Shown: positions 1 to 64,000 of the stretch, in pieces
Layout: the number at the start of each line of letters is the position of its first letter
How positions within the stretch are numbered: position 1 is the stretch's first letter
DNA from: Sulfurimonas xiamenensis
GTDB taxonomy: Bacteria > Campylobacterota > Campylobacteria > Campylobacterales > Sulfurimonadaceae
Assembly: GCF_009258045.1 (NCBI RefSeq)
Contig: NZ_CP041166.1
Span: 1,798,001-1,862,000 of the forward strand
Direction: 5' to 3'
Length of the DNA stretch: 64,000 nt
Translations under genes and position numbers: made by a program
The notes under the pieces: model-generated
What the model was told of the DNA's origin: nothing
Databases searched by the model: none
Seen by the model: the letters and a program-made list of their open reading frames with translations, nothing else

Positions 1-718
1 TATCCCATACAACCATTGCATTTGCACTAAAACCTGCTTTTCTATGGTTAAGAATAGAGGCAAATCTTCTCATAACGCCAGCCTCTTGCAATTCGTTTAA
101 AATCGAAAAAAATGTATCATAATCTATATCTAACTCTTCAACTATCTTTTTAAAAGGCTCTCTTACTATCTCTATATCATACTGAGTGCTTCTTATTATT
201 TCATGATGAAGCGGAGTCAGCTCTATATCTTTGTATTTAGCTTTTTTTACTTTCTCTTTTTTATCATCTTTACCGGTAGTATTTAATTTTACATTGATTT
301 TAAATAGTTTTAGTGTCGGAAGAGTGATATAGTCATCTGCTTGCACAGCGTTTGCTAAAATTTGTACAGTTTTTTCAAGCCCGAGTTTTGAATTTGGAGC
401 TACTGCAAGTGTAAACCAAATATTAAAATCATGATTTCTCTCATAGTTGTGGGAAATGCCTGGATGAGAGTTTATTATTTTCACCGCATCATTTATCTTC
501 TCTTCAGAAACCTTAAATGCAACCAAAGAAGATTCATACCCCAATCTTTTTGTATCAAATATCGCCGATGTTTGTCGAATAATGTTGTTATTTTTCTCTT
601 CTTGTAAAATAGCAATAACCTCATCTTCACTACTGTTTAACTCATCAGCAATTACTTTAAACGGTCTTGCGACTAAAGGAAAATTTTTCTGAATTCGTGA
701 TAAGATTTCATCTTTCAT
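1..718 (-). CDS. NirDL-type siroheme decarboxylase, two fused Lrp/AsnC-like units (partial)
   Basis: Translating the minus strand from 718 gives an open frame that runs off the left edge, so the C-terminus is missing. It holds two Lrp/AsnC-like units. The first contains RQTSAIFDTKRLGY and later HPGISHNYERNHDFNIWFT. After a Lys-rich linker the second begins and reaches GVMRRFASILNHRKAGF. These are hallmarks of the NirD/L/G/H family, which decarboxylates siroheme to didecarboxysiroheme in heme d1 synthesis. The fused two-unit form is known as NirDL. The start at 718 is preferred because GGA lies 7 bases upstream; an in-frame ATG at 730 has no ribosome site. The gene diverges from the precorrin-2 dehydrogenase gene across an FNR-type box. 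Function is inferred from family; a transcription-factor role is unlikely given the nir context. Confidence 0.85.
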   Translation of the reverse strand, partial: MKDEILSRIQKNFPLVARPFKVIADELNSSEDEVIAILQEEKNNNIIRQTSAIFDTKRLGYESSLVAFKVSEEKINDAVKIINSHPGISHNYERNHDFNIWFTLAVAPNSKLGLEKTVQILANAVQADDYITLPTLKLFKINVKLNTTGKDDKKEKVKKAKYKDIELTPLHHEIIRSTQYDIEIVREPFKKIVEELDIDYDTFFSILNELQEAGVMRRFASILNHRKAGFSANAMVVWD

Positions 719-742
719 ATATTGTTCCATTCATTGTTTTAT

Positions 743-827
743 TTTATCGATTGTAGTCTAATTTGAGTAAATGCTAATTGATTTTTATCAATAAAACTTT
801 TTTTTAAAAGTATGATATTATGTCACA
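743..827. promoter_or_regulatory. Divergent promoter region with one FNR-type box (box 778-791)
   Basis: TTGATTTTTATCAA at 778-791 is a perfect match to the FNR/CRP-family consensus TTGAT-N4-ATCAA. On the minus strand, TACAAT at 755-750 predicts a transcription start near 743, 41.5 bases from the box centre. On the plus strand, the AT-rich stretch 811-820 (TATGATATTA) offers a -10 that predicts a start near 823-827, about the same distance away. A single site therefore sits at the class II activation position for both directions. The regulator is not in the window. Confidence 0.75.
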
Positions 828-851
828 CAAAAGAATATAAGAAAGAAAAAA

Positions 852-1421
852 ATGAATTACTTTCCAGCTTTTTTAAAACTTGATAATAAAAAAGTTCTTA
901 TTATCGGCGGCGGTTGTATAGCTTTTAAAAAATTAGAACATCTCTTAGATTTCACCTCAAACATTTCGCTTATTGCACTTGAATTCTCAAATGAAATGAG
1001 TACTGTAATTAAAGAAAAAAAACTTCATTTTGAAAAAAGAAGTTATCAAAAGGGTGATATCAAAGAGTTTGATATAGTCATTATTGCCATTGACAACATC
1101 CCGCTACAGGCTGAAATATTTGAAGAATCAAAACAGTATAAATGCCTTTGCAACTCTGTTGATTCAACAGAATATTGTGATTTTATTTTTCCCTCATATA
1201 TAAAAAAAGATGATTTAACTATTGCCATATCTACATCAGGATCATCACCGGCGGTTGCAAAACATTTAAAAAGATATCTTCAAAAACTAATACCTTCTAA
1301 TATATGCGAATTTTTGCAAGAGATGAAAGAGTTAAGAAAAACTTTGCCAAAAGGCAAAGAGAGAATGAAAATACTTGATAAAAAAGCACAAAATTATATC
1401 AACAGCTGGAGTGATAAATAA
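852..1421 (+). CDS. Precorrin-2 dehydrogenase / sirohydrochlorin ferrochelatase (CysG N-terminal type)
   Basis: This 189-residue protein matches the bifunctional N-terminal part of CysG (Met8/SirC family). It should oxidise precorrin-2 with NAD and insert iron to give siroheme, the precursor of heme d1. An NAD-binding loop VLIIGGGCIAFKKLEHLL lies near residues 15-32. The family pattern N-x-V-D followed by CDFIFPS and ISTSGSSPAVAK is present, including the Asp used for both activities in CysG. The C-terminal methyltransferase half of CysG is absent and is supplied by the separate nirE-type gene at 9087. The ribosome site is weak (AGAAAG). It is transcribed away from the NirDL gene from a shared FNR-type promoter. 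Confidence 0.9.
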   Translation: MNYFPAFLKLDNKKVLIIGGGCIAFKKLEHLLDFTSNISLIALEFSNEMSTVIKEKKLHFEKRSYQKGDIKEFDIVIIAIDNIPLQAEIFEESKQYKCLCNSVDSTEYCDFIFPSYIKKDDLTIAISTSGSSPAVAKHLKRYLQKLIPSNICEFLQEMKELRKTLPKGKERMKILDKKAQNYINSWSDK

Positions 1422-1508
1422 ATTATAGAAAAGCTGTGATATTATGGATTAAGCTGAAAAAAAACAGACCAAAAATCATCTTATTTTAAAAAAAGATCTC
1501 TACAACAT

Positions 1509-2714
1509 CTAATCTTTTAATTTAAAAGACAAATATAATGCTGCAAGAAGCACCATTATTGAACTGCCATAAAGCACTGTATAGTTTAAATAGTGCAAAA
1601 TTACCCCGCCGATAATTGAAAAAAATAGACCCAAAGAGACGATGTTCATCTGAAGAGCAATGTAAACAGGTCTTTTTTCAGCAGGTGCAATCTTTAATAT
1701 AAGATTGCTAGATGCTATACGATTACCATCAATTGAAGCACCGATTAAAAAAAAGATAATCATATACTCATATAAAGAAGTCGCATAAACTGCTAAAATA
1801 ACAGCAAAAACATGCATTATTATTGAAAATTTTGCCGTTAATGTGTTTCGCCCTTTTCCGCTCAGATTACCCCATAAAAAGTTGCTAATCATTGCGCCTA
1901 CCATTTGTGTTGTTATCAAAGAACCAATTGCCACACCTCCAAGGTCTATCTTTTGCTTGGCATCAAGTATGATAAATGGCAAAGCGATAAGATATCCGTA
2001 TGCTAAAAGAAAGGTAACAACCTGTATTTGCAAATTCTTATCCGCTTTTAAAAGCAGATAGGAATTTTGTAAAAACTCTTTAAATGTTCTCTCTTTTTTA
2101 GAAACTTCTTTTTTTATCGGTTCATCAACTAAAGAAAAAGCAAAAAAACCAAAACCCATAATAAAAGAACTTATTATAAAAAGATAGCCGTAGCTTTGCG
2201 GTGCATCAAACGATTCAAGTATCCATGCTGCAAAAGCACCGCTTAAAAGTCCTCCTGCTCCGCTGAAAAACTGACGATATGCCATAGTTTTTCCACGAAA
2301 TTTATGAGAAAAAATCTTCGCCATTATCTCTCTAAAATAGATTGCTGCAAAACCTGCACTAAAGGAGAACATAAAAAGTCCAAATCCGATAGAAGCCAGT
2401 GTTATATTTGGATAATTTTCACCAAAAAGAATAATGGCAACGCCGATAAAAAACCATGATATAAATCTAATAAAAAAGATTTTACGCAGATATGGCAGCA
2501 TACGGGTATAGCTCTGTGCATGAAATGCGGCAAAAAGCTGCACTACGACAGCTCCGCCTCGAAGCAAAGATGCAAAAAATCCGACAAGCATAGAACTTCC
2601 GCCAAAATAATTTACAATAAGAGGTAAAATAGTTGACGGTTCAGCAATCGTTGTCCCAATTGCCAAAAAAAATCCATGTAAAATATTTTTTATATGATTA
2701 GAGAACTTATCCAT
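1509..2714 (-). CDS. Major facilitator superfamily transporter
   Basis: The protein has 401 residues with about ten to twelve hydrophobic helices and a polar middle loop rich in Lys and Glu (KKEVSKKERTFKEF), the usual layout of an MFS carrier. Repeated glycine-rich helices such as GAGGLLSGAFAAW fit the family. The substrate cannot be read from sequence. Its start overlaps the end of the upstream TrpD2-like gene by 8 bases, so the two are translationally coupled. It sits inside the nir island but on the opposite strand, so a link to nitrite, nitric oxide or a tetrapyrrole intermediate is possible but unproven. Confidence 0.75.
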   Translation of the reverse strand: MDKFSNHIKNILHGFFLAIGTTIAEPSTILPLIVNYFGGSSMLVGFFASLLRGGAVVVQLFAAFHAQSYTRMLPYLRKIFFIRFISWFFIGVAIILFGENYPNITLASIGFGLFMFSFSAGFAAIYFREIMAKIFSHKFRGKTMAYRQFFSGAGGLLSGAFAAWILESFDAPQSYGYLFIISSFIMGFGFFAFSLVDEPIKKEVSKKERTFKEFLQNSYLLLKADKNLQIQVVTFLLAYGYLIALPFIILDAKQKIDLGGVAIGSLITTQMVGAMISNFLWGNLSGKGRNTLTAKFSIIMHVFAVILAVYATSLYEYMIIFFLIGASIDGNRIASSNLILKIAPAEKRPVYIALQMNIVSLGLFFSIIGGVILHYLNYTVLYGSSIMVLLAALYLSFKLKD

Positions 2715-3603
2715 TTAGTTTTTCATAAGCTTCATCTATACTACTGGCTTTTTGTGCCACAAAAAGAAAAACAGCCGCATTTAATCGTGCCAGCTTTAAT
2801 AAACCATCAGAGGGATTGTTTGTCTGCTCCAAGGACTCTTGCAAAGTTATTTTTTCCCAAGATTTTGAATAATTTATACCATAATATTGCGGATCTACTA
2901 TAAACTCTTCAACATCAGATCCATTTACAATCCATAAACGCCCTTTGCTAAAGAGTTCAGGAGTTCCCTCATTCCCTTGAATTAAGGCAAGTCTTTTATA
3001 TTTATGAGCAAAAATTTCAACATATTTTTTTACAAACGGTTTATGGAATACTCCCGTGATTGCGTATTCGCTCTCTCCTACATGTGTCAATTTCTCAATT
3101 GTATTTAATCCCGTACGAAGACCGAGTCTCATGCGAAGGTCTGTTAAATTATGCATCTCTTTAAAAAAATCTGCTCTGTCAAAATAGTATATATTTTTAT
3201 TCAGTTTTATATTTGTTGCGACTTCTTTTAGTGTAATCCCTTTTTTTGCAGGTGCTAAATCATCTCCGACGACTACAAGATTCAAAGCTGAGTTTTCTAA
3301 AACTTTTGCAATAAGAGGAAACATAAAAGGGTTATTTACCTTACCGTCAAAGGGGTATCCCAGTTCTATAGAATTTGCCACCGGTGTTTTTTCAATAAAC
3401 ATATCACATGCTTCAACAACACCTCTAAATTCTTGTGTTGTTTCAGGCTTGAGTCTCCATCCAAGTAAAAAAGCAGCTATCTGCTCACTATAAACTGATT
3501 GATTTAAAATCTGACTCATCATATCTTTTGATTCTTCAAAAGTTAAATCTCTATTAGCTTTTGCTCCGGTTCCTACTGCATGAATATACTTAAAAAAATC
3601 CAT
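2707..3603 (-). CDS. TrpD2/YbiB-like phosphoribosyltransferase-fold protein
   Basis: The 298-residue protein resembles anthranilate phosphoribosyltransferase in its N-terminal helical part (GTGAKANRDLTFEESKDMMSQIL, split here as GTGAKANRDLTFEES then KDMMSQIL) and in a later glycosyltransferase family 3 body with HNLTDLRMRLGLRT. The glycine-rich GTGGD phosphoribosyl pyrophosphate loop of true TrpD is not visible, which is characteristic of the TrpD2/YbiB subgroup. Members of that subgroup have been linked to nucleic acid binding rather than tryptophan synthesis. It is the first gene of a pair with the MFS carrier, and no trp genes are nearby. The specific role here is unknown. Confidence 0.65.
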   Translation of the reverse strand: MDFFKYIHAVGTGAKANRDLTFEESKDMMSQILNQSVYSEQIAAFLLGWRLKPETTQEFRGVVEACDMFIEKTPVANSIELGYPFDGKVNNPFMFPLIAKVLENSALNLVVVGDDLAPAKKGITLKEVATNIKLNKNIYYFDRADFFKEMHNLTDLRMRLGLRTGLNTIEKLTHVGESEYAITGVFHKPFVKKYVEIFAHKYKRLALIQGNEGTPELFSKGRLWIVNGSDVEEFIVDPQYYGINYSKSWEKITLQESLEQTNNPSDGLLKLARLNAAVFLFVAQKASSIDEAYEKLNG

Positions 3604-3735
3604 TTTTCTCTACTTTTAAATTTTTTATTTTTTCGTATGATATAACTATTTGCTTAATATGAAATAATAAAAGAGATATTAAATTATGAAAGAGAGTTTT
3701 ATTTAGTACAAAATTTTTATTATATTTATAATACC

Positions 3736-3759
3736 CCTAGATAATTAAAATCATCTAGG
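3736..3759 (-). terminator. Possible hairpin downstream of the lipoprotein gene
   Basis: CCTAGAT (3736-3742) pairs with ATCTAGG (3753-3759) around a 10-base loop, just after the stop of the lipoprotein gene on the minus strand. The following bases are AT-rich but lack a clear T run, so termination is only suggested. Confidence 0.35.
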
Positions 3760-3781
3760 TGAATGAAAGTAAATGATTAAC

Positions 3782-4174
3782 TCAATGGTGAGCATCTTCT
3801 TTTTTTAATTCATCAACTATCGCTGCTCTCAAGATTTTCAACTCATCTTCAGACTCTTTGCATTTTGTGCAAGATATATGCTCTTTTGCAAATGTAATTG
3901 TTGTTGAAATCATCTCTCCATCAACAAACTTCTCAGCGATTATAGCATTTGATTTAAACGGGGTCATTCTCCATCCCTCTTTTTCGCCGGCAGATTTTAT
4001 GATTTGCATAACTTTGTCACTGCTGTGCTCTTGTGTATGAATTGCTGTTTTACAAATTGTTCTATCGCCGCTTTGTAAATCAGGACTACTCGAAACTCCT
4101 GTAGATGTACTGCAACCAGTTGTTAATAATAAAGTTGCAACAGATGTAACAACTATTAATAAAGCTTTATTCAT
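3782..4174 (-). CDS. Predicted lipoprotein of unknown function
   Basis: A 130-residue product with a classic lipoprotein signal: a basic start, a hydrophobic run and the lipobox LTTGC ending at about Cys21. The mature part contains four further cysteines, two of them in a C-T-K-C pattern (SCTKCKES), and ends in a His pair. Family not recognised. It diverges from nirS across a 487-base intergenic region that carries the nirS FNR-type box, and is followed on its own strand by the TrpD2-like and MFS genes after a 178-base gap. It may serve in the cell envelope during nitrite respiration, but nothing in the sequence shows this. Confidence 0.6.
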   Translation of the reverse strand: MNKALLIVVTSVATLLLTTGCSTSTGVSSSPDLQSGDRTICKTAIHTQEHSSDKVMQIIKSAGEKEGWRMTPFKSNAIIAEKFVDGEMISTTITFAKEHISCTKCKESEDELKILRAAIVDELKKEDAHH

Positions 4175-4590
4175 ATTTTTCCTTTATGCTTTTTAAGTAA
4201 ATTTCACAAAAATTAATTTTATTTATAAAAATTAATTAGTGAATAATATAACACCAAACTTAAAATAAAATTTAAAAAGAGTTACATAATATTTTTTAGC
4301 ATTTTTATTCTAATTGTCTGTTTTCTTATCTTATATCTTAAATATTATATAAGTAAAGTCTTGTCTATCATCTTTATAATAGAAACAATATAAAACAAAA
4401 ATTTGTTTTTAACATTATTACAATTCTATTATCTACTGCTCTTTTTTCTTTATCAGTGCGCTATATTCTATAATTATACATAAGGCATTTTTTATGTAAA
4501 AATACTTTCAAAAGTTTCAATATGCTTATATGACTCATTTAGTTACATAAATAATAAAACAAATCTTAATTTTGTAATCTAATAAAAAAA

Positions 4591-4639
4591 TTGATTTGTA
4601 TCAAGAAACATTTGGTAAAAAAAGATTAAACTACTCCTA
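4591..4639 (+). promoter_or_regulatory. nirS promoter with perfect FNR-type box (4591-4604)
   Basis: TTGATTTGTATCAA at 4591-4604 fits TTGAT-N4-ATCAA exactly. A -10-like TAAACT at 4627-4632 predicts a start near 4639, which puts the box centre at about -41.5, the class II activation position. A strong ribosome site AAAGGAG (4648-4654) precedes the nirS ATG at 4662. The rest of the 4175-4590 gap is AT-rich with no further gene or clear motif. Confidence 0.8.
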
Positions 4640-4661
4640 ATTCTGAAAAAGGAGAAATAAA

Positions 4662-6302
4662 ATGAGATTAAACAAGTTAGTTATGTCGGTTGCTGCAATG
4701 GCAATCGTTGGTTCAGGATTAGTTGCTGATACATCAAGTATGGATGTAGAAGCTGTTTTTGAAAAAGAGTGCCAGGGATGTCATGGTCCTAATCACGAAG
4801 GCGGTGTTGGTTCAGATCTTCGTCCAAGTGTGATTGGCAAAAAAAATGCTTATGAACTTGCAGAAACTATATTAAATGGTAAAGCAGGTACAGCTATGCC
4901 TCAGTTTAAAGATAAATTTAGCAAGGCTGATGCTGATAAAATGGTTGATTATCTACAACACTTTAAAGGCAGAGTAATCAAACAACTTACACTTGATGCT
5001 GTAAAAGATGGCTGGAAGCCTCTAAATGACAGAATGGAATTTTTCAAAAAATATCCAAAAGCAGTAGATGTTAAGAAAAATACGGATATCTGTTTCGTAA
5101 CAGAGCGTGATGCTGAACGCGTAGTGTTTGTTGATGGAACAAGCGGTAAAATTTTATCTAGACATCCAGCAGGTTTTGCTGTCCATGTAACAGTTACAAA
5201 CAAGCGTCAGCCTCGTTATGCTTACTCAATCTCTCGCTCAGGTTTAGTAACAATGTACGACCTTAACACTCCGGGCCAACAAAAAATTGCTGAGTGTCAG
5301 GTTGGTTCTGAATCTCGTGGTCTTGCAGTTTCTCCGGATGGTAAATACTTAATGGCTGGTAACTACACTCCGGGCGGTGCTGTGCTTATGGATGCTATGA
5401 CGCTTGAGCCGTTAAAAGTTTATCCTACTTCAAGTGTTATTCAACCAAATGGAAATATTGATTCATCTCGTGTAGCTGGTATTTTCGATACTCCATACGG
5501 TCCTTATTTTGCATTTGCACTTAAAGATGGTGGACATGTTTATATCGTAGACTACTCTAAGCCTGATTTCCCAATCGTTGGAGATATTCCAAATATCGGT
5601 GATATTCTTCATGATGGTTTCTTAAATGAAGGTAAAGAGATTGGTCGTTACTTATTTATCGCTTCTCAAGGAAGTGATGTTGTCGGTGTAGTTGATTTTA
5701 AAACTAAATCATTAGTAACAAAAATCTATACAGGTCCTGCATCTAAGCCACACCCAGGTCAAGGTTCTTCTTGGTATAATGAAACTCTAGGACAGCAGCT
5801 CGGTGCAACTGTTAATATGAATCTTGGTCAAGTAACTATCTGGGATGATCATTTTGATGTAATTCGTCAAATTCCAACTGGCGGCGGTGGATTATTTATA
5901 GGTACATCAGAGCATACACCATTTTTATGGGCAGATAATGTTTTAGGTGGTGATGATGTTTGGAATCAAGTTCATTTGATCAACAAACAAACTCTTGAAT
6001 TAGACAGAATACTTACAGTTGGTACAACTGAAGGTACTGTTATGGATCCTGTAACTCACAAAATTTTATACAAATGGAAAGTTCCAACTGTTAAAGATGA
6101 AAATGGTAAAGTAATAGTTCCAAGAATTTTACATGCTGAACCGGCTAATCACGGTCACTGGACTATGATTTCTGAGTGGAATGCAGGTCGTATCGGTATC
6201 TATGAAGCAAAAACAGGTAAATTTGTTAAATATATCAATGGCTTAACAACTCCTACTTTTACATACTCTATCGAGCATAGACAAACTATTCCTGGAGCAT
6301 AA
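4662..6302 (+). CDS. nirS: Cytochrome cd1 nitrite reductase NirS
   Basis: This periplasmic enzyme reduces nitrite to nitric oxide in denitrification. The 546-residue precursor has a signal peptide ending near VGSGLVA-D, then a cytochrome c domain with C37-Q-G-C40-H41 and a likely axial Met79. From about residue 120 the eight-bladed d1-heme propeller follows. By alignment from memory with Paracoccus NirS, the proximal d1 histidine is in GFAVHVTVTN, and the two distal histidines are in ILHDGF and SKPHPGQGSSW. Presence of the c domain and both distal histidines separates it from NirF and supports NirS over NirN. A strong rho-independent terminator follows at 6352, so nirS may be largely monocistronic, with nirCJFE behind it. 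Confidence 0.96.
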   Translation: MRLNKLVMSVAAMAIVGSGLVADTSSMDVEAVFEKECQGCHGPNHEGGVGSDLRPSVIGKKNAYELAETILNGKAGTAMPQFKDKFSKADADKMVDYLQHFKGRVIKQLTLDAVKDGWKPLNDRMEFFKKYPKAVDVKKNTDICFVTERDAERVVFVDGTSGKILSRHPAGFAVHVTVTNKRQPRYAYSISRSGLVTMYDLNTPGQQKIAECQVGSESRGLAVSPDGKYLMAGNYTPGGAVLMDAMTLEPLKVYPTSSVIQPNGNIDSSRVAGIFDTPYGPYFAFALKDGGHVYIVDYSKPDFPIVGDIPNIGDILHDGFLNEGKEIGRYLFIASQGSDVVGVVDFKTKSLVTKIYTGPASKPHPGQGSSWYNETLGQQLGATVNMNLGQVTIWDDHFDVIRQIPTGGGGLFIGTSEHTPFLWADNVLGGDDVWNQVHLINKQTLELDRILTVGTTEGTVMDPVTHKILYKWKVPTVKDENGKVIVPRILHAEPANHGHWTMISEWNAGRIGIYEAKTGKFVKYINGLTTPTFTYSIEHRQTIPGA

Positions 6303-6351
6303 TTTCCAAATTGTTGCATCTGCTCTCTTTTCAATAAAGGTGTAACTTATT

Positions 6352-6382
6352 CTTTCCCCCTTGCTGGGGAAAGTCTTTTTTT
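6352..6382 (+). terminator. Rho-independent terminator after nirS
   Basis: CTTTCCCC (6352-6359) pairs perfectly with GGGGAAAG (6366-6373) and is followed by TCTTTTTTTA. It separates nirS from nirC, so full-length nirC-RR messages need readthrough or a promoter in 6383-6524, where no FNR palindrome is visible. Confidence 0.9.
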
Positions 6383-6524
6383 ATCACAAAATCTAAATTA
6401 TTTAACTAAAATTAATGCATACATAACTATAAATCATTATGTAAAATTTGTAATTTATGACATTTATAAGCCATAATTCAAGCTTATTTTAGTTAAAATA
6501 ATATATCAAAGCAAAAGAAAAATT

Positions 6525-6830
6525 ATGAAAAAAATTATAGCAGTAATATTGAGTTTAATTTCATTTTTATCTGCAAATGAGTTGGACGGAAAGAAAGTTT
6601 TTGAAACTTATTGCTGGGGTTGTCATCACCAGAGTGCTGAAGCTTTCGGTCCATCTTTTAGTGAAATTGCTTCCAAGCGAACATATGAAGAGATACAAGC
6701 TTATATTTTAGACCCTGAATCAATGTATAAGGCTTTTGGGTACAAACGAACAGTTATGACAAAAATTAAACTAACCGACAAAGAGAGAGAGGCTATTGCA
6801 AAATATGTACTCTTATATAAAGGCAAATAA
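6525..6830 (+). CDS. nirC: Small monoheme cytochrome c, NirC type
   Basis: A 101-residue exported cytochrome. The signal peptide ends near FLSA-N, and the heme site is C30-W-G-C33-H34. A methionine in YKRTVMTKIKL is a candidate sixth ligand. Members named NirC pass electrons to NirS or assist in heme d1 maturation in the periplasm. It starts the operon that continues through nirJ, nirF and nirE, overlapping nirJ by one base (TAATG). Small size and position support NirC over a general cytochrome c553. Confidence 0.85.
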   Translation: MKKIIAVILSLISFLSANELDGKKVFETYCWGCHHQSAEAFGPSFSEIASKRTYEEIQAYILDPESMYKAFGYKRTVMTKIKLTDKEREAIAKYVLLYKGK

Positions 6831-7951
6831 TGTTTAGATTATCCAATTTAATATCTTCAGTTGTTGAAGACAAGCCAGAAAGAGTTCTTGGGGGTTCAAT
6901 AGCAATATGGAATTTTACAAATAGATGCAACCTCTCATGTCTTCACTGCTACTCTAAATCAACATTAGATGAAGTTGATACTTTAACAACTGAGCAGATT
7001 AAAAAAACAATACTAGAGATGAAAGAAAACGGCGTAAAATTTATCATCTTCTCTGGCGGCGAGCCTCTTACAAGAAAAGATCTTTTTGAAATTGCCGATT
7101 TTTGCAAAGAGAATGGAATCATCACCTATCTCTCCAGCAACGGCCTCTATTTTACAACAGGAAATATACAGCGCATAGTGGACACATTTACATATGTCGG
7201 TGTAAGCATAGATGGAGATGAACCTACTCATGACTATTTCCGCGGACTAAAAGGTGCATTTACCCAAACGCTTAAAGCTGTTCGTCTTGCTATAGAAACC
7301 GGAGCTAAAATCGGGATCCGTTTTACTCTTACAAAAGATACGGTAAATTCCTTAGAGTACATTTTTGACTTAGCTGAAAAAGAGAATATTCCAAAAATCT
7401 ATATTTCTCATCTTGTCTACTCCGGTCGTGGTTTAGACAACTTAAAAATGGACCTCTCAAAAGAGCAGAGAAGAAAATCTGTAGAGTTTATCCTTGACAA
7501 AGCGTTTGAATATCATAAAACAGGCAGAGACATTGAGATAGTAACCGGAAATATGGAACAAGATGCAGTTCTGTTTTTAGATAGATTTGCTCTTGAATAT
7601 CCTGAACTAAAAGATACAATGAGAGAGCGTTTGGTTAAGTGGGGCGGAAACAGTGCCGGACGAAAACTTTTAAATATAAACAGCGAAGGTGATGTAAGAC
7701 CGGATCCATTCTTCCCATTAACCATTGGAAATATAATAGAACAAAACTTCGGTGATATTTGGAAAGGCGGTGAGCTTCTAGACCAACTGCGCATTCATCC
7801 AAGAACACAAATCAGCGGTATATGTTCAAACTGCCAACAGATAGATATATGCAACGGCGGCTCAAGAGCAAGAGCTTATGCTATTACAGGTGATTTATGG
7901 AGTGAAGATCCATCATGTTATTTAACTGAACAAGAGAGAAGGAAGCATTAA
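6830..7951 (+). CDS. nirJ: Heme d1 biosynthesis radical SAM protein NirJ
   Basis: The 373-residue enzyme carries the radical SAM signature C33-N-L-S-C37-L-H-C40 and the GGEP motif (FSGGEPLTRKDL). Near the C-terminus, CSNCQQIDICNGG and a later Cys form a SPASM-like auxiliary cluster site. NirJ replaces the two propionate side chains by oxo groups on the way from didecarboxysiroheme to heme d1. Both ends overlap their neighbours by one base (TAATG), so translation is tightly coupled with nirC and nirF. Related AhbC/AhbD enzymes are the main alternative, but the nir operon makes NirJ the better call. Confidence 0.93.
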   Translation: MFRLSNLISSVVEDKPERVLGGSIAIWNFTNRCNLSCLHCYSKSTLDEVDTLTTEQIKKTILEMKENGVKFIIFSGGEPLTRKDLFEIADFCKENGIITYLSSNGLYFTTGNIQRIVDTFTYVGVSIDGDEPTHDYFRGLKGAFTQTLKAVRLAIETGAKIGIRFTLTKDTVNSLEYIFDLAEKENIPKIYISHLVYSGRGLDNLKMDLSKEQRRKSVEFILDKAFEYHKTGRDIEIVTGNMEQDAVLFLDRFALEYPELKDTMRERLVKWGGNSAGRKLLNINSEGDVRPDPFFPLTIGNIIEQNFGDIWKGGELLDQLRIHPRTQISGICSNCQQIDICNGGSRARAYAITGDLWSEDPSCYLTEQERRKH

Positions 7952-9087
7952 TGAGAACAAAAAAAATTTTACTGGGAGCCTCATTAATTGCGGCCATTTT
8001 CACCACTTTAAGTGCAAAAGGAGTAAATCCTGTACTTGCAATGTTAAATACGCAAGAGAAATTTTTTGTCGTTGAGAGAGAAGACGAATCCTTAGCAATA
8101 ATAGAGCAAGGCATGACAAAAGGCTATTTAACTGGAGTTCATAATATGAACCACGGTGTTGTGAAATTTTATGACAAAGACGGCTATGTTATTTCACGCG
8201 ACGGGTATATAGTAAAATTTGACCCTGAAGCAGAAAAAATACTCAAAGAGCGCAAAACAAGTGACAGCGCTATTGGCTTTACGGTAGCGAAAAATTACAT
8301 AGCTGTTGCAAACTATGCTAAAAAAAGTGTTGATATTTTAGATAGAGATTTGAATCCTATTCAGTCTTTTGAAACAGGTTCAAAAAATGTAGGTATAAAA
8401 AAATATAAAAATTATCTTGTTTTCTCCCAAATGAATAATGACAAAATTACTGTACTAAAAGATAAAAATGAGGGCAAAGATCTACCGCATTTTGAAATAT
8501 ACAAAGAGTTTGAAAATGTTGGAGTTATGCCTTTTGATGCAATGATAAAAAACAACAACTTTATCACAGGATTTTTCAAAAGTGATTTTTTTGGTGTTGT
8601 AGATTTGGATACTATGAAGTACTCAAAAATCAAAATTTTACTTGGAGACAGAAAACCAGTTTTAAAAGTTCCTCATTTTGGATTTTGGAGCATAAGTGAT
8701 GAGAATGTCTTTATTCCTGCAGTTGGAGATAACAAAGTTTTAGTTTACACTTCTGATTTTAAATTTGTAAAAAATATCGAGACAGAAGGTCTTCCGGTCT
8801 TTACTGCACTTAGCCCCGACAAAAAATATATGGCTGTTACATTTAGTGGTGAAAAATTTCCTGTAATTCAAATTATTGATACAAAAACTCTTGAAATTAT
8901 TAAAAGATTTGAATTTGATGGAAAAGTTTTACATATTAGATGGTCGGGTAACAGACCAAATCTTTATGTATCCGTAAACGATACAAATAAAATAGCGGTT
9001 ATAAATACAAAAGATTGGTATCTTTCCCGCGAAATATTTAATGTTAAAAAACCATCAGGTATATTTATTTACGAAGAGGCAAAATAA
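7951..9087 (+). CDS. nirF: Heme d1 biosynthesis protein NirF
   Basis: The 378-residue product has a signal peptide (basic start, then a hydrophobic run ending near TLSA) and a propeller fold related to the d1 domain of NirS. It lacks any CxxCH motif, which argues for NirF rather than NirN. HNMNHGVVKF, near residue 65, resembles the region holding the histidine essential in Paracoccus NirF. NirF acts late in heme d1 synthesis, in the periplasm in most species. It is coupled by TAATG to nirJ and by a one-base overlap to the downstream methyltransferase gene. Confidence 0.9.
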   Translation: MRTKKILLGASLIAAIFTTLSAKGVNPVLAMLNTQEKFFVVEREDESLAIIEQGMTKGYLTGVHNMNHGVVKFYDKDGYVISRDGYIVKFDPEAEKILKERKTSDSAIGFTVAKNYIAVANYAKKSVDILDRDLNPIQSFETGSKNVGIKKYKNYLVFSQMNNDKITVLKDKNEGKDLPHFEIYKEFENVGVMPFDAMIKNNNFITGFFKSDFFGVVDLDTMKYSKIKILLGDRKPVLKVPHFGFWSISDENVFIPAVGDNKVLVYTSDFKFVKNIETEGLPVFTALSPDKKYMAVTFSGEKFPVIQIIDTKTLEIIKRFEFDGKVLHIRWSGNRPNLYVSVNDTNKIAVINTKDWYLSREIFNVKKPSGIFIYEEAK

Positions 9088-9827
9088 TGGGCAAAGTTTA
9101 TTTAACAGGCGCCGGTCCGGGTGATATAGAACTTTTAACCTTAAAAGCATTTAGAGTTATAAAAGAGGCTGATGTTATAATATATGACCGCTTGGCCAAT
9201 CCGGATATCCTAAAAGAGGCAAAAAATGGCTGCCATTTTGTTTATGTAGGAAAAGAAGATGGCAAACATATTGTTCCTCAAGATGATATTAATGAAATAA
9301 TTTATCAAAATTCATTAAAACATGAAAATGTAGTTCGCTTAAAAGGAGGGGATCCTTTTGTATTTGGACGCGGCGGAGAAGAGGCGCTTTATCTTCAAGA
9401 GCGCGGAATTAAATATGACATAATCCCCGGAATAACATCTGCCATAAGCGCTCCTGCATATGCCGGAATACCTGTGACACATAGGGGTGTTGCAGTTAGT
9501 TTTAGAGTTGTAACAGGACATGAATCTCCAAATAAAAAAGAGTCCCAAATTCCTTGGAAAAATTTCAAAACTGATGATACTATTGTTTTTTTAATGGGTC
9601 TGCACAACCTTCCGGAAATATCTAAAAAGCTTATAGAGGTTGGCAAACCAAATGATTATCCATGTGCTGTTATATCAAAAGGAACAACAAAAGAGCAAAT
9701 TGTAGTTGTAGGAACACTTGAAAATATAGTTGAAAAAACAAATGATATTCCTACTCCTGCACTTATAGTTGTCGGCAAAGTAGTACAATTAAGAGAACAG
9801 TTAAAATGGTTTGGAGAAAATGTCTAA
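9087..9827 (+). CDS. nirE: Uroporphyrinogen-III C-methyltransferase (NirE/CobA type)
   Basis: The 246-residue protein uses S-adenosylmethionine to methylate uroporphyrinogen III twice, giving precorrin-2. It has the SUMT signatures VYLTGAGPGDIELLTLKA at the start, YDRL, and VRLKGGDPFVFGRGGEEA near residue 85, plus the conserved PGITSAISAPAYAGIPVTHRG region. Its product feeds the precorrin-2 dehydrogenase encoded at 852. The name nirE is given for its place in the nir operon; it could equally be called cobA and may also serve siroheme and cobalamin. It overlaps the following sensor kinase gene by 8 bases. Confidence 0.93.
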   Translation: MGKVYLTGAGPGDIELLTLKAFRVIKEADVIIYDRLANPDILKEAKNGCHFVYVGKEDGKHIVPQDDINEIIYQNSLKHENVVRLKGGDPFVFGRGGEEALYLQERGIKYDIIPGITSAISAPAYAGIPVTHRGVAVSFRVVTGHESPNKKESQIPWKNFKTDDTIVFLMGLHNLPEISKKLIEVGKPNDYPCAVISKGTTKEQIVVVGTLENIVEKTNDIPTPALIVVGKVVQLREQLKWFGENV

Positions 9828-11349
9828 ACACCTTAATACTTCAGAAGCAGTGCTAATTGCACCAAATATCTACTGGGTTGGTATGCACTTAAAAGATGAT
9901 CCTTTTCAGTGCCATCCCTACCTTATAAAAAATGCAAACGAATCGATTCTTATTGATCCAGGTTCCATGCTTGAGTTTGAAGAGACAATAAGAAAAGTAA
10001 AAAGCATTATTGATATTAATGCCGTCAAATATATTATACTGCATCATCAAGATCCAGACTTAGCAGCTGCAGTTCCGGAGATTGAAAAGCTTATCAACAG
10101 AGCAGATCTGCAGATAGTAACCCACTCTAGAATATCTCTTTTAATTAAACACTATCTAATAACATCAAGCTACTATAATATAGACAAAAACAACTATACT
10201 CTGCTAACTTCAAACGGTTTAAAACTAGATTTTTTGACAACACCATACTGTCACTCTCCCGGTGCATTTGTAACATACGAACCAGATTCAAAGGTTCTGT
10301 TTTCAGGTGATATTTTTGGAGGTCTTGAAGAGTCTTGGGATTTTTATGCAGATGAGACATATTTTGAAAAAGCAAAACTTTTTCATAAGGAGTATATGCC
10401 GAGTAAAGATATTTTTAATTATGCTCTTTCTAAAATAGAAAAACTTGATATCAATTTAATAGCACCTCAACATGGTTCTATGATAGAGAAAAAATATATC
10501 CCAAAATTGATTGAAGATATGAAAAATCTTGATTGTGGGTTATATATAGAAGAGAAGTATAATCAAGAATTAATAGACATTATAAAAGAGCTGCAAAAGA
10601 AAGAGCGCGCTTTAAAAGAGCGTAACTTACTTCTTTTTGAACAGTCAAAAAGAGCAGAAATCGGTGAAATGATTGGAAATATAGCACATCAATGGCGGCA
10701 GCCTTTAGCAATTATCAACACTTCATTAGCAATCTTAAAAGAAAAAAACAGAGCAGGATTGCTTAACGAAGATGAGATAGCTGATAAATTAGAAAAAATG
10801 GAAAAACGCGTTATATATATGTCTGAAACGATAGAAGATTTTATGACTTACTATACCCCAAACAAAGAGAAATCTTGGTTTAGCGTATGCGAAGCTGTAG
10901 AAAAAGCGCTTGACATTGTAAATATAAAATCTAATGAAAGAGGCGTTAAATTAAATCTTTTCATTAATAATGAATATAAAATTTATGGACTAATAAATGA
11001 GTTTATTCAAGTAATAGTCTCAATTTTATCCAATATAAATGATTTAATAACAATAAAAAATTTAAAAAATACAGATGTAAAAATCTCACTTTATAGAGAT
11101 TCTGACTATGCAACTCTTACAATAGAGGATAATTGTGGAGGGATTAATGAAAAAAATTTAAATAAAATATTTGATCCCTATTTTACTACAAAACATAAAT
11201 CAATGGGAACCGGTCTTGGTCTGCATATAGCAAAAATGATTATAGAAGAGAATATGAATGGCTCTTTAAATGCAAAAAACATATATAATATTAACAATGA
11301 AAAAATTGGAGCAAAATTTACCATAAAGATGAGAAATGAAAATCAATAA
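9820..11349 (+). CDS. Sensor histidine kinase with N-terminal diiron metallo-beta-lactamase (ODP-like) domain
   Basis: Residues 1 to about 235 form a flavodiiron-type metallo-beta-lactamase domain. All six expected metal ligands can be placed: H76, D78, D80 (HHQDPD), H145 (CHSPGAF), D164 (FSGDIF) and H218 (PQHGSM). Asp78 replaces the usual Glu. There is no flavodoxin domain. A coiled linker (about 245-280) leads to a kinase core with the phospho-accepting H290 (GNIAHQWRQPL), then DNCGGI, FDPYFTTK and GTGLGL ATP-site motifs. No membrane helix is seen, so it is cytoplasmic. The ATG at 9820 is preferred over TTG at 9811 because GGAG precedes it. Similar ODP domains bind oxygen in chemoreceptors; oxygen or nitric oxide sensing is an inference. 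It overlaps the regulator gene by 14 bases. Confidence 0.85.
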   Translation: MSKHLNTSEAVLIAPNIYWVGMHLKDDPFQCHPYLIKNANESILIDPGSMLEFEETIRKVKSIIDINAVKYIILHHQDPDLAAAVPEIEKLINRADLQIVTHSRISLLIKHYLITSSYYNIDKNNYTLLTSNGLKLDFLTTPYCHSPGAFVTYEPDSKVLFSGDIFGGLEESWDFYADETYFEKAKLFHKEYMPSKDIFNYALSKIEKLDINLIAPQHGSMIEKKYIPKLIEDMKNLDCGLYIEEKYNQELIDIIKELQKKERALKERNLLLFEQSKRAEIGEMIGNIAHQWRQPLAIINTSLAILKEKNRAGLLNEDEIADKLEKMEKRVIYMSETIEDFMTYYTPNKEKSWFSVCEAVEKALDIVNIKSNERGVKLNLFINNEYKIYGLINEFIQVIVSILSNINDLITIKNLKNTDVKISLYRDSDYATLTIEDNCGGINEKNLNKIFDPYFTTKHKSMGTGLGLHIAKMIIEENMNGSLNAKNIYNINNEKIGAKFTIKMRNENQ

Positions 11350-12025
11350 AATTAAAGATATATCTATTCTACTGGCTGAAGATGAAACAGAATTGCGTGA
11401 AACTCTATCTGAATATTTGCAGATATTTTTTAGCAGAGTTTATACGGCAGCATGTGGAAATGAAGCGTATGATATTTATAAACAAAAGAGACCAAATATT
11501 ATTTTAACAGATATCTATATGCCCAATCTTGATGGGCTTGATATGATTGCCAAAATAAGAAAGGATGATCAAGAGACCAAAATTATTGTAATAAGTGCTC
11601 ACTCTGAGCAGGAGAAACTTCTTAAAGCAATAAAACTTCATCTTGAAACATACCTTATCAAACCAATAAAAACGGATGTATTAAAGCAGGTACTCTTTGA
11701 CACAGTAGAATTAATCCGAAAAACTACAAATCGAACTTATATTAATGATACTACTTACTGGGATAATGACACAAATACACTTTGGACTGGCTCTAAAGAG
11801 ATTAAACTTAGAAAAATGGAAAATTTACTCTTAAAACTACTTTTTTCTCAGCCCAACCACTGCTTTTCTGCCGAAGAAATTTTTAAATTTCTTCACGAAG
11901 GAAAAGAGAAAAAAGAGTTTTCAATGCATGCCATAACATCACTTATGAAAAGAATTCGTACAAAACTTCCAGATAATACTATTCACAATATATATGGGTC
12001 TGGGTATAAAATAACTCCTATGTAG
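11336..12025 (+). CDS. OmpR-type response regulator paired with the diiron sensor kinase
   Basis: The 229-residue protein has an N-terminal receiver domain with acidic E15-D16, phospho-acceptor D59 (ILTDIYMP), the SAHSE Ser switch and the KP pair (LIKPIKT). From about residue 130 a winged-helix DNA-binding domain of the OmpR type follows and ends with IYGSGYKI. Overlap with the kinase gene makes the pair a dedicated two-component system. Being last in the nirCJFE operon, it most likely controls denitrification genes, though its binding sites are unknown. A short AT-rich hairpin follows near 12026-12041, between this gene and the convergent Sel1 gene. Confidence 0.9.
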   Translation: MKINKIKDISILLAEDETELRETLSEYLQIFFSRVYTAACGNEAYDIYKQKRPNIILTDIYMPNLDGLDMIAKIRKDDQETKIIVISAHSEQEKLLKAIKLHLETYLIKPIKTDVLKQVLFDTVELIRKTTNRTYINDTTYWDNDTNTLWTGSKEIKLRKMENLLLKLLFSQPNHCFSAEEIFKFLHEGKEKKEFSMHAITSLMKRIRTKLPDNTIHNIYGSGYKITPM

Positions 12026-12047
12026 AGATTTTAAAAAATCTTTACTA

Positions 12048-12749
12048 CTAATATTTTTCTAATTTATACTCTTTATAAAGTATTTCTGCCTCTTTATCTC
12101 CAATATCAATAGCTTTTTGCGCCCACTTTTTTGCTTTATCAAACTCTTCTAATTGACAATATAGTTCTGCAAGAAGATAATAGGCACTCTCATCTCCGTC
12201 TTTCGCATTTTTTTCAAGCCACTTAGAAGCCTCTTCAAACTTAAGAAGCTGCATATAGATTCGCCCAACATTTTGTTCGGCTTTTTGATGTCCTGCACTT
12301 GCGGCACGCTCCAGTAACTCTACACATTTTGTTACATTTGCATCAACTCCATCACCGTTATAATACATAAGCGCAAGATTGTATTGGGCATTAGAATTGT
12401 TTTGTTCAGATGATTTACTTAAATACTCAAACGCTTTTTTTGTATCTTTTTTAACATTGTTACCTCCCAAATAGATCATACCAAGATCATATTGAGCTGC
12501 AGAATTGTTGCCATATGCTGCCTTTTGCAGCCAATATATAGATTTATCAATATTTTTTTCTACTCCCAAGCCATTTGCGTAGAGATAACTAAGAGCGCTC
12601 TGTGCCGTTGTATCACCCTCTTTTGCACTCTTTTCATATAACTCAAAGGCTCTGACATAATCACTTTTTTTAAAAGCTTCTAGGGCTTCTTTGTTATCTG
12701 CTTCCAAAGTAAGCAACAATATAATTCCAACCAATATAAGTTTTAACAT
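12048..12749 (-). CDS. Exported Sel1/TPR-repeat protein
   Basis: A 233-residue protein with an N-terminal hydrophobic signal and about five Sel1-like repeats, recognisable from A-x-x-x-L-x-x-x-Y-x-x-G patterns such as QSALSYLYANGLGVEKN, QYDLGMIYLGGNNV and QYNLALMYYNGDGV. Such repeats form helical scaffolds for protein contacts and, in Helicobacter, occur in the Cys-rich Hcp proteins; here the cysteine pattern of that group is absent. Role unknown. It converges with the response regulator gene and lies 24 bases downstream of the symporter gene on the same strand. Confidence 0.8.
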   Translation of the reverse strand: MLKLILVGIILLLTLEADNKEALEAFKKSDYVRAFELYEKSAKEGDTTAQSALSYLYANGLGVEKNIDKSIYWLQKAAYGNNSAAQYDLGMIYLGGNNVKKDTKKAFEYLSKSSEQNNSNAQYNLALMYYNGDGVDANVTKCVELLERAASAGHQKAEQNVGRIYMQLLKFEEASKWLEKNAKDGDESAYYLLAELYCQLEEFDKAKKWAQKAIDIGDKEAEILYKEYKLEKY

Positions 12750-12773
12750 GCAAACTCTTTTCTTTTTTTACAA

Positions 12774-13997
12774 TTATACATTTTGCTTTTTAATTTTTTG
12801 TAATTGATCAACAATTTTTACAACAACCAAATCAGATGTAACATTTAAAGATGTTCTAGCCATATCTAAAATTCTATCAACTGCAATAATTAAAGCTATA
12901 TATTCAACTGCCAAGCCAAGCTGATTCAAAATAACAACCATCATAACCAAAGAAGCGCTGGGCAAAGCTGCAACGCCGACACTTAGAGCAACAACAGTTA
13001 CTCCTAAAAGAAATTGATCCGCAAAACTTAAATCAACACCTGCCAAATGAGAAATATAAAGAACGGCTATTGTTAAATATGCCGCTGTTCCATCCATAGA
13101 AACCGTTGCTCCAAGAGGAAGAACAAAAGATGCATTTTTTTTATCAACTCCGCCAACCTCCTCTACAACACGCATAGATACAGGAAGTGTTGCTGTACTT
13201 GATGCAGTAGAAAAAGCCATTATCGAAGCTTCGCGAACATCACTCAAATATTTAAAGGGGTTGACACGGCCAAAAAAGCCCAATATCGCAGGTAAAGTTA
13301 CTAGAGCATGAACAAGCAAAACAGATATAACCATCACTACATATTTCCACAACCCAACAATAACATCAACACCTTGCTCAGCGATCACATAAGAGATAAG
13401 ACTAAATACACCTATAGGTGTCATCTTAATAACCCACTCTGCCATTATAAGTATCGCATTTGTTACAGCACTAAAAAAATCAAGCATTAGAAGCTGTCTC
13501 TCTTTTTTCAGGTGCAAAGAGGCTATGGCAAAAAGAGCCGAAAAAACGATAATCTGCATCATAGATCCCTCTGCCAAAGCATGAAATATATTTGTTGGAA
13601 TAAAACTAAGTATCATTGCATCAAAAGAAAACGGCGCTACTTCAGAAGCTTTTAAGTATTCCAAACCTTGCACTGATATCTCATTTCCTATAGGTACAAT
13701 ATTCATAACTGTTATAGCAGTAAGAACTGCCAATGCGGTTGTCAAAAGATATAAGCCAATTGTATTAAGCCCGATATTTTTTAGACTCTGTAAGTTTCCA
13801 AGTCCCATTATAGAGACATATATGCTTGAAAAAACCAGCGGCACTACCAACATTTTTAAAAAACTGATAAAAATCTGCCCTATAACTTGCTGTTTTAGTG
13901 CCATTTCCGGTAAAAAAATTCCAAAAAGCACCCCTAAAACAATCCCTAAAAAAACCAGTCTGTTAGTTGTGGAATACTTTTTAATTTTTTGTATCAT
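12774..13997 (-). CDS. Dicarboxylate/amino acid:cation symporter (DAACS family)
   Basis: The 407-residue membrane protein belongs to the GltP/DctA/SstT family, which couples Na+ or H+ entry to uptake of glutamate, C4-dicarboxylates or serine. Family signatures are seen in the re-entrant loops: AFSTASSTATLPVSM (serine-rich hairpin 1), LPLGATVSMDGTA, and the substrate-binding helix DRILDMARTSLNVTSD. About eight membrane helices are expected. Which substrate is carried cannot be settled from these motifs. It lies 13 bases downstream of mgtE on the same strand. Confidence 0.85.
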   Translation of the reverse strand: MIQKIKKYSTTNRLVFLGIVLGVLFGIFLPEMALKQQVIGQIFISFLKMLVVPLVFSSIYVSIMGLGNLQSLKNIGLNTIGLYLLTTALAVLTAITVMNIVPIGNEISVQGLEYLKASEVAPFSFDAMILSFIPTNIFHALAEGSMMQIIVFSALFAIASLHLKKERQLLMLDFFSAVTNAILIMAEWVIKMTPIGVFSLISYVIAEQGVDVIVGLWKYVVMVISVLLVHALVTLPAILGFFGRVNPFKYLSDVREASIMAFSTASSTATLPVSMRVVEEVGGVDKKNASFVLPLGATVSMDGTAAYLTIAVLYISHLAGVDLSFADQFLLGVTVVALSVGVAALPSASLVMMVVILNQLGLAVEYIALIIAVDRILDMARTSLNVTSDLVVVKIVDQLQKIKKQNV

Positions 13998-14010
13998 AAA
14001 ATCATCAACT

Positions 14011-15339
14011 CTATAATAATATATATGTTGCTAAAGCCAAAAAGCTAAAAAAGCCTACAACATCAGTTACCGTAGTTAAAATTACTGTACTGCCGATTGC
14101 AGGATCAATATCTATTTTTTTAAGAAAAAGAGGAATAGCGGCTCCGAAAAAACCTGCCATTAACAAATTTATCACCATGCTTAAAGCAATAACAACTCCC
14201 AGCATATTTATATTAAACCATATTGCAGCTACTATACCCATAACAACCGCAAAAATCAATCCATTCATAAGCGATATAAGAATCTCTTTTTTAATTATCC
14301 GCATAGCGTCGCCTTTAGAGATCCCTCCAAGAGCCAGCTGTCTTACAACAACTGTTAAGCTTTGTGTTCCCGCATTTCCGCCCATTGAAGCAACAATAGG
14401 CATTAAAACGGCAAGCGCAACCATGCTCTCTAGCGTATCAGCAAAAAGACCAATAACCATTGAGGCAAATATAGCTGTAAAAAGATTTATTCCAAGCCAT
14501 GATGCTCTTTTTTTACCTGCTCTAAATATCTCATCATACTCTTCAGCATCATCATCAACTCCAGCCAAATGATACATCTGCTCAGTTGCATGTTCATTGA
14601 TAATATCATAGATATCATCCGAAGTTATGCGCCCCAGCAAGATTCCATACGCATTGACAATCGGCATAACAGAGAGATCATACTCCTCAAAATAGTGTAC
14701 TACATCTTTAATATTTTCTCTATCTTCTGCTTTTTTAGGCTCAAAACTATCTTCACTCTGTTCTATATTTTCCAATAGTGTTTTTTTAAAATCAAAAACC
14801 AGCAAATCATCCAAGCCAACCGTATAAAGAAGTCTATTATCACTGCTTACAATAAAAAGATTTTGGATATTTTCTATTACTTTGGATTTTCTAAGTTCTG
14901 CAAATCTTCTAATAACATCATGCACAATCTCATTCTTATAAGCCGTGAATATTTCAAGCTGCATATATGCACCGGCTTCCTCTTCTTCATATGTTTGAAG
15001 TTTGATTATCTCTTTTCTGTCCTCTTCATCAAGAGTATCAAAAACTTCAGAAGCAATATTTTCATCAAGCTCTTCAAGTTCATGCATAAAATCAACTTGA
15101 TCATCTGATTCAAGTTCAGATACTGCATGTTTTAACTCATCAACACTGAGATTTTCTACAATATCATCAAAATATCTATCTGGGAGAGCAAGTGCCACAT
15201 CGCCTATTAAATCTTTTGGTACAAGTTTTATTGCTGCACTAAATTCAGCATCATCAAGCTGTTTTAATATTTTTGCTATATCTGAAGGATGGATTTCACT
15301 TCGCTCATGGGCATTTAAGTACTCTTCTAGTTTATTCAT
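14011..15339 (-). CDS. mgtE: Magnesium transporter MgtE
   Basis: The 442-residue protein has the complete MgtE layout: an acidic helical N-domain, two CBS domains at about 130-250 (one half is IVNAYGILLGRITSDDIYDII), a connecting helix, and five membrane helices. Pore signatures include VASMGGNAGTQSL and the Mg-binding Asp in TVTDVVGFFSF. The channel admits Mg2+ down the membrane potential and closes when the cytoplasmic acidic domains bind Mg2+. Length is typical. It appears to be co-transcribed with the downstream symporter. Confidence 0.93.
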   Translation of the reverse strand: MNKLEEYLNAHERSEIHPSDIAKILKQLDDAEFSAAIKLVPKDLIGDVALALPDRYFDDIVENLSVDELKHAVSELESDDQVDFMHELEELDENIASEVFDTLDEEDRKEIIKLQTYEEEEAGAYMQLEIFTAYKNEIVHDVIRRFAELRKSKVIENIQNLFIVSSDNRLLYTVGLDDLLVFDFKKTLLENIEQSEDSFEPKKAEDRENIKDVVHYFEEYDLSVMPIVNAYGILLGRITSDDIYDIINEHATEQMYHLAGVDDDAEEYDEIFRAGKKRASWLGINLFTAIFASMVIGLFADTLESMVALAVLMPIVASMGGNAGTQSLTVVVRQLALGGISKGDAMRIIKKEILISLMNGLIFAVVMGIVAAIWFNINMLGVVIALSMVINLLMAGFFGAAIPLFLKKIDIDPAIGSTVILTTVTDVVGFFSFLALATYILL

Positions 15340-15403
15340 TTTTGCTTTATCTTAATATATAGAATTATTTTTACAATTATACCAAAGCGATTAGGCATAA
15401 AAT

Positions 15404-15874
15404 TTATTTTTCAATCGCTGCTTTAAGTTCTTCTTGTGTTGATGCATAAGATATATCTGCTATTTTTGCATTTTCTATTCTAAAAAAAGTAACTTTACCT
15501 TCTTCATTCGGAACTGTTTTTTTAAATTTACTATTAAAAGTCATATAAATATGATGTCTATACTTTTTAAACTTAGGCAAAATAAACATTTTTCTAAAAA
15601 ATGCAGGTATAGTGCTTAAATCTGCTATAAATACAAGGTTGTGCTTTAACAAATAGGCTTGATTTTGAGATTGTAGATATTCATTTACCAAAACACCCAT
15701 ATCTTTTTCAAAAGTTGCTATAATCAATGTAGTCTGTTTTGGTATTTCAATCTTATTTCCATCAGGCGTTTCATAGTTAAATTCATAAAATTTATCAACA
15801 CAAGATTGTATTTCAATAACTTCAGCATTTACTATTGAAACAATAATAGTTATAAACAATAAAAATTTATTCAT
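15404..15874 (-). CDS. Exported protein of unknown function
   Basis: A 156-residue product with a signal peptide (MNKFLLFITIIVSIVNA). The mature part alternates strands and helices (TTLIIATFEKDMGVLVNEYL; NLVFIADLSTIPAFFRKMF; YMTFN; KVTFFRIENAKI), a pattern that could be a thioredoxin-like fold, but there is no CxxC active site. One Cys remains near residue 25. No family is recognised with confidence. It stands alone, upstream of mgtE on the same strand with a 64-base gap, and diverges from the SYLF-domain gene. Confidence 0.6.
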   Translation of the reverse strand: MNKFLLFITIIVSIVNAEVIEIQSCVDKFYEFNYETPDGNKIEIPKQTTLIIATFEKDMGVLVNEYLQSQNQAYLLKHNLVFIADLSTIPAFFRKMFILPKFKKYRHHIYMTFNSKFKKTVPNEEGKVTFFRIENAKIADISYASTQEELKAAIEK

Positions 15875-15997
15875 ACTTTAATTCCATAATTTACACAAAG
15901 AACAACCTTCTTACTTAATATTTTTTATTATAACTAATTTATCTATTTAAATAAATTATGATATTATTATTTTGACAAATATCAAAGGTGGCGATTG

Positions 15998-16588
15998 ATG
16001 AAACATTTAAAACTTATTTTTAGCTTACTTCTTATTGTTATACTATTCAACGGTTTTTGGTCGGGTAAGAGCAAAAATGAAGTACGCGAAGAGAACAGGC
16101 TTGAGAGGGCAAATCGCATTGAGCAGAGCAACCAAACCCTGCAGTTATTATATAAATATGCCCCAGAAGCAAAAAGAATGGTGTTTCGCTCTTACGGATA
16201 TGCTACATTTAGCAATGTCGGAGTAAATCTTATCCTCCTCTCTGCAGAGGGAGGAAAAGGTCTTGCACATAACAACAAAACAGGAGTAAATACCTATATG
16301 AATATGGCTTCTGGAGGTGTTGGTTTAGGATTGGGCGTGAAAGATTTTAGAGCCGTTTTTCTTTTTGAGAACAAAAAAGCTTATGACACTTTTGTAAACT
16401 CCGGCTGGGAGGCAAATGCACAGGCTGATGCTGCTGCAAAATACGAAGACAAAGGCGGTTCAATCAATGCGGCAATTACTGTTGCTCCGGGTGTAAGACT
16501 CTACAAGCTGACACAAAACGGTTTGGCTCTGCAAGCTACAATTCAAGGAACAAAGTATTGGAGAGATGAAGAGCTAAATAAAAACTAA
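15998..16588 (+). CDS. SYLF/YSC84-like domain protein, exported
   Basis: After a short N-terminal hydrophobic segment the 196-residue protein matches the SYLF (DUF500) family: YGYATFSNVGVNLILLSAEGGKG, split by a following GVGLGLGVKDFRAVFLFENKKAYDTF stretch, then NAQADAAAKYEDKGGS. In eukaryotes this domain binds lipids; in bacteria related proteins are envelope-associated with little known of their role. ATG at 15998 follows AAAGGTGG and is preferred to the TTG one codon upstream. An FNR-like sequence (TTGACAAATATCAA) overlaps the leader but is badly placed for activation. Confidence 0.75.
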   Translation: MKHLKLIFSLLLIVILFNGFWSGKSKNEVREENRLERANRIEQSNQTLQLLYKYAPEAKRMVFRSYGYATFSNVGVNLILLSAEGGKGLAHNNKTGVNTYMNMASGGVGLGLGVKDFRAVFLFENKKAYDTFVNSGWEANAQADAAAKYEDKGGSINAAITVAPGVRLYKLTQNGLALQATIQGTKYWRDEELNKN

Positions 16589-16647
16589 TTTTTGATTAAG
16601 CTAATAAATCCTACAATAGTTTTATCTTAAATTTAAAAGGATATTAG

Positions 16648-17094
16648 ATGAAAAAAATTTTAGTAAGCTTAGCGGCAGTTGTGGCATTAAGCTCTTCAAT
16701 GATGGCTAATGTAAACAATCAAACAGGGTGTGGTCTTGGTTCAATGATTATCAAAGATGATTCAACTGCGATTATGCTGGCACTTCAGGCGACCACAAAC
16801 GGGATTTTCGGAAATCAAACATTTGGTATCACATCAGGAACTTTAGGCTGTGAAAAAACTAAATTCGTTATGAATGAGAGAGCTCAAGAGTTTGTAGCTT
16901 CAAATATGGATCAACTTGCAAAAGAGATTGCTATTGGACACGGTGAAAGTATTGATACTTTAGCAGAACTTTTAGAAATATCTGACAAAGCTACTTTTTG
17001 TGCATCACTTCAAGAAAATTACAATAAAATTTACACAAGCCAAAATGTAGAAATGGCTGATGTACTTGATAACATCTCTGCTACAACTCTATAA
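16648..17094 (+). CDS. DUF3015 family exported protein
   Basis: A 148-residue product with a clear signal peptide (MKKILVSLAAVVALSSSMMA). The mature part starts NNQTGCGLGSMI and includes QTFGITSGTLGC, the signatures of DUF3015, with two further cysteine positions available for disulfides. Members occur in Gram-negative bacteria and are predicted periplasmic or outer-membrane associated, with no function assigned. A good ribosome site (AAAGGA) precedes the start. A perfect 11-bp hairpin follows the stop. Confidence 0.85.
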   Translation: MKKILVSLAAVVALSSSMMANVNNQTGCGLGSMIIKDDSTAIMLALQATTNGIFGNQTFGITSGTLGCEKTKFVMNERAQEFVASNMDQLAKEIAIGHGESIDTLAELLEISDKATFCASLQENYNKIYTSQNVEMADVLDNISATTL

Positions 17095-17100
17095 AAACAG

Positions 17101-17129
17101 ATAACCAAACATATTTTTTGTTTGGTTAT
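17101..17129 (+). terminator. Hairpin terminator after the DUF3015 gene
   Basis: ATAACCAAACA (17101-17111) pairs perfectly with TGTTTGGTTAT (17119-17129), with a loop of T-rich bases. The downstream T run is interrupted (ACCCTATTTTC), so it may be a weak terminator. Confidence 0.6.
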
Positions 17130-17164
17130 ACCCTATTTTCGGATATTAATTTTAGGATTTTTTC

Positions 17165-18991
17165 ATTTTACTTAAATTTTTTTTGTTTATTCTTTTTTGC
17201 TTAACTTTCTTAAATGCTTCCGCGGATATCTACAAACAAAAAGCACAAGAATTAAACTTATCACAATCGCGATATTGGCATCTGCTGCTGCACATGGAAA
17301 AAGGAATCAGTGAAATAGACGATGATAGGTTTTTTATTGCAAAAGATGGAAAAACCAATGCAAACAGCGAATTAAATGCAACAATTGATGCTCTTTTCAA
17401 TGAAAGTAACTTTGATGACAATGCAACTGCATGCAGATTTCCGGCAAGAAAAGACTGGCTTAAAAAAGAGTTAAATATAACGCAACTTCCAGAAGTAGCA
17501 TGCCAAAAGTACAACACTATAGTAAATAGATTAAATCCCAAGTCTGTTACATTGGTTTTCCCATCCGCGCATATCAACTCACCCGCTTCTATGTTTGGAC
17601 ACACTTTCTTACGCATTAACTCTGCATACAACTCCAAACTTCTCTCTTATGCCGTAAATTATGCTGCCGATGCAAATCCAGACGAAGAAAATGGTGTACT
17701 CTTTGCAGTAAAAGGACTTTTTGGAGGCTACTATGGAAGATACTCACTGCTTCCCTACTATGATAAACTTAAAGAGTATAGAGACAGCGAACAAAGAGAT
17801 ATTTGGGAGTATGACCTAGACCTTAGTGAAGAGGAGGTTCTTAGGATGATAAAGCATATTTGGGAACTTAATGAGACACGCTCTTACTACTATTTTTTTA
17901 CCGAAAACTGCTCTTACAATATGCTTTGGCTTCTAGAGACAGCAAGGCCGTCACTACATTTAAGAGAGTACTTTAACTATCAGGTAATTCCCCTTGAAAC
18001 TGCTCATGCAACTAACTTAGAAAATATAATAATAAAGAATTTTTTTAGACCTTCTAAAAGAACTACTCTTTTAAAATATGAAGAGCTAATAGATAAAAAA
18101 TATATAAAAATGCCTATTTTGCTTAGTGATTCAAAGATGAAGATAGATAAAATCATGAATAACTCAGATATAAACACACAGCAAAAAAGATATATTATGG
18201 AAGCATCAATAGAACTGCTTGAGTATAAATTCAGCAAAAGCGAAATAGAAAAAAAGAGATATTTAAAACTTTTCCATGAACTCTCAAAAGCAAGAGCTAC
18301 ACTTGGACAAGGTGAAAAGCTAGATATTAAAACTCCTCCAAATCCCATTGAGAGTCATCGTGCTATAAAAACAACCATCGGTGCTGGTTTAAGAGACGGC
18401 GATGTTATTGGGTTTTTAGGTATTCGCCCTGCATATCATGATCTTGAAGATAGTAGCTATGGATTTTTAAGAGGAACTCAAATAGAGTTTATGAATCTCG
18501 AACTTTCTTATTCAGATGATGATTTAGAAGTTGAAAATGCGACAATACTCTCTATTGTTTCATTAGCTCAAAGATCTGAATTTTTTGAAAATTTCTCTTG
18601 GAGAACAAAATTTGGATGGGATAGAAATTCACTTGATTCTACAACTAGTTTTATAGGCACTGTAGGCATAGGTTTAAGCTGGGGAAATAAAATGGGCTAT
18701 ATCTACATTATGGCAGACCCACTTTTCTATCTTGATGGAGAGGTAAAATCTGCAATAGGTGGCAGTATCGGTGCTGTTTTTGATATGTATAGTTATATGA
18801 ACACAAATATAGAAGCTACTAGAAGATGGTATGACAGCGGTGACACACAATATCTTTTGGGAATCTCACAAAATTTTAAAGTATCACAAAATATTCAATT
18901 AAAATTCAAATATGATTATAAAGAGAGAAATTATTTTAACCAACAAGATTCAGAAAATACTTTTAAGATTAATGTAAACTACTATTTTTAA
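17165..18991 (+). CDS. Lnb-like DUF4105 protein with C-terminal barrel, probable ATT start
   Basis: The mature N-terminal half matches DUF4105 (Lnb N-terminal periplasmic domain), with LVFPSAHINSPASMFGHTFL and later YYYFFTENCSYNMLWLLE, where the His and Cys recall a papain-like catalytic pair. The last 200 residues are rich in alternating strands ending in KINVNYYF, as in an outer-membrane barrel. The first standard start in frame is TTG at 17183, but it has no ribosome site and yields a signal peptide without positive charge. ATT at 17165 lies 8 bases after AGG (17154-17156) and adds MLLKFF, giving a normal Lys-bearing signal peptide. The frame is closed by TAG at 17153. The ATT start is inference. 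Full product about 608 residues. Confidence 0.75.
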   Translation: MLLKFFLFILFCLTFLNASADIYKQKAQELNLSQSRYWHLLLHMEKGISEIDDDRFFIAKDGKTNANSELNATIDALFNESNFDDNATACRFPARKDWLKKELNITQLPEVACQKYNTIVNRLNPKSVTLVFPSAHINSPASMFGHTFLRINSAYNSKLLSYAVNYAADANPDEENGVLFAVKGLFGGYYGRYSLLPYYDKLKEYRDSEQRDIWEYDLDLSEEEVLRMIKHIWELNETRSYYYFFTENCSYNMLWLLETARPSLHLREYFNYQVIPLETAHATNLENIIIKNFFRPSKRTTLLKYEELIDKKYIKMPILLSDSKMKIDKIMNNSDINTQQKRYIMEASIELLEYKFSKSEIEKKRYLKLFHELSKARATLGQGEKLDIKTPPNPIESHRAIKTTIGAGLRDGDVIGFLGIRPAYHDLEDSSYGFLRGTQIEFMNLELSYSDDDLEVENATILSIVSLAQRSEFFENFSWRTKFGWDRNSLDSTTSFIGTVGIGLSWGNKMGYIYIMADPLFYLDGEVKSAIGGSIGAVFDMYSYMNTNIEATRRWYDSGDTQYLLGISQNFKVSQNIQLKFKYDYKERNYFNQQDSENTFKINVNYYF

Positions 18992-18997
18992 ATATGC

Positions 18998-19669
18998 TTA
19001 TTTTAATTTTATAAGATACCCTTCAGAGGTTTTTTCAAGTTTATAGCTTTTATATTTTTCAATTTCTATAACAACTCTATAGTAACCTTTATGACTTCCT
19101 ACCCTAATTTCCTTAAAAACATTTTTTGGATTTTTTTTCACATAACTTTTTAAATCTGTATCTCTTTTAAAATCAATAACTATTTTGTATGGATTTTCAA
19201 GTAAAAAATCTTTTATTATTTTATCTGATGTTACTAATTTTAAATTTGTATCTAGTGAAAAGAGAGATAGGTATTTTATAGATAAAATATTTTTATATGC
19301 TTCTTTTTTTTCATTTGCTCTCTTTTTAGAAGATGTGGCTTTTAGCAGAATATTTTTTTGAGGCTCAATATAGCTTTGTGATATAAAAATCGGAAGATGC
19401 CAATCAACAGAATTATTAAGCTCTATACTTTTACTTGTTACTGTTCCGTCATCATTTTTAAACTCTAATGTTACTTTTTGTAGTATTCTGGCTTGTTCAG
19501 GAAGAGTGATTGTCGCCCTTTGTAGCGGTAAATTTGTTCTGTTTTCATTTGTTATTAAAAAATTGTCTTCTTCCCCTTCAAAAGGGAAAAAAGGATTTTC
19601 TCTAGCATTTAACAATACAAACAATAAAGAAGATATAAACAAAATTTTAATCAAACTCACCCCTTTCAT
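18998..19669 (-). CDS. AMIN-domain-like exported protein
   Basis: The 223-residue protein has a signal peptide (KILFISSLLFVLLNA) and a C-terminal region with NPYKIVIDFKRDTDL, FKEIRVGSHKGYYRVVIEIE and YLIKLK, the strand pattern of AMIN domains. AMIN domains bind peptidoglycan and place amidases or secretins in the envelope. In Campylobacterota this gene commonly follows the FtsB-like, eno and recA genes, as it does here. A role in cell-wall or division processes is likely from context. No amidase domain is attached. Confidence 0.75.
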   Translation of the reverse strand: MKGVSLIKILFISSLLFVLLNARENPFFPFEGEEDNFLITNENRTNLPLQRATITLPEQARILQKVTLEFKNDDGTVTSKSIELNNSVDWHLPIFISQSYIEPQKNILLKATSSKKRANEKKEAYKNILSIKYLSLFSLDTNLKLVTSDKIIKDFLLENPYKIVIDFKRDTDLKSYVKKNPKNVFKEIRVGSHKGYYRVVIEIEKYKSYKLEKTSEGYLIKLK

Positions 19670-19705
19670 TTATCTGCATCTATTATACAAAAGAGAACTA
19701 TAAAA

Positions 19706-19984
19706 CTACTTTGCAGAGATCTCTTTTAATTCAAAATACTCTTTTTGCAGCTCTGCGTTCTCTGTTCTTAGTCTCTGTATCTCACTTTGCAAATACTCTT
19801 CATAATCCTGAAGTCCTAAAAAAACCTCTAAAGAATTTGTTCCATACAAAAGTATACCAATATAGATTCCTGTAGCAAAAACTAAGAAAACGAGCATTAA
19901 GAACTTTGTCAAAGATAAACCGAAATATTTTTGAGTAATACTCTGAGTATCGTCTATCCCTTCAAAAAGTTCCTCATTGTTCAT
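19706..19984 (-). CDS. FtsB/DivIC-like septum formation protein
   Basis: A 92-residue bitopic protein: a short polar N-terminus, one membrane helix (LMLVFLVFATGIYIGILLY), and a C-terminal coiled coil beginning DYEEYLQSEIQRLRTENAEL. This is the layout of FtsB-type division proteins, which link FtsL and FtsQ in the periplasm. Its position directly after eno (8 bases) is the same as in Campylobacter, where it is annotated as a septum formation initiator family protein. Sequence identity in this family is low, so the name ftsB is withheld. Confidence 0.7.
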   Translation of the reverse strand: MNNEELFEGIDDTQSITQKYFGLSLTKFLMLVFLVFATGIYIGILLYGTNSLEVFLGLQDYEEYLQSEIQRLRTENAELQKEYFELKEISAK

Positions 19985-19992
19985 AGATATGC

Positions 19993-21258
19993 CTAGTTAA
20001 AAAGCGTTAAACCTAAATATTCACCATAAACTATTTCATTCTCAATTTCTAAGAGACGATTATATTTAGCAGTTCTCTCGCCTCTTGCAGTAGAACCTGT
20101 TTTTATTTCACCACAGTTTAGTGCAACAGCAAAATCAGCAATAAAAGCATCTTCACTCTCTCCTGAACGATGACTCATAACACACTTATAACCGTTTCTT
20201 TGAGCAAGACGCACCGTAAGCATAGTCTCACTTACCGAACCAATTTGATTTGGTTTAATTAAAATTGCATTCGCAATCTCTTTTTGGATTCCCTCATTGA
20301 GAATGTTAGCGTTCGTAACAAAAAGATCATCGCCGACAAGCTGTACTTTATCGCCAAGTTTTTCAGTCAATATTTTCCAACCGTCCCAATCATCTTCGCT
20401 TAAACCGTCTTCAATAGATACGATCGGATATTTTGAGCATAGGTCAACATAATAGTCAACAAGCTGCGCAGAAGTAACTGTTCTGTTTTCACTATCAAGT
20501 CTGTATCCGCCATCTGCTACAAGTTCGCTTGCTGCAACATCAAGAGCGATTGCCATCTGCTCTCCAGCTTTATATCCTGCCTTTTCTATCGCTTCCATAA
20601 TGATCTGGATAGGCTCTTCATTTGAGCTTAGATCAGGTGCAAAACCGCCCTCATCTCCTAAAGCCGTATTGTGTTTTTTAGCTTTTAAAATAGCTTTTAG
20701 ATTGTGATAAACCTCTGCACTAGCTTGAAGTGAAGTTGCAAAATCTTCAAATCCAATAGGCATAATCATATACTCTTGAAAATCCACAGAATTATCTGCG
20801 TGTGAGCCGCCATTAATAATATTGAGCATTGGAGTAGGCATAACCATAGCGTTTGCTCCGCCAAGATATCGGTAAAGAGGAACACCCAAGCTTTTTGCAG
20901 CAGCTCGTGCCACAGCCATAGAGACTCCAAGAACCGCATTTGCACCTAAGTTTCCATAATTTTCAGTTCCGTCAAGCTCTTTCATAGTAGCATCGATTAC
21001 AGCTTGATTAAAAGGGGAAAGGCCAATAAGCACATCGGCAATTTGACTGTTTACATTTTCAACCGCTTTAAGAACACCCTTTCCCATATATCTATCGCCG
21101 CCGTCACGAAGTTCTAATGCCTCGCGCTTTCCTGTACTAGCACCCGATGGCACAACAGCACTCTCCTTTGTTCCATCGCTCAACTCTACCGTTGCTTTTA
21201 CTGTTGGATTTCCGCGAGAATCCATTACTTCTATTGCGCTGATATTATCTATAAACAT
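19993..21258 (-). CDS. eno: Enolase
   Basis: The 421-residue enzyme interconverts 2-phosphoglycerate and phosphoenolpyruvate. It begins [18 protein letters not shown], the family hallmark, and contains [16 protein letters not shown], the acidic metal ligands in [15 protein letters not shown] and GDDLFVTN, the catalytic Lys in [14 protein letters not shown] and [18 protein letters not shown]. Length is typical. It lies 58 bases downstream of recA on the same strand and 8 bases upstream of the FtsB-like gene, the usual Campylobacterota order. Confidence 0.97.
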
Positions 21259-21316
21259 TATTTATCTACCCCTTCTTTCTATGAAATTTTATACTTTTAT
21301 ACTGATTTTATTTTAC

Positions 21317-22354
21317 TTATACATCAGTTTCTTCTATCTCAAGTGTATCCATTGTCATAAGACTGCTTATGCCCATGGCTGATTTTATTTTTTCTTCTAT
21401 TTCACGAGCCAGCTCAGGCTCTTCTATAAACTTAGCTTTAACATTTTCACGCCCTTGACCAAGCTTTGTTTCTCCATAAGAGAACCAAGCACCGCTTTTA
21501 TCAATTATGTCCAGTTTAACACCATAATCAACAAGCTCACCCTCTTTTGAAATACCTTCTCCAAACATTATATCAAACTCAGCCTGACGAAATGGAGGTG
21601 CAACTTTATTTTTTATAACTTTTGCTTTAACACGGTTGCCTATTTGGCTCTCACCCTGCTTTAAAGATGCTATACGCCTCACATCTATACGAACAGAAGC
21701 GTAAAACTTAAGCGCATTTCCGCCTGTTGTCGTCTCTGGAGAACCATACCCCATCATGCCGATTTTCATGCGGATTTGATTGATAAAGATAACTGTACAG
21801 TTCATCTTATGCAAAATACCCGTTAGTTTGCGAAGTGCTTTTGACATAAGACGCGCTTGAACACCGACATTTTGATCTGACATCTCACCCTCGATCTCAG
21901 ACTTAGGAGTAAGCGCTGCAACCGAATCGATAACTATTAAATCAATTGCGCCGCTGCGAGCAATAGTTTCAACTATATCTAAAGCTTGTTCACCATAATC
22001 CGGCTGAGATACAAGAAGATTGTCAACATCAACACCTAAATTTTTAGCATAAGCGACATCAAGTGCATGCTCTGCATCAACAAAGGCACAAACTCCGCCC
22101 TTTTTTTGACACTCTGCTGTTATCTGGAGTGCTAAAGTTGTTTTTCCTGAGCTCTCAGGTCCATATATTTCAACAACTCTTCCTTGTGGAATTCCGCCTA
22201 TACCAAGTGCCAGATCAAGTCCAAGAGAGCCTGTGCTAATCGACTCTATAGGTATTATCTCTTTATCACCAAGTCTCATAAGCGCACCCTTACCGAATGC
22301 TTTATCAATCTGTTTCATAGCTAAGTCTAATGATTTTTGTTTATTTGCGTCCAT
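21317..22354 (-). CDS. recA: Recombinase RecA
   Basis: The 345-residue protein is the strand-exchange ATPase of homologous recombination and DNA repair. The Walker A motif GPESSGKT occupies residues 65-72, followed by [10 protein letters not shown], the [13 protein letters not shown] Walker B region, loop L1 with [22 protein letters not shown] and loop L2 containing [17 protein letters not shown] at 22354 is chosen; a TTG 14 codons upstream would add residues not seen in the family, and AGAGAG precedes the ATG. The upstream region holds a TATAAT at 22390-22385 and two kinds of inverted repeat described separately. Confidence 0.97.
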
Positions 22355-22387
22355 TGTTGGCTCTCTTATATTAAATTTAGACTTATT

Positions 22388-22435
22388 ATATGACAACTTT
22401 ATTTTTTTATATAAAAATATTGCAAATTGTCATAT
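22388..22435. repeat. Inverted repeat in the recA promoter region
   Basis: ATATGACAA (22388-22396) is repeated in inverse as TTGTCATAT (22427-22435), 30 bases apart. The recA-proximal copy abuts the TATAAT read on the minus strand, so a protein bound here could affect recA transcription. Confidence 0.5.
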
Positions 22436-22436
22436 T

Positions 22437-22460
22437 TTTATATAGAAATTTCTATATAAA
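22437..22460. promoter_or_regulatory. 24-bp perfect palindrome between recA and mqnD
   Basis: Bases 22437-22460 read identically on both strands (half site TTTATATAGAAA). No spacer breaks the symmetry. It lies between divergent recA and mqnD, about 80 bases from each start. It could be an operator for a dimeric regulator or a cruciform-prone element. It does not resemble known LexA boxes of the CTGT-N8-ACAG kind. Confidence 0.6.
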
Positions 22461-22534
22461 TTAGTGAGATTTTATCCTTATTTGGTTAAAATTTAGTTTA
22501 TATTTTTAATCTCTATCTATAATAGGCACCTAAT

Positions 22535-23398
22535 TTGAAAAAAACATTAATTGCACACTCTCCTGACGCTGATGACATATTTATGTACTATGCTATAAAA
22601 TTTGGCTGGGTAGATATGAATAACACAAAGTTTGACAATATCGCCGAAGATATACAAACCCTGAATGAAAAAGCCTTAAATGGTGAATATGAAATAGTTG
22701 CTATTAGCTTTGCACTTTATCCTCATATTAGAAAAGATTATGCACTGCTGCGAACTGCAGTAAGTTTCGGTGATGGATACGGACCAAAAATTATTAAAAA
22801 AAGAGGAGCGACTCTAAAATCTAATTTTAAAGTTGCTCTTAGCGGCAAACATACTACAAATGCCTTGCTCTTTCGCATCGCTTATCCTGATGCCAAAATA
22901 ACCTACATGAATTTTTTAGAGATAGAACAAGCTGTTTTAGATGGCAAAGTTGATGCCGGCGTTTTAATCCATGAGAGTATTTTAACCTATGACAGCAAAC
23001 TGGAAGTTGAATGTGAAATGTGGGATATATGGCAAGAGCTGGCGGGAAAAGATCTTCCTCTTCCTCTTGGCGGCATGGCAATTAGCCGCTCAGTTCCGCT
23101 TAACAAATCTATAGAATATGAACAAACACTCACAAAAGCTGTAAAAGTTGCAAGAGATCATAAACATAAATTATCACAAATGCTTTTAGAAAGAGATCTG
23201 GTTCGTATAGATGCATCTACACTGGATAAATATCTTGAACTTTATGCAAATGATGACTCAATAACACTAAATGAGACACAATTCAAAGCAATAAATAAAC
23301 TCTTTGAGATAGGCTACAAACACGGCTTTTATGATTCACTTATAAAAGTTGAAGATTTTATGATACCAACTGAATATAAAGAGCTTAGATACTCGTAA
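22535..23398 (+). CDS. mqnD: 1,4-dihydroxy-6-naphthoate synthase-like protein MqnD (futalosine pathway)
   Basis: The 287-residue protein belongs to the MqnA/MqnD periplasmic-binding-protein-like family. It has the N-terminal motif SPDADDIFMYYAI, close to SPCPNDTF of MqnD, and KITYMNFLEIEQAVLDGKVDAGVLIHE, in which the His is the expected catalytic residue, then LPLPLGG. MqnD cleaves cyclic dehypoxanthinyl futalosine to the naphthoate precursor of menaquinone, the respiratory quinone of Campylobacterota. The start is TTG at 22535, with TAGG upstream. It diverges from recA. MqnA is a less likely alternative because LPLPLGG is typical of MqnD. Confidence 0.8.
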   Translation: MKKTLIAHSPDADDIFMYYAIKFGWVDMNNTKFDNIAEDIQTLNEKALNGEYEIVAISFALYPHIRKDYALLRTAVSFGDGYGPKIIKKRGATLKSNFKVALSGKHTTNALLFRIAYPDAKITYMNFLEIEQAVLDGKVDAGVLIHESILTYDSKLEVECEMWDIWQELAGKDLPLPLGGMAISRSVPLNKSIEYEQTLTKAVKVARDHKHKLSQMLLERDLVRIDASTLDKYLELYANDDSITLNETQFKAINKLFEIGYKHGFYDSLIKVEDFMIPTEYKELRYS

Positions 23399-23464
23399 TG
23401 AGTGCTAAACATTTGATATATTTTGCAAAAAAATATATATTTCACTATTAGTTTTTATAAAACG

Positions 23465-24304
23465 ATGAAAAAACAAAATATAAATTTCTCTAAATTTTCT
23501 TCTATAAAAATCGGGGATACTTTAGAGGTTTCACTGCTGCAGAATTGCAATACTAAATATGAAAATTATTACCTCTTGGGTGCCTGCAATAATATTTTGA
23601 TAGGTACACAACCTCCGCCGCTTTTAAAACTTGACAAAAAATATGATTACATCAAAATAAAAGACAACACTTTAATTATAGGTGCGGCGACACCATCGGG
23701 AAAGATTGTTTCATTTTGCAAAAAACACAATATTGCAAATTTTGAATTTCTCTCGCATCTGCCTGGAACATTGGGCGGTCTTGTATTTATGAATGCAGGA
23801 CTAAAAGAGTATGAAATATTTAATCATCTTATCTCTATACTCACATGCGAAGGAAGTTTACAAAAAAGAGAGATTAATTACGGATATAGATTTACAAATA
23901 TAAAAACTCCGATTTTAGAAGCTTCTTTTAATCTAGTGTATGGATTTGACAAAGAAAAAGTCACAATGTTTAAAGTTATGCGCTCAAATCAACCATCCAA
24001 TCCAAGCGCCGGAAGCTGTTTTAAAAACCCTAAAGGTGATTATGCCGGCAGATTAATAGAAGCAGTTGGTTTAAAAGGTTTTAGAGTAGGCGGAATGGAG
24101 TTTAGCAAAAAGCATGCAAATTTTTTAGTAAATGTACAAAACGGCACTTTTGATGAAGCTGTTTTTTTAATTCAAGAGGCGCAAAAACGAGTTTATAAAG
24201 AGTTTGGAATTTGGCTTGAGTGTGAAATTGCGGTTTTAGACAAGAGATATATGGGCGAAAATTCACCACTTCTTAATCCCTGCAAAAAAATACTTAAAAA
24301 CTAG
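23465..24304 (+). CDS. murB: UDP-N-acetylenolpyruvoylglucosamine reductase MurB
   Basis: This flavoenzyme makes UDP-N-acetylmuramate for peptidoglycan. Recognisable parts are FSSIKIG at the start, LLGACNNILIG (FAD loop, usually GGGSN), FLSHLPGTLGGLVFMNAG, YGYRFTN with the catalytic-region Tyr, NPSAGSCFKNPKGDYAGRLIEAVGLKG with the proton-donating Ser, and a C-terminal Glu region WLECEIAVL. With ATG at 23465 the product has 279 residues, near the size of other Campylobacterota MurB proteins. An upstream TTG at 23423 adds an unlikely 14-residue hydrophobic extension. It follows mqnD by 66 bases. Confidence 0.92.
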   Translation: MKKQNINFSKFSSIKIGDTLEVSLLQNCNTKYENYYLLGACNNILIGTQPPPLLKLDKKYDYIKIKDNTLIIGAATPSGKIVSFCKKHNIANFEFLSHLPGTLGGLVFMNAGLKEYEIFNHLISILTCEGSLQKREINYGYRFTNIKTPILEASFNLVYGFDKEKVTMFKVMRSNQPSNPSAGSCFKNPKGDYAGRLIEAVGLKGFRVGGMEFSKKHANFLVNVQNGTFDEAVFLIQEAQKRVYKEFGIWLECEIAVLDKRYMGENSPLLNPCKKILKN

Positions 24305-24315
24305 AGTTTAACAGA

Positions 24316-24345
24316 TACGATGGCGGAAATCATTCCGGCACCGTA
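24316..24345. terminator. Hairpin between convergent murB and nifU
   Basis: TACGATGGCGGAA (24316-24328) and TTCCGGCACCGTA (24333-24345) form an 11-of-13 stem with a 4-base loop. It lies in the 47-base convergent gap and could end both messages, although T runs are weak. Confidence 0.55.
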
Positions 24346-24351
24346 TAAAAA

Positions 24352-25326
24352 TTATATCGGCAATACTCTTATTTTTTTAGAAAGCTTCTCTTTTAAAGTT
24401 GATTCTATTGCATAAAGAGTTCCTGTTGCAGATGAAGCACAGCCGCTGCATGCGCCTAAATATCTTATATAAACATCCACATACTCATCACTTGGTTTTA
24501 CATCAATTACTTCCATATTTCCGCCATCCATAATTAAAAATTGACGAACATTCTCATCAATCACTGCATCAATAGCTTTAATTTGTTGAACAAGAGTCAT
24601 CGACTCAAAATCACCTTTTGCACCGGCATCAGCTGCTGCTTTCATCTTTTCCTCATCCATTTCACGACGCGTGTCTCTTAAAATATCCACTAAATAGTAC
24701 TCCCTTTCTTCATGTCCGCCAGGTTTAATACAGCTTTTGCAAAACCCGCCTGCTTTTGTATAGTCTGTAATCTGCTCAATTGTAGTTAAATCATTTAGCC
24801 TAATAACCTCTTGAAGAGTTTTTAAACTAACACGAGCACATTCACAAACTATTATCTCATCTTCAAAACTCTCAGCATCAACACCTTTATACAATCCTGC
24901 CGCTTTTTTAATTACATCATATGCCATAACAGAACAGTGCATTTTTTGAGGTGGAACAGCCGGAGTTTCAGGATTGTCTCTTAGAGCAAACTCAACATCA
25001 ATATTTGTTATTTTTACTGCCTGATCAACCGTTTTGCCGATACAAAGCTCAGTCATAATATCTGAACTTGCAATAGCAGTTCCGCACCCAAAACTTTTAA
25101 ATTTTGCATCTACAATCTTATCTGTTTTTGGATCAACTTCCCAATATAAACGAACAGCATCACCGCAACTCTCAGCACCAAAATCTGCAACAATAAGTTT
25201 ATTGCCATGTGCAGCTGCTTCTTCTTCTGTAATTTCGCCTTGATGATTTGGATTGTTCATTAAGGTTGTTACTTTATTTGAGTAAGCTTCCCATAAGGAA
25301 GTACCCAGTAAATCATTTTTTGCCAT
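24352..25326 (-). CDS. nifU: Iron-sulfur cluster scaffold NifU (three-domain)
   Basis: The 324-residue protein has the full NifU order. The IscU-like N-domain carries Cys54 (ESCGDAVRLYW), FGCGTAIASSD and MHCSVMA. The middle 2Fe-2S ferredoxin-like domain has VCECARVS and later GGFCKSC. The C-terminal Nfu domain has the CSGCASSATGT cluster site. It assembles Fe-S clusters with sulfur from the adjacent nifS product. In Campylobacterota these two genes are the general, not nitrogen-specific, Fe-S assembly system. ATG at 25326 is preferred to the GTG just before it. It is 29 bases downstream of nifS. Confidence 0.95.
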   Translation of the reverse strand: MAKNDLLGTSLWEAYSNKVTTLMNNPNHQGEITEEEAAAHGNKLIVADFGAESCGDAVRLYWEVDPKTDKIVDAKFKSFGCGTAIASSDIMTELCIGKTVDQAVKITNIDVEFALRDNPETPAVPPQKMHCSVMAYDVIKKAAGLYKGVDAESFEDEIIVCECARVSLKTLQEVIRLNDLTTIEQITDYTKAGGFCKSCIKPGGHEEREYYLVDILRDTRREMDEEKMKAAADAGAKGDFESMTLVQQIKAIDAVIDENVRQFLIMDGGNMEVIDVKPSDEYVDVYIRYLGACSGCASSATGTLYAIESTLKEKLSKKIRVLPI

Positions 25327-25355
25327 CACGCTTTCCTTTTATTATATTTGTTAGT

Positions 25356-26570
<1,215 letters not shown>

Positions 26571-26599
26571 CTACCTCATTAAATTGACTTATTTTAATT

Positions 26600-26616
26600 A
26601 AGACAATTTTTGTCTT
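26600..26616. promoter_or_regulatory. Palindrome in the nifS leader
   Basis: AAGACAATTTTTGTCTT is a perfect inverted repeat with 7-base arms, 33 bases before the nifS start. Read on the plus strand it is followed by TTTTC, so it could instead end an antisense transcript. A metal- or cluster-responsive operator for nifSU is possible but unproven. Confidence 0.4.
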
Positions 26617-26683
26617 TTTTCGTTTTGATATAATAATAAGTTTGTTATTTGATTAAGCTTAAATAAAACTGTACTTATAAAAT

Positions 26684-26703
26684 ATTTAAGCTATAATTAT
26701 AGC
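26684..26703 (+). promoter_or_regulatory. Probable promoter with palindrome upstream of the 26773 gene
   Basis: TATAAT (26692-26697) lies within the perfect 14-bp palindrome GCTATAATTATAGC (26690-26703). An additional inverted repeat, AGCTTAAAT (26656-26664) with ATTTAAGCT (26684-26692), overlaps it. The arrangement would suit a repressor covering the -10 element. Confidence 0.5.
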
Positions 26704-26772
26704 AGTGAGCACTTCAAAAATTTATTAATAATTTTTAGAAATATCTTATAAACAACAAACTAGGAAAAATCA

Positions 26773-27276
26773 ATGTGTAATTTTAACAAACAAAATGAAG
26801 ATACAAAAGCATTAATACATATTTTATTAAAAAATTGTGCAGAATCGGTTGGCGGTACAAATTTTCTTTTAGGACTTTTAGAAGCAATCAAAGAAAAAAA
26901 ACCAAATGCTCTTATATATAACGCATGCAAAATAGAGTCTAAAGAACTTAAAATAACATGGAACAAAATAATTTTTAAAGATAAATTTGATGTTCTAGAA
27001 GAGATCATCCATTCTCATAAAAGCTCAGAAAATCAAAATTTTAATATTCTTGAAAATGACAGTGAAAAGAAGAAGAAGAAAATTTTAAATATGGTAAAAA
27101 CTTTAGCACCTATTGAATTTATAGTAACACCTAAAGACCCTCAATATGGAATAGGATTTACATTTAAAATTTTTGAAACTATTGAAAATGATTCTATAAA
27201 AATAAATCCTATTTTTATCGCAATCTTCTTTTGTTCAACCGAATATATGAAAAAGGCTCTAAAACATCAGATATAG
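26773..27276 (+). CDS. Hypothetical protein, family not recognised
   Basis: A 167-residue soluble protein with AGGA before its ATG. It is rich in Lys, Ile and Asn, has a cysteine at position 2 and several others (NCAESVGG, YNACKIES, FFCSTEY), and a Lys run near residue 100 (EKKKKKI). There is no signal peptide or membrane helix. No family is recognised. It stands between divergent nifS and co-oriented leuC and has a promoter with palindromic structure. Base use resembles its neighbours, so recent transfer is not indicated. Confidence 0.55.
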   Translation: MCNFNKQNEDTKALIHILLKNCAESVGGTNFLLGLLEAIKEKKPNALIYNACKIESKELKITWNKIIFKDKFDVLEEIIHSHKSSENQNFNILENDSEKKKKKILNMVKTLAPIEFIVTPKDPQYGIGFTFKIFETIENDSIKINPIFIAIFFCSTEYMKKALKHQI

Positions 27277-27335
27277 CAACTTTAAATCTTAAATGGTATA
27301 ATCTCAAAATTATTACTCTTTTATAAAGGTTTATT

Positions 27336-28595
27336 ATGGGACAAACTATAACCGAAAAAATATTTTCTGAGCATGTAGGTCACGCTGTTTATGCGGGAGA
27401 GATTATCCGTTGTAATATTGACATGGTTATCGGAAATGACATTACAACGCCTATATCTATCAAAGCTTTTGAGGATAGCGGTGCTACAAAACTAGCTAAT
27501 CCGGACGGATTTTCTATAGTTCTTGACCACTTTATTCCCGCTAAAGATATAGCAAGTGCAAATCAAGCTAGAATCAGTCGTGACTTTGCAAAAAAACATA
27601 ACTTAAAAAACTTTTTTGATGAAAAAGATATGGGAATTGAACACGCTCTTCTTCCTGAAAAAGGTCTTGTAGTCCCGGGGGATGTAATTATCGGAGCAGA
27701 TTCACACACATGTACGCACGGAGCGCTTGGAGCATTCTCTACCGGAATGGGTTCAACGGATTTGGCGTTTGCCATGATTACGGGTGGAAACTGGTTTAAA
27801 GTTCCAGAGTCTATAAAAGTCATCCTCAGCGGAAAACCGGGAAAATATACAACCGGAAAAGATATTATCTTGGAGATTATCCGCATGATTGGCGTTGATG
27901 GTGCGCTTTACAAAACTTTAGAGTTTACAGGAAGCACAATTGAGTATCTAAATATGGATGACAGATTTTCTATGTGCAATATGGCAATTGAAGCGGGAGC
28001 AAAAAGCGGTATTGTTGCATTTGATGCAGTTACAAAAGATTTCCTAGCTGATAAAAATTTGGCACGCGAACCTCGTATACACTACTCGGATGAAGATGCC
28101 TCTTATACGCAAATCTTGGAGATAGATGTTGCAAACCTTGAACCTGTGATTGCTTATCCTTTCCTGCCGTCAAACGGACACTCAATAACGCAAGCCGTAA
28201 AAGATCGAATCAAAATAGATCAAGCTTTTATAGGAAGCTGTACAAATGGCAGACTTGGTGATTTAAAAACTGCTGCAGAGATTTTAAAAGGCAAAAGAGT
28301 ACATCCCGATGTTCGCCTTATTGTCACCCCGGGAACACAGCATATCTTTCAAGAGGCTTCAAGATTAGGATATATAGACATCATTATCGATGCCGGCGGA
28401 GTTGTAAGCAATCCCACATGCGGTGCTTGCCTTGGCGGATACATGGGAATTTTAGGAGACAATGAAGTGGCAGTCGCTACAACAAATCGAAATTTTGTAG
28501 GACGAATGGGTTCTCGAAGCTCTAAAGTCTATTTGGCGAACTCTGCAGTTGCGGCAATTTCTGCGATTAATGGTTATATAACAGATCCTAGATAA
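27336..28595 (+). CDS. leuC: 3-isopropylmalate dehydratase large subunit (LeuC)
   Basis: This 419-residue aconitase-superfamily protein isomerises isopropylmalate in leucine synthesis with a small LeuD subunit, which is not in the window. Signatures are VIGADSHTCTHGALGAFSTG, AFIGSCTNGRLGDL and NPTCGACLGGYMG, which together supply the three cysteines binding the 4Fe-4S cluster, and GRMGSRSSKVYLANS. Length suits the archaeal-type LeuC/homoaconitase group common in Campylobacterota, so related specificity cannot be excluded. AAAGG precedes the start. Confidence 0.88.
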   Translation: MGQTITEKIFSEHVGHAVYAGEIIRCNIDMVIGNDITTPISIKAFEDSGATKLANPDGFSIVLDHFIPAKDIASANQARISRDFAKKHNLKNFFDEKDMGIEHALLPEKGLVVPGDVIIGADSHTCTHGALGAFSTGMGSTDLAFAMITGGNWFKVPESIKVILSGKPGKYTTGKDIILEIIRMIGVDGALYKTLEFTGSTIEYLNMDDRFSMCNMAIEAGAKSGIVAFDAVTKDFLADKNLAREPRIHYSDEDASYTQILEIDVANLEPVIAYPFLPSNGHSITQAVKDRIKIDQAFIGSCTNGRLGDLKTAAEILKGKRVHPDVRLIVTPGTQHIFQEASRLGYIDIIIDAGGVVSNPTCGACLGGYMGILGDNEVAVATTNRNFVGRMGSRSSKVYLANSAVAAISAINGYITDPR

Positions 28596-28684
28596 ATTAA
28601 ATAATTAAATTAGTTTTTAATAGCAAATAATTTTTTAAGACACCAAGTGATACAATTAAAGTATATACAAAATAAAGGATTTAT

Positions 28685-29851
28685 ATGAGAAAATTATTAT
28701 TAGTACCGGCTCTTCTATTGAGCAGTGTTGCAATAGCACAGGAGTATAATTATGAAATAACTCCAGTTGTTGGTTATAACATAGCAGAAGGGAATCTTGA
28801 ACTAGAAAATCAGACTCTTTACGGAGCTGAAGTTCAGTATAATGGTTTTGACTCACTTTTAAAACCTGAGTTAAGTGTGCTTTATTCAGATGCTGATTAT
28901 GAAAATTCAACGATAAGTACAGATATTTATCGTATTGCTCTCAACGGAGTTTATGAGTATGATGCGATAAGCTTTATTAAGCCGCTTGCAAAAATAGGTT
29001 TTGGTTATGAAACCATAGATAATCATTTAGCAGATAATACAGACAGTATTTTTTTAGATATGGGTGTTGGAGCAAAAGTTCCTTTTACAGACGCTATTGC
29101 TTTAAAACTTGAAGCTGTTTATATGTTAAAAAACAACCATTCGCGTATGGATAGCAATTTAGCACTTTTAGCTGGTCTTAATTTTGCATTTGGACCTAAA
29201 GCTCAAGAAGTTGCAGCAGAAACTGTTGATGGGGATGATGACAATGACGGTGTTTTAAACTCTGCTGATAAATGCCCTAGCACTCCAGCAGGTGTAAAAG
29301 TAGATGCATATGGGTGTGAGATTGACGGTGATGACGACAATGACGGCGTTTTAAATTCTAGAGACAGATGCCCAAATACTATTGCAGGTGCTAAGGTTGA
29401 TAGTGCAGGATGCGAAATAGACGGTGATGACGACAAAGATGGAGTTTTAAACTCTAAAGACAAATGTCCAAATACTCCTGCAGGCAATGTTGTAGATAGT
29501 GATGGCTGCACACAGAAAGTAAATTTACATATAAATTTTGAAACTGCATCGTATACTGTTGATGAAGCTTCAAAGCAAAATGTTAAAAAATTCGCTGATT
29601 TCTTAAAAGCCAGAACTAATTTTAATGCAAAAATAATTGGACATACTGATAATGTAGGTAGTGAAGCGAGCAATCAAACGCTTTCTGAGAACAGAGCAAA
29701 TGCCGTAAAAGAACTTATTGTTCAACATGGTATAGAAGCGAACAGAATCAAAACAGTAGGTATGGGTGAATCAGCTCCTGCTGCTTTAAATGATACTGAT
29801 GAAGGAAGAGCCCAAAACAGAAGAATAGAAGCAGAATTGCTTGTAAAATAG
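28685..29851 (+). CDS. OmpA-family outer-membrane protein with thrombospondin type 3 repeats
   Basis: The 388-residue precursor has a signal peptide ending near VAIAQ, then a strand-rich barrel domain to about residue 175. Three calcium-binding type 3 repeats follow, each of the form DGDDDNDGVLNSxDxCP...GCEI. The last 110 residues are an OmpA C-terminal domain (INFETASYTVDEAS, IIGHTDNVGSEASNQTLSENRA, GMGESAPAALND, GRAQNRRIE) that binds peptidoglycan. It anchors the outer membrane to the wall. Its stop directly abuts the mobA start with no gap. Confidence 0.92.
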   Translation: MRKLLLVPALLLSSVAIAQEYNYEITPVVGYNIAEGNLELENQTLYGAEVQYNGFDSLLKPELSVLYSDADYENSTISTDIYRIALNGVYEYDAISFIKPLAKIGFGYETIDNHLADNTDSIFLDMGVGAKVPFTDAIALKLEAVYMLKNNHSRMDSNLALLAGLNFAFGPKAQEVAAETVDGDDDNDGVLNSADKCPSTPAGVKVDAYGCEIDGDDDNDGVLNSRDRCPNTIAGAKVDSAGCEIDGDDDKDGVLNSKDKCPNTPAGNVVDSDGCTQKVNLHINFETASYTVDEASKQNVKKFADFLKARTNFNAKIIGHTDNVGSEASNQTLSENRANAVKELIVQHGIEANRIKTVGMGESAPAALNDTDEGRAQNRRIEAELLVK

Positions 29852-30424
29852 ATGTTTGATATACCATGCATTATATTTGCAGGGGGAAAAAGCTCACGAA
29901 TGGGGGAAGATAAATCTCTTCTCCCATTTGGCAATTTTGATACTTTAGCACAATTCCAACTCTCTCGTCTTAATAAAATTTTTAAAAATGTCTACATTTC
30001 ATGCAAAGATAAAAATAAATTTAATTTTGAAGCTTCTTTTATAGAAGATATTAAAACAGATTCCACATATGCGCCTACAGCTGGTTTTATCTCTGTTTTT
30101 GAAAATTTAAAATGTGAAAATTTTTTTGCATTAAGTGTAGATTCTCCATTTGTAGGTGAAAACGAAATACAAAAATTAATAAAAGCTGATAAGCCGAATC
30201 ATGATGCTACGATTGCCAAAATAAATGATGCAATACAGCCGATGTGCGGAATATATCACATTTCCCTTCAAAATAAATTCAAAAAGATGCTAAAAGAAAA
30301 CAATCATAAACTAAGTTTTCTGCTTTACTCTTCAAATACTATATTCGTTGATTTTGAGAATAAAAAATCATTTTTAAATTTAAATCATCCTCATGAGTAT
30401 CAAGAGGCATTGCAGCTTATTTAA
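29852..30424 (+). CDS. mobA: Molybdenum cofactor guanylyltransferase MobA
   Basis: The 190-residue protein adds GMP to molybdopterin to form the bis-MGD cofactor used by DMSO-reductase-family enzymes such as periplasmic nitrate reductase. The nucleotide-binding start [22 protein letters not shown] is present in two adjoining parts ([12 protein letters not shown] and EDKSLLPFG), followed by [11 protein letters not shown], equivalent to the DMP-type metal site, and MCGIYH. It begins on the base after the OmpA-family stop, an unusual tight pairing, and has only a poor ribosome site, so coupled translation is likely. Confidence 0.9.
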
Positions 30425-30441
30425 AGTTACCTTACTTTTGA

Positions 30442-30447
30442 TATAAT
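30442..30447 (+). promoter_or_regulatory. Probable -10 element upstream of moaC
   Basis: TATAAT at 30442-30447, preceded by TTTGA, lies 80 bases before the moaC start in a 102-base gap. No clear -35 is seen, which is usual for Campylobacterota sigma-70 promoters. Confidence 0.5.
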
Positions 30448-30526
30448 ACTGAGTTACATAAATAATTTTTTTTAGAATAAAAATATAAATTTGTCATGGT
30501 AATAAAATTAAATAAAAAGAGAAAAT

Positions 30527-30997
30527 ATGAAATTAACACATTTAGATGAAAAAGACAGACCAAAAATGGTTGATGTATCAGACAAAAGTCAGACAACAAG
30601 AGTAGCTGTTGCAAGTGGTTTGATAGAGATGAGTCAAGAGGCATATAATACTATAGTAGGTGAAAAAACAAAAAAAGGTCCTGTAATCCAAACGGCAGTT
30701 ATTGCAGCAATTATGGGAACAAAAAAAACAAGTGAACTTATCCCTATGTGTCATCCTTTAAATCTGAGCGGGATCAATTGTGATATAGAAGAGTTGCCTG
30801 AACTTCCAGGTTTCAAACTTATCGTAACAGCAAAATTAACAGGTCAAACCGGTGTTGAGATGGAAGCTTTAACGGGAACAAGCGTAGGTCTTTTAACAAT
30901 TTATGATATGGTTAAGGCAATTGACAAAGGCATGATTATAAGAAATATACAGTTAGAAAAAAAATCAGGAGGCAAGAGTGGAGATTATCAACGATAG
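30527..30997 (+). CDS. moaC: Cyclic pyranopterin monophosphate synthase MoaC
   Basis: The 156-residue enzyme completes formation of cyclic pyranopterin monophosphate, the first molybdopterin intermediate. It has the family motifs [28 protein letters not shown] and [22 protein letters not shown]. With mobA 102 bases upstream this marks a molybdenum cofactor locus, consistent with use of molybdenum nitrate reductase ahead of the nitrite reductase encoded in the same window. The 3' end overlaps the next gene by 20 bases. Confidence 0.95.
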
Positions 30998-31247
30998 AGA
31001 AGAAAAATTAGAACTTACATATCCATGCAGTTGGTGTTATAAACTTATTGCGAATGAAAAAGAGGCACTTGAAGAAGCCGTAAGTGATGTTATTGATAAG
31101 AGAGAGCACAAACTAACTCACTCAAAAAGCAGCAAGGGAGGGAAGTATATAAGCATGAATTTAGATATACTTGTACATAATGAAGATGACAGGAATTTCA
31201 TCTATGAAGCACTTAAAGCTCATCAACATATAAAAATGGTACTTTAA
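30978..31247 (+). CDS. DUF493 (YbeD-like) protein
   Basis: The 89-residue protein fits the DUF493/YbeD family: [23 protein letters not shown] at the start (in two parts [11 protein letters not shown] and [12 protein letters not shown]), then [21 protein letters not shown] and a closing HIKMVL, the ferredoxin-like ACT-type fold. The family is thought to be regulatory, with no firm function. Start is GTG at 30978 preceded by a strong AGGAGG (30967-30972). It overlaps moaC by 20 bases and leads into the coiled-coil gene 13 bases later, so the three are probably one operon. Confidence 0.8.
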
Positions 31248-31260
31248 AAAGGAGTTTACA

Positions 31261-32235
31261 GTGAGTTTAAAAGAGTTGCAAAATATTGAATTTGAAAATA
31301 TGTCTTTACATAAGATAAAAGAGACAACATCTGCTATTATAAATGAGTATACTAAAGATTTGCGGAATGAACTAGAAAAGTTGATACAACAAAAAGAGAT
31401 TTTAGAGAGAGATTTAGAAAAAAAATTAAACGAACTTCAAGAGACAAAATATAGAATTTTTAACGAAATTGAGTCTATTATAGATAAAAAAGATACTCAA
31501 ACTATTTCAAAGCTACATCAAGCAAAACTGCAATCAATTGATCTTTTTGACCTTCTTGGCGAGACTGTAGAATCTGCCATTATTACAGCTTTAGAAAAAT
31601 CAAAAGATTCCGAAGCTAAAGAAATCATAGAAGAGGTGATAAAAGAGCTAACATACGAAACCATAAAAGAGGGAACATTAAATACTATAAGAGTTAGAAA
31701 AATTTTATCTACAATTTTGCACTCAAGTATTGATATTTCGGAAGCTACACCAAATATTTCTGAAGAGATTTTAGAAGCAACCTTAAAAGGCATGAGAGCT
31801 GGTCTTCTTCACTCTATAGATAGGTTTAAAAAGAGATTGGCATATATGCCTCTTGAAGCAAAGCATATACTTATAGAAGATTATGACACTATTATGGAAG
31901 ATTTAAATCAAACAGATATTTTATTTTTGCAAGTTATTCAAACGCAGGCAGATGAAAGCAGTCCAACTACAAGAAAAATATTACTAGAATTGAGCCAAAA
32001 AATGCGTTATGATTTAGAAGAGCTTATTTATATCTCAAAAGAGACTGCGCAAGTAATGAAAAACAGATTTTCCTCTTTTGCAAAAACAGCAGTAAAAAAA
32101 GCAGATACTGCTCTTCACTCAGATGCTGCCAAAGAAGCAAAAAGAATGGGTATTCAAGCATGGGGAGTTGCAAAAACAGCAATTGGAAGTGCGATAAAAT
32201 CTGCTAAAAATGCTATAGAACCAAAAGATAAATAG
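31261..32235 (+). CDS. Coiled-coil protein of unknown function (possibly DUF6781-like)
   Basis: The 324-residue protein starts with GTG after AAAGGAG. It is almost wholly helical: a long coiled coil near residues 30-75 (QQKEILERDLEKKLNELQ), a middle with ISEEILEATLKGMRAGLLHSI and a C-terminal amphipathic tail (KTAIGSAIKSAKNAI). There is no signal peptide or strong membrane helix. It resembles proteins annotated in sulfur-oxidising bacteria as DUF6781, but I cannot confirm this. Its place behind moaC and DUF493 may be incidental. Confidence 0.6.
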   Translation: MSLKELQNIEFENMSLHKIKETTSAIINEYTKDLRNELEKLIQQKEILERDLEKKLNELQETKYRIFNEIESIIDKKDTQTISKLHQAKLQSIDLFDLLGETVESAIITALEKSKDSEAKEIIEEVIKELTYETIKEGTLNTIRVRKILSTILHSSIDISEATPNISEEILEATLKGMRAGLLHSIDRFKKRLAYMPLEAKHILIEDYDTIMEDLNQTDILFLQVIQTQADESSPTTRKILLELSQKMRYDLEELIYISKETAQVMKNRFSSFAKTAVKKADTALHSDAAKEAKRMGIQAWGVAKTAIGSAIKSAKNAIEPKDK

Positions 32236-32255
32236 TAGTTTTTATACTACTATTT
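32230..32255. terminator. Hairpin spanning two convergent stop codons
   Basis: AAATAGTAG (32230-32238) pairs with CTACTATTT (32247-32255) over an 8-base T-rich loop. The stem includes the stop codons of both the coiled-coil gene and aroC, so it may end or protect both messages. Confidence 0.55.
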
Positions 32256-33323
32256 ATAATATTTTAATACACCTTCCATATAAGAACCCATATTTAAAAG
32301 CAGCATATCAGCTATTACTAGTGCTGCCATTGCTTCGCAAACAATTGTTCCTCTAATGGCAACACAAGGGTCATGTCGTCCTTTTAATGAAAAATCAACT
32401 TCTTCATTTTTGGTTGTAACTGTTTTTTGCTCCTTAAAGATAGAAGGTGTCGGTTTAAAATAGACATTCATTACAATATCTTCACCGTTGCTTATGCCTC
32501 CTAAAATTCCGCCGGAGTGATTTGTTACAAATCCATTCGTTCTTATAGCATCATTATTTTGTGATCCCTTGACCGATGCACTTAAAACTCCATCACCTAT
32601 TTCAACAGCTTTCACTGCATTAATACCCATCATAGCATCTGCTAAAATTGCATCAAGTTTATAATATAGCGGCTGCCCCAAACCTTTTGGTGCACCCTTT
32701 ACAAGAACCCTGGAGACACCACCAACTGAATCATGGTCATTTTTGGCTCTTATTATTGCATCTTTTTGCTCTTGCTCTTTGCCTGCATCAAGCGCATATA
32801 TAACGCTTTTTTTAGCAGCTTCATAATCAAGCTGTTCTGATTTAATTCCATCTACTTCACAAATACCGCTTAAAACTTCGATGTTTAGCTCTTTTAGCAT
32901 CAGCTTTGCGATTGCACCCGCTGCTACTCTTGCTGCAGTTTCTCTTGCAGAACTTCGTCCGCCGCCGCGATAATCTCTTATGCCGTATTTATAAAAATAG
33001 GTAAAATCTGCATGACCTGGACGAAAAACATCTTTTATATTTGAGTAATCTTTTGACTTTTGATTTGTATTATATATTACCATTGCAATCGGAGTACCGG
33101 TGCTTTTGCCCTCAAAAACACCGCTTAATATTTCTACTTTATCTTCCTCTTTTCTGGCCGTCTCAAACTCTGTTTTTCCAGGTTTTCTGCGGTCAAGTTC
33201 ATTTTGAATATAGGTCTCATCTATACACAAACCTGCGGGAACTCCATCAAGCAAACATCCGATTGCAACTCCATGAGACTCTCCAAAAGTACTAAATTTT
33301 AACTTTTGACCAAAACTATTCAC
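32250..33323 (-). CDS. aroC: Chorismate synthase
   Basis: The 357-residue enzyme makes chorismate from 5-enolpyruvylshikimate 3-phosphate with reduced FMN, the last step of the shikimate pathway. Motifs are [20 protein letters not shown] at the N-terminus, [23 protein letters not shown] (in two parts RPGHADFTY and [21 protein letters not shown]), and [11 protein letters not shown]. Start overlaps the end of rnc by 4 bases. The rnhA-rnc-aroC order is also found in Helicobacter. Confidence 0.96.
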
Positions 33324-34003
33324 TCTGTTTCCTTATTTAAAAGCTTTACAGCCATCTCCGCAGCTTCTTGCTGCGCAATTTTTTTACTCTTTCCTATGGC
33401 TCTTGCATACTCTTTATTCTCTATAATAACCGCTACTTCAAACTCTTTTTTATGGTCTGGTCCACGGCTTGCAACAACTTTATACTCCGGAGTCTCACCA
33501 AATCTAGCTTGTGTAAGCTCTTGAAGTGTTGTTTTAAAGTCTCTAAATAGAGAGTCTAATGATATCTCTTTATGATTTTTCTCTATCAATTCAATCGCTA
33601 TCTTCTTTACGACATCCAAGCCTGACTCTAGATAGATAGCTCCCATTATTGCTTCAAAAGCATTAGAGAGCAGGGAAGCTTTTTCTCTTCCGCCGTTATT
33701 TTCTTCAGCATTTGATAAATAAATAAAGTTACCCAGATTTATGGAACGGGCTAATTTGTCAAATCCATTTTCATTTACCAACGAAGCCCTAATTTTTGAA
33801 AGCTTTCCCTCATCAGAAGTGGGAAATTTAAAAAACAGGTACTCTCCCACAATCAAATCCAAAACAGCATCACCTAAAAATTCAAGTCGCTCATTATCGT
33901 AGGGCTGTTTATAACTCTTGTGTGTCAGCGCTTCGATAATGAGCTTCTCATCTTTAAACTTATAACCTAGTGTTTTTTCTAAAACTTCTATATTTTTGTT
34001 CAT
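33320..34003 (-). CDS. rnc: Ribonuclease III
   Basis: The 227-residue endonuclease cuts double-stranded RNA, including the pre-rRNA stems visible at the right of this window. It has the signature [20 protein letters not shown] with the catalytic Glu and Asp, a second acidic site [12 protein letters not shown], and a C-terminal double-stranded RNA-binding domain ([19 protein letters not shown] ... [16 protein letters not shown]). It overlaps both rnhA and aroC by 4 bases, so all three are translated as a unit. Confidence 0.96.
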
Positions 34004-34431
34004 TGTATAGCCTTTTTCATTTTTTGGGCCTCTTGTTTTGCCAATATATCACATCTCTCATTCTCTATATGCCCATTATGGCCTCTTACCCATAAAGCAT
34101 GTATTTTATGATTTTTCGAAACTTCTATATACTCTTTCCATAAATCAGGATTTTTCACTTTTTTAAAATCTCTTTTTTTCCAACCCTCCAGCCACTCAAT
34201 TATCCCTTTTACAACATAAGATGAATCTGAAACTATAGTAACATCGCAAGGCTCTTTTAGTGCTCTTAAGCCTTCAATAACTGCTAAAAGCTCCATTCTG
34301 TTATTTGTAGTATTTAACTCTCCGCCTGAAATCTCTTTCTCTTTATTTCCAAATCTTAAAATTGTTCCATACCCTCCAGGTCCTGGGTTTCCCAAAGAGC
34401 TGCCATCACTGAAAAGAGTTATTTTCTTCAC
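34000..34431 (-). CDS. rnhA: Ribonuclease HI
   Basis: The 143-residue enzyme removes RNA from RNA-DNA hybrids. It begins [20 protein letters not shown] with the first catalytic Asp, then [16 protein letters not shown] (Glu), [12 protein letters not shown] (Asp), and ends with [18 protein letters not shown] (His and Asp). GTG at 34431 is preferred to the upstream in-frame start at 34458 because AAGGA lies 6 bases before it and the protein then starts like other RNase HI proteins. It overlaps the TPR protein gene by 26 bases. Confidence 0.94.
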
Positions 34432-35452
34432 TAAAATCCTTATGATAATCTTTAACAAGAGATATCTCTACTCTTGAAGTATTTATTGCGTGGCAACTGC
34501 TGCAACGGTTAAAGGCAAAGGGATAAATCACTTTACAGTTATCACAAATATACTCAAAACCAAGAGTTGCATTAACATTTGAATTAAGATTTATAAGCAC
34601 ATCAAACTCAAAAACAGAACTTCTATTAGCCTCTTTGATATATCCTTTAGCGGTATAAAGTTCCCTTAAATAGCCATTTTGCATTATTATATCAAAATTT
34701 AAATCTTTTTTATCACAATTCCACAATACATCCGCCAGCAGCTCTGCCTTTGATGGGTCAAAATTTTCCCATGCAACTTTAGGATTTACTCTAAAAATAT
34801 ACTCAAAAATAAGATATGTTAAACAGTGAGTATTTTTATATATCTCCAATAATGAATAAACCTTTTCATCTGTTGACATCTTTGTATTATTAAGAATAAG
34901 CAGCGCTTTCAAATAAGCGCTTTGTGTTGTTATATCTTTTTTCAATTCGCTCAAAGGTTCCAGTACTTCAAGAGCTAAATTATAATTTTGCATCTGCTCA
35001 TAAACTAAAAGAAGATAGTTAAGTGCCTGAGGAGTACGAGGGTTGTTTTTAAGTATCTCTAAAAAAACCTGCTTTGCTCTCTCTAAAAAACCGGCTTTAA
35101 AATAGGTTTTTCCAAGCAAAAACATAGTATCTCTGTAATTTGATTTATCGCCAACTTTTAAAAGTTCACTATAAATCTCAATGCCTTTTTCATAATTACC
35201 GCTTTTTACATAAGAGTTTGCAAGTAGAAGCCATGATTTTTCAGAAAGTTCCCCTTTTGTAATTAATACTTTTAACTCATTTTGAGAAGGAAGAGAATGA
35301 AACTGTTTTAAAAATTTATCAAGGTGTTTATAATCCTCTTTTTTCTTAAACTTAGCAAACCAATATGAAAAAAATGTTATTACAAAAATAAGAACGAAAA
35401 AGATTATTACCCCAAACAACGGGTCATGAAACTCTAAAAAAAATGTATCCAT
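34406..35452 (-). CDS. LapB/YciM-like TPR protein with C-terminal zinc ribbon
   Basis: The 348-residue protein has one N-terminal membrane helix (FGVIIFFVLIFVITFFSYWF), then a series of TPR repeats from about residue 65 (SWLLLANSYVKSGNYEKGIE, DTMFLLGKTYFKAGFLERAK, ALNYLLLVYEQMQNYNLALE), and ends with a rubredoxin-like metal site CDNC-x10-CSSC. This order is that of LapB (YciM), which in E. coli controls LpxC turnover and lipopolysaccharide synthesis. LapB function here is inferred from architecture. It is upstream of rnhA on the same strand. Confidence 0.7.
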   Translation of the reverse strand: MDTFFLEFHDPLFGVIIFFVLIFVITFFSYWFAKFKKKEDYKHLDKFLKQFHSLPSQNELKVLITKGELSEKSWLLLANSYVKSGNYEKGIEIYSELLKVGDKSNYRDTMFLLGKTYFKAGFLERAKQVFLEILKNNPRTPQALNYLLLVYEQMQNYNLALEVLEPLSELKKDITTQSAYLKALLILNNTKMSTDEKVYSLLEIYKNTHCLTYLIFEYIFRVNPKVAWENFDPSKAELLADVLWNCDKKDLNFDIIMQNGYLRELYTAKGYIKEANRSSVFEFDVLINLNSNVNATLGFEYICDNCKVIYPFAFNRCSSCHAINTSRVEISLVKDYHKDFSEENNSFQ

Positions 35453-35679
35453 TATTTATATACCATATTTTATACCACTATTATTTTTTATTTTTTTCTA
35501 AAATCTCTAAAAAATATCTCTGTGCTTTCAGTAAAACACACACTCTTTTTACACAAAAAATTTTTAAAGAACCAGTAAAAATAATTAAATGCACTTGATA
35601 GATATAGCAATCTTACCGACTCTGTATATGTTTAGATTTAATCTTATTATATACTTTTTTAGTTAAAAATTACAAACAC

Positions 35680-36726
35680 TTAAAATACCCCTACAACCCA
35701 TTTTGTTATAAAGTAACCACCTACCATCAGCCAGACAAACATTAATCCTGATGTATAAACAGGGGCTAAACCTAAACCTTTAAATTTTGAAAATACAGTT
35801 CCTATTCCAAGTGCTGTCATCGCCATAGTCAATAAAAAAGTATCTATTTCATTTATAATATCAACAATATTCTGAGGGACAAATCCAAGTGAATTAAATC
35901 CCGCCATGCCAATAAAATAAACTGCAAACCAAGGAATCACAAGTTTAACACCGCCAGCTTCGCTGCCGCTTTTTTTCGAGCTATATGAGAGATAAATTCC
36001 CAATATAATTAACATCGGTGCGATCATAATAACTCTTGTCATTTTTACAATGACTGCAGAATTTGCCATCTCTTCAGGGGCACCAGGTATCGAAGCCGGA
36101 ACTGCAACAACCTGTGCAACCTCATGAATGGTTCCTCCGACATAGATTCCAAACTCTTTTGCAGTCATATCAAACACGCCCATATTGTAAAGTACAGGAT
36201 ATACAAACATTGCTATTGTTCCAAACAAAACAACCATTGAAACAGCAATTGCAGCTTTGTGCTCCTCTGCTTTTAAAACAGGCTCTGTTGCTAAAACTGC
36301 CGCTGCGCCGCAAACGGAAGCTCCCGAAGCATTTAGCATAGAGGTATCTCTATCCATTTTAAAAAGTTTTTGTCCTGTCCAGGTTCCAAGTAAAAAAGTT
36401 GTTGAGAGCATAATAAGAGAGACCATAAAGCCTTCTAATCCGACTTCTGCAATCTGCTGAAATGTAATGCGAAAACCATAAAATACTATAGCAAAGCGTA
36501 AAATTTTTTTTGCGGAGAAAGTTATTCCCGGGCTCCACTCTTTTGGAGTTTTATTATGAAGCGTGTTTGCATAAAATATACCTATAACTATACCTATAAC
36601 AAGAGGAGAAATTCCAAGAGCTTTTACAAAACCAATATCTGAAATCATAGTAGCCGCTGCAGCAAAAATTGCTACAAAAATAATGCCACTAAAAGTACCT
36701 TTTCTATTTTCTTCCGAAAATGGCAT
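35680..36726 (-). CDS. YeiH-family (UPF0324) membrane transporter
   Basis: A 348-residue integral membrane protein with about ten helices, matching the YeiH/UPF0324 putative sulfate exporter family. Typical stretches are GISPLVIGIVIGI, AVVFYGFRITF-like AIVFYGFRITFQQI, MLNASGASVCGAAAVLATEPV and VGGTIHEVAQVVA with its intramembrane His-Glu. The transported ion is unknown; export of sulfate or a sulfonate has been suggested for relatives and would suit a sulfur-oxidising host. It stands alone, with a 227-base AT-rich gap on the downstream side (35453-35679) in which no gene or clear signal is seen. Confidence 0.8.
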   Translation of the reverse strand: MPFSEENRKGTFSGIIFVAIFAAAATMISDIGFVKALGISPLVIGIVIGIFYANTLHNKTPKEWSPGITFSAKKILRFAIVFYGFRITFQQIAEVGLEGFMVSLIMLSTTFLLGTWTGQKLFKMDRDTSMLNASGASVCGAAAVLATEPVLKAEEHKAAIAVSMVVLFGTIAMFVYPVLYNMGVFDMTAKEFGIYVGGTIHEVAQVVAVPASIPGAPEEMANSAVIVKMTRVIMIAPMLIILGIYLSYSSKKSGSEAGGVKLVIPWFAVYFIGMAGFNSLGFVPQNIVDIINEIDTFLLTMAMTALGIGTVFSKFKGLGLAPVYTSGLMFVWLMVGGYFITKWVVGVF

Positions 36727-36784
36727 ACAATCCCCTTTATCTTAACTAATATAAAAGAAAATTATATCAAAATTACTTTAAATT

Positions 36785-39700
36785 CTATTTTACTCCAAGT
36801 TCAAGCTCTATGCTCACAACACTACTTTGTGAATTACTGACCTCTTTAACTTCTCTTAAAAATATTTTTTTTGCTTCAATATTTTTTTTAATTACTAAAT
36901 AGTTTTGAATATATTTTGCCCTTAAACTTGCTAAGTTTTTCAACTCATCCATAGTAACATTTTGAATTTCTAAACATTTGGCATATAGCTCTTTTTGATA
37001 TTCATCAGCCGACATCTCGCTTTTAGTTCTCTTTTTAAGCTCATCTTTTAAAGCTTTTATATCCCTGCCTGATTGTGTGTATATTTTTTCTAGAACTTTA
37101 ATTGTCGGTTGATTCTGTTTGTTTGTCTTTGCTATTTCTTGTTTGAGTTTTTTAGACTTAATTGCTTTAAAATCTTTTGCTTTATCATAACTGCCTGCAA
37201 TCAAAATATTAAGTTTTGGTTTTTTCAACAATATATTTGCAATATTATCAAGTTTGTTTATTTGAGAATTTATAACAATAATTTCACCAGCTTCAAAATC
37301 TATATTTTTTAATTCTTCTCCATTAATGCCCATAACTTCACCCAAAAATTTAAAAGGCGATGTAACAGCTTTTACTATAAGATTTGCTAAGGTTTTAACT
37401 ACCAAAGACCCATACTTAAAATCTGGCTTATCTATATTTCCCTCAATCGGCAACTTTATATCAATAACGCCGTTTTTATCTTCAAGAAGTGCAATAGCAA
37501 AACCAAGCGGCAGTTTTTTAATGTTCTTATCCTTTATAGTGTCTCCGAGTTCAATGCTTTTTATCACAATATTGTTTCTACTGCTAAGCTCAGAGTTATT
37601 TATTTGATATTTTAAATCAAGAAAAAGTTTACCTTTATCTATTTTATATCCTGCAAATTGTGCACTATAACCGCTTATGGAGTTAAGATTTAAATTTTTA
37701 AAATTAAAAGCTATATCTAAAAACGACTTTATATTTGAACTATCAAAACTTCCTTTTAACTCTGTTGAAGCATATGTATCCACTGCCCCATCTATCTCTA
37801 TTTTTGTTTCTTCGCCTTTATTGTTTGAAATAGCATAAATATCCCCGTTTAAATCATGTATAGATGTTTTAAAATCAACAGGAAGTGAATAATCTGCAAA
37901 ATCAGCCCTTCCATTTGTAACCCTGAACTTTGATAATTTAAATATAAATTTTTCATTATCTTCGCTTTTTGTTTTAGTTGTTTGCTTCTGTGTTTCTTGG
38001 TTTTTTGACTCTTTTTGTTTTACAAGTTTCGCAAGATTCATGCTTTTGTTTTTATCTATAACTGCATCAAGATAAAAAGAGTCAAGAAGTGCCTCATCAA
38101 TAAATAAAGAGTTTGGAGCAGTTTTAAAATGAAACGACTTTAAATCAGCTTTTAAAAAAGATGCTATTTTACTATTGTCCCTGCTGTCATGTAAAAAAAA
38201 CTTCTCCACTTTTACATCTGCGTCAACTTTTGCATCTTTTTTTGCACTCTCCTGCTTAAAAACTGTTTTGCCGTTTAAGCTTAAATAACCATCATTGATT
38301 TTTAAAAATGTATTCTCTTGAAGATAGGGATTAAACTCTTTAAGCGATATTTTACTTACTTCAAACATACCCTTTTGCTCCAGTGGAGTATGCATTATAT
38401 CCCCGCTAGATTTTACAACTCCCTGATTATTTACTTTCAGTGCCAAATCATATTTCAGCCAGCTGTTTTCTTTAGAGTCTATATTTTTTGCATGCAGATT
38501 GATTTTATCAAGCGTTGTTTTTGCACTCTTTTGGATAGCAATATCATCAAAACTAACTTTTGCAGCATTAATATCAAAAGATTCTACCTTTACTCTGTAT
38601 CCCTCTTCATTTTTATTACTCTCTTTTTCAGTACTGCTTGAAGGACTCTGTTTTGGCTCTATAAGTTTTTCAAAATTCATAACTCCGTTTTTATCTCTTT
38701 TAGCATATATGCCAAGGGCATTAAGCGCAATATTTTCTATCGCTACATTTTTTGTTTTTGTATCTAAATTGACACCTTTTATATCAAGACTGCTAAAATT
38801 TACCAATTTTTCATTTTTATCTTTTTTATTTAAAACAAAATTATTAAGAGAAAAATTAGAATCATTTACAAAAACATACAACTCTGAATTTTCATCTTTT
38901 AAAGTGGCATTAACATCAAAATAGGTCACAGCGTCTTTTAAAACAATATTATAAGTCTTTAACTCTTTTGAAGCAATTTGGTCTATGTATGGATTGTAGT
39001 GAACAAAATCAAAATCTTTACATTGAATGTATGTATTTATTTCTAGCTCTTTATGTTTGACATCTCCTCTTAAATCACATGCAAATTTATCATTTATAAG
39101 AAAATTTATATCATATAAAAATGGCTTTTCGCCAGATAAAGTAACATTATTTAGAGCAATATTCAATTCATTTAATTTTGTATGAACAGAAGGTATAACG
39201 CTGCTATCTTCTAAATCAACTCCTATTTTTTTAAGAGTAATATTTTTTGCAAAAACATTCCATAAAACAGGGTTGCCCTCTTGCTTTTTGTCTTGCTTTT
39301 TTTCCGGTATTTCTTGCTGATTTTTTAAATATCCTACCCAGTCAACATCGCCATTTTTATCTCTTTTTACTGTTGCTGTTAATGAGTACAAATCAATATT
39401 TGGTATATACACATACTGTATCATTGGTTTTATTACAGCATTATCTATATGAAGTAACTCAAGATTTAAGATATCCTTATATTCATCTTTTGGTTTTACC
39501 CTTAAATTATTTAAACTAAAATAGACCTCATCTATCTTTGTAGCATTTAAATCATCTATATTTAAGGAATATTTTGCACTTAAAAACATAGTTCCATCAG
39601 CCACTTCAATACCGATTTTATCCTGTATATATTTCCAATTTGTATAAAGTTTAATCATATCAAACTTAAAATTTCCCTCAAGTTTTAAAGGCTTTAAACT

Positions 39701-40315
39701 TACTATATTACTTCTAAAATCTATCTCTCCTCCGTCACTTAAAACAGTATAAAATCTAAGTGTCGCATCACTGGAACTAAAATCTTTTGTATCTATATTA
39801 ACCAATTTTATATTTATAGGATTTAACGCCAATTCAAATTTTGAACTATTTGTAAAATCCTCATACTCTAAATTTCCATCCTCAACTCGTATACTTCCAA
39901 CAATAACTCTAGGAAGTTTTACAGGCTCTTTTACTTCTGCATCTTTATTACTATTCTCTTTTATTATTTTGCTAAAGTTAAATGTTTTATCGCTGTTATA
40001 AACAGCAAAAATTTGAGGTTTGTAAAGTATGATACTTTTTACATGCAAAGCTGCTTTAAAAAGAGAATGCGGTTCTAAATCTACTGCCAGCATATCTAGC
40101 GATGCTATCTTCTCGCCATCAAAAGTTTTAAGAGAAATACCGCTAATCTCGATTATAAAATTAAATGGATTAAAGTATATATCCTCTATAGAGAGCTTGG
40201 ATTTTGTCTCTGATGCTACAATATTTTCAATTTGAGGCTTTACAACATATGGCAGAACTATAAAACCTAAAAAACTATATAGCACAAAAATGGAGAGTAA
40301 AATTTTTTTAAACAT
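36785..40315 (-). CDS. Very large DUF748/AsmA-like envelope protein
   Basis: The 1176-residue protein has one N-terminal membrane helix (ILLSIFVLYSFLGFIVLPYVV) followed by an extended strand-rich periplasmic body, as in the DUF748 branch of the AsmA/TamB-like superfamily. Repeated units of the type LxxxxIDIKGVNLDTK and IENIALNALGIYAKRDKNG alternate with Lys/Glu/Gln-rich linkers (about residues 345-355, 565-575 and 770-790). Such proteins bridge the inner and outer membranes, and some move phospholipids. ATG at 40315 has AAAGG 8 bases upstream and is preferred over TTG at 40336. It is followed by YeiH on the same strand. Confidence 0.8.
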   Translation of the reverse strand: MFKKILLSIFVLYSFLGFIVLPYVVKPQIENIVASETKSKLSIEDIYFNPFNFIIEISGISLKTFDGEKIASLDMLAVDLEPHSLFKAALHVKSIILYKPQIFAVYNSDKTFNFSKIIKENSNKDAEVKEPVKLPRVIVGSIRVEDGNLEYEDFTNSSKFELALNPINIKLVNIDTKDFSSSDATLRFYTVLSDGGEIDFRSNIVSLKPLKLEGNFKFDMIKLYTNWKYIQDKIGIEVADGTMFLSAKYSLNIDDLNATKIDEVYFSLNNLRVKPKDEYKDILNLELLHIDNAVIKPMIQYVYIPNIDLYSLTATVKRDKNGDVDWVGYLKNQQEIPEKKQDKKQEGNPVLWNVFAKNITLKKIGVDLEDSSVIPSVHTKLNELNIALNNVTLSGEKPFLYDINFLINDKFACDLRGDVKHKELEINTYIQCKDFDFVHYNPYIDQIASKELKTYNIVLKDAVTYFDVNATLKDENSELYVFVNDSNFSLNNFVLNKKDKNEKLVNFSSLDIKGVNLDTKTKNVAIENIALNALGIYAKRDKNGVMNFEKLIEPKQSPSSSTEKESNKNEEGYRVKVESFDINAAKVSFDDIAIQKSAKTTLDKINLHAKNIDSKENSWLKYDLALKVNNQGVVKSSGDIMHTPLEQKGMFEVSKISLKEFNPYLQENTFLKINDGYLSLNGKTVFKQESAKKDAKVDADVKVEKFFLHDSRDNSKIASFLKADLKSFHFKTAPNSLFIDEALLDSFYLDAVIDKNKSMNLAKLVKQKESKNQETQKQTTKTKSEDNEKFIFKLSKFRVTNGRADFADYSLPVDFKTSIHDLNGDIYAISNNKGEETKIEIDGAVDTYASTELKGSFDSSNIKSFLDIAFNFKNLNLNSISGYSAQFAGYKIDKGKLFLDLKYQINNSELSSRNNIVIKSIELGDTIKDKNIKKLPLGFAIALLEDKNGVIDIKLPIEGNIDKPDFKYGSLVVKTLANLIVKAVTSPFKFLGEVMGINGEELKNIDFEAGEIIVINSQINKLDNIANILLKKPKLNILIAGSYDKAKDFKAIKSKKLKQEIAKTNKQNQPTIKVLEKIYTQSGRDIKALKDELKKRTKSEMSADEYQKELYAKCLEIQNVTMDELKNLASLRAKYIQNYLVIKKNIEAKKIFLREVKEVSNSQSSVVSIELELGVK

Positions 40316-40372
40316 CGATAGACCTTTAAAACGCAACTTTTAAAGTCTACCGAATTATCTTTTAAATGTAAA

Positions 40373-41806
40373 TTATTTTTTATCCTCTATAACATCGGCT
40401 CTTGGGTAGGTAAAAGTAGAGTCTCTAAAAACTACTATCTCATCTTCATGACCAAGAGCATATGCTCGAATCGTAATAGGAACGATAGTATCATGTCTTG
40501 CATCATCAGCAAGTTTGTCATATGTTCTTAAAACTACAATTTTTTTCTTTTTAACTCCGGGAACAACATAAAAAGGCTCTTTTGGTTTAAGTATCTCTAG
40601 CCCTCCTTTTATATCCTTTGGCAGAATAACCTCAAAGTAGTATTTCATCTTCTCATTTTGTGTATTTTGAAGTAAGAACTCATAAGCGTTATCAACAATT
40701 ACTCTTCCATCAGAAGATGTACTGATAGAGTAGAGTCGATTCTCTTTATTTATATTTAAAAGCATATTCTCTTTTTTGCTCCCCATTATAACCATGCCTA
40801 CAGCTAGACCAACAAGCAAAGCGACATAAGCAAGAACTTTGGGGCGGAAGTATTGTGTTTTTCCTTTTTTCTCTATTGTCTCATAATTACTCGACCATGT
40901 AACAAGTGATGGCTTGCCGAGTTTTCCCATAACAACAGTACAAGCATCCACACACTCCAAACAGTTGATACACTCTAACTGCAATCCTTTTCTTATATCA
41001 ATATGGGTGGGGCATACGGTTACACAACTCTCACATGCGGTGCACTCTGCATGAGGTTCAAATGCTTGAAGATCTTTTTGTTTTGTAAATATTTTCTCTT
41101 TGGCTTCATTATAAATATGTCCGCCTCTATTTGTATTATAAAGAGCCATAACAGTATGTTCATCATATAAAACAGATTGAATCCTTGAATATGGACAGAC
41201 ATAAATACAGTAATCTTCTTGTAAAAAAACTATATCATAAATAAGAAAAAGTGCTGATATCAGAAGTGTTCCGACCAAAATCATATGATCAGAAGGATTT
41301 GCCAAATAACTAAAAAAATCTTCAGGAGGAACAAAATACCAGAGTAAATTAGCACTCGCAAGCAATGAAAGAGCAGTCCAAATTAAAATTGCTATAACTT
41401 TTTTTATTTTATTTTCAGTAAGACTCATATCAGGTTCTTGCTGTTTGTTTTTTATTCGTTTTCTAAGTTTTAAAAGTTTTGTTTCTATCAAATCACGATA
41501 AATTACGCGAAATATCGTTTGAGGACAGATCCATCCGCAAAAAACACGCCCGCCCAGAACAGTCATGCCAAAAATACCTAAAAAAAGGATCATAAGTAAA
41601 AATGGCATAAGATATAACTCTTGCATATCAAACTGAACAAACGCAAGATGCAGTTGTAATTTATCAAAACTTAGTAAAAAAAAGTGACTCTCATCTATCT
41701 TTATCCATGGTAATATTAAAGAAACCACTGTTAAAAAAATAAAAAAATAGTATCGCTTTATTCTCCATGGGGTTGGCAGCTTTATATTGGTTTTCTTTTC
41801 ACTCAT
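40373..41806 (-). CDS. ccoG: Cytochrome c oxidase accessory protein CcoG (FixG/RdxA)
   Basis: The 477-residue membrane protein helps mature cbb3-type cytochrome oxidase, probably through copper reduction. Five or so membrane helices frame FCGWICPQ and CIYVCPYSRIQ. Two 4Fe-4S sites follow: CTACESCVTVCP and CINCLECVDAC. The C-terminal third is an Ig-like periplasmic domain. ATG at 41806 has AGGAG 6 bases upstream, better than a start 10 codons earlier. The cbb3 genes are not in the window. It diverges from metH over a 155-base AT-rich gap with no riboswitch seen. Confidence 0.93.
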   Translation of the reverse strand: MSEKKTNIKLPTPWRIKRYYFFIFLTVVSLILPWIKIDESHFFLLSFDKLQLHLAFVQFDMQELYLMPFLLMILFLGIFGMTVLGGRVFCGWICPQTIFRVIYRDLIETKLLKLRKRIKNKQQEPDMSLTENKIKKVIAILIWTALSLLASANLLWYFVPPEDFFSYLANPSDHMILVGTLLISALFLIYDIVFLQEDYCIYVCPYSRIQSVLYDEHTVMALYNTNRGGHIYNEAKEKIFTKQKDLQAFEPHAECTACESCVTVCPTHIDIRKGLQLECINCLECVDACTVVMGKLGKPSLVTWSSNYETIEKKGKTQYFRPKVLAYVALLVGLAVGMVIMGSKKENMLLNINKENRLYSISTSSDGRVIVDNAYEFLLQNTQNEKMKYYFEVILPKDIKGGLEILKPKEPFYVVPGVKKKKIVVLRTYDKLADDARHDTIVPITIRAYALGHEDEIVVFRDSTFTYPRADVIEDKK

Positions 41807-41961
41807 ATCCACTCCTTGACATTTTTCTGCCAACATTATAGCAAATTATTTTTAAAATTATATGTAATAATAATAATTATAACTAATTGAACAATTTTTA
41901 AAAGTGTCGTTTATGCTCAATTTTGATAAAATTTAGCCAATTTATATATTATGGCGATAAC

Positions 41962-44900
41962 ATGACAACAAAAGAGTATATCTTAAAAACTATAAAAAAT
42001 AGGCCTCTTATCATTGACGGGGCGATGGGTACACAGCTTCAACAGCGTGATGAAAAGATCCCAAAAGAGTCTTGGGAGGGCAACGAAGGGTGCAACGAAC
42101 TTCTAAATGTCACATGCCCTGAAGTTTTGAGCGAAATTTTTCACGCCTATCTAACAGCGGGCGCAGACCTTATCACGACAAACACCTTCGGTTCATTTTC
42201 ATGGGTTTTGGATGAGTACGGTATCGGAAATCGAGCCTATGAGCTCACCCGTGCCGGTGCGGAGCTTGTCAAAAAAGAGTGTGCAAAGTTCAGTACTCCC
42301 AAGCACCCGAGATTTGTTCTGGGCTCTATCGGACCGGGCACAAAACTCCCATCACTAGGACATATTACTTATGATGAGATGTACGAGGGGTATACAGAGT
42401 TTTGTCTGGCTTTGATTGACGGCGGAGTAGATGTTTTCTTGCTTGAGACCTGCCAAGACCCGCTTCAGATAAAAGCCGCTCTTCATGCGTGCCAAGAGGC
42501 ATGCAGACAAAGAGAGGTGGAGATCCCGATCATGGTCTCGGTTACCATTGAGTTAAGCGGGACGATGCTGATAGGAACTGACGCCGCTACAATTGCAACC
42601 ATACTAGAGCCTTTTGACATTATCTCGCTTGGATTTAACTGTGGTACAGGGCCTGAACAGGTAGAAAAACATATTAAGACGCTAAGCGAACTGTGGCATA
42701 AACCCATAAGCGTTCACGCAAATGCAGGACTTCCTCAAAACCGTGGAGGGTACACATACTACCCGATGGGTCCCGATGAGTTTGCAGACAAGCAGGAGAA
42801 GTTCTTAAGCTACGACGGTGTCAGTTTTTTAGGCGGCTGCTGCGGAACGACACCTCAACACATCCGCGCCCTTGTGAACAGAGTCTCAAGCATAACACCA
42901 AAAGAGCCCTCTGGGGCTCAAGAGAATGCTCTTGCTTCACTCTTTAACACTGTTTCGCTTACACAAGAGTCATCTGTGCTGCTTGTCGGCGAGAGAAGCA
43001 ATGCAACGGGTTCCAAAGCATTTAGAGAACTTCTTTTGGCAGAGGATTATGAAGGCACACTTAGTGTTGCGCAGCAGCAAGTAAGAGTCGGCGCGCATGT
43101 TTTAGATGTAAGTGTAGGGTTTGCTGGGCGTGATGAAACAAAAGATATGAACCGCGTAATGAGCCTTTATGCTCAAAAGATAGCACTTCCTCTTATGCCG
43201 GACTCCACGCAGACGGCAGCACTTGAAGAAGCTCTAAAGCTTATAGGAGGAAAACCTATCATTAACTCCGTAAATCTTGAAGACGGCATAGAGAAGTTTG
43301 ATGCGGTCTGTTCTTTGGCTAAAAAATTTGGTGCCGCGCTTGTTTGTCTTACCATTGATGAGCAGGGAATGGCAAAAACGGTTGAGCGTAAGCTTGAAGT
43401 CGCAGAGCGCATCTATGAGCTTGCCACCAAAAAGCACGGCATAAGAGCCGAAAATCTGGTATTTGACCTCCTAACATTTACACTTGGAAGCGGTGACGAA
43501 GAGTATGTGAATGCCGGGATAAACACAATCGAAGCGATACGCGAGCTGCGTAAAAGGCACCCTGAAGTCGGAGCAATTTTAGGACTCTCAAACATCTCCT
43601 TCGGACTTGACAAAGATGCGCGTCCATACCTCAACTCTATGTTTTTGCACCACTGCATCGAGGCAGGGCTTACAAGCGTTATTATAAATGTACAACACAT
43701 TATTCCGATTAACAAGATCTCAAAAGAGGATCAGGAGATTTGTGACAACCTTATCTTTAACCGCAAGCCCAACTCTGCGGCTCTTTTTGAATTTATAGAA
43801 CACTTCAGCACAAAAGAGGCGGTTGACAATCAGGCAGTTGATGAGACATATCTTGCTATGAGCGATGAGGAGAAGATCGCTAAGCTTCTTATGGACGGCG
43901 ATAAAGAGAGGATGATTCCGCTTGTTGAAGAGGTACGCCATAAGATCGCACCCGAAAAAATCGTAAACGAGATACTCATTAACGCTATGAAAGTGGTAGG
44001 AGAGCTCTTTGGCTCGGGGCAAATGCAGCTGCCGTTTGTTCTTCAGAGTGCCGAGACTATGAAGAAAACGGTCGATTATCTCAATCCATACCTGCCAAAA
44101 ATTGACAAAAAAGTAGACACGACGCTAATCCTAGGAACGGTTAAAGGCGATGTTCACGATGTAGGTAAAAATCTTGTCGATATCATCCTCTCAAACAACG
44201 GTTATAAAGTCATAAACTTAGGGATAAAAGTAGAACTTGACGATTTTGTTAAAACCCTTAAAGAGTCAAATGCCGATGCTATCGGGATGAGCGGTCTTTT
44301 GGTCAAATCGACACAGGTGATGAAAGAGAATCTTGAAGCGCTCCAGAGAGAAGGGATAAAGATCCCTGTCCTGCTTGGCGGTGCCGCACTTACCCGCTCT
44401 TTCATAGATGATTTTTGCCGCCCTTTCTATGACGGTCCAATCTTTTACTGCAAAGATGCGTTTGACGGCGTAACCTCCATGAGCCGCATCGAGGCTGGAA
44501 ATTTTGATACCGACCTGCACGGCAAAGAGAGCGAAGAGAAGGTCGTAAAGGTCAAAGAGGAGATAGTTATTCCCCCGTTTGAGAAGCTGAAGATGCCTTC
44601 TCGAGATGTTGAAGTGCCTACTCCGCCGTTTTGGGGCAGAAGAGAGCTAAAACTTGCTCCTCATCAAATTGAAATGGCATTTGAGTGGATCAACCATAAG
44701 CTTCTTTTTAAATCTCGCTGGGGTTACAGCTCAAAAGGAATGACAAAAGAGGCATACCAAAAACAGCTTAATGAGATTGTTTGGCCAGCATATGAGAAAC
44801 TTAAAAAAAGATTTATTGAAGAGAAGCTTTTTGAACCAACCATTCTTTACGGATACTGGCCATGCAGAAGCGATGACAACACCCTTTTAATTTTTGACTC

Positions 44901-45453
44901 AAGCGAAGGATATAACTCAGAAGATGAGATAAATCATGAACCGTTAGATAAAGTAATAGGCAGAGCGATAGAGGAGTTCACTTTTCCTAGACAATCCAAA
45001 GAACCTCATCGTGCGCTAAGTGATTTTTTTCACAGAGACAGACATGATGTTGTAGCATTTACATGTGTAAGCGCGGGATCAAAACTAAGCGAAATCGAAC
45101 GAGAAATTTATGATAAAGGAAGCTATACAGAATATTATCAGTTTCATGGACTTGGAGTTGAGCTTGCAGAAGCATTGGCAGAGATAGCTCATAAACAAAT
45201 ACGGCTAGATTTAAATATATCTAAAGGTGAGGGAAACAAACTAAGCGATGTGCAGATGAACAGATACCAGGGTTCTAGATACTCATTTGGATATGCTGCA
45301 TGTCCTGACCTTGAACTAAACCGCCCTCTTTTCAATCTTTTAAAACCTGAAGAGTTCGGAATCGAGCTGAGTGAAACATTTCAAATCCACCCCGAGCAGT
45401 CAACATCTGCTTTAGTGGTATATCATCCAAATGCAACATATTATAATGTATAA
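41962..45453 (+). CDS. metH: Cobalamin-dependent methionine synthase MetH
   Basis: The 1163-residue enzyme transfers a methyl group from methyltetrahydrofolate to homocysteine. Domains in order: homocysteine-binding (DGAMGTQLQ, and zinc cysteines in GFNCGTG and GGCCGTTP); pterin-binding from about 340 (VGERSNATGSKAF, LSNISFG); cobalamin cap and Rossmann unit (VKGDVHDVGKNLVDIIL with the Co-ligand His, MSGLLVKST, LLGGAALTR); and the reactivation domain near 900 to the end (RYSFGYAACPDLE). Sampled rows from about 42001 to 44640 are 50-53 percent G+C, while rows on either side drop to 20-40 percent, so the gene looks mosaic. The ATG has no strong ribosome site. Confidence 0.96.
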   Translation: MTTKEYILKTIKNRPLIIDGAMGTQLQQRDEKIPKESWEGNEGCNELLNVTCPEVLSEIFHAYLTAGADLITTNTFGSFSWVLDEYGIGNRAYELTRAGAELVKKECAKFSTPKHPRFVLGSIGPGTKLPSLGHITYDEMYEGYTEFCLALIDGGVDVFLLETCQDPLQIKAALHACQEACRQREVEIPIMVSVTIELSGTMLIGTDAATIATILEPFDIISLGFNCGTGPEQVEKHIKTLSELWHKPISVHANAGLPQNRGGYTYYPMGPDEFADKQEKFLSYDGVSFLGGCCGTTPQHIRALVNRVSSITPKEPSGAQENALASLFNTVSLTQESSVLLVGERSNATGSKAFRELLLAEDYEGTLSVAQQQVRVGAHVLDVSVGFAGRDETKDMNRVMSLYAQKIALPLMPDSTQTAALEEALKLIGGKPIINSVNLEDGIEKFDAVCSLAKKFGAALVCLTIDEQGMAKTVERKLEVAERIYELATKKHGIRAENLVFDLLTFTLGSGDEEYVNAGINTIEAIRELRKRHPEVGAILGLSNISFGLDKDARPYLNSMFLHHCIEAGLTSVIINVQHIIPINKISKEDQEICDNLIFNRKPNSAALFEFIEHFSTKEAVDNQAVDETYLAMSDEEKIAKLLMDGDKERMIPLVEEVRHKIAPEKIVNEILINAMKVVGELFGSGQMQLPFVLQSAETMKKTVDYLNPYLPKIDKKVDTTLILGTVKGDVHDVGKNLVDIILSNNGYKVINLGIKVELDDFVKTLKESNADAIGMSGLLVKSTQVMKENLEALQREGIKIPVLLGGAALTRSFIDDFCRPFYDGPIFYCKDAFDGVTSMSRIEAGNFDTDLHGKESEEKVVKVKEEIVIPPFEKLKMPSRDVEVPTPPFWGRRELKLAPHQIEMAFEWINHKLLFKSRWGYSSKGMTKEAYQKQLNEIVWPAYEKLKKRFIEEKLFEPTILYGYWPCRSDDNTLLIFDSSEGYNSEDEINHEPLDKVIGRAIEEFTFPRQSKEPHRALSDFFHRDRHDVVAFTCVSAGSKLSEIEREIYDKGSYTEYYQFHGLGVELAEALAEIAHKQIRLDLNISKGEGNKLSDVQMNRYQGSRYSFGYAACPDLELNRPLFNLLKPEEFGIELSETFQIHPEQSTSALVVYHPNATYYNV

Positions 45454-45557
45454 TTTTTTGTTATTTTACTTAAAAAACAATATTAATTGATAAAGTTAAT
45501 AGCCTCTTAGAGCTATTTAATACTATAATATTTCAAATACAAGAAAAGGATGAAAAG

Positions 45558-46136
45558 ATGAAAAAATTGCAATTACTAATTGTATTATTACTGCTTGGTG
45601 CGAGCACACTATTTGGAGGTGTTTATAGTATTGACGCTTCTCATACAAATGTAGGTTTTTCGGTAAAGCATATGATGATAAGCACTGTAAATGGAGAATT
45701 TCAAAAGTTTGATGGTAACTTTGAGCTTGATGAAAAAAACAATCTTGTTGCATTAAAAGGTGAGATGGATGTTAACTCTATTAATACAAATATTGCAAAA
45801 AGAGATGCACATCTTAAATCAGCTGAGATTTTTAATGCAGAGCAATTTCCAAAAGTAACTTTTATTCTAGATAAAGTAAAAGGCGATAAAGCCTATGGAA
45901 AACTTACTATAAAAAATACAACGAAAGATGTTGTTCTTGACTATGATTTTGGAGGAACTATCACAGATCCATGGGGCAAACAAAGAGCAGGATTAAGCCT
46001 TAGCGGAGAGATTGACAGAAGAGATTATGATATTACATGGAATCAAGCATTAGAAGCAGGTGGCGTTGTTGTAAGCGAAATTGTAAAATTAAATGTAGAG
46101 ATACAGGGTATTTTAAAATCTGAAGATGAATTTTAA
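45558..46136 (+). CDS. YceI-family exported protein
   Basis: The 192-residue precursor has a signal peptide (LLIVLLLLGASTLFGG) and the lipocalin-like YceI fold: YSIDASHTNVGFSVKHMM, GEMDVNSINTNIAKRDAHLKS, FPKVTFI, GKLTIKNTTKDVVLD, GLSLSGEIDRRDYDITW. The family binds polyisoprenoid-type lipids in the periplasm in some species; the ligand here is unknown. AAAGGA precedes the ATG. A strong terminator follows. It is probably monocistronic. Confidence 0.9.
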   Translation: MKKLQLLIVLLLLGASTLFGGVYSIDASHTNVGFSVKHMMISTVNGEFQKFDGNFELDEKNNLVALKGEMDVNSINTNIAKRDAHLKSAEIFNAEQFPKVTFILDKVKGDKAYGKLTIKNTTKDVVLDYDFGGTITDPWGKQRAGLSLSGEIDRRDYDITWNQALEAGGVVVSEIVKLNVEIQGILKSEDEF

Positions 46137-46149
46137 ATTCACCCAATAA

Positions 46150-46186
46150 GGATAGAGAAATTTCAACTCTCTCTATCCTCTTTTTC
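46150..46186 (+). terminator. Terminator after the yceI-family gene
   Basis: GGATAGAGA (46150-46158) pairs with TCTCTATCC (46170-46178), followed by TCTTTTTC. The stem overlaps the end of comM on the other strand. Confidence 0.85.
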
Positions 46187-47684
46187 TGTAACTTAACGCC
46201 TCCAAAATATGGTTTTTATCTATTATATCGCTTCCCTCTAAATCAGCAATAGTAAGTGAAACTTTCTGAATCTTTTTAATACTCCTAAAAGAGAGAGCAA
46301 AACGCGTAACAGCTATATCTAAAATCTCTTTTGCCTCAGCATTTAAAATACAATATTTCTCTATTTGAGCATCACTTAATTTTGCATTAAAATGTTCCTG
46401 TCCTCTCAGTTTTACTCGTTTATGAACTTCAATAACTTGTTTATGCATCTCTTTTGAACTTATACTCGCCCTGTCATTTACATTAGAGTGCTGCATAACA
46501 ACACATATATCTATTCTATCCAAAAATGGATCTGAGAGCCTGTTTTTATATCTCTGTATCTCTAATTCACTGCACCTGCACTCTTTTTGATTATTTAAAA
46601 GATTACCGCATGGACACGGGTTCATAGCGCTTACAAATAAAAAATCGCTTGGATACTCTACTTTTGCATTTACTCTCGATACTCTTATTTTATTATCCTG
46701 CAAAGGCTCACGAAGTGCCTCCAAGACGCTCTTTTGAAAGTGAGGCAGCTCATCAAAAAAAAGCAAACCTCTATGTGCCAGCCCCACTTCACCAATTTTA
46801 GCCCTGCTGCTTCCGCCGCCAAATATACTTGCAGTTGTAGATGAGTGATGAGGAGCTCTATAGCTTCTAAGCGGTTTAAAATTAGGTTCTTTTGCTTCAA
46901 GCGCATCAAGTTTTGCGATATCTAAAATTTCATCACTGCTAAGTGGAGGCAAAATATAGCGAAGCCTTTGTGCGATCATGCTTTTTCCACAACCCGGACT
47001 ACCTTCTAAAAGCAAGTTATGAAATCCGGCAGCACTTATCAATGCTGCTCTTTTGGCAACCTCTTGACCCTTTACATCTAAAAAATCTTCAATATAGTTA
47101 TCATAAAAATAGTACTCTTTATCATTTATTGTATAACTTGGATACTCTATTTTTTTATAAATAATATTTGGCACTGCATTGTTTGGATTTTTTAAAAGTT
47201 CTATAGCTTCATTGAGTGTTTTTACTCCATAAAACTCAATTTTTGGTATGTTAGAAAGCTTCTCCAAACTCTCATAAGGAACAACCGCTTTTTTTATAAT
47301 TTTTTGATTTGCAAGTGAGAGCAGAAGAGGATAAAGCTGTATATTTTCCTTGACAACGCCATCAAGACCGAGTTCTCCAAAAACAAACCACTCACTAAAA
47401 TCATCCTCAATATAATCAAGTGCGATTAATAGTGCGATACTTAGATCAAACTGGCTTCCCTCTTTCTTAACATCACTTGGAGCAAGGTTTATTGTAATGC
47501 GCTTTGGAGGAAATGTAAATTCATTGCTAAGAAGTGCAGATTTAACACGCTCCTTTGCTTCATTTATAGAAGCACTAGCCATCCCAACTACACTAAAAGA
47601 TGGCAAACCTTTTGTAAGAGTAGATTCAACATGCACAACTTTTGCTTCAATGCCTTCGTATGTAGCACAAGAGACCATCTTCAT
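46173..47684 (-). CDS. comM: ComM/YifB-family Mg chelatase-like ATPase
   Basis: The 503-residue AAA+ protein has an N-terminal Lon-like domain (VHVESTLTKGLPSFSVVGM), Walker A LLEGSPGCGKSMIAQRL near residue 220, Walker B LLFFDELPHF, and a cysteine set MNPCPCGNL ... CRCSELEI. ComM is a hexameric helicase that promotes branch migration during natural transformation. It lies 84 bases downstream of def in the tig-clpP-GGDEF-def run. A 6-bp-arm inverted repeat (47746-47760) sits in the gap. Confidence 0.92.
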   Translation of the reverse strand: MKMVSCATYEGIEAKVVHVESTLTKGLPSFSVVGMASASINEAKERVKSALLSNEFTFPPKRITINLAPSDVKKEGSQFDLSIALLIALDYIEDDFSEWFVFGELGLDGVVKENIQLYPLLLSLANQKIIKKAVVPYESLEKLSNIPKIEFYGVKTLNEAIELLKNPNNAVPNIIYKKIEYPSYTINDKEYYFYDNYIEDFLDVKGQEVAKRAALISAAGFHNLLLEGSPGCGKSMIAQRLRYILPPLSSDEILDIAKLDALEAKEPNFKPLRSYRAPHHSSTTASIFGGGSSRAKIGEVGLAHRGLLFFDELPHFQKSVLEALREPLQDNKIRVSRVNAKVEYPSDFLFVSAMNPCPCGNLLNNQKECRCSELEIQRYKNRLSDPFLDRIDICVVMQHSNVNDRASISSKEMHKQVIEVHKRVKLRGQEHFNAKLSDAQIEKYCILNAEAKEILDIAVTRFALSFRSIKKIQKVSLTIADLEGSDIIDKNHILEALSYRKRG

Positions 47685-47745
47685 AATGCCAACCTTTATT
47701 AAGTTGGTACTATTTTACTCTTATAATTTTTAAATGTGAAAAAAT

Positions 47746-47760
47746 ATGACAATGTGTCAT
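47746..47760. repeat. Inverted repeat between def and comM
   Basis: ATGACAATGTGTCAT has perfect 6-base arms around ATG. On the minus strand it is followed by ATTTTTTC, so it may be a weak terminator for def. It shares TTGTCATAT with the recA upstream repeat. Confidence 0.45.
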
Positions 47761-47768
47761 GTGAAATC

Positions 47769-48296
47769 TTATTTTTTAGAAGGTTTTTTCTCTTTTTGCA
47801 TTTTTTTATACTCTTTTTCAAATTTTTTTCTGCGAGAATATGAGAGTTTGTCAATAAATAAAATGCCTTTTAAATGATCTATTTCATGCTGAATAGCGAT
47901 ACTAAGCAACCCATCTGCATCTAAAGTTTTTTTATTCCCATATCTATCTTGATAATTAACCGTTACACTCTCATATCTATCTACATCTTCGTAAAAACTG
48001 GGAACACTTAAACATCCCTCTTGATAAGTTGTCTCTCCGCTTGTTTTGATAATTGTTGGATTTATCATCTCAATTAAATTATCTATAGATTGTTCATCAT
48101 TTTCATCAGGAAGATTTAAAAGAAGAGCTTGTTTTGCATATCCAACTTGAATTGCTGCAAGGCCGATACCGTTTGATTTGATCATCATCTCATACATTGC
48201 ATCAAGCAGTTTGTGCAACTCTTTATCAAACTGTTTAACTATTTCAGATTTCTCTTTTAACTTTCTGTCCGGATACTCTACTATTTTTAACTTCAT
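47769..48296 (-). CDS. def: Peptide deformylase
   Basis: The 175-residue metalloenzyme removes the formyl group from new proteins. All three motifs are present: GIGLAAIQVG, EGCLSVP with the metal Cys, and QHEIDHLKGILF with two metal His and the catalytic Glu. A Lys-rich tail ends the protein. It is 15 bases downstream of the GGDEF-like gene and shares an operon with clpP and tig, as in Helicobacter, where def, clpP and tig are adjacent. Confidence 0.96.
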   Translation of the reverse strand: MKLKIVEYPDRKLKEKSEIVKQFDKELHKLLDAMYEMMIKSNGIGLAAIQVGYAKQALLLNLPDENDEQSIDNLIEMINPTIIKTSGETTYQEGCLSVPSFYEDVDRYESVTVNYQDRYGNKKTLDADGLLSIAIQHEIDHLKGILFIDKLSYSRRKKFEKEYKKMQKEKKPSKK

Positions 48297-48311
48297 TTTT
48301 TATACTCACTA

Positions 48312-49355
48312 TTAACTATTTCTAAGTAAAACTGCAAAATCTAAATCAGGATTTTCATATACTTTTTTAATTCCGTTCTTTGCACTGGAGATAATCTCTT
48401 CTACTGAATTATTTTCAGTAATGTTTGTAATTCCTATAGAAATTTTTAGTTTTATTTCACGATCTGCTAAGAGAAAACTACTATTTGAAACCAAGTCATA
48501 AATTCTTTTGCTAGCTTGTTTTGCACCCTCAATATCTGTATGTTTTAAAAGCATTACAAACAGATCATTTTCATAATAAGCAACTATATCATTTCTTTTT
48601 GATGTTTTAAAGAGAAGTCGTGCAACTGTTTTTCTTAACAATACAACAGCTTTATCATTGTTTACATCTCCAAGCTCATAAATTGCTTCAGTCATAATAA
48701 GAGAACTTTTATATTTGAATTTGCGCACAAGTTCTATCTCTTGCTCTATTTTTGTTATTAAATACCGTTTGTTATAAATACCATATTTATCATGAAATTT
48801 TGTATTGCTTTGAATATTTTTTAAAATTTCTATACTATTATTATATACACTTTTTATACTACTACCGCGTTTTTTCAAAATAACAGTTAATTTTGAAATG
48901 TCTGATTCTAAAGATAATAAAACACTTTTTGTTTCTTGGATATTTGAACATTCTTCAAGCTCTTGTTTTCTTTTTGTAAGTATTTTTGTCATAAAAAATA
49001 TATTTTTATATAAATTTGCAGTGGCACTAAGAATATTTTTCATTAACAAAAAACCTTCTTTTAAACTCTGCTCTGCTAAAACACTCTCTTCATCTTTAGT
49101 GTTCTCTTCAAACTCAAGTATAGAAATAATATGATCACGAAGAGTTTGACTCTTTTTTTTTAAAAGTTTATCAAAATATATTGAAAAATTATTAGGAGTT
49201 GGAGGTATATCATTTTTTATTAAGATTGCTAAAACTTCTTTTGAATATACGCCCAAATCATACTCAGATTCTATTATTATACTGTTTTTTGTTTCTGAAT
49301 ATGTCTCTGGATCTGTAACATTAGAATCTATTTCACTTCTAAATGTTCCTGACAC
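48312..49355 (-). CDS. GGDEF-domain protein with degenerate active site
   Basis: The 347-residue cytoplasmic protein has a helical N-terminal half with a coiled coil (about 110-185) and a C-terminal diguanylate-cyclase fold. DKYGIYNKRYLITKIEQE matches the D-x-L-T-x-L-x-N-R region, and ISIGITNIT is typical. The catalytic loop, expected as R-Y-G-G-D-E-F, reads AYYENDLFVMLL, so both glycines and the key acidic pair are altered. It is probably inactive as a cyclase and may act as a sensor or partner protein. Start is GTG with AAGGAG upstream. It sits between clpP and def, where Helicobacter has no such gene. Confidence 0.8.
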   Translation of the reverse strand: MSGTFRSEIDSNVTDPETYSETKNSIIIESEYDLGVYSKEVLAILIKNDIPPTPNNFSIYFDKLLKKKSQTLRDHIISILEFEENTKDEESVLAEQSLKEGFLLMKNILSATANLYKNIFFMTKILTKRKQELEECSNIQETKSVLLSLESDISKLTVILKKRGSSIKSVYNNSIEILKNIQSNTKFHDKYGIYNKRYLITKIEQEIELVRKFKYKSSLIMTEAIYELGDVNNDKAVVLLRKTVARLLFKTSKRNDIVAYYENDLFVMLLKHTDIEGAKQASKRIYDLVSNSSFLLADREIKLKISIGITNITENNSVEEIISSAKNGIKKVYENPDLDFAVLLRNS

Positions 49356-49373
49356 GACAACTCCTTATGTTAT

Positions 49374-49964
49374 CTATTTTTTGTTTTTTTGTACTAAAAC
49401 TTCGTCAATAATCCCATAGTTTTTACATTCAGCCGCACTCATAAAATTATCTCTATCTGTATCTTTCTCTATTTTTTCGATACTTTGACCGCTATTTTTT
49501 GCCAAAATAGTATTTAATTCCTCTTTCATACGAAGAATTTCCTTTGCTTGAATAGCTATATCAGTCGCTTGACCCTGCGCTCCACCCAAGGGCTGATGTA
49601 TCATTATTCTGGCATGCGGAAGTGCATATCTTTTACCCTTTGTTCCGCTTGAGAGCAAAAATGCTCCCATTGATGCAGCTTGACCAACACAAATAGTAGC
49701 TACATCTGGATGGATATAATTCATTGTGTCATATATAGCCATACCGGCGGTTACAACTCCGCCTGGAGAATTTATATAGAAGTAGATATCCTTTTCCGGA
49801 TCTTCTGCTTCTAGAAAAAGCATCTGCGCTACGATAGAAGAGGCAACTGCATCATTAACCTCTCCGCTTAACATAATGATTCTATCTTTTAAAAGACGAG
49901 AATAGATATCATAAGAACGCTCACCGCGCGCTGTTTTTTCAACTACATAAGGAACATAACTCAT
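49374..49964 (-). CDS. clpP: ATP-dependent Clp protease proteolytic subunit ClpP
   Basis: The 196-residue serine protease forms the double-ring chamber of Clp proteases. The catalytic triad is visible: Ser in [16 protein letters not shown], His in [14 protein letters not shown], and Asp in [12 protein letters not shown]. The N-terminus starts [25 protein letters not shown] (as [13 protein letters not shown] then [12 protein letters not shown]). It is 5 bases downstream of tig and 18 bases upstream of the GGDEF-like gene. Confidence 0.97.
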
Positions 49965-49969
49965 TTTTA

Positions 49970-51271
49970 CTAAACTTCTTTCATTTTAGAGTTAAGAATT
50001 TGTGAAAGTACTTTATCCTCAACCATTGACATTTGAATAGCAGGCAGATAACCAGCTTCTTTATATTTATCATATGCCTCTTTAGGATCTTGCCCCATTT
50101 GCATTGCTTCATAATAAACAATCTGCATAACTTCATTTTCGTCAACTTTTATATTTTCAGCAGTTGCTAGTGCATCAATAATAAAAGTAGCTTTTACACT
50201 TCTCTCTGCCTCTTCACGGAAACTTTCACGAAGTGCCTCTAATTTGGCCGCGTCTTCACGAAGCTCTTTAATCTCATCTTCGCTCATTGTGCCTGCTTTT
50301 TTATTAAGCGCAACATCAATTTCCTGATCAACAACAAACTGCGGCAAATCAAAATTGATATTAGCTACAAATGTCTCTAATAGTGCAGGTTTCAACTCAT
50401 CATTATATAGTTTTCCAATTGCTTCATTTTCTAATTGAGCTTTTACTTGAGCTTTTAAATTCTCCAAACTTTTATCATCTTGTCCTGCAAGAAGTTTTTC
50501 AGCAAATGCATCATCAATTTCGACTTTTTCTTTTTCTTGAATATTATGAAGTGTAACTTTAAACTCAGCATCTTTACCTGCTAATTTGTCAGAACCATAA
50601 TTTTCAGGGAAAGTGACTTTTACAACTTTCTCTTCGCCAATTTTCATTCCGATTATCTGATCTTCAAAGCCTGGAATAAATTGACCTGAACCAAGCACTA
50701 AAGCAAACTCTTTTGCTGCTCCGCCTTCAAAAAGCTCTCCGTCAATTGAACCTTCAAAATCGATAGTTACACTGTCGCCATCTTTTGCTGCTCTTTTTCT
50801 CTTTAAATCAACAAATTTTGCTTGAGAGTCAGCAATTTTTTCAATTCTTTCGTCAACCTCTTTATCAGTAATAACAGGCTTGTCAAACTCTTCAACCATT
50901 TCAATGTAGTTTTCTAAATTTATTTGTGGTCTCATTGCAACTTTAACAGTTGCTTCAATTTTATCATCGCTTTTGTTAAATTTAGAAATATTTGGTTCAC
51001 CGATTAAAGCACTCATTGCAACTTCTAGTTCATCAAGCCCTCTGTTTAAGACATCACGCAATGCTTCTGATTCTGCATCTTGAATAAGACGCTCTCCATA
51101 CTGTTTTTTCACAACAGCTACAGGTACCTTCCCTTTACGAAAACCTTGAACAGATGCAGTTTTTGTTAACTCTTTAGCTATTTTTTCTAACTTTGAGTTA
51201 ATTGTCTCTTTAGAAATCTCTGCTTCGATTTCAGCATTAGCGCTATTTATCTTATTTACTTTGATTTTCAT
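49970..51271 (-). CDS. tig: Trigger factor
   Basis: The 433-residue ribosome-bound chaperone has its ribosome-docking signature [19 protein letters not shown] near residue 40, an FKBP-type prolyl isomerase domain around 150-245 ([21 protein letters not shown] split as [15 protein letters not shown] and ELFEGG, and [13 protein letters not shown]), and a long helical C-domain. ATG at 51271 has AGGA upstream and is preferred over the TTG one codon before. It heads the tig-clpP-GGDEF-def-comM run, 78 bases after lspA. Confidence 0.95.
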
Positions 51272-51349
51272 CAATTTCCTTTATTATTAAGTTTATAACT
51301 ATATATTTTTAGCAATAATATCCTAAATCTGCTTTTATCTATCTTTAAG

Positions 51350-51805
51350 TCAGTTTTTACAAAACTTGGGTTTTAAGTTAAGAAACAATATCCAAACAAC
51401 AGCAACATCTATCATTACATCGGCAAAATTAAAAACTGCAAAATCAAATCCGCAATGCCAATAGACCATATCAACGACACCGCCGTGAATAAAGCGGTCA
51501 TATATATTTGAAAATGCACCGCCAAGCAACAATCCCGCCGGAAAAGCATAACAAACCTCTCTTAAATAAACAATATAAATTAGTATGCCCAAAATTAACA
51601 CCAGCTGGATATATTTTAGCCATTCATCTAAAAAAGCGAACATTGAAAATGCCACACCTTTATTATAAACCAAAATCAAATCAATACACTCGCCGTAATA
51701 CCTCAAACCATCTAAAAAAAGTGACTTAATATTTTGGTCTATTACAAAAATTCCAACCGTTGTAAAAAAAAGTATTGTTATAAGACGAATAATTTTACTA
51801 TGCAT
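51350..51805 (-). CDS. lspA: Lipoprotein signal peptidase
   Basis: The 151-residue inner-membrane aspartic protease cuts lipoprotein signal peptides, such as that of the lipoprotein at 3782. Four membrane helices are visible. The two catalytic aspartates are in [19 protein letters not shown] and [12 protein letters not shown], and the early [11 protein letters not shown] motif is present. It overlaps glmM by 8 bases. Confidence 0.94.
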
Positions 51806-53138
51806 TTAAAGCTTTTTGGAAAAATTGCACCATATTTTGCATATATAAATTCATTTTTTTAGCATCTTTGGATTCTAAAAGCACTCTAAGTTTATTCTCT
51901 GTTCCTGAGTATCGTACCAGATGATAAATTTCTTGAGCATCAAGCTCTTTTAACTTTTCATCAAGACCTTCTATATCCTGAAGCGGTTTTTTAACTTTTA
52001 CATTTATATTTACCAATTTTTGAGGATAAAGTTTAAAAGGCCTAAGAGCGACAGATGCTTTTTGTTTTGTTTTTAACAAGAGAGCAAGTACTTGCAGTGA
52101 AGAGACTAAACCATCTCCCGTTTTTGCAAAATCGCTTATAATAACATGACCGCTCTGCTCCCCTCCAAAATTGATCTTCTCTTTTTTCATCAGCTCTAAA
52201 ACATTTTTATCACCAACATCTGAACGAAATAGTTTCAACCCTTTTTCAGCCATAAAGTCATCTAATCCCTTATTACTCATAACAGTTGAGACAATGCCAT
52301 CGCCTTTTAAAGTGCCGCTCTCTTTCATATACACTCCAAGAGCACCAAGAAGCTGATCTCCATCTACAACTTCGCCATTTTCATCAACTATTACAACTCT
52401 GTCTGCATCACCATCAAGAGCTATTCCTAAATCTGCCCTGTATTTAACCACATTTTCACAAAGTTCTTTCGTATGAAGTGCTCCGCATCCATTGTTTATA
52501 TTAAAACCGTCAGGAGTGTTATGCAAAACTATAACCTCGGCACCCAACTCTTCTAAAACAGTTGGCCCGACTACATATCCTGCTCCATTTGCAGTATCAA
52601 GAACTATGCGTATGTTTTTAAGAGAAAGATCCATTGGAAACGAGTTCTTAAGCTGCACTATATAACGGCCTATAACATCATCAATTCTTTTAGCTTTACC
52701 TATATTTTTACCACTAACCTGCGCATCTTGAATCAATTCATTGTTAAAATATATTTTCTCTATCTCTCTTTCAGCATTATTGGAAAGTTTGTCTCCATTA
52801 CCATCAAAAAATTTAATTCCATTGTCTTCAAAGGAGTTATGAGATGCACTAATCATTATTCCCGCATCACAACGCATATTTTCTGTAATATATGCAATTG
52901 CAGGAGTAGGCATTGGCCCAATTTGAATCACATCATATCCAATAGCTGTAAGTCCGCTAACTATTGCATTTTCTATCATATACCCGCTTCTGCGCGTATC
53001 TTTTCCAACTAAAATTTTATTGGTTTTAGAGTGTGCCTTAAAATAAATCCCTGCAGCCATTGCCACTCTCATTGCAAGTTCTGCTGTTAAAAAAGTACCG
53101 GCTTCACCTCTTACACCATCTGTTCCAAATAATTTCAT
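51798..53138 (-). CDS. glmM: Phosphoglucosamine mutase
   Basis: The 446-residue enzyme converts glucosamine 6-phosphate to glucosamine 1-phosphate for cell-wall and lipopolysaccharide precursors. It starts [12 protein letters not shown], has the active-site serine in [19 protein letters not shown], the metal loop [10 protein letters not shown], the sugar-binding GGEQSGHVI, and the phosphate-binding [11 protein letters not shown]. It is divergent from rpsT over a 145-base gap and translationally coupled to lspA. Confidence 0.96.
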
Positions 53139-53283
53139 GCCATTTCCATAATTTTTAAGTGCTGTATTTTAACATATTTAAAGAATAATGTTTAAATTTT
53201 TCTCATTTACCTTGGCTTTAACTTAATTTTAATTATATTTAAGCTAACATTCTGCACTAAATTTTTATGAGAAGGACTCATGC

Positions 53284-53544
53284 ATGGCAAATCACAAGTC
53301 ATCAATTAAGAGAATTCGCCAAACAATCGTTCGTTCTGAGCGTAATCGTTTTTACAGAACTCGTCTTAAAAACATTGTAAAAGATGTTCGTTCTGCAGTA
53401 ACAGCAGGTAACAAAGAAGAAGCTACATCGGCAATGACAGTAGCAAACAAACAAATTCAAAAATTTGTAAGCAAAGGTGTCTTAAAAAAAGAGACTGCTG
53501 CTAGAAAGATTAGTCGTCTACACAGAGCTGTAAACGCACTATAA
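53284..53544 (+). CDS. rpsT: Ribosomal protein S20
   Basis: An 86-residue basic protein beginning ANHKSSIKRIRQTIVRSERN, the S20 signature, with a C-terminal KKETAARKISRLHRAVNAL. It binds 16S rRNA early in 30S assembly. AGAAGGA precedes the start closely. It is followed by prfA after 14 bases, the common Campylobacterota pairing. Confidence 0.97.
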   Translation: MANHKSSIKRIRQTIVRSERNRFYRTRLKNIVKDVRSAVTAGNKEEATSAMTVANKQIQKFVSKGVLKKETAARKISRLHRAVNAL

Positions 53545-53558
53545 GGTTAACACTATAA

Positions 53559-54626
53559 ATGTTAGCCGATAAACTTACCCCGTTTATCAATCGTTATGAA
53601 GAGCTTGGCGAACTGCTAAGTTCTCCTGACATAACCTCTGATATCAAAAGAATGACCGCTCTCTCAAAAGAACAATCTTCACTTTTACCAATAGTTGAAA
53701 AAGCAAGAGAGTACAAGAGTGTACTTGCTGAAATTGCAGATGCAAAAGCTATGCTTGGCGATTCGGATATGTTTGAGATGGCAAAAGAGGAGCTTAAATC
53801 ACTTGAGCCAAAAATTCCTCAACTTGAAAACGACATAAAACTTCTGCTTCTTCCGAAAGACCCAAATGATGATAGAAATATTATTGTTGAACTTCGCGCT
53901 GGAGCAGGCGGTGATGAAGCGGCTATCTTCGTTGGTGATCTTTTTGAAGCATACACCCGCTATGCTGATCTTAAAGGATGGAAGATTGAACTTTTAAGCT
54001 CATCTCCATCTGATGCAGGCGGATTTAAAGAGGTAATTGCGCTTATAAAAGGTGATCAGGTTTATAGCAGATTGAAATATGAAGGCGGAACACATCGTGT
54101 TCAGCGTGTCCCGGCAACAGAATCACAAGGTCGTGTACATACCTCGGCAATTACTGTTGCGGTTATGCCTGAGGTAGAAGATGTGGAAGTGCAAATAAAC
54201 GAAAATGATCTTAAAATTGATGTTATGCGATCAAGCGGGTGCGGCGGACAAAGTGTCAACACGACAGACTCTGCCGTTAGGATAACCCACTTGCCGACTG
54301 GCTTGGTCGTAACAAACCAAGACCAGAAGTCGCAGCACAAAAACAGAGAAAAAGCGATGAAAGTTTTAAAAGCGAGACTTTATGACCTTGAAATGCAAGA
54401 AGCACTTGCAAAAGACAGTGCAAACCGTTCTGCTCAAGTTGGAACGGGAGATAGAAGTGGGCGAATTAGAACATACAACTACCCGCAAAATCGCATCTCT
54501 GATCATAGAATCGGCTTAACTCTCTATAGACTAAGTGAAATTATGCACGGCGGACTTCTTGATGAAATAATAGAGCCGCTTATTGCAGACCATCAAGCTA
54601 AAATCGTCGAGGCAGCCGGACTCTAA
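53559..54626 (+). CDS. prfA: Peptide chain release factor 1
   Basis: The 355-residue factor ends translation at UAA and UAG. It has the PAT-type recognition region ([16 protein letters not shown]), the GGQ hydrolysis motif in [20 protein letters not shown], and the family region [25 protein letters not shown] rather than SPF tripeptide marks RF1 rather than RF2. Translation probably follows from rpsT. A bidirectional terminator lies after the stop. Confidence 0.97.
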
Positions 54627-54629
54627 ATT

Positions 54630-54660
54630 ATTTAAAAACAGAACCTGTCTGTTTTTAAAT
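54630..54660. terminator. Bidirectional terminator between prfA and dapF
   Basis: ATTTAAAAACAGA (54630-54642) pairs perfectly with TCTGTTTTTAAAT (54648-54660) around ACCTG. The A- and T-rich arms give a U tract in either direction. Confidence 0.85.
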
Positions 54661-55419
54661 TTCTGTTACAAAAATTTTTTTTACTTCACCCTTAAAAGTA
54701 ATACTTCTCTCATTTACACCGAGATAAAGAGTCTCGCCGCTTTTTGGATAGACCTTGATGTTATTTGACACTAACCCCTCTTTATAAGCAATATAAAAAG
54801 ATGCCGCCATTCCCGTTCCGCATGCAAAAGTTTCATCCTCCACACCGCGTTCGTATGTTCTCACACGCAGATTTTTGCCATCTACAAAAACTATATTTAT
54901 ATTTGCATTATGTTTTTTTCTTAGCTCTCTTGCCTCTGCTATATCAAAGAATTCTATATCATCGCAAATATGCACAAGATGCGGCACTCCGGTATTTAAC
55001 TTGAACCATCTTTTGCCGTTATGCTCTATATTTGTCTCTAAGATTTGAGGAGGAGTCAGCTCACTCAAAACCATTCCGCCCTTTGCGTTAGATGCCTCAA
55101 CCTCTGCATTTATAACTCCAGCAACCGTTAAAAAACTCATTTTACCAGGAGCAAGCTCATTTGCAAATGCGTAGTGAGCGCATGCTCTTGAGCCGTTTCC
55201 GCACATCTCTGCTTCACTCCCGTCAGAGTTGTAAAATTGCCATTCAAAATCATAATCATTATCTAATGAACTTTTTGGAATCAAAACAATTAAGCCATCA
55301 GCCCCTACTCCCTCTTGTCTATGACAAAGTTTTTTCGCCAGTTCACTTCTGTTCTTTTTTACAAAAGTATGAAAAATCACAAAGTCATTTCCACTTGCGC
55401 TATATTTTGAAACTATCAT
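54655..55419 (-). CDS. dapF: Diaminopimelate epimerase
   Basis: The 254-residue enzyme converts LL- to meso-diaminopimelate for lysine and peptidoglycan. Catalytic cysteines are in MCGNGSRACAHYA and FACGTGMAAS; the N-terminus has KYSASGNDFVIF and GVGADGLI. It overlaps coaE by 4 bases. The purM, coaE and dapF neighbourhood is also seen in Campylobacter. Confidence 0.95.
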   Translation of the reverse strand: MIVSKYSASGNDFVIFHTFVKKNRSELAKKLCHRQEGVGADGLIVLIPKSSLDNDYDFEWQFYNSDGSEAEMCGNGSRACAHYAFANELAPGKMSFLTVAGVINAEVEASNAKGGMVLSELTPPQILETNIEHNGKRWFKLNTGVPHLVHICDDIEFFDIAEARELRKKHNANINIVFVDGKNLRVRTYERGVEDETFACGTGMAASFYIAYKEGLVSNNIKVYPKSGETLYLGVNERSITFKGEVKKIFVTEI

Positions 55420-56018
55420 TTTTTCTCCAGATATTTGGCTTTTATCTTCTCAACAAACTCTTCGCACTCACGCTGAAGATGCTTTAAATCTTTTGAGTTG
55501 TCTATAACCCAAGTTGCTCTTTTTCTCTTCTCTTCTATATCCATCTGAGATTCTATTCGTCTAAGCGACTCCTCCTTGGAGTAGCCGTTTCTTTTCATAA
55601 ATCTCTCAAGTTGAATTTTAGGCGGGGCATAAACAACAACACTATCTTTTATATCATATCCGCCATTTTCAAAAAAAAGAGGAATATCTATAAGATATGG
55701 AAATTTAAAACTGTCCTGCTTCTTGCTTCTTCGCTCTATCTCAGCTCTTATCTTTGGATGCAAAAACTCTTCTAACTTTTTTTTTGCCTCTTTATCAGAA
55801 AAGATCAACTTACCAAGTTTTGCTCGATCTGCTTTTGAATCATTTACAAATTCATCCCCAAAAGTTTTTCTCACCCATTCACTTGAAGCATCTAAAATCT
55901 CATGAGATATACTATCTGCATCTATAACCCTCATTCCATTAAGGGCAAGCAGAGATGCAACAGTACTCTTTCCCGTGGCAATCCCTCCTGTAAGTGCTAT
56001 AGCATAACGAAAAGCCAT
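55416..56018 (-). CDS. coaE: Dephospho-CoA kinase
   Basis: The 200-residue kinase makes the final phosphorylation in coenzyme A synthesis. The P-loop is ALTGGIATGKSTVASLL, then VIDADSISHEIL, and PLFFENGGYDIKDSVVVYAP followed by LERFMKRNGYSKEESLRRIESQ (in two parts LERFMKRNG and YSKEESLRRIESQ), and the closing VIDNSKDL. It overlaps the SpeE-like gene by one base and dapF by 4. Confidence 0.95.
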   Translation of the reverse strand: MAFRYAIALTGGIATGKSTVASLLALNGMRVIDADSISHEILDASSEWVRKTFGDEFVNDSKADRAKLGKLIFSDKEAKKKLEEFLHPKIRAEIERRSKKQDSFKFPYLIDIPLFFENGGYDIKDSVVVYAPPKIQLERFMKRNGYSKEESLRRIESQMDIEEKRKRATWVIDNSKDLKHLQRECEEFVEKIKAKYLEKK

Positions 56019-56563
56019 TAGTTTTTAATAAACCCTAAATACTCTTTGCGAATATAGTTACCCATCGCAAAAGCAGCATAGTGAATATCACTATTGTAAT
56101 AATTCAATCCGTCAATCATATCTGCTCTTTGAAGATTTATATCTGCAGTCGGATGATACTCTTTCGAACAAAAGAGCACAGTTGAACTATCTCCTATATT
56201 ATATGGCATAATTATTTTAAAATATTTTGCTAGGATAATCATTAATTTTTTATTTGATTCAACATCATCCAGAGATGGATGAGTAGTTACGAATTGTCCA
56301 TCATCTTTTAAAACTCGGTTTACTTGAGAAAAAAATATTTCGTCACTAGGCATTTCAGATATTATTACATCGTAACTCTTATTGTCTAAAGCACTTATTT
56401 CATTAAGTGAACAGTTGATCACTTTTAAATTAGCTTCACTGTGTCTTGCTGCTTCAGCAGACAACTTCTCTGCATTATCACTTATAATTAAAATATCCTC
56501 TGCTTCTTTAGAGGTACAAACAGGCACATGTACCATCATCTCCGCATATATAAAATCTCTCAT
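56018..56563 (-). CDS. SpeE-like protein lacking the N-domain and the glycine-rich motif
   Basis: The 181-residue protein begins MRDFIYAEMMVHVPVC, which lines up with the internal DEFIYHEMLVHVP region of spermidine synthases. The first 60 or so residues of the usual enzyme are absent, and an AGGA before this ATG supports a true start here. The decarboxy-SAM loop, normally IGGGDGG, reads IISDNAEK. SYDVIISEMPSDEIFFSQVNRVLKDDGQF fits the later fold (SYDVIISE, then RVLKDDGQFVT). In Helicobacter speE also lies beside coaE, supporting common descent. Spermidine synthase activity is doubtful. Confidence 0.65.
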   Translation of the reverse strand: MRDFIYAEMMVHVPVCTSKEAEDILIISDNAEKLSAEAARHSEANLKVINCSLNEISALDNKSYDVIISEMPSDEIFFSQVNRVLKDDGQFVTTHPSLDDVESNKKLMIILAKYFKIIMPYNIGDSSTVLFCSKEYHPTADINLQRADMIDGLNYYNSDIHYAAFAMGNYIRKEYLGFIKN

Positions 56564-56715
56564 ATTTATAATTCCTAGTTTGTTTTAGTGCGATTTTAGC
56601 ATATTTGCATTAAAAAGCTTTAAAAAGTTTAAATAATAGATAACTTTAAGTCAATTATTTGTTTGTATAAATATAATAATATCTTAATATTAAAACAATT
56701 AAGGATTCAAATTAT

Positions 56716-56898
56716 ATGAATTATGACAAAATAAGAAAAAATTGTAGAGTTATCAGAATAATAGTCGGTTTAACTCTAATAGCAGTAGGTTTATTTACGG
56801 GTAACGCTTGGTTTTATTTAGGAGTTATTCCCCTTATTGCAGGAATTGTAAATTTCTGCCCGCTTTGCATTATTACTAAAAAATGCTCTATTAAATAA
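56716..56898 (+). CDS. Small DUF2892 membrane protein
   Basis: A 60-residue protein with a short basic start (YDKIRKNCRVIRIIVG), two hydrophobic helices, and the C-terminal FCPLCIITKKC cysteines. This matches DUF2892 proteins, related to the membrane part of the YgaP rhodanese. They are common in sulfur-oxidising bacteria; function unknown. AAGGA lies 10 bases before the ATG. It is followed by purM. Confidence 0.8.
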   Translation: MNYDKIRKNCRVIRIIVGLTLIAVGLFTGNAWFYLGVIPLIAGIVNFCPLCIITKKCSIK

Positions 56899-56958
56899 AT
56901 TAACTCTGGCTTTAACTCTCATTAGATATAATTTCATATTTTAATATTGGAGCCAAAA

Positions 56959-57954
56959 ATGAGCCAAATGAGCTATAAAGATGCCGGTGTTGACATAGAT
57001 GCCGGCAATAGTTTTGTAGAAAATATCAAACCCTTAGTAAAATCAACAAAAATTCCAGGTGTTCTTGGTGGAATTGGCTCTTTTGCAGGAGCATTTGAAC
57101 TTCCTAGCGGCTTCAAAGAGCCGGTAATGCTTGCAGCAACTGACGGAGTTGGAACAAAACTAAAACTTGCTATTGACTCAGGTATACATAACACTGTCGG
57201 AATTGATTTAGTTGCCATGTGCGCAAACGATCTTATCTGCAATTTCGGTACTCCCTCTTTCTTTTTAGATTACTACGCAACAGGAAAACTTGATGTAGCT
57301 ACTGCAACAAATGTTGTTGCCGGAATTGCTGAGGGATGTAGAAGAAGTGAGTGTGCGTTAATTGGTGGAGAAACAGCAGAAATGCCGGGTATGTACTCTC
57401 ATGATGATTATGATTTAGCAGGTTTTGCAGTAGGTGTTGCAGAAAAAAGTGAAATGGATAGAGTTTCTCTTGTAAAAGCAGGACATAAGTTGATAGCACT
57501 TCCAAGTTCAGGTTTGCATTCAAACGGATTTTCTTTAGCAAGAAAAGTTCTTTTTGAAAAAATGAATCTAAATTTTAATGATGATTTTGATGGAAAACCA
57601 CTTATCGAAACCCTCCTAGAACCTACAAAAATATATGTAAAAACATTTAAAGAGCTAAAAAATAAAATTGTTGCTCTTGCCCATATAACCGGGGGAGGAA
57701 TAGTTGAGAACTTGCCTCGTGTATTACCGGAAAATTTAAGAGCTGAAATAAGAAAAGATGACATAAGAGTTTTACCAATTTTTGAACTAATGTCACAATA
57801 TGTAGATACAGATGAAATGTATAGAGCATTTAATATGGGTATCGGTATGATTTTGGTTGTCAAAGAAGAAGATGTTGATACTGTTCTTGCTAAATGTGAC
57901 GGTTATTTAATTGGTGAAATTAAAGAAGGAAAAAGAGAAGCTAAATTAATATAA
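56959..57954 (+). CDS. purM: Phosphoribosylformylglycinamidine cyclo-ligase
   Basis: The 331-residue enzyme closes the imidazole ring in purine synthesis. It begins MSQMSYKDAGVDIDAGN, with GVGTKLKLA, DLVAMCANDLI, IGGETAEMPGMY, SGLHSNGFSLAR and AHITGGGIVENLPRVLP. ATG at 56959 is chosen because TTGGAG ends 6 bases before it; a TTG at 56947 is part of that site. Its message ends at the hairpin at 57967. Confidence 0.96.
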   Translation: MSQMSYKDAGVDIDAGNSFVENIKPLVKSTKIPGVLGGIGSFAGAFELPSGFKEPVMLAATDGVGTKLKLAIDSGIHNTVGIDLVAMCANDLICNFGTPSFFLDYYATGKLDVATATNVVAGIAEGCRRSECALIGGETAEMPGMYSHDDYDLAGFAVGVAEKSEMDRVSLVKAGHKLIALPSSGLHSNGFSLARKVLFEKMNLNFNDDFDGKPLIETLLEPTKIYVKTFKELKNKIVALAHITGGGIVENLPRVLPENLRAEIRKDDIRVLPIFELMSQYVDTDEMYRAFNMGIGMILVVKEEDVDTVLAKCDGYLIGEIKEGKREAKLI

Positions 57955-57966
57955 TTTATAAAAATT

Positions 57967-57995
57967 CTAACTCAAAAAAAGAGTTGGGATTTTAC
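57967..57995. terminator. Terminator between purM and the rRNA operon
   Basis: CTAACTC (57967-57973) pairs with GAGTTGG (57981-57987) around seven A residues. The minus-strand copy is followed by AATTTTT and the plus-strand copy by GATTTTA, so it can end purM and, from the other side, the rRNA operon. Confidence 0.75.
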
Positions 57996-58088
57996 TGCAA
58001 AATTATATTATAATAATCAGATTATCACGCTTTACCATTGATTGTATTTTAATAATTTTAATCGATTGTCAATAAAAGAAGAAATGAT

Positions 58089-58207
58089 CAACTAGGCAGC
58101 GACCTACATTTCCACACCTGAAAGATGCAGTATTATCAGCGATGAGAGGCTTAGCTTCTGGGTTCGGAATGGGGCCAGGCGTTTCCCTCTCTCTATAGCC
58201 ACCTAGA
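58089..58207 (-). rRNA. rrf: 5S ribosomal RNA
   Basis: On the minus strand the segment contains GGTGGCTATAGAG near its 5' end, the conserved CCCCATTCCGAACCC and AGAAGCTAAGCC, and closes with GTAGGTCGCTGCC. End positions are estimated to within a few bases from the terminal stem. Confidence 0.9.
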
Positions 58208-58274
58208 CAATCACATTTAAATACACTTTATTGTGTGTACTTAAAAATGATTGCTCTTGGTTTAGAGAAGATTT

Positions 58275-58290
58275 TCATTGTTAAAGTCAA
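58275..58290 (-). other. Outer arm of the 23S precursor stem (3' side)
   Basis: Perfect 16-base complement of 61560-61575 on the far side of the 23S gene. In the pre-rRNA the two would pair and loop out 23S, a usual RNase III substrate. Its partner is listed separately. Confidence 0.75.
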
Positions 58291-58297
58291 CATTTCA

Positions 58298-58364
58298 GGG
58301 TTTAGGGTTTAGATGTTAGGGGTTAGGTAAAACCGCCGACTAATCACTAATCACTAATCACTAA
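58298..58364. repeat. Short 7-bp tandem repeats in the 23S-5S spacer
   Basis: GGGTTTA occurs twice in tandem (58298-58311), followed by a related GTTAGGGGTTAGG. ACTAATC occurs three times in tandem plus a partial copy (58339-58364). Both have a 7-base period and lie between the two arms of the 23S processing stems. Confidence 0.8.
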
Positions 58365-58389
58365 ATAACTACTTCAGACACCTATACAC

Positions 58390-58407
58390 TAAGTAAGGTA
58401 GTGAACG
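58390..58407 (-). other. Inner arm of the 23S precursor stem (3' side)
   Basis: Perfect 18-base complement of 61423-61440. It lies just outside the predicted mature 3' end of 23S rRNA. Confidence 0.8.
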
Positions 58408-58414
58408 ATATGTA

Positions 58415-61412
<2,998 letters not shown>

Positions 61413-61422
61413 TTCTATGTTG

Positions 61423-61440
61423 CGTTCACTACCTTACTTA
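61423..61440 (-). other. Inner arm of the 23S precursor stem (5' side)
   Basis: Partner of 58390-58407, an uninterrupted 18-base match placed just before the mature 23S 5' end. Confidence 0.8.
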
Positions 61441-61559
61441 ATGTAAGACAGTGCCTGTTTAATTGTAGTTATTTAGTTGATATATTTATAATTTGATTCA
61501 CATAGAAAATACAAAGATCGCTCTTCTTATCTCTAGTTATCTCTTATAACTATATTTTA

Positions 61560-61575
61560 TTGACTTTAACAATGA
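61560..61575 (-). other. Outer arm of the 23S precursor stem (5' side)
   Basis: Partner of 58275-58290, a 16-base perfect match. Between it and tRNA-Ile lie two further hairpins, at 61601-61640 (17-base stem with one wobble) and within 61655-61710. No gene is seen in 61413-61724. Confidence 0.75.
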
Positions 61576-61600
61576 TAATTTAATGAACTTTTGGTATAAA

Positions 61601-61640
61601 ACCAAATATAAATCTTTTCAATTAAAGACTTATATTTGGT
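61601..61640 (-). other. Spacer hairpin between tRNA-Ile and 23S
   Basis: ACCAAATATAAATCTTT (61601-61617) pairs with AAAGACTTATATTTGGT (61624-61640), 16 of 17 positions plus one G-U. It is a likely processing or maturation structure of the pre-rRNA. Confidence 0.7.
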
Positions 61641-61724
61641 TTTTTGAGAAAGTTGTGCTTGATAAGGTTGCGAAGCATACTAAATGTATGTGAGCAAACT
61701 TATCAAGTGCAAATTTCCAAAAAA

Positions 61725-61801
61725 TGGTGGGCCTACCAGGACTTGAACCTGGGACCTCACCCTTATCAGGGGTGCACTCTAACCAGCTGAGCTATAGGCC
61801 C
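61725..61801 (-). tRNA. tRNA-Ile (GAU)
   Basis: On the minus strand: acceptor GGGCCTA, D arm AGCTCAGCTGGTTAGAGT, anticodon loop CTGATAA with GAT at 34-36, TTCAAGTCC T loop, acceptor TAGGCCC and an encoded ACCA tail. All 77 bases fold as a standard cloverleaf. It lies in the 16S-23S spacer. No tRNA-Ala is found beside it. Confidence 0.97.
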
Positions 61802-61812
61802 TTTTGGGGTGC

Positions 61813-61910
61813 TTTTAGCTTTACTCTTCGTTGGAACCTTTACTTCAATCGTCACATAGTATAACTATGCTCCTCATTCAGCAAAGAACCCGCCTTGATT
61901 AAAGCTAAAA
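61813..61910 (-). other. Inverted repeat in the 16S to tRNA-Ile spacer
   Basis: TTTTAGCTTTA (61813-61823) and TAAAGCTAAAA (61900-61910) are perfect complements enclosing 76 bases with a smaller hairpin CATAG-TATAA-CTATG (61854-61868). It occupies the place where tRNA-Ala is often found in relatives. Confidence 0.6.
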
Positions 61911-61972
61911 TCCCTCCCAAACTTATGTTTGAGAGATATTCCCTTAACAATCTAATATTTCAAATGAACACA

Positions 61973-62011
61973 GATCACTGAAAACTAAGCAAGCAAAAGA
62001 CTAAAATAACT
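61973..62011 (-). other. 16S precursor stem, 3' side
   Basis: This 39-base stretch, starting GATCACTGAAAACTAAGCAA, is nearly complementary to 63792-63831 upstream of 16S. In the transcript the two would form a long stem that loops out 16S rRNA for RNase III. Confidence 0.8.
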
Positions 62012-62073
62012 ATTTCTCTTGTGAGATTTTCTTTGTATGAGATAAACAAACGAATGTTTTCTCTTTACTCTAG

Positions 62074-63593
<1,520 letters not shown>

Positions 63594-63791
63594 TGAAGTT
63601 GTTTAATCTTTGCCCAAGATTATTAAATCATTGGCTTTATGTTGCTATCAGTGCGTGAACATCTGATAGACTTTGTATAGTATCTATACTATTGGGTATC
63701 TCTAAATAAATAGAGACCAAATAGAATAGACGGTTGTTGTTATTTTAGTTATTTCTAAGTAAACTTATTAATGACCAATCTAACTATTTCT

Positions 63792-63831
63792 AGTTATTAA
63801 AGTCTATTTACTTGCTTAGTTTTCAATGATC
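63792..63831 (-). other. 16S precursor stem, 5' side
   Basis: Partner of 61973-62011. The match is about 33 of 39 positions, including an unbroken 15-base core around AACTAAGCAAG. Confidence 0.8.
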
Positions 63832-63884
63832 TCAAACCTAGATTTTTAATCCTAAACTTTAGGTCTCTCTGTTTGTGGAGGGGA

Positions 63885-63890
63885 ATTATA
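63885..63890 (-). promoter_or_regulatory. Likely rRNA operon promoter (-10)
   Basis: TATAAT on the minus strand (63890-63885), preceded by TCTC and followed by a C-rich stretch (TCCCCTCC) where transcription would start near 63878. No clear -35 is seen. The leader 63594-63884 holds several hairpins, among them TATAG-type arms near 63677-63690, and no gene. The end segment 63891-64000 is AT-rich and has nothing else recognisable. Confidence 0.65.
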
Positions 63891-64000
63891 GAGAAATGAT
63901 TCTTAATGGCTTCTTAATCTGTGAAAGAGTTTTTAATCTTTTTTTTAAAATGTTAAGTTTTTTTTATTTTTTACTACCACATATATTAAGATGTTGCTGT

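Follow-up and report, generated by a model that had tools for sequence, protein, structure and literature searches.

Analysis of a 64,000-nt stretch of Sulfurimonas xiamenensis DNA (the window) indicates that a histidine kinase carrying an ODP sensor domain (ODP-HK) and the OmpR-family response regulator (RR) encoded next to it form a two-component system that is probably co-transcribed with the nor-nir operon and probably regulates it. On the sequence evidence, this system would most likely act as a cytoplasmic sensor of O2, less likely of NO, that tunes denitrification in a sulfur-oxidiser. Little is known of oxygen sensors in its phylum, the Campylobacterota, which carry out denitrification in sulfidic habitats and at vents. 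According to a 2019 review, orthologues of FNR, ArcA and NarP are not known from this phylum, and regulation in its free-living members is little understood (PMC6682613). By naming a specific sensor, its partner, a promoter and a candidate operator, the analysis makes the on/off switching of denitrification directly testable.

The first-pass annotation had located the kinase and its regulator at 9820-12025, behind nirE in the nir operon; these coordinates are exact, and the placement is borne out, as the gene pair overlaps the end of nirE (Table 1). Genes for a NirS-type cytochrome cd1, a cytochrome c, and NirJ-, NirF- and NirE/CobA-like proteins precede the kinase in this order. The kinase starts with the ATG at 9820, an in-frame TTG being present at 9811, and overlaps the nirE stop (9827); the kinase gene runs to 11349, and the regulator start at 11336 lies inside it.

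Table 1. Features of the nir operon and of the ODP two-component system, in positions of the window
Feature	Position	Strand	Remarks
Candidate response-regulator site TGACTCATTTAGTTACA	4531..4547	+	in relatives TGTTTC-N5-GTWACA; begins 60 nt upstream of the Crp/Fnr-type palindrome
Crp/Fnr-type palindrome TTGATTTGTATCAA	4591..4604	+	22 nt 5' of TAAACT; class II-like spacing
TAAACT, -10-like	4627-4632		
NirS-type cytochrome cd1	4662..6302	+	PF02239 2.5e-61 plus cytochrome c
Small cytochrome c	6525..6830	+	
NirJ-like radical SAM	6830..7951	+	TIGR04051 5.9e-112, under its curated cut-off
NirF-like, heme d1 biosynthesis	7951..9087	+	PF02239
nirE/cobA-type uroporphyrinogen-III C-methyltransferase	9087..9827	+	3' end overlaps kinase start
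ODP-histidine kinase, 509 aa	9820..11349	+	ODP diiron-type MBL-fold sensor, coiled linker, HisKA, HATPase_c
ODP sensor domain, residues 1-239	9820..10536	+	ligands H76, D78, D80, H145, D164, H218
HisKA dimerisation/phospho-acceptor domain	10663..10851	+	residues 282-344; H290 in NIAHQWRQPL
HATPase_c catalytic domain	11002..11334	+	residues 395-505
OmpR-family response regulator, 229 aa	11336..12025	+	phospho-acceptor D59; Trans_reg_C winged helix residues 154-225

The sensor domain belongs to the ODP family. Indeed, Pfam assigns residues 29-219 of the kinase protein to ODP (4.1e-62), with a PF19583 score of 209.9 bits against a gathering score of 27.2, and the H-x-D-x-D...H...D...H ligand set of the family is complete. 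The six residues had been correctly named before, and they are invariant in alignments of 23 homologues and of 45 ODP-HKs. When the proposed homology search against flavodiiron and ODP structures was run by phmmer, the ODP chemotaxis sensors came out nearest: the structures 6qrq (1.2e-27) and 6qnm (6.3e-19), with which the ligand motif aligns by sequence, both rank ahead of flavodiiron proteins. The predicted model, whose mean pLDDT is 73.6 and falls below 50 in the linker and H-box region, aligns over the whole domain with the T. maritima ODP 6qwo (Z 28.7, rmsd 2.8, 241 aligned), with 6r9n, the peroxy-diiron ODP of T. denticola (Z 27.1), and with flavodiiron structures (FprA, flavorubredoxin; Z about 23-27), which have the MBL-fold diiron core in common with it.

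The earlier description of a flavodiiron-type domain with an unusual Asp therefore stands in part. The fold is related to that of flavodiiron proteins, but the domain is better described as an ODP-family sensor than as that of a flavodiiron enzyme in which one residue is unusual; Asp is present (D78), but the alignment to 6qrq and 6qnm makes it the rule of the ODP family, so that the substitution was dropped as a novelty. Glu, which we take to be the usual residue at this second ligand position in flavodiiron enzymes, is not found there; flavodiiron proteins presumably also have an extra His ligand at the position occupied here by L81. They carry a flavodoxin for catalysis, unlike the present kinase, in which Pfam gave no flavodoxin and no PAS match at E 0.001, returning HisKA and HATPase_c instead, and in which no membrane segment was seen (highest 19-residue Kyte-Doolittle mean 1.5). 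The direct fusion to a histidine kinase, with none of these three parts, is thus borne out. A plain flavodiiron NO/O2 reductase domain was rejected in view of the absence of flavodoxin and the top score of ODP, and so was a loss of metal binding, as all six ligands are retained. Ligand-deficient ODP-like proteins occur elsewhere (L065, L066), which makes the intact set informative here. The ligand regular expression was failed by 4 of 80 named loci (L177, L209, L210, L214), of which L210 is truncated and L209 carries the six ligands in the alignment.

The output side is that of an orthodox two-component system. Pfam finds HisKA (7.5e-7) and HATPase_c (5.7e-16) in the kinase and Response_reg and Trans_reg_C in the regulator, H290 and D59 are in place, and the two genes are adjacent; the ODP domain is joined to HisKA through a conserved CGLYI...Y...EL linker. 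We consider it very likely that the ODP sensor kinase has the adjoining OmpR regulator as its partner, and Pfam, ligands and gene order together support a cytoplasmic diiron-type sensor kinase with its regulator inside a denitrification operon. The characterised ODPs of chemotaxis (T. denticola TDE2498 and T. maritima; 6r9n, 6qnm, 6qrq, 6qwo; PF19583) are of the same family and fold, with the same Asp-containing ligand motif, and also share a signalling role (PMC7666581). They differ in being separate proteins coupled to an MCP/CheA array, whereas the domain is here fused to the kinase, has an OmpR transcription factor as partner and is set in a denitrification operon.

The association with nir genes extends well beyond this genome. 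ODP-HK, taken as the class of roughly 500 aa (which excludes an ODP-kinase of 744 aa in G360 and divergent proteins in G004, G036 and G040), occurs in 23 of 397 surveyed genomes, and in 17 of these it lies in the nir operon, behind nirE. NirS, called as PF02239 better than 1e-40 with hand-compiled genome lists, accompanies it in 22/23 genomes as against 54/374 of the others, in a count uncorrected for relatedness. In a named genome scan, in which 80 loci were kept of 100 confirmed relatives, the ODP gene lies directly behind nirE at 31 loci, all of them with HK; the regulator is next to HK at 30, the remaining locus stopping at a contig edge, and norB is visible upstream at 25. The operon of G357 (L078/L172) was counted as not nir-linked: a separation from nir by a contig end was rejected, as the upstream gene, which stops just before the kinase, is not nirE. 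Among 37 genomes hand-picked from the 80 loci for a cd1 search, 25 have a stand-alone ODP-HK-RR or an ODP-wHTH; 19 of these contain NirS, five only a NirF-size match or fragment and one nothing, and a cd1-type match is absent in L162 and L166, ODP-kinase genomes with no adjoining regulator. Homologues are thus not confined to places away from nitrogen-oxide genes, as the neighbour survey suggested in the first-pass annotation has found.

Within the genus, 15 of the 22 NirS genomes keep ODP-HK and seven do without it, from which it follows that nir works without the kinase. The pair might then be a mere passenger behind the last nir gene, with its targets elsewhere, for instance in general anaerobic metabolism, leaving nir uncontrolled; besides the seven genomes, this is favoured by Sulfurovum, where the pair stands away from nir, and by exceptions among the promoter elements described below. 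We find such a passenger role improbable, as several distinct branches of the NirS tree have HK following nirE (the HK+ label requires five changes on this tree, at least three of them forced), the pair co-occurs with NirS even when unlinked, and the only perfect copy of the candidate operator lies, in most of the HK+ genomes searched, at the nor promoter. An action of the pair on the nor-nir promoter seems likely instead.

Two sites upstream of the operon are of relevance in this respect. The first is of Crp/Fnr type, with class II-like spacing in this operon and the conserved form TTGAY-N4-RTCAA, and stand-alone pairs share this promoter type with nor-nir: by hand count, the site lies within 150 nt upstream of 15/25 stand-alone ODP-HK-RR operons, compared by Fisher test with 7/403 other ORFs at 49 loci not behind nirE. 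For this count L207 was dropped because its upstream DNA is too short, the near-miss sites in L168 and L196 were scored as misses, and the last position of the pattern could be A, T or G. The likely protein type for this site is that of the Nss regulators of Wolinella succinogenes, from the same phylum and acting in the same process, which are described as Crp/Fnr-family proteins responding to nitrate, NO or N2O (PMC6682613, PMC8139620). They are one-component proteins with no ODP, and the binder here is only presumed to be of such type.

The second site, a TGTTTC-N5-GTWACA-like element, is a candidate operator of the response regulator, with exceptions. Requiring that a match beat all 100 shuffles, the element is present in 31/33 distinct nor-nir promoters with the pair (L077 and L164 being the same genome) and in 1/7 without it, or 2/8 if the dropped row L102/G306, unscored because its anchor site is absent, is included; the element was derived from the scored promoters themselves, and relatives are not independent. 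The two HK+ promoters lacking it are L057 and L212. Conversely, L096 has a weaker copy with no adjacent kinase, and G306 (L102) a perfect copy 5' of its nor-nir genes with no ODP match and no kinase. Six nor-nir promoters of the other family lack the element, five of them in ODP-HK-RR genomes. In whole-genome counts allowing one mismatch, no excess over a reversed-pattern control was seen in most of 19 genomes, the clear exception being G186, with a long, repeat-like array on one contig; a large regulon was rejected on these counts. In 9 of 14 HK+ genomes searched, the sole perfect element lies at the nor promoter, and in G200 the one there is one of three.

The element can be read as a 10-bp direct repeat or as an imperfect inverted repeat, TGTnnC-N5-GnnACA. 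The latter parsing, together with the perfect copy at the nor-nir genes of G306 and the presence of four Crp-type HTH proteins in G000, would fit a different regulator, such as a second Crp/Fnr-family protein, as its owner. We regard this as a real possibility but the less probable one, as the element tracks an adjacent ODP-HK across the genus. In particular, L151, the HK+ member of an otherwise HK- cluster (support 92/96), carries it, in contrast to L090, L091 and L092, which are without it, and to L094, with a weak match.

In the mechanism that we propose, the ODP domain would hold Fe2+ in the reduced cell, and binding of O2 (or NO) would alter kinase activity via the linker. The phosphorylated regulator would then bind the tandem TGTTTCA-N3-TGTTACA-like element, whose start is 60 nt upstream of the Crp/Fnr-type site, and tune transcription of nir, and in relatives also of nor, its own genes included. 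As the ligand, O2 may be given about an even chance, NO a clearly smaller one, and Fe2+, redox state or another signal the smallest.

That an NO/O2 sensor tunes denitrification had been proposed before, and the sensor-kinase architecture and the operon placement in most NirS genomes of the genus agree with it. In other phyla, however, this ODP subtype is coupled to GGDEF and SpoIIE outputs, in part where NirS is absent, so the ODP domain itself is not nitrogen-oxide-specific. In a rival reading, NO made by NirS would bind the diferrous ODP and feed back on nir and nor, as a cytoplasmic NO thermostat. The operon does produce NO, the NirS and norB counts given above are in line with such feedback, and flavodiiron relatives reduce NO (flavorubredoxin and the Moorella nitric oxide reductase are among the phmmer structure matches). 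This thermostat is nevertheless less likely than O2 sensing, since the characterised ODPs are described as O2/Fe2+ sensors in the literature and in PDB entry titles, since four spirochaete genomes in which no PF02239 match exceeds the cut-off contain SpoIIE-type ODP proteins (an assignment that Pfam made for L202 alone), though NirS is present in a fifth such genome, L213, and since the ODP operon adjoins the anaerobic ribonucleotide reductase genes nrdD-nrdG in L189 and L201, an O2-related setting. It is still less probable that the domain senses iron supply or redox state and not a dissolved gas, as might be argued from the fact that NirS and heme d1 synthesis require iron. The title of a cited work calls ODP an Fe[II] and oxygen sensor.

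A regulatory scheme comparable to the preferred one, a cytoplasmic O2 sensor acting on denitrification, exists elsewhere. Staphylococci are the hosts of NreBC, whose regulator is NarL-type and whose iron-sulfur sensor has no diiron MBL fold. It is described as an O2-sensing [4Fe-4S] kinase with a regulator of nitrate/nitrite reduction (PMC8139620), and is the closest functional analogue in placing an O2-sensing kinase and regulator over nitrogen-oxide respiration.

Fusions of ODP to signalling domains are already known: as summarised in PMC7319448, Muok et al. 2019 reported that ODPs can be fused to signal-transduction domains or share operons with them, and the principle of ODP as a plug-in sensor is common to the present case. 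The passages of PMC7319448 consulted make no mention of a denitrification linkage, a shared Crp/Fnr-type promoter, an operator or an ODP-wHTH fusion, and the open-access literature searched yielded no previous account linking an ODP to respiratory genes. What is new, as judged from genome sequence, is the nirE linkage, the putative Crp/Fnr-type promoters of the stand-alone pairs, the candidate operator and the predicted ODP-wHTH fusions in Sulfurovum. Among 11 other ODP fusions, one (L040, GGDEF) was checked by Pfam and two are cut by contig ends.

We hold tentatively, with the balance just against it, that in some Sulfurovum lineages the kinase pair was shortened by deletion into an ODP-winged-helix protein, a one-component transcription factor with a diiron metallo-beta-lactamase fold, and that heme-cd1 denitrification in Campylobacterota has in the diiron ODP kinase a gas gate of its own. 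Such a natural fusion offers a small protein in which to study a possible diiron control of DNA binding. In three genomes of Sulfurovum, ODP is joined without intervening kinase domains to a winged helix resembling that of the regulator (L195: 42% over 92 aa), which ties the ODP sensor to the regulator output, and the fusion occupies the locus of the pair wherever both flanks are visible.

The two open reading frames that close the nir operon of the window lie where the first-pass annotation had placed them. The first codes for a histidine kinase with an ODP domain (PF19583, residues 29-219, 4.1e-62) plus HisKA and HATPase_c domains (ODP-HK), and the second for a regulator with Response_reg and Trans_reg_C domains. 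The genes 5' of the kinase encode a NirS-type cytochrome cd1, a small cytochrome c, and NirJ-, NirF- and NirE-like proteins.

Coordinates of the features discussed (positions in the window unless a locus or genome is named)
Feature	Location	Remark
ODP histidine kinase	9820-11349	8-nt overlap with the nirE stop (9827)
Response regulator	11336-12025	start codon within the kinase gene
CysG-N gene	852-1421	same tetrapyrrole pathway
Candidate element TGACTCATTTAGTTACA	4531-4547	beats 100/100 shuffles
Cytochrome cd1	4662-6302	
Region before nirS	4175-4661	norX-norC-norB absent
ODP-winged-helix gene	L195:9001-10062	
ODP-winged-helix gene	L211:9001-10062	
ODP-winged-helix gene	L206:2866-3927	
ODP-like gene	L065:8347-9846	most metal ligands replaced
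ODP-like gene	L066:8995-10518	most metal ligands replaced
17-mer array	G186:C3:168379-176218	

Judged from sequence and a structural model, the sensor of the kinase is an ODP rather than a flavodiiron enzyme domain. The earlier assignment to the flavodiiron type is not borne out by a homology search of solved structures, in which the nearest proteins are the ODP chemotaxis sensors of T. maritima and T. denticola (6qrq, 1.2e-27; 6qnm, 6.3e-19) and flavodiiron proteins rank behind both. In fold comparisons, an AlphaFold2 model of the kinase (mean pLDDT 73.6, with a poor linker) gives Z 28.7 to the ODP of T. maritima, Z 27.1 to the peroxy-diiron ODP of T. denticola, and Z of about 23 to 27 to flavodiiron cores. 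The six proposed ligands (H76, D78, D80, H145, D164 and H218) are present and invariant both in a 23-row alignment (the window plus 22 sequences from the phylum survey) and in a 45-row alignment (the window plus 44 from named records), as are C31, C144 and C239, the last of which sits in a CGLYI linker motif that GGDEF-type and SpoIIE-type fusions show as well. The Asp in place of Glu is there as described, but it is the rule in the ODP family and not an oddity of this protein. ODP fusions to signalling domains are already on record (PMC7319448); no report of an ODP in a denitrification operon was found in the full-text literature searched, which covers few subscription journals.

PF19583 is above cut-off in 130 of 397 genomes surveyed in the phylum, and many of these matches, at about 410-430 aa, are by length putative flavodiiron proteins. 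The ODP-HK class, counted as proteins of about 500 aa, is present in 23/397 genomes, and a gene-neighbour survey confirms the claimed position directly behind nirE in 17 of the 23, window included. Within the window's genus, 22 genomes have NirS (a PF02239 match better than 1e-40): ODP-HK occurs in 15, every time in the operon, and is absent from 7, one of which (G360) has a longer ODP-kinase at another place. Across the phylum, NirS accompanies ODP-HK in 22/23 genomes versus 54/374 others (Fisher 2e-16, relatedness ignored), the figures being 6/11 for genomes with other ODP fusions and 5/25 for those with stand-alone ODPs. In a scan of named records (80 of 100 loci kept), 31/80 loci lie directly behind nirE, with the kinase in all 31, the regulator next to it in 30 and norB also visible upstream in 25. 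Thus, the usual operon order is norX-norC-norB-nirS-cyt c-nirJ-nirF-nirE-kinase-regulator, where norX is our own label for a small protein with no Pfam match.

The window itself differs from most relatives at the operon head, as nirS is directly preceded by the same kind of promoter as their nor-headed operons (L105 is noted alongside); L163 likewise has no norB before nirS. The sole NorB-like protein found in the window's genome (39%) is encoded at another locus, where its neighbours are a NorC-like cytochrome and a divergently oriented gene for an Rrf2-family regulator. The window cytochrome cd1 scores 208 bits against PF02239, roughly half the ~400 bits of some other NirS of the phylum, a score by which it is assigned to a divergent cd1 clade.

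In Sulfurovum and related genomes the kinase-regulator pair stands on its own, outside the nir operon. A Crp/Fnr-type site, TTGAY-N4-RTCA, lies no more than 150 nt upstream in 15 of the 25 stand-alone operons with sufficient upstream DNA, and 10 of these 15 sites begin 48 or 49 nt ahead of the start codon, often followed by TATACT (both hand counts). The site is in range for 7 of 403 other ORFs from the 49 loci that do not lie behind nirE (Fisher 3e-16), for none of them at 44-52 nt, and mononucleotide shuffles predict it at 0.3% per locus. Five of the 7 control sites fall between siroheme decarboxylase (NirDL-like) and CysG-N genes in L189, L198 and L208, with families assigned from L189. At this place the ODP pair neighbours the TrpD-like gene that also adjoins the nir operon of the window (L189 and the window compared), and nrdD-nrdG are on the other side (families run for L189 and L201). 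Of 25 genomes with a stand-alone pair or an ODP-winged-helix gene, a subset of 37 that we picked, 19 have NirS, 5 a NirF-size match or fragment alone and 1 neither; a genome search gave no NirS match for L162 and L166, whose ODP-kinase has no adjacent regulator. The same kind of site is found on the nor-nir promoters of both groups. TAAACT follows it by exactly 22 nt in 27 of 34 listed kinase-bearing promoters, window included; the other 7 have close variants, and the other promoter family has CATAAT at that position.

Most kinase-bearing Sulfurimonas nor promoters also have TGTTTC-N5-GTWACA, an element that begins 60 nt (in a few cases 61) above the Crp/Fnr site and can be read as a 10-bp direct repeat, a spacing typical of OmpR-family sites. 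Scored by a leave-one-out matrix in which close relatives remain, it beats 100/100 shuffles in 31/33 distinct kinase-bearing promoters versus 1/7 kinase-less promoters of the genus (L096; L094 reaches 96/100), with a Fisher value of 5e-5 that ignores relatedness, and in 0/6 of the other promoter family. On the NirS tree the kinase label needs 5 changes, at least 3 of them forced, and one cluster (support 92/96) contains L151, which keeps both kinase and element, among other members that have no kinase and an element that is absent or nearly so. The kinase is present and the element not found in L057 and L212; a perfect element occurs without the kinase in L102, left out of the scoring as it has no anchor site; and a whole-genome one-mismatch search gave no excess over the reversed control in most genomes. 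On balance, these patterns tip slightly towards the element being an operator. In G186, dozens of identical motif-like 17-mers, spaced about 65 nt or multiples, probably form a repeat array, such as a CRISPR.

A Crp/Fnr-family protein, perhaps Nss-like, would drive expression of the operon (the window's genome has four Crp-type HTH proteins), so that the sensor would be made alongside the enzymes it watches. Reduced ODP would then bind O2 or NO, the bound ligand would move the linker and alter kinase activity, and the regulator would adjust its own operon. Two things speak for O2 as the signal: it is what known ODPs sense, and in other phyla the same ODP subtype is combined with outputs of the GGDEF and SpoIIE types. 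The genomic context of a denitrification operon speaks for NO.

A single 353-aa gene in three Sulfurovum loci (L195, L206, L211) joins ODP to Trans_reg_C, without kinase and receiver domains (Pfam domains from L195). Its Trans_reg_C domain is 42% identical to the window regulator across 92 aa in L195, and the L206 and L211 genes reach 43% (tblastn). These genes have the same Crp/Fnr-type upstream site as the stand-alone pairs; both flanks of the L211 gene correspond to the position that the ODP-HK-regulator operon has in L174 and L060, as do the upstream neighbours in L195 and L206, which end just past the gene. Since three separate assemblies carry it, an artefactual fusion is unlikely, and the fusion ties ODP input to the regulator's DNA-binding output beyond gene order alone. 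The protein is a candidate one-component diiron transcription factor.

ODPs 62-71% identical to the window's occur in Leptospiraceae/Spirochaetaceae MAGs (L202-L205, L213, L215), followed in L202 by SpoIIE and TPR-like regions (Pfam; L203 and L213 are alike by eye), and this identity across phyla suggests horizontal transfer. Gammaproteobacterial/Pseudomonadota MAGs (L169, L173, L181, L187) also carry ODP, with PAS and GGDEF outputs in L169 by Pfam and in L181 and L187 by eye, and NirS is found in the L169, L173 and L187 genomes. In the ODP-like proteins of L065 (GGDEF by Pfam) and L066, most ligands are exchanged, the motifs reading QNYEPD, FNYFAG, and PRYGS or PKYGS.

Follow-up and report, generated by a model that had tools for sequence, protein, structure and literature searches.

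The cobalamin-dependent methionine synthase gene (metH) of Sulfurimonas xiamenensis is, with high confidence, a chimera that arose through a single homologous replacement by DNA of a G+C-richer congener, a sister lineage of the related genome G005. Comparison with relatives demonstrates the mosaic ancestry of the gene, the direction of the transfer and the approximate breakpoints. About four fifths of metH was replaced and the last fifth is native, a clear example of ordinary exchange between species. The gene lies in a stretch of 64,000 nucleotides, referred to here as the window, of the S. xiamenensis genome (1.916 Mb, one contig; G000 in the comparisons). The features of the locus are collected in Table 1.

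Table 1. Features of the metH locus in window coordinates, with the evidence for each.
Feature	Position	Strand	Evidence
metH, cobalamin-dependent methionine synthase	41962..45453	+	translation, own-genome search, Pfam
Imported G+C-rich segment, spanning the homocysteine, folate and cobalamin domains and the first activation-domain residues	41962..44740	+	identity, GC3, changepoints, trees/AU
Native tail (GC3 0.28), covering most of the activation (reactivation) domain	44741..45453	+	identity near background, tree
Probable right breakpoint zone	44739..44798	+	maximum-likelihood changepoints; 3SEQ-like scan
Probable left breakpoint zone; its 44 bases match G005 exactly	41962..42005	+	alignment, identical runs
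Native upstream neighbour, CcoG/FixG-like ferredoxin protein	40373..41836	-	76.5% nt to G005, Pfam
Native downstream neighbour, YceI-like	45558..46136	+	78.5% nt to G005, Pfam

Integrity and composition of the gene

Translation from the ATG at 41962 gives 1163 amino acids in an intact frame, in agreement with the unbroken frame reported in the initial annotation. The listed open reading frame starts at a TTG at 41923, an upstream extension of metH that falls outside the matches of most relatives. Pfam matches (S-methyl_trans, Pterin_bind, B12-binding_2, B12-binding and Met_synt_B12) cover the homocysteine, folate, cobalamin and activation domains, the last of which starts at 44683 after conversion to window coordinates. 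Every domain is present in the usual order of cobalamin-dependent MetH, and the gene differs from an ordinary MetH in the mixed ancestry of its coding sequence, while the architecture is unchanged. The chimeric enzyme presumably acts as an ordinary methionine synthase and has gained no new function.

A search of the genome itself returned one copy of metH, which rules out conversion by a paralogue. The CcoG/FixG-like upstream neighbour is colinear in G005, G004 and isolate Kmv11, and the gene order of the neighbourhood is the same in G005 and G004. Colinear neighbours and an unbroken frame rule out an insertion or mobile element, and the background identity of both neighbours rules out import of a whole operon. 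An assembly join of two organisms is unlikely, as the genome is one complete contig with a contamination value of 0.18 and native sequence flanks the tract within one gene.

The G+C-rich core with sharp edges described in the initial annotation is real. Its eight 60-base counts were recounted and all proved exact (0.20, 0.50, 0.533, 0.50, 0.533, 0.383, 0.40 and 0.317). The G+C content of 42001-44660 is 46.6%, compared with a mean of 34.1% (s.d. 3.1) for 2660-base windows up to position 57000. The highest such window without metH overlap, up to the same position, reaches 39.0%. GC3 is 0.46 (0.461) over codons 1-926 of metH and 0.28 over the last 237 codons, and 0.246 when pooled over 40 other window genes. 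The genomic background comprised the window and 20 sampled stretches. In a sample of 373 open reading frames of the genome, the internal GC3 step of metH is the strongest among the 107 genes of at least 400 codons (z 5.3), while high GC3 as such is not peculiar to metH, being at least 0.41 in about 16 other frames.

The same step was compared in 88 metH genes from the genus and its near relatives. Among these genes, S. xiamenensis has the largest difference in GC3 between core and tail (core minus tail, +0.17), 6.3 s.d. from the rest. The initial annotation had named a shared composition in close relatives as the outcome that would speak against replacement; a similar step occurs in none of the 87 relatives' genes (mean -0.015, s.d. 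0.030). That no transfer took place, and that codon selection, expression or constraint along the gene enriched the core in G+C, is therefore very unlikely. Such an origin would fit the somewhat raised GC3 of metH in several relatives (for example 0.455 in G005, against 0.392 pooled over the compared genes), but composition within a single lineage does not account for the identity step and the tree conflict presented below.

Identity, phylogeny and breakpoints

Sequences of metH were collected from 60 related genomes, 80 GTDB loci and 135 genomes of the genus; Kmv11 corresponds to both G087 and locus L031, which were equated through matching contig coordinates. Against G005, the core of metH (codons 1 to ~926) is 89.4% identical in nucleotides and 96.9% in amino acids, whereas the tail is 79.7% and 89.0% identical, respectively. 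The tail value is close to the 78.1% nucleotide identity of 40 colinear genes pooled, and none of 38 colinear genes exceeds 87.1%. Together with the G005-like GC3 of the core, these values uphold the proposed replacement by a higher-G+C relative. The identity step alone is silent on which side of it is foreign, so the core could in principle be native, with the tail and neighbours replaced or diverging faster. We consider this extremely improbable, because all 40 colinear window genes resemble the tail rather than the core and because the core has a GC3 that is foreign to the S. xiamenensis genome. Additionally, G005 and Kmv11 are 85.8% identical in the core, 85.2% in the tail and 82.3% in the flanking genes, without a step, which identifies S. 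xiamenensis as the recombinant.

Trees of the two parts, each built from 22 near sequences, are in reciprocal conflict, each rejecting the grouping of the other, rather than sharing the single tree that the initial annotation had set against its proposal. The core joins S. xiamenensis to G005 with support of 100/100, followed by Kmv11 (100/100), and rejects a grouping of G005 with Kmv11 that excludes S. xiamenensis (p-AU 1.7e-5). The tail joins G005 to Kmv11 (98/98) and rejects S. xiamenensis with G005 (p-AU 0.0012); a trio of S. xiamenensis, G005 and Kmv11 is only marginally disfavoured in the tail (p-AU 0.085). In the trees of flanking genes, S. xiamenensis falls within the wider group and has no special closeness to G005.

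Maximum-likelihood changepoints were placed at 44798 against G005 (log-likelihood gain 25.4, permutation maximum 5.5) and at 44739 against Kmv11 (gain 23.2, permutation maximum 6.8), the top two of 3741 metH pairs. Locus L085, which dominated the all-pairs test at first, was left out of these pairs because its 5' end probably carries a frameshift artefact. A 3SEQ-like scan placed the right break mostly at 44781-44917; when G005 was combined in turn with nine surrogates for the native parent, the break was supported with seven of them and not significant with two. The scan is not decisive alone, since a control with L031 as child and L002 (G005) and L003 as parents likewise hit the permutation limit. 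By G+C alone, the right edge would fall earlier than by identity, near codon 878.

The alignments thus place the right breakpoint near 44739-44798, probably 19-38 codons into the Pfam activation domain and hence just inside it, and a break exactly on the domain boundary is not supported. The initial annotation had set the edges at 42001-44660, with breakpoints inside the gene and a native reactivation domain. The right edge is indeed internal, although identity moves it ~80-140 bases further 3', and most of the reactivation domain is native, except for its first 19-38 codons, which are imported. At its 5' end, metH is identical to G005 over 44 bases, and the upstream intergenic DNA is unlike G005. 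The left edge therefore appears to lie at the start codon or very near it, within these ~44 bases.

Direction, donor and mechanism of the transfer

The GC3 of the core (0.461) fits G005 metH (0.459) and not the genes of S. xiamenensis (0.246), which sets the direction of transfer into S. xiamenensis. Since the closeness of the two cores is symmetric, it would equally suit a transfer from the S. xiamenensis lineage into G005; that direction has almost no credibility given that the core, tail and flanks of G005 are all near Kmv11 and that in GC3 the core agrees with G005 and not with S. xiamenensis.

Polarised third-position changes argue for the same history. On the S. xiamenensis branch the core shows a balance of the two directions (43 GC>AT, 42 AT>GC; likewise 50:46 in G005) and the tail an AT bias (32:14; Fisher p 0.04), suggesting that the separate history of the core passed mostly in a G+C-richer genome and that most of its 10.6% divergence from G005 arose in the donor lineage. 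The import would therefore be recent relative to the divergence of the donor lineage.

The closest sampled metH to the core is that of G005 (89%), followed by Kmv11 (87%) and G004 (82%), and none closer than 89% was found among the 135 genomes of the genus and the 80 GTDB loci. The fourfold-site divergence of the core (0.376) falls within the range of strongly conserved window genes (0.32-0.39 for four of them); none of the sampled candidates for a donor is thus near-identical to the segment. With the nearest sampled metH at only 89%, the donor and the date of import are approached indirectly. The donor group is known from this nearest core, and a near-identical donor would be a supporting feature rather than a required one. 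These sequence comparisons are best explained by a donor from a sister lineage of G005 that no sampled genome represents.

The anatomy of the locus, with colinear neighbours and a single copy, shows homologous replacement in place. A tract of ~2.8 kb from a G+C-richer Sulfurimonas species recombined over the native metH, with one crossover at or near the conserved gene start and the other ~19-38 codons into the activation domain, leaving the order of genes, the frame and every MetH domain intact. The presumed route is natural transformation with free DNA, followed by RecA-type recombination; DprA-like and ComEC-like domains or genes were found in the genome, and downstream of metH there is a ComM-like AAA gene. 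The latter, a ComM/Mg-chelatase-like gene at 46173-47684, directly follows the YceI-like neighbour.

Probable exchange beyond this gene and known counterparts

The event is a new instance of a well-known process and is mechanistically ordinary. Mosaic housekeeping alleles with intragenic breakpoints are familiar from Campylobacter, where they stem from introgression involving C. jejuni and C. coli, species ~15% diverged (PMC3139442). Both cases belong to the same phylum, and in both of them homologous recombination between species replaced a portion of a housekeeping gene in place; the present case differs in concerning another genus, metH, one genome rather than populations, a background divergence of ~22% and a donor deduced from a sister lineage. 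Among the papers searched, none was a dedicated study of homologous recombination and horizontal gene transfer in Sulfurimonas. Our results document exchange within a core metabolic gene between Sulfurimonas species ~22% diverged, and they make metH unsafe as a single-gene marker in this genus.

Two other G+C-rich patches of the sampled genome, with gene names read from sequence, likewise exceed the background in identity to members of this group of relatives. An mnmE-like gene (L135:6563-7903; G000:C1:406563-407903; GC3 0.41) is 88% identical in nucleotides to G004, G005 and G087, against 77-80% to four other relatives, and is probably another import from this group. Hydrogenase-maturation-like genes (L144:1074-5345; G000:C1:1301074-1305345; GC3 0.42-0.45) are up to 92% identical to G087 and only ~70-74% to G005, a region that is patchily shared and probably exchanged. 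Thus, exchange with this group seems general rather than special to metH.

Strong identity steps inside metH also occur in the pairs L065/L066, L038/L058, L025/L026 and L078/L089, suggesting further metH mosaics in the genus; L038 and L058 form a pair in the tail tree and not in the core tree. Across all pairs without L085, the changepoints are scattered over several zones and do not make a case for a breakpoint hotspot. It is improbable that metH is a recurrent recombination target whose breakpoints favour the cobalamin/activation junction, with activation domains swapped as modules, for example matching local flavodoxin-type reductants.

Two further sets of frames stand out by composition. 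The open reading frames at L142:2341-5410 and L137:15588-17309 have a GC3 of ~0.49-0.52, against a sampled mean of 0.27, and are possible islands. The frame at 58545-59003 of the window (54.9% G+C) recurs at L137:7456-7914 with its length and composition unchanged; it is probably a spurious frame within a ribosomal RNA operon.
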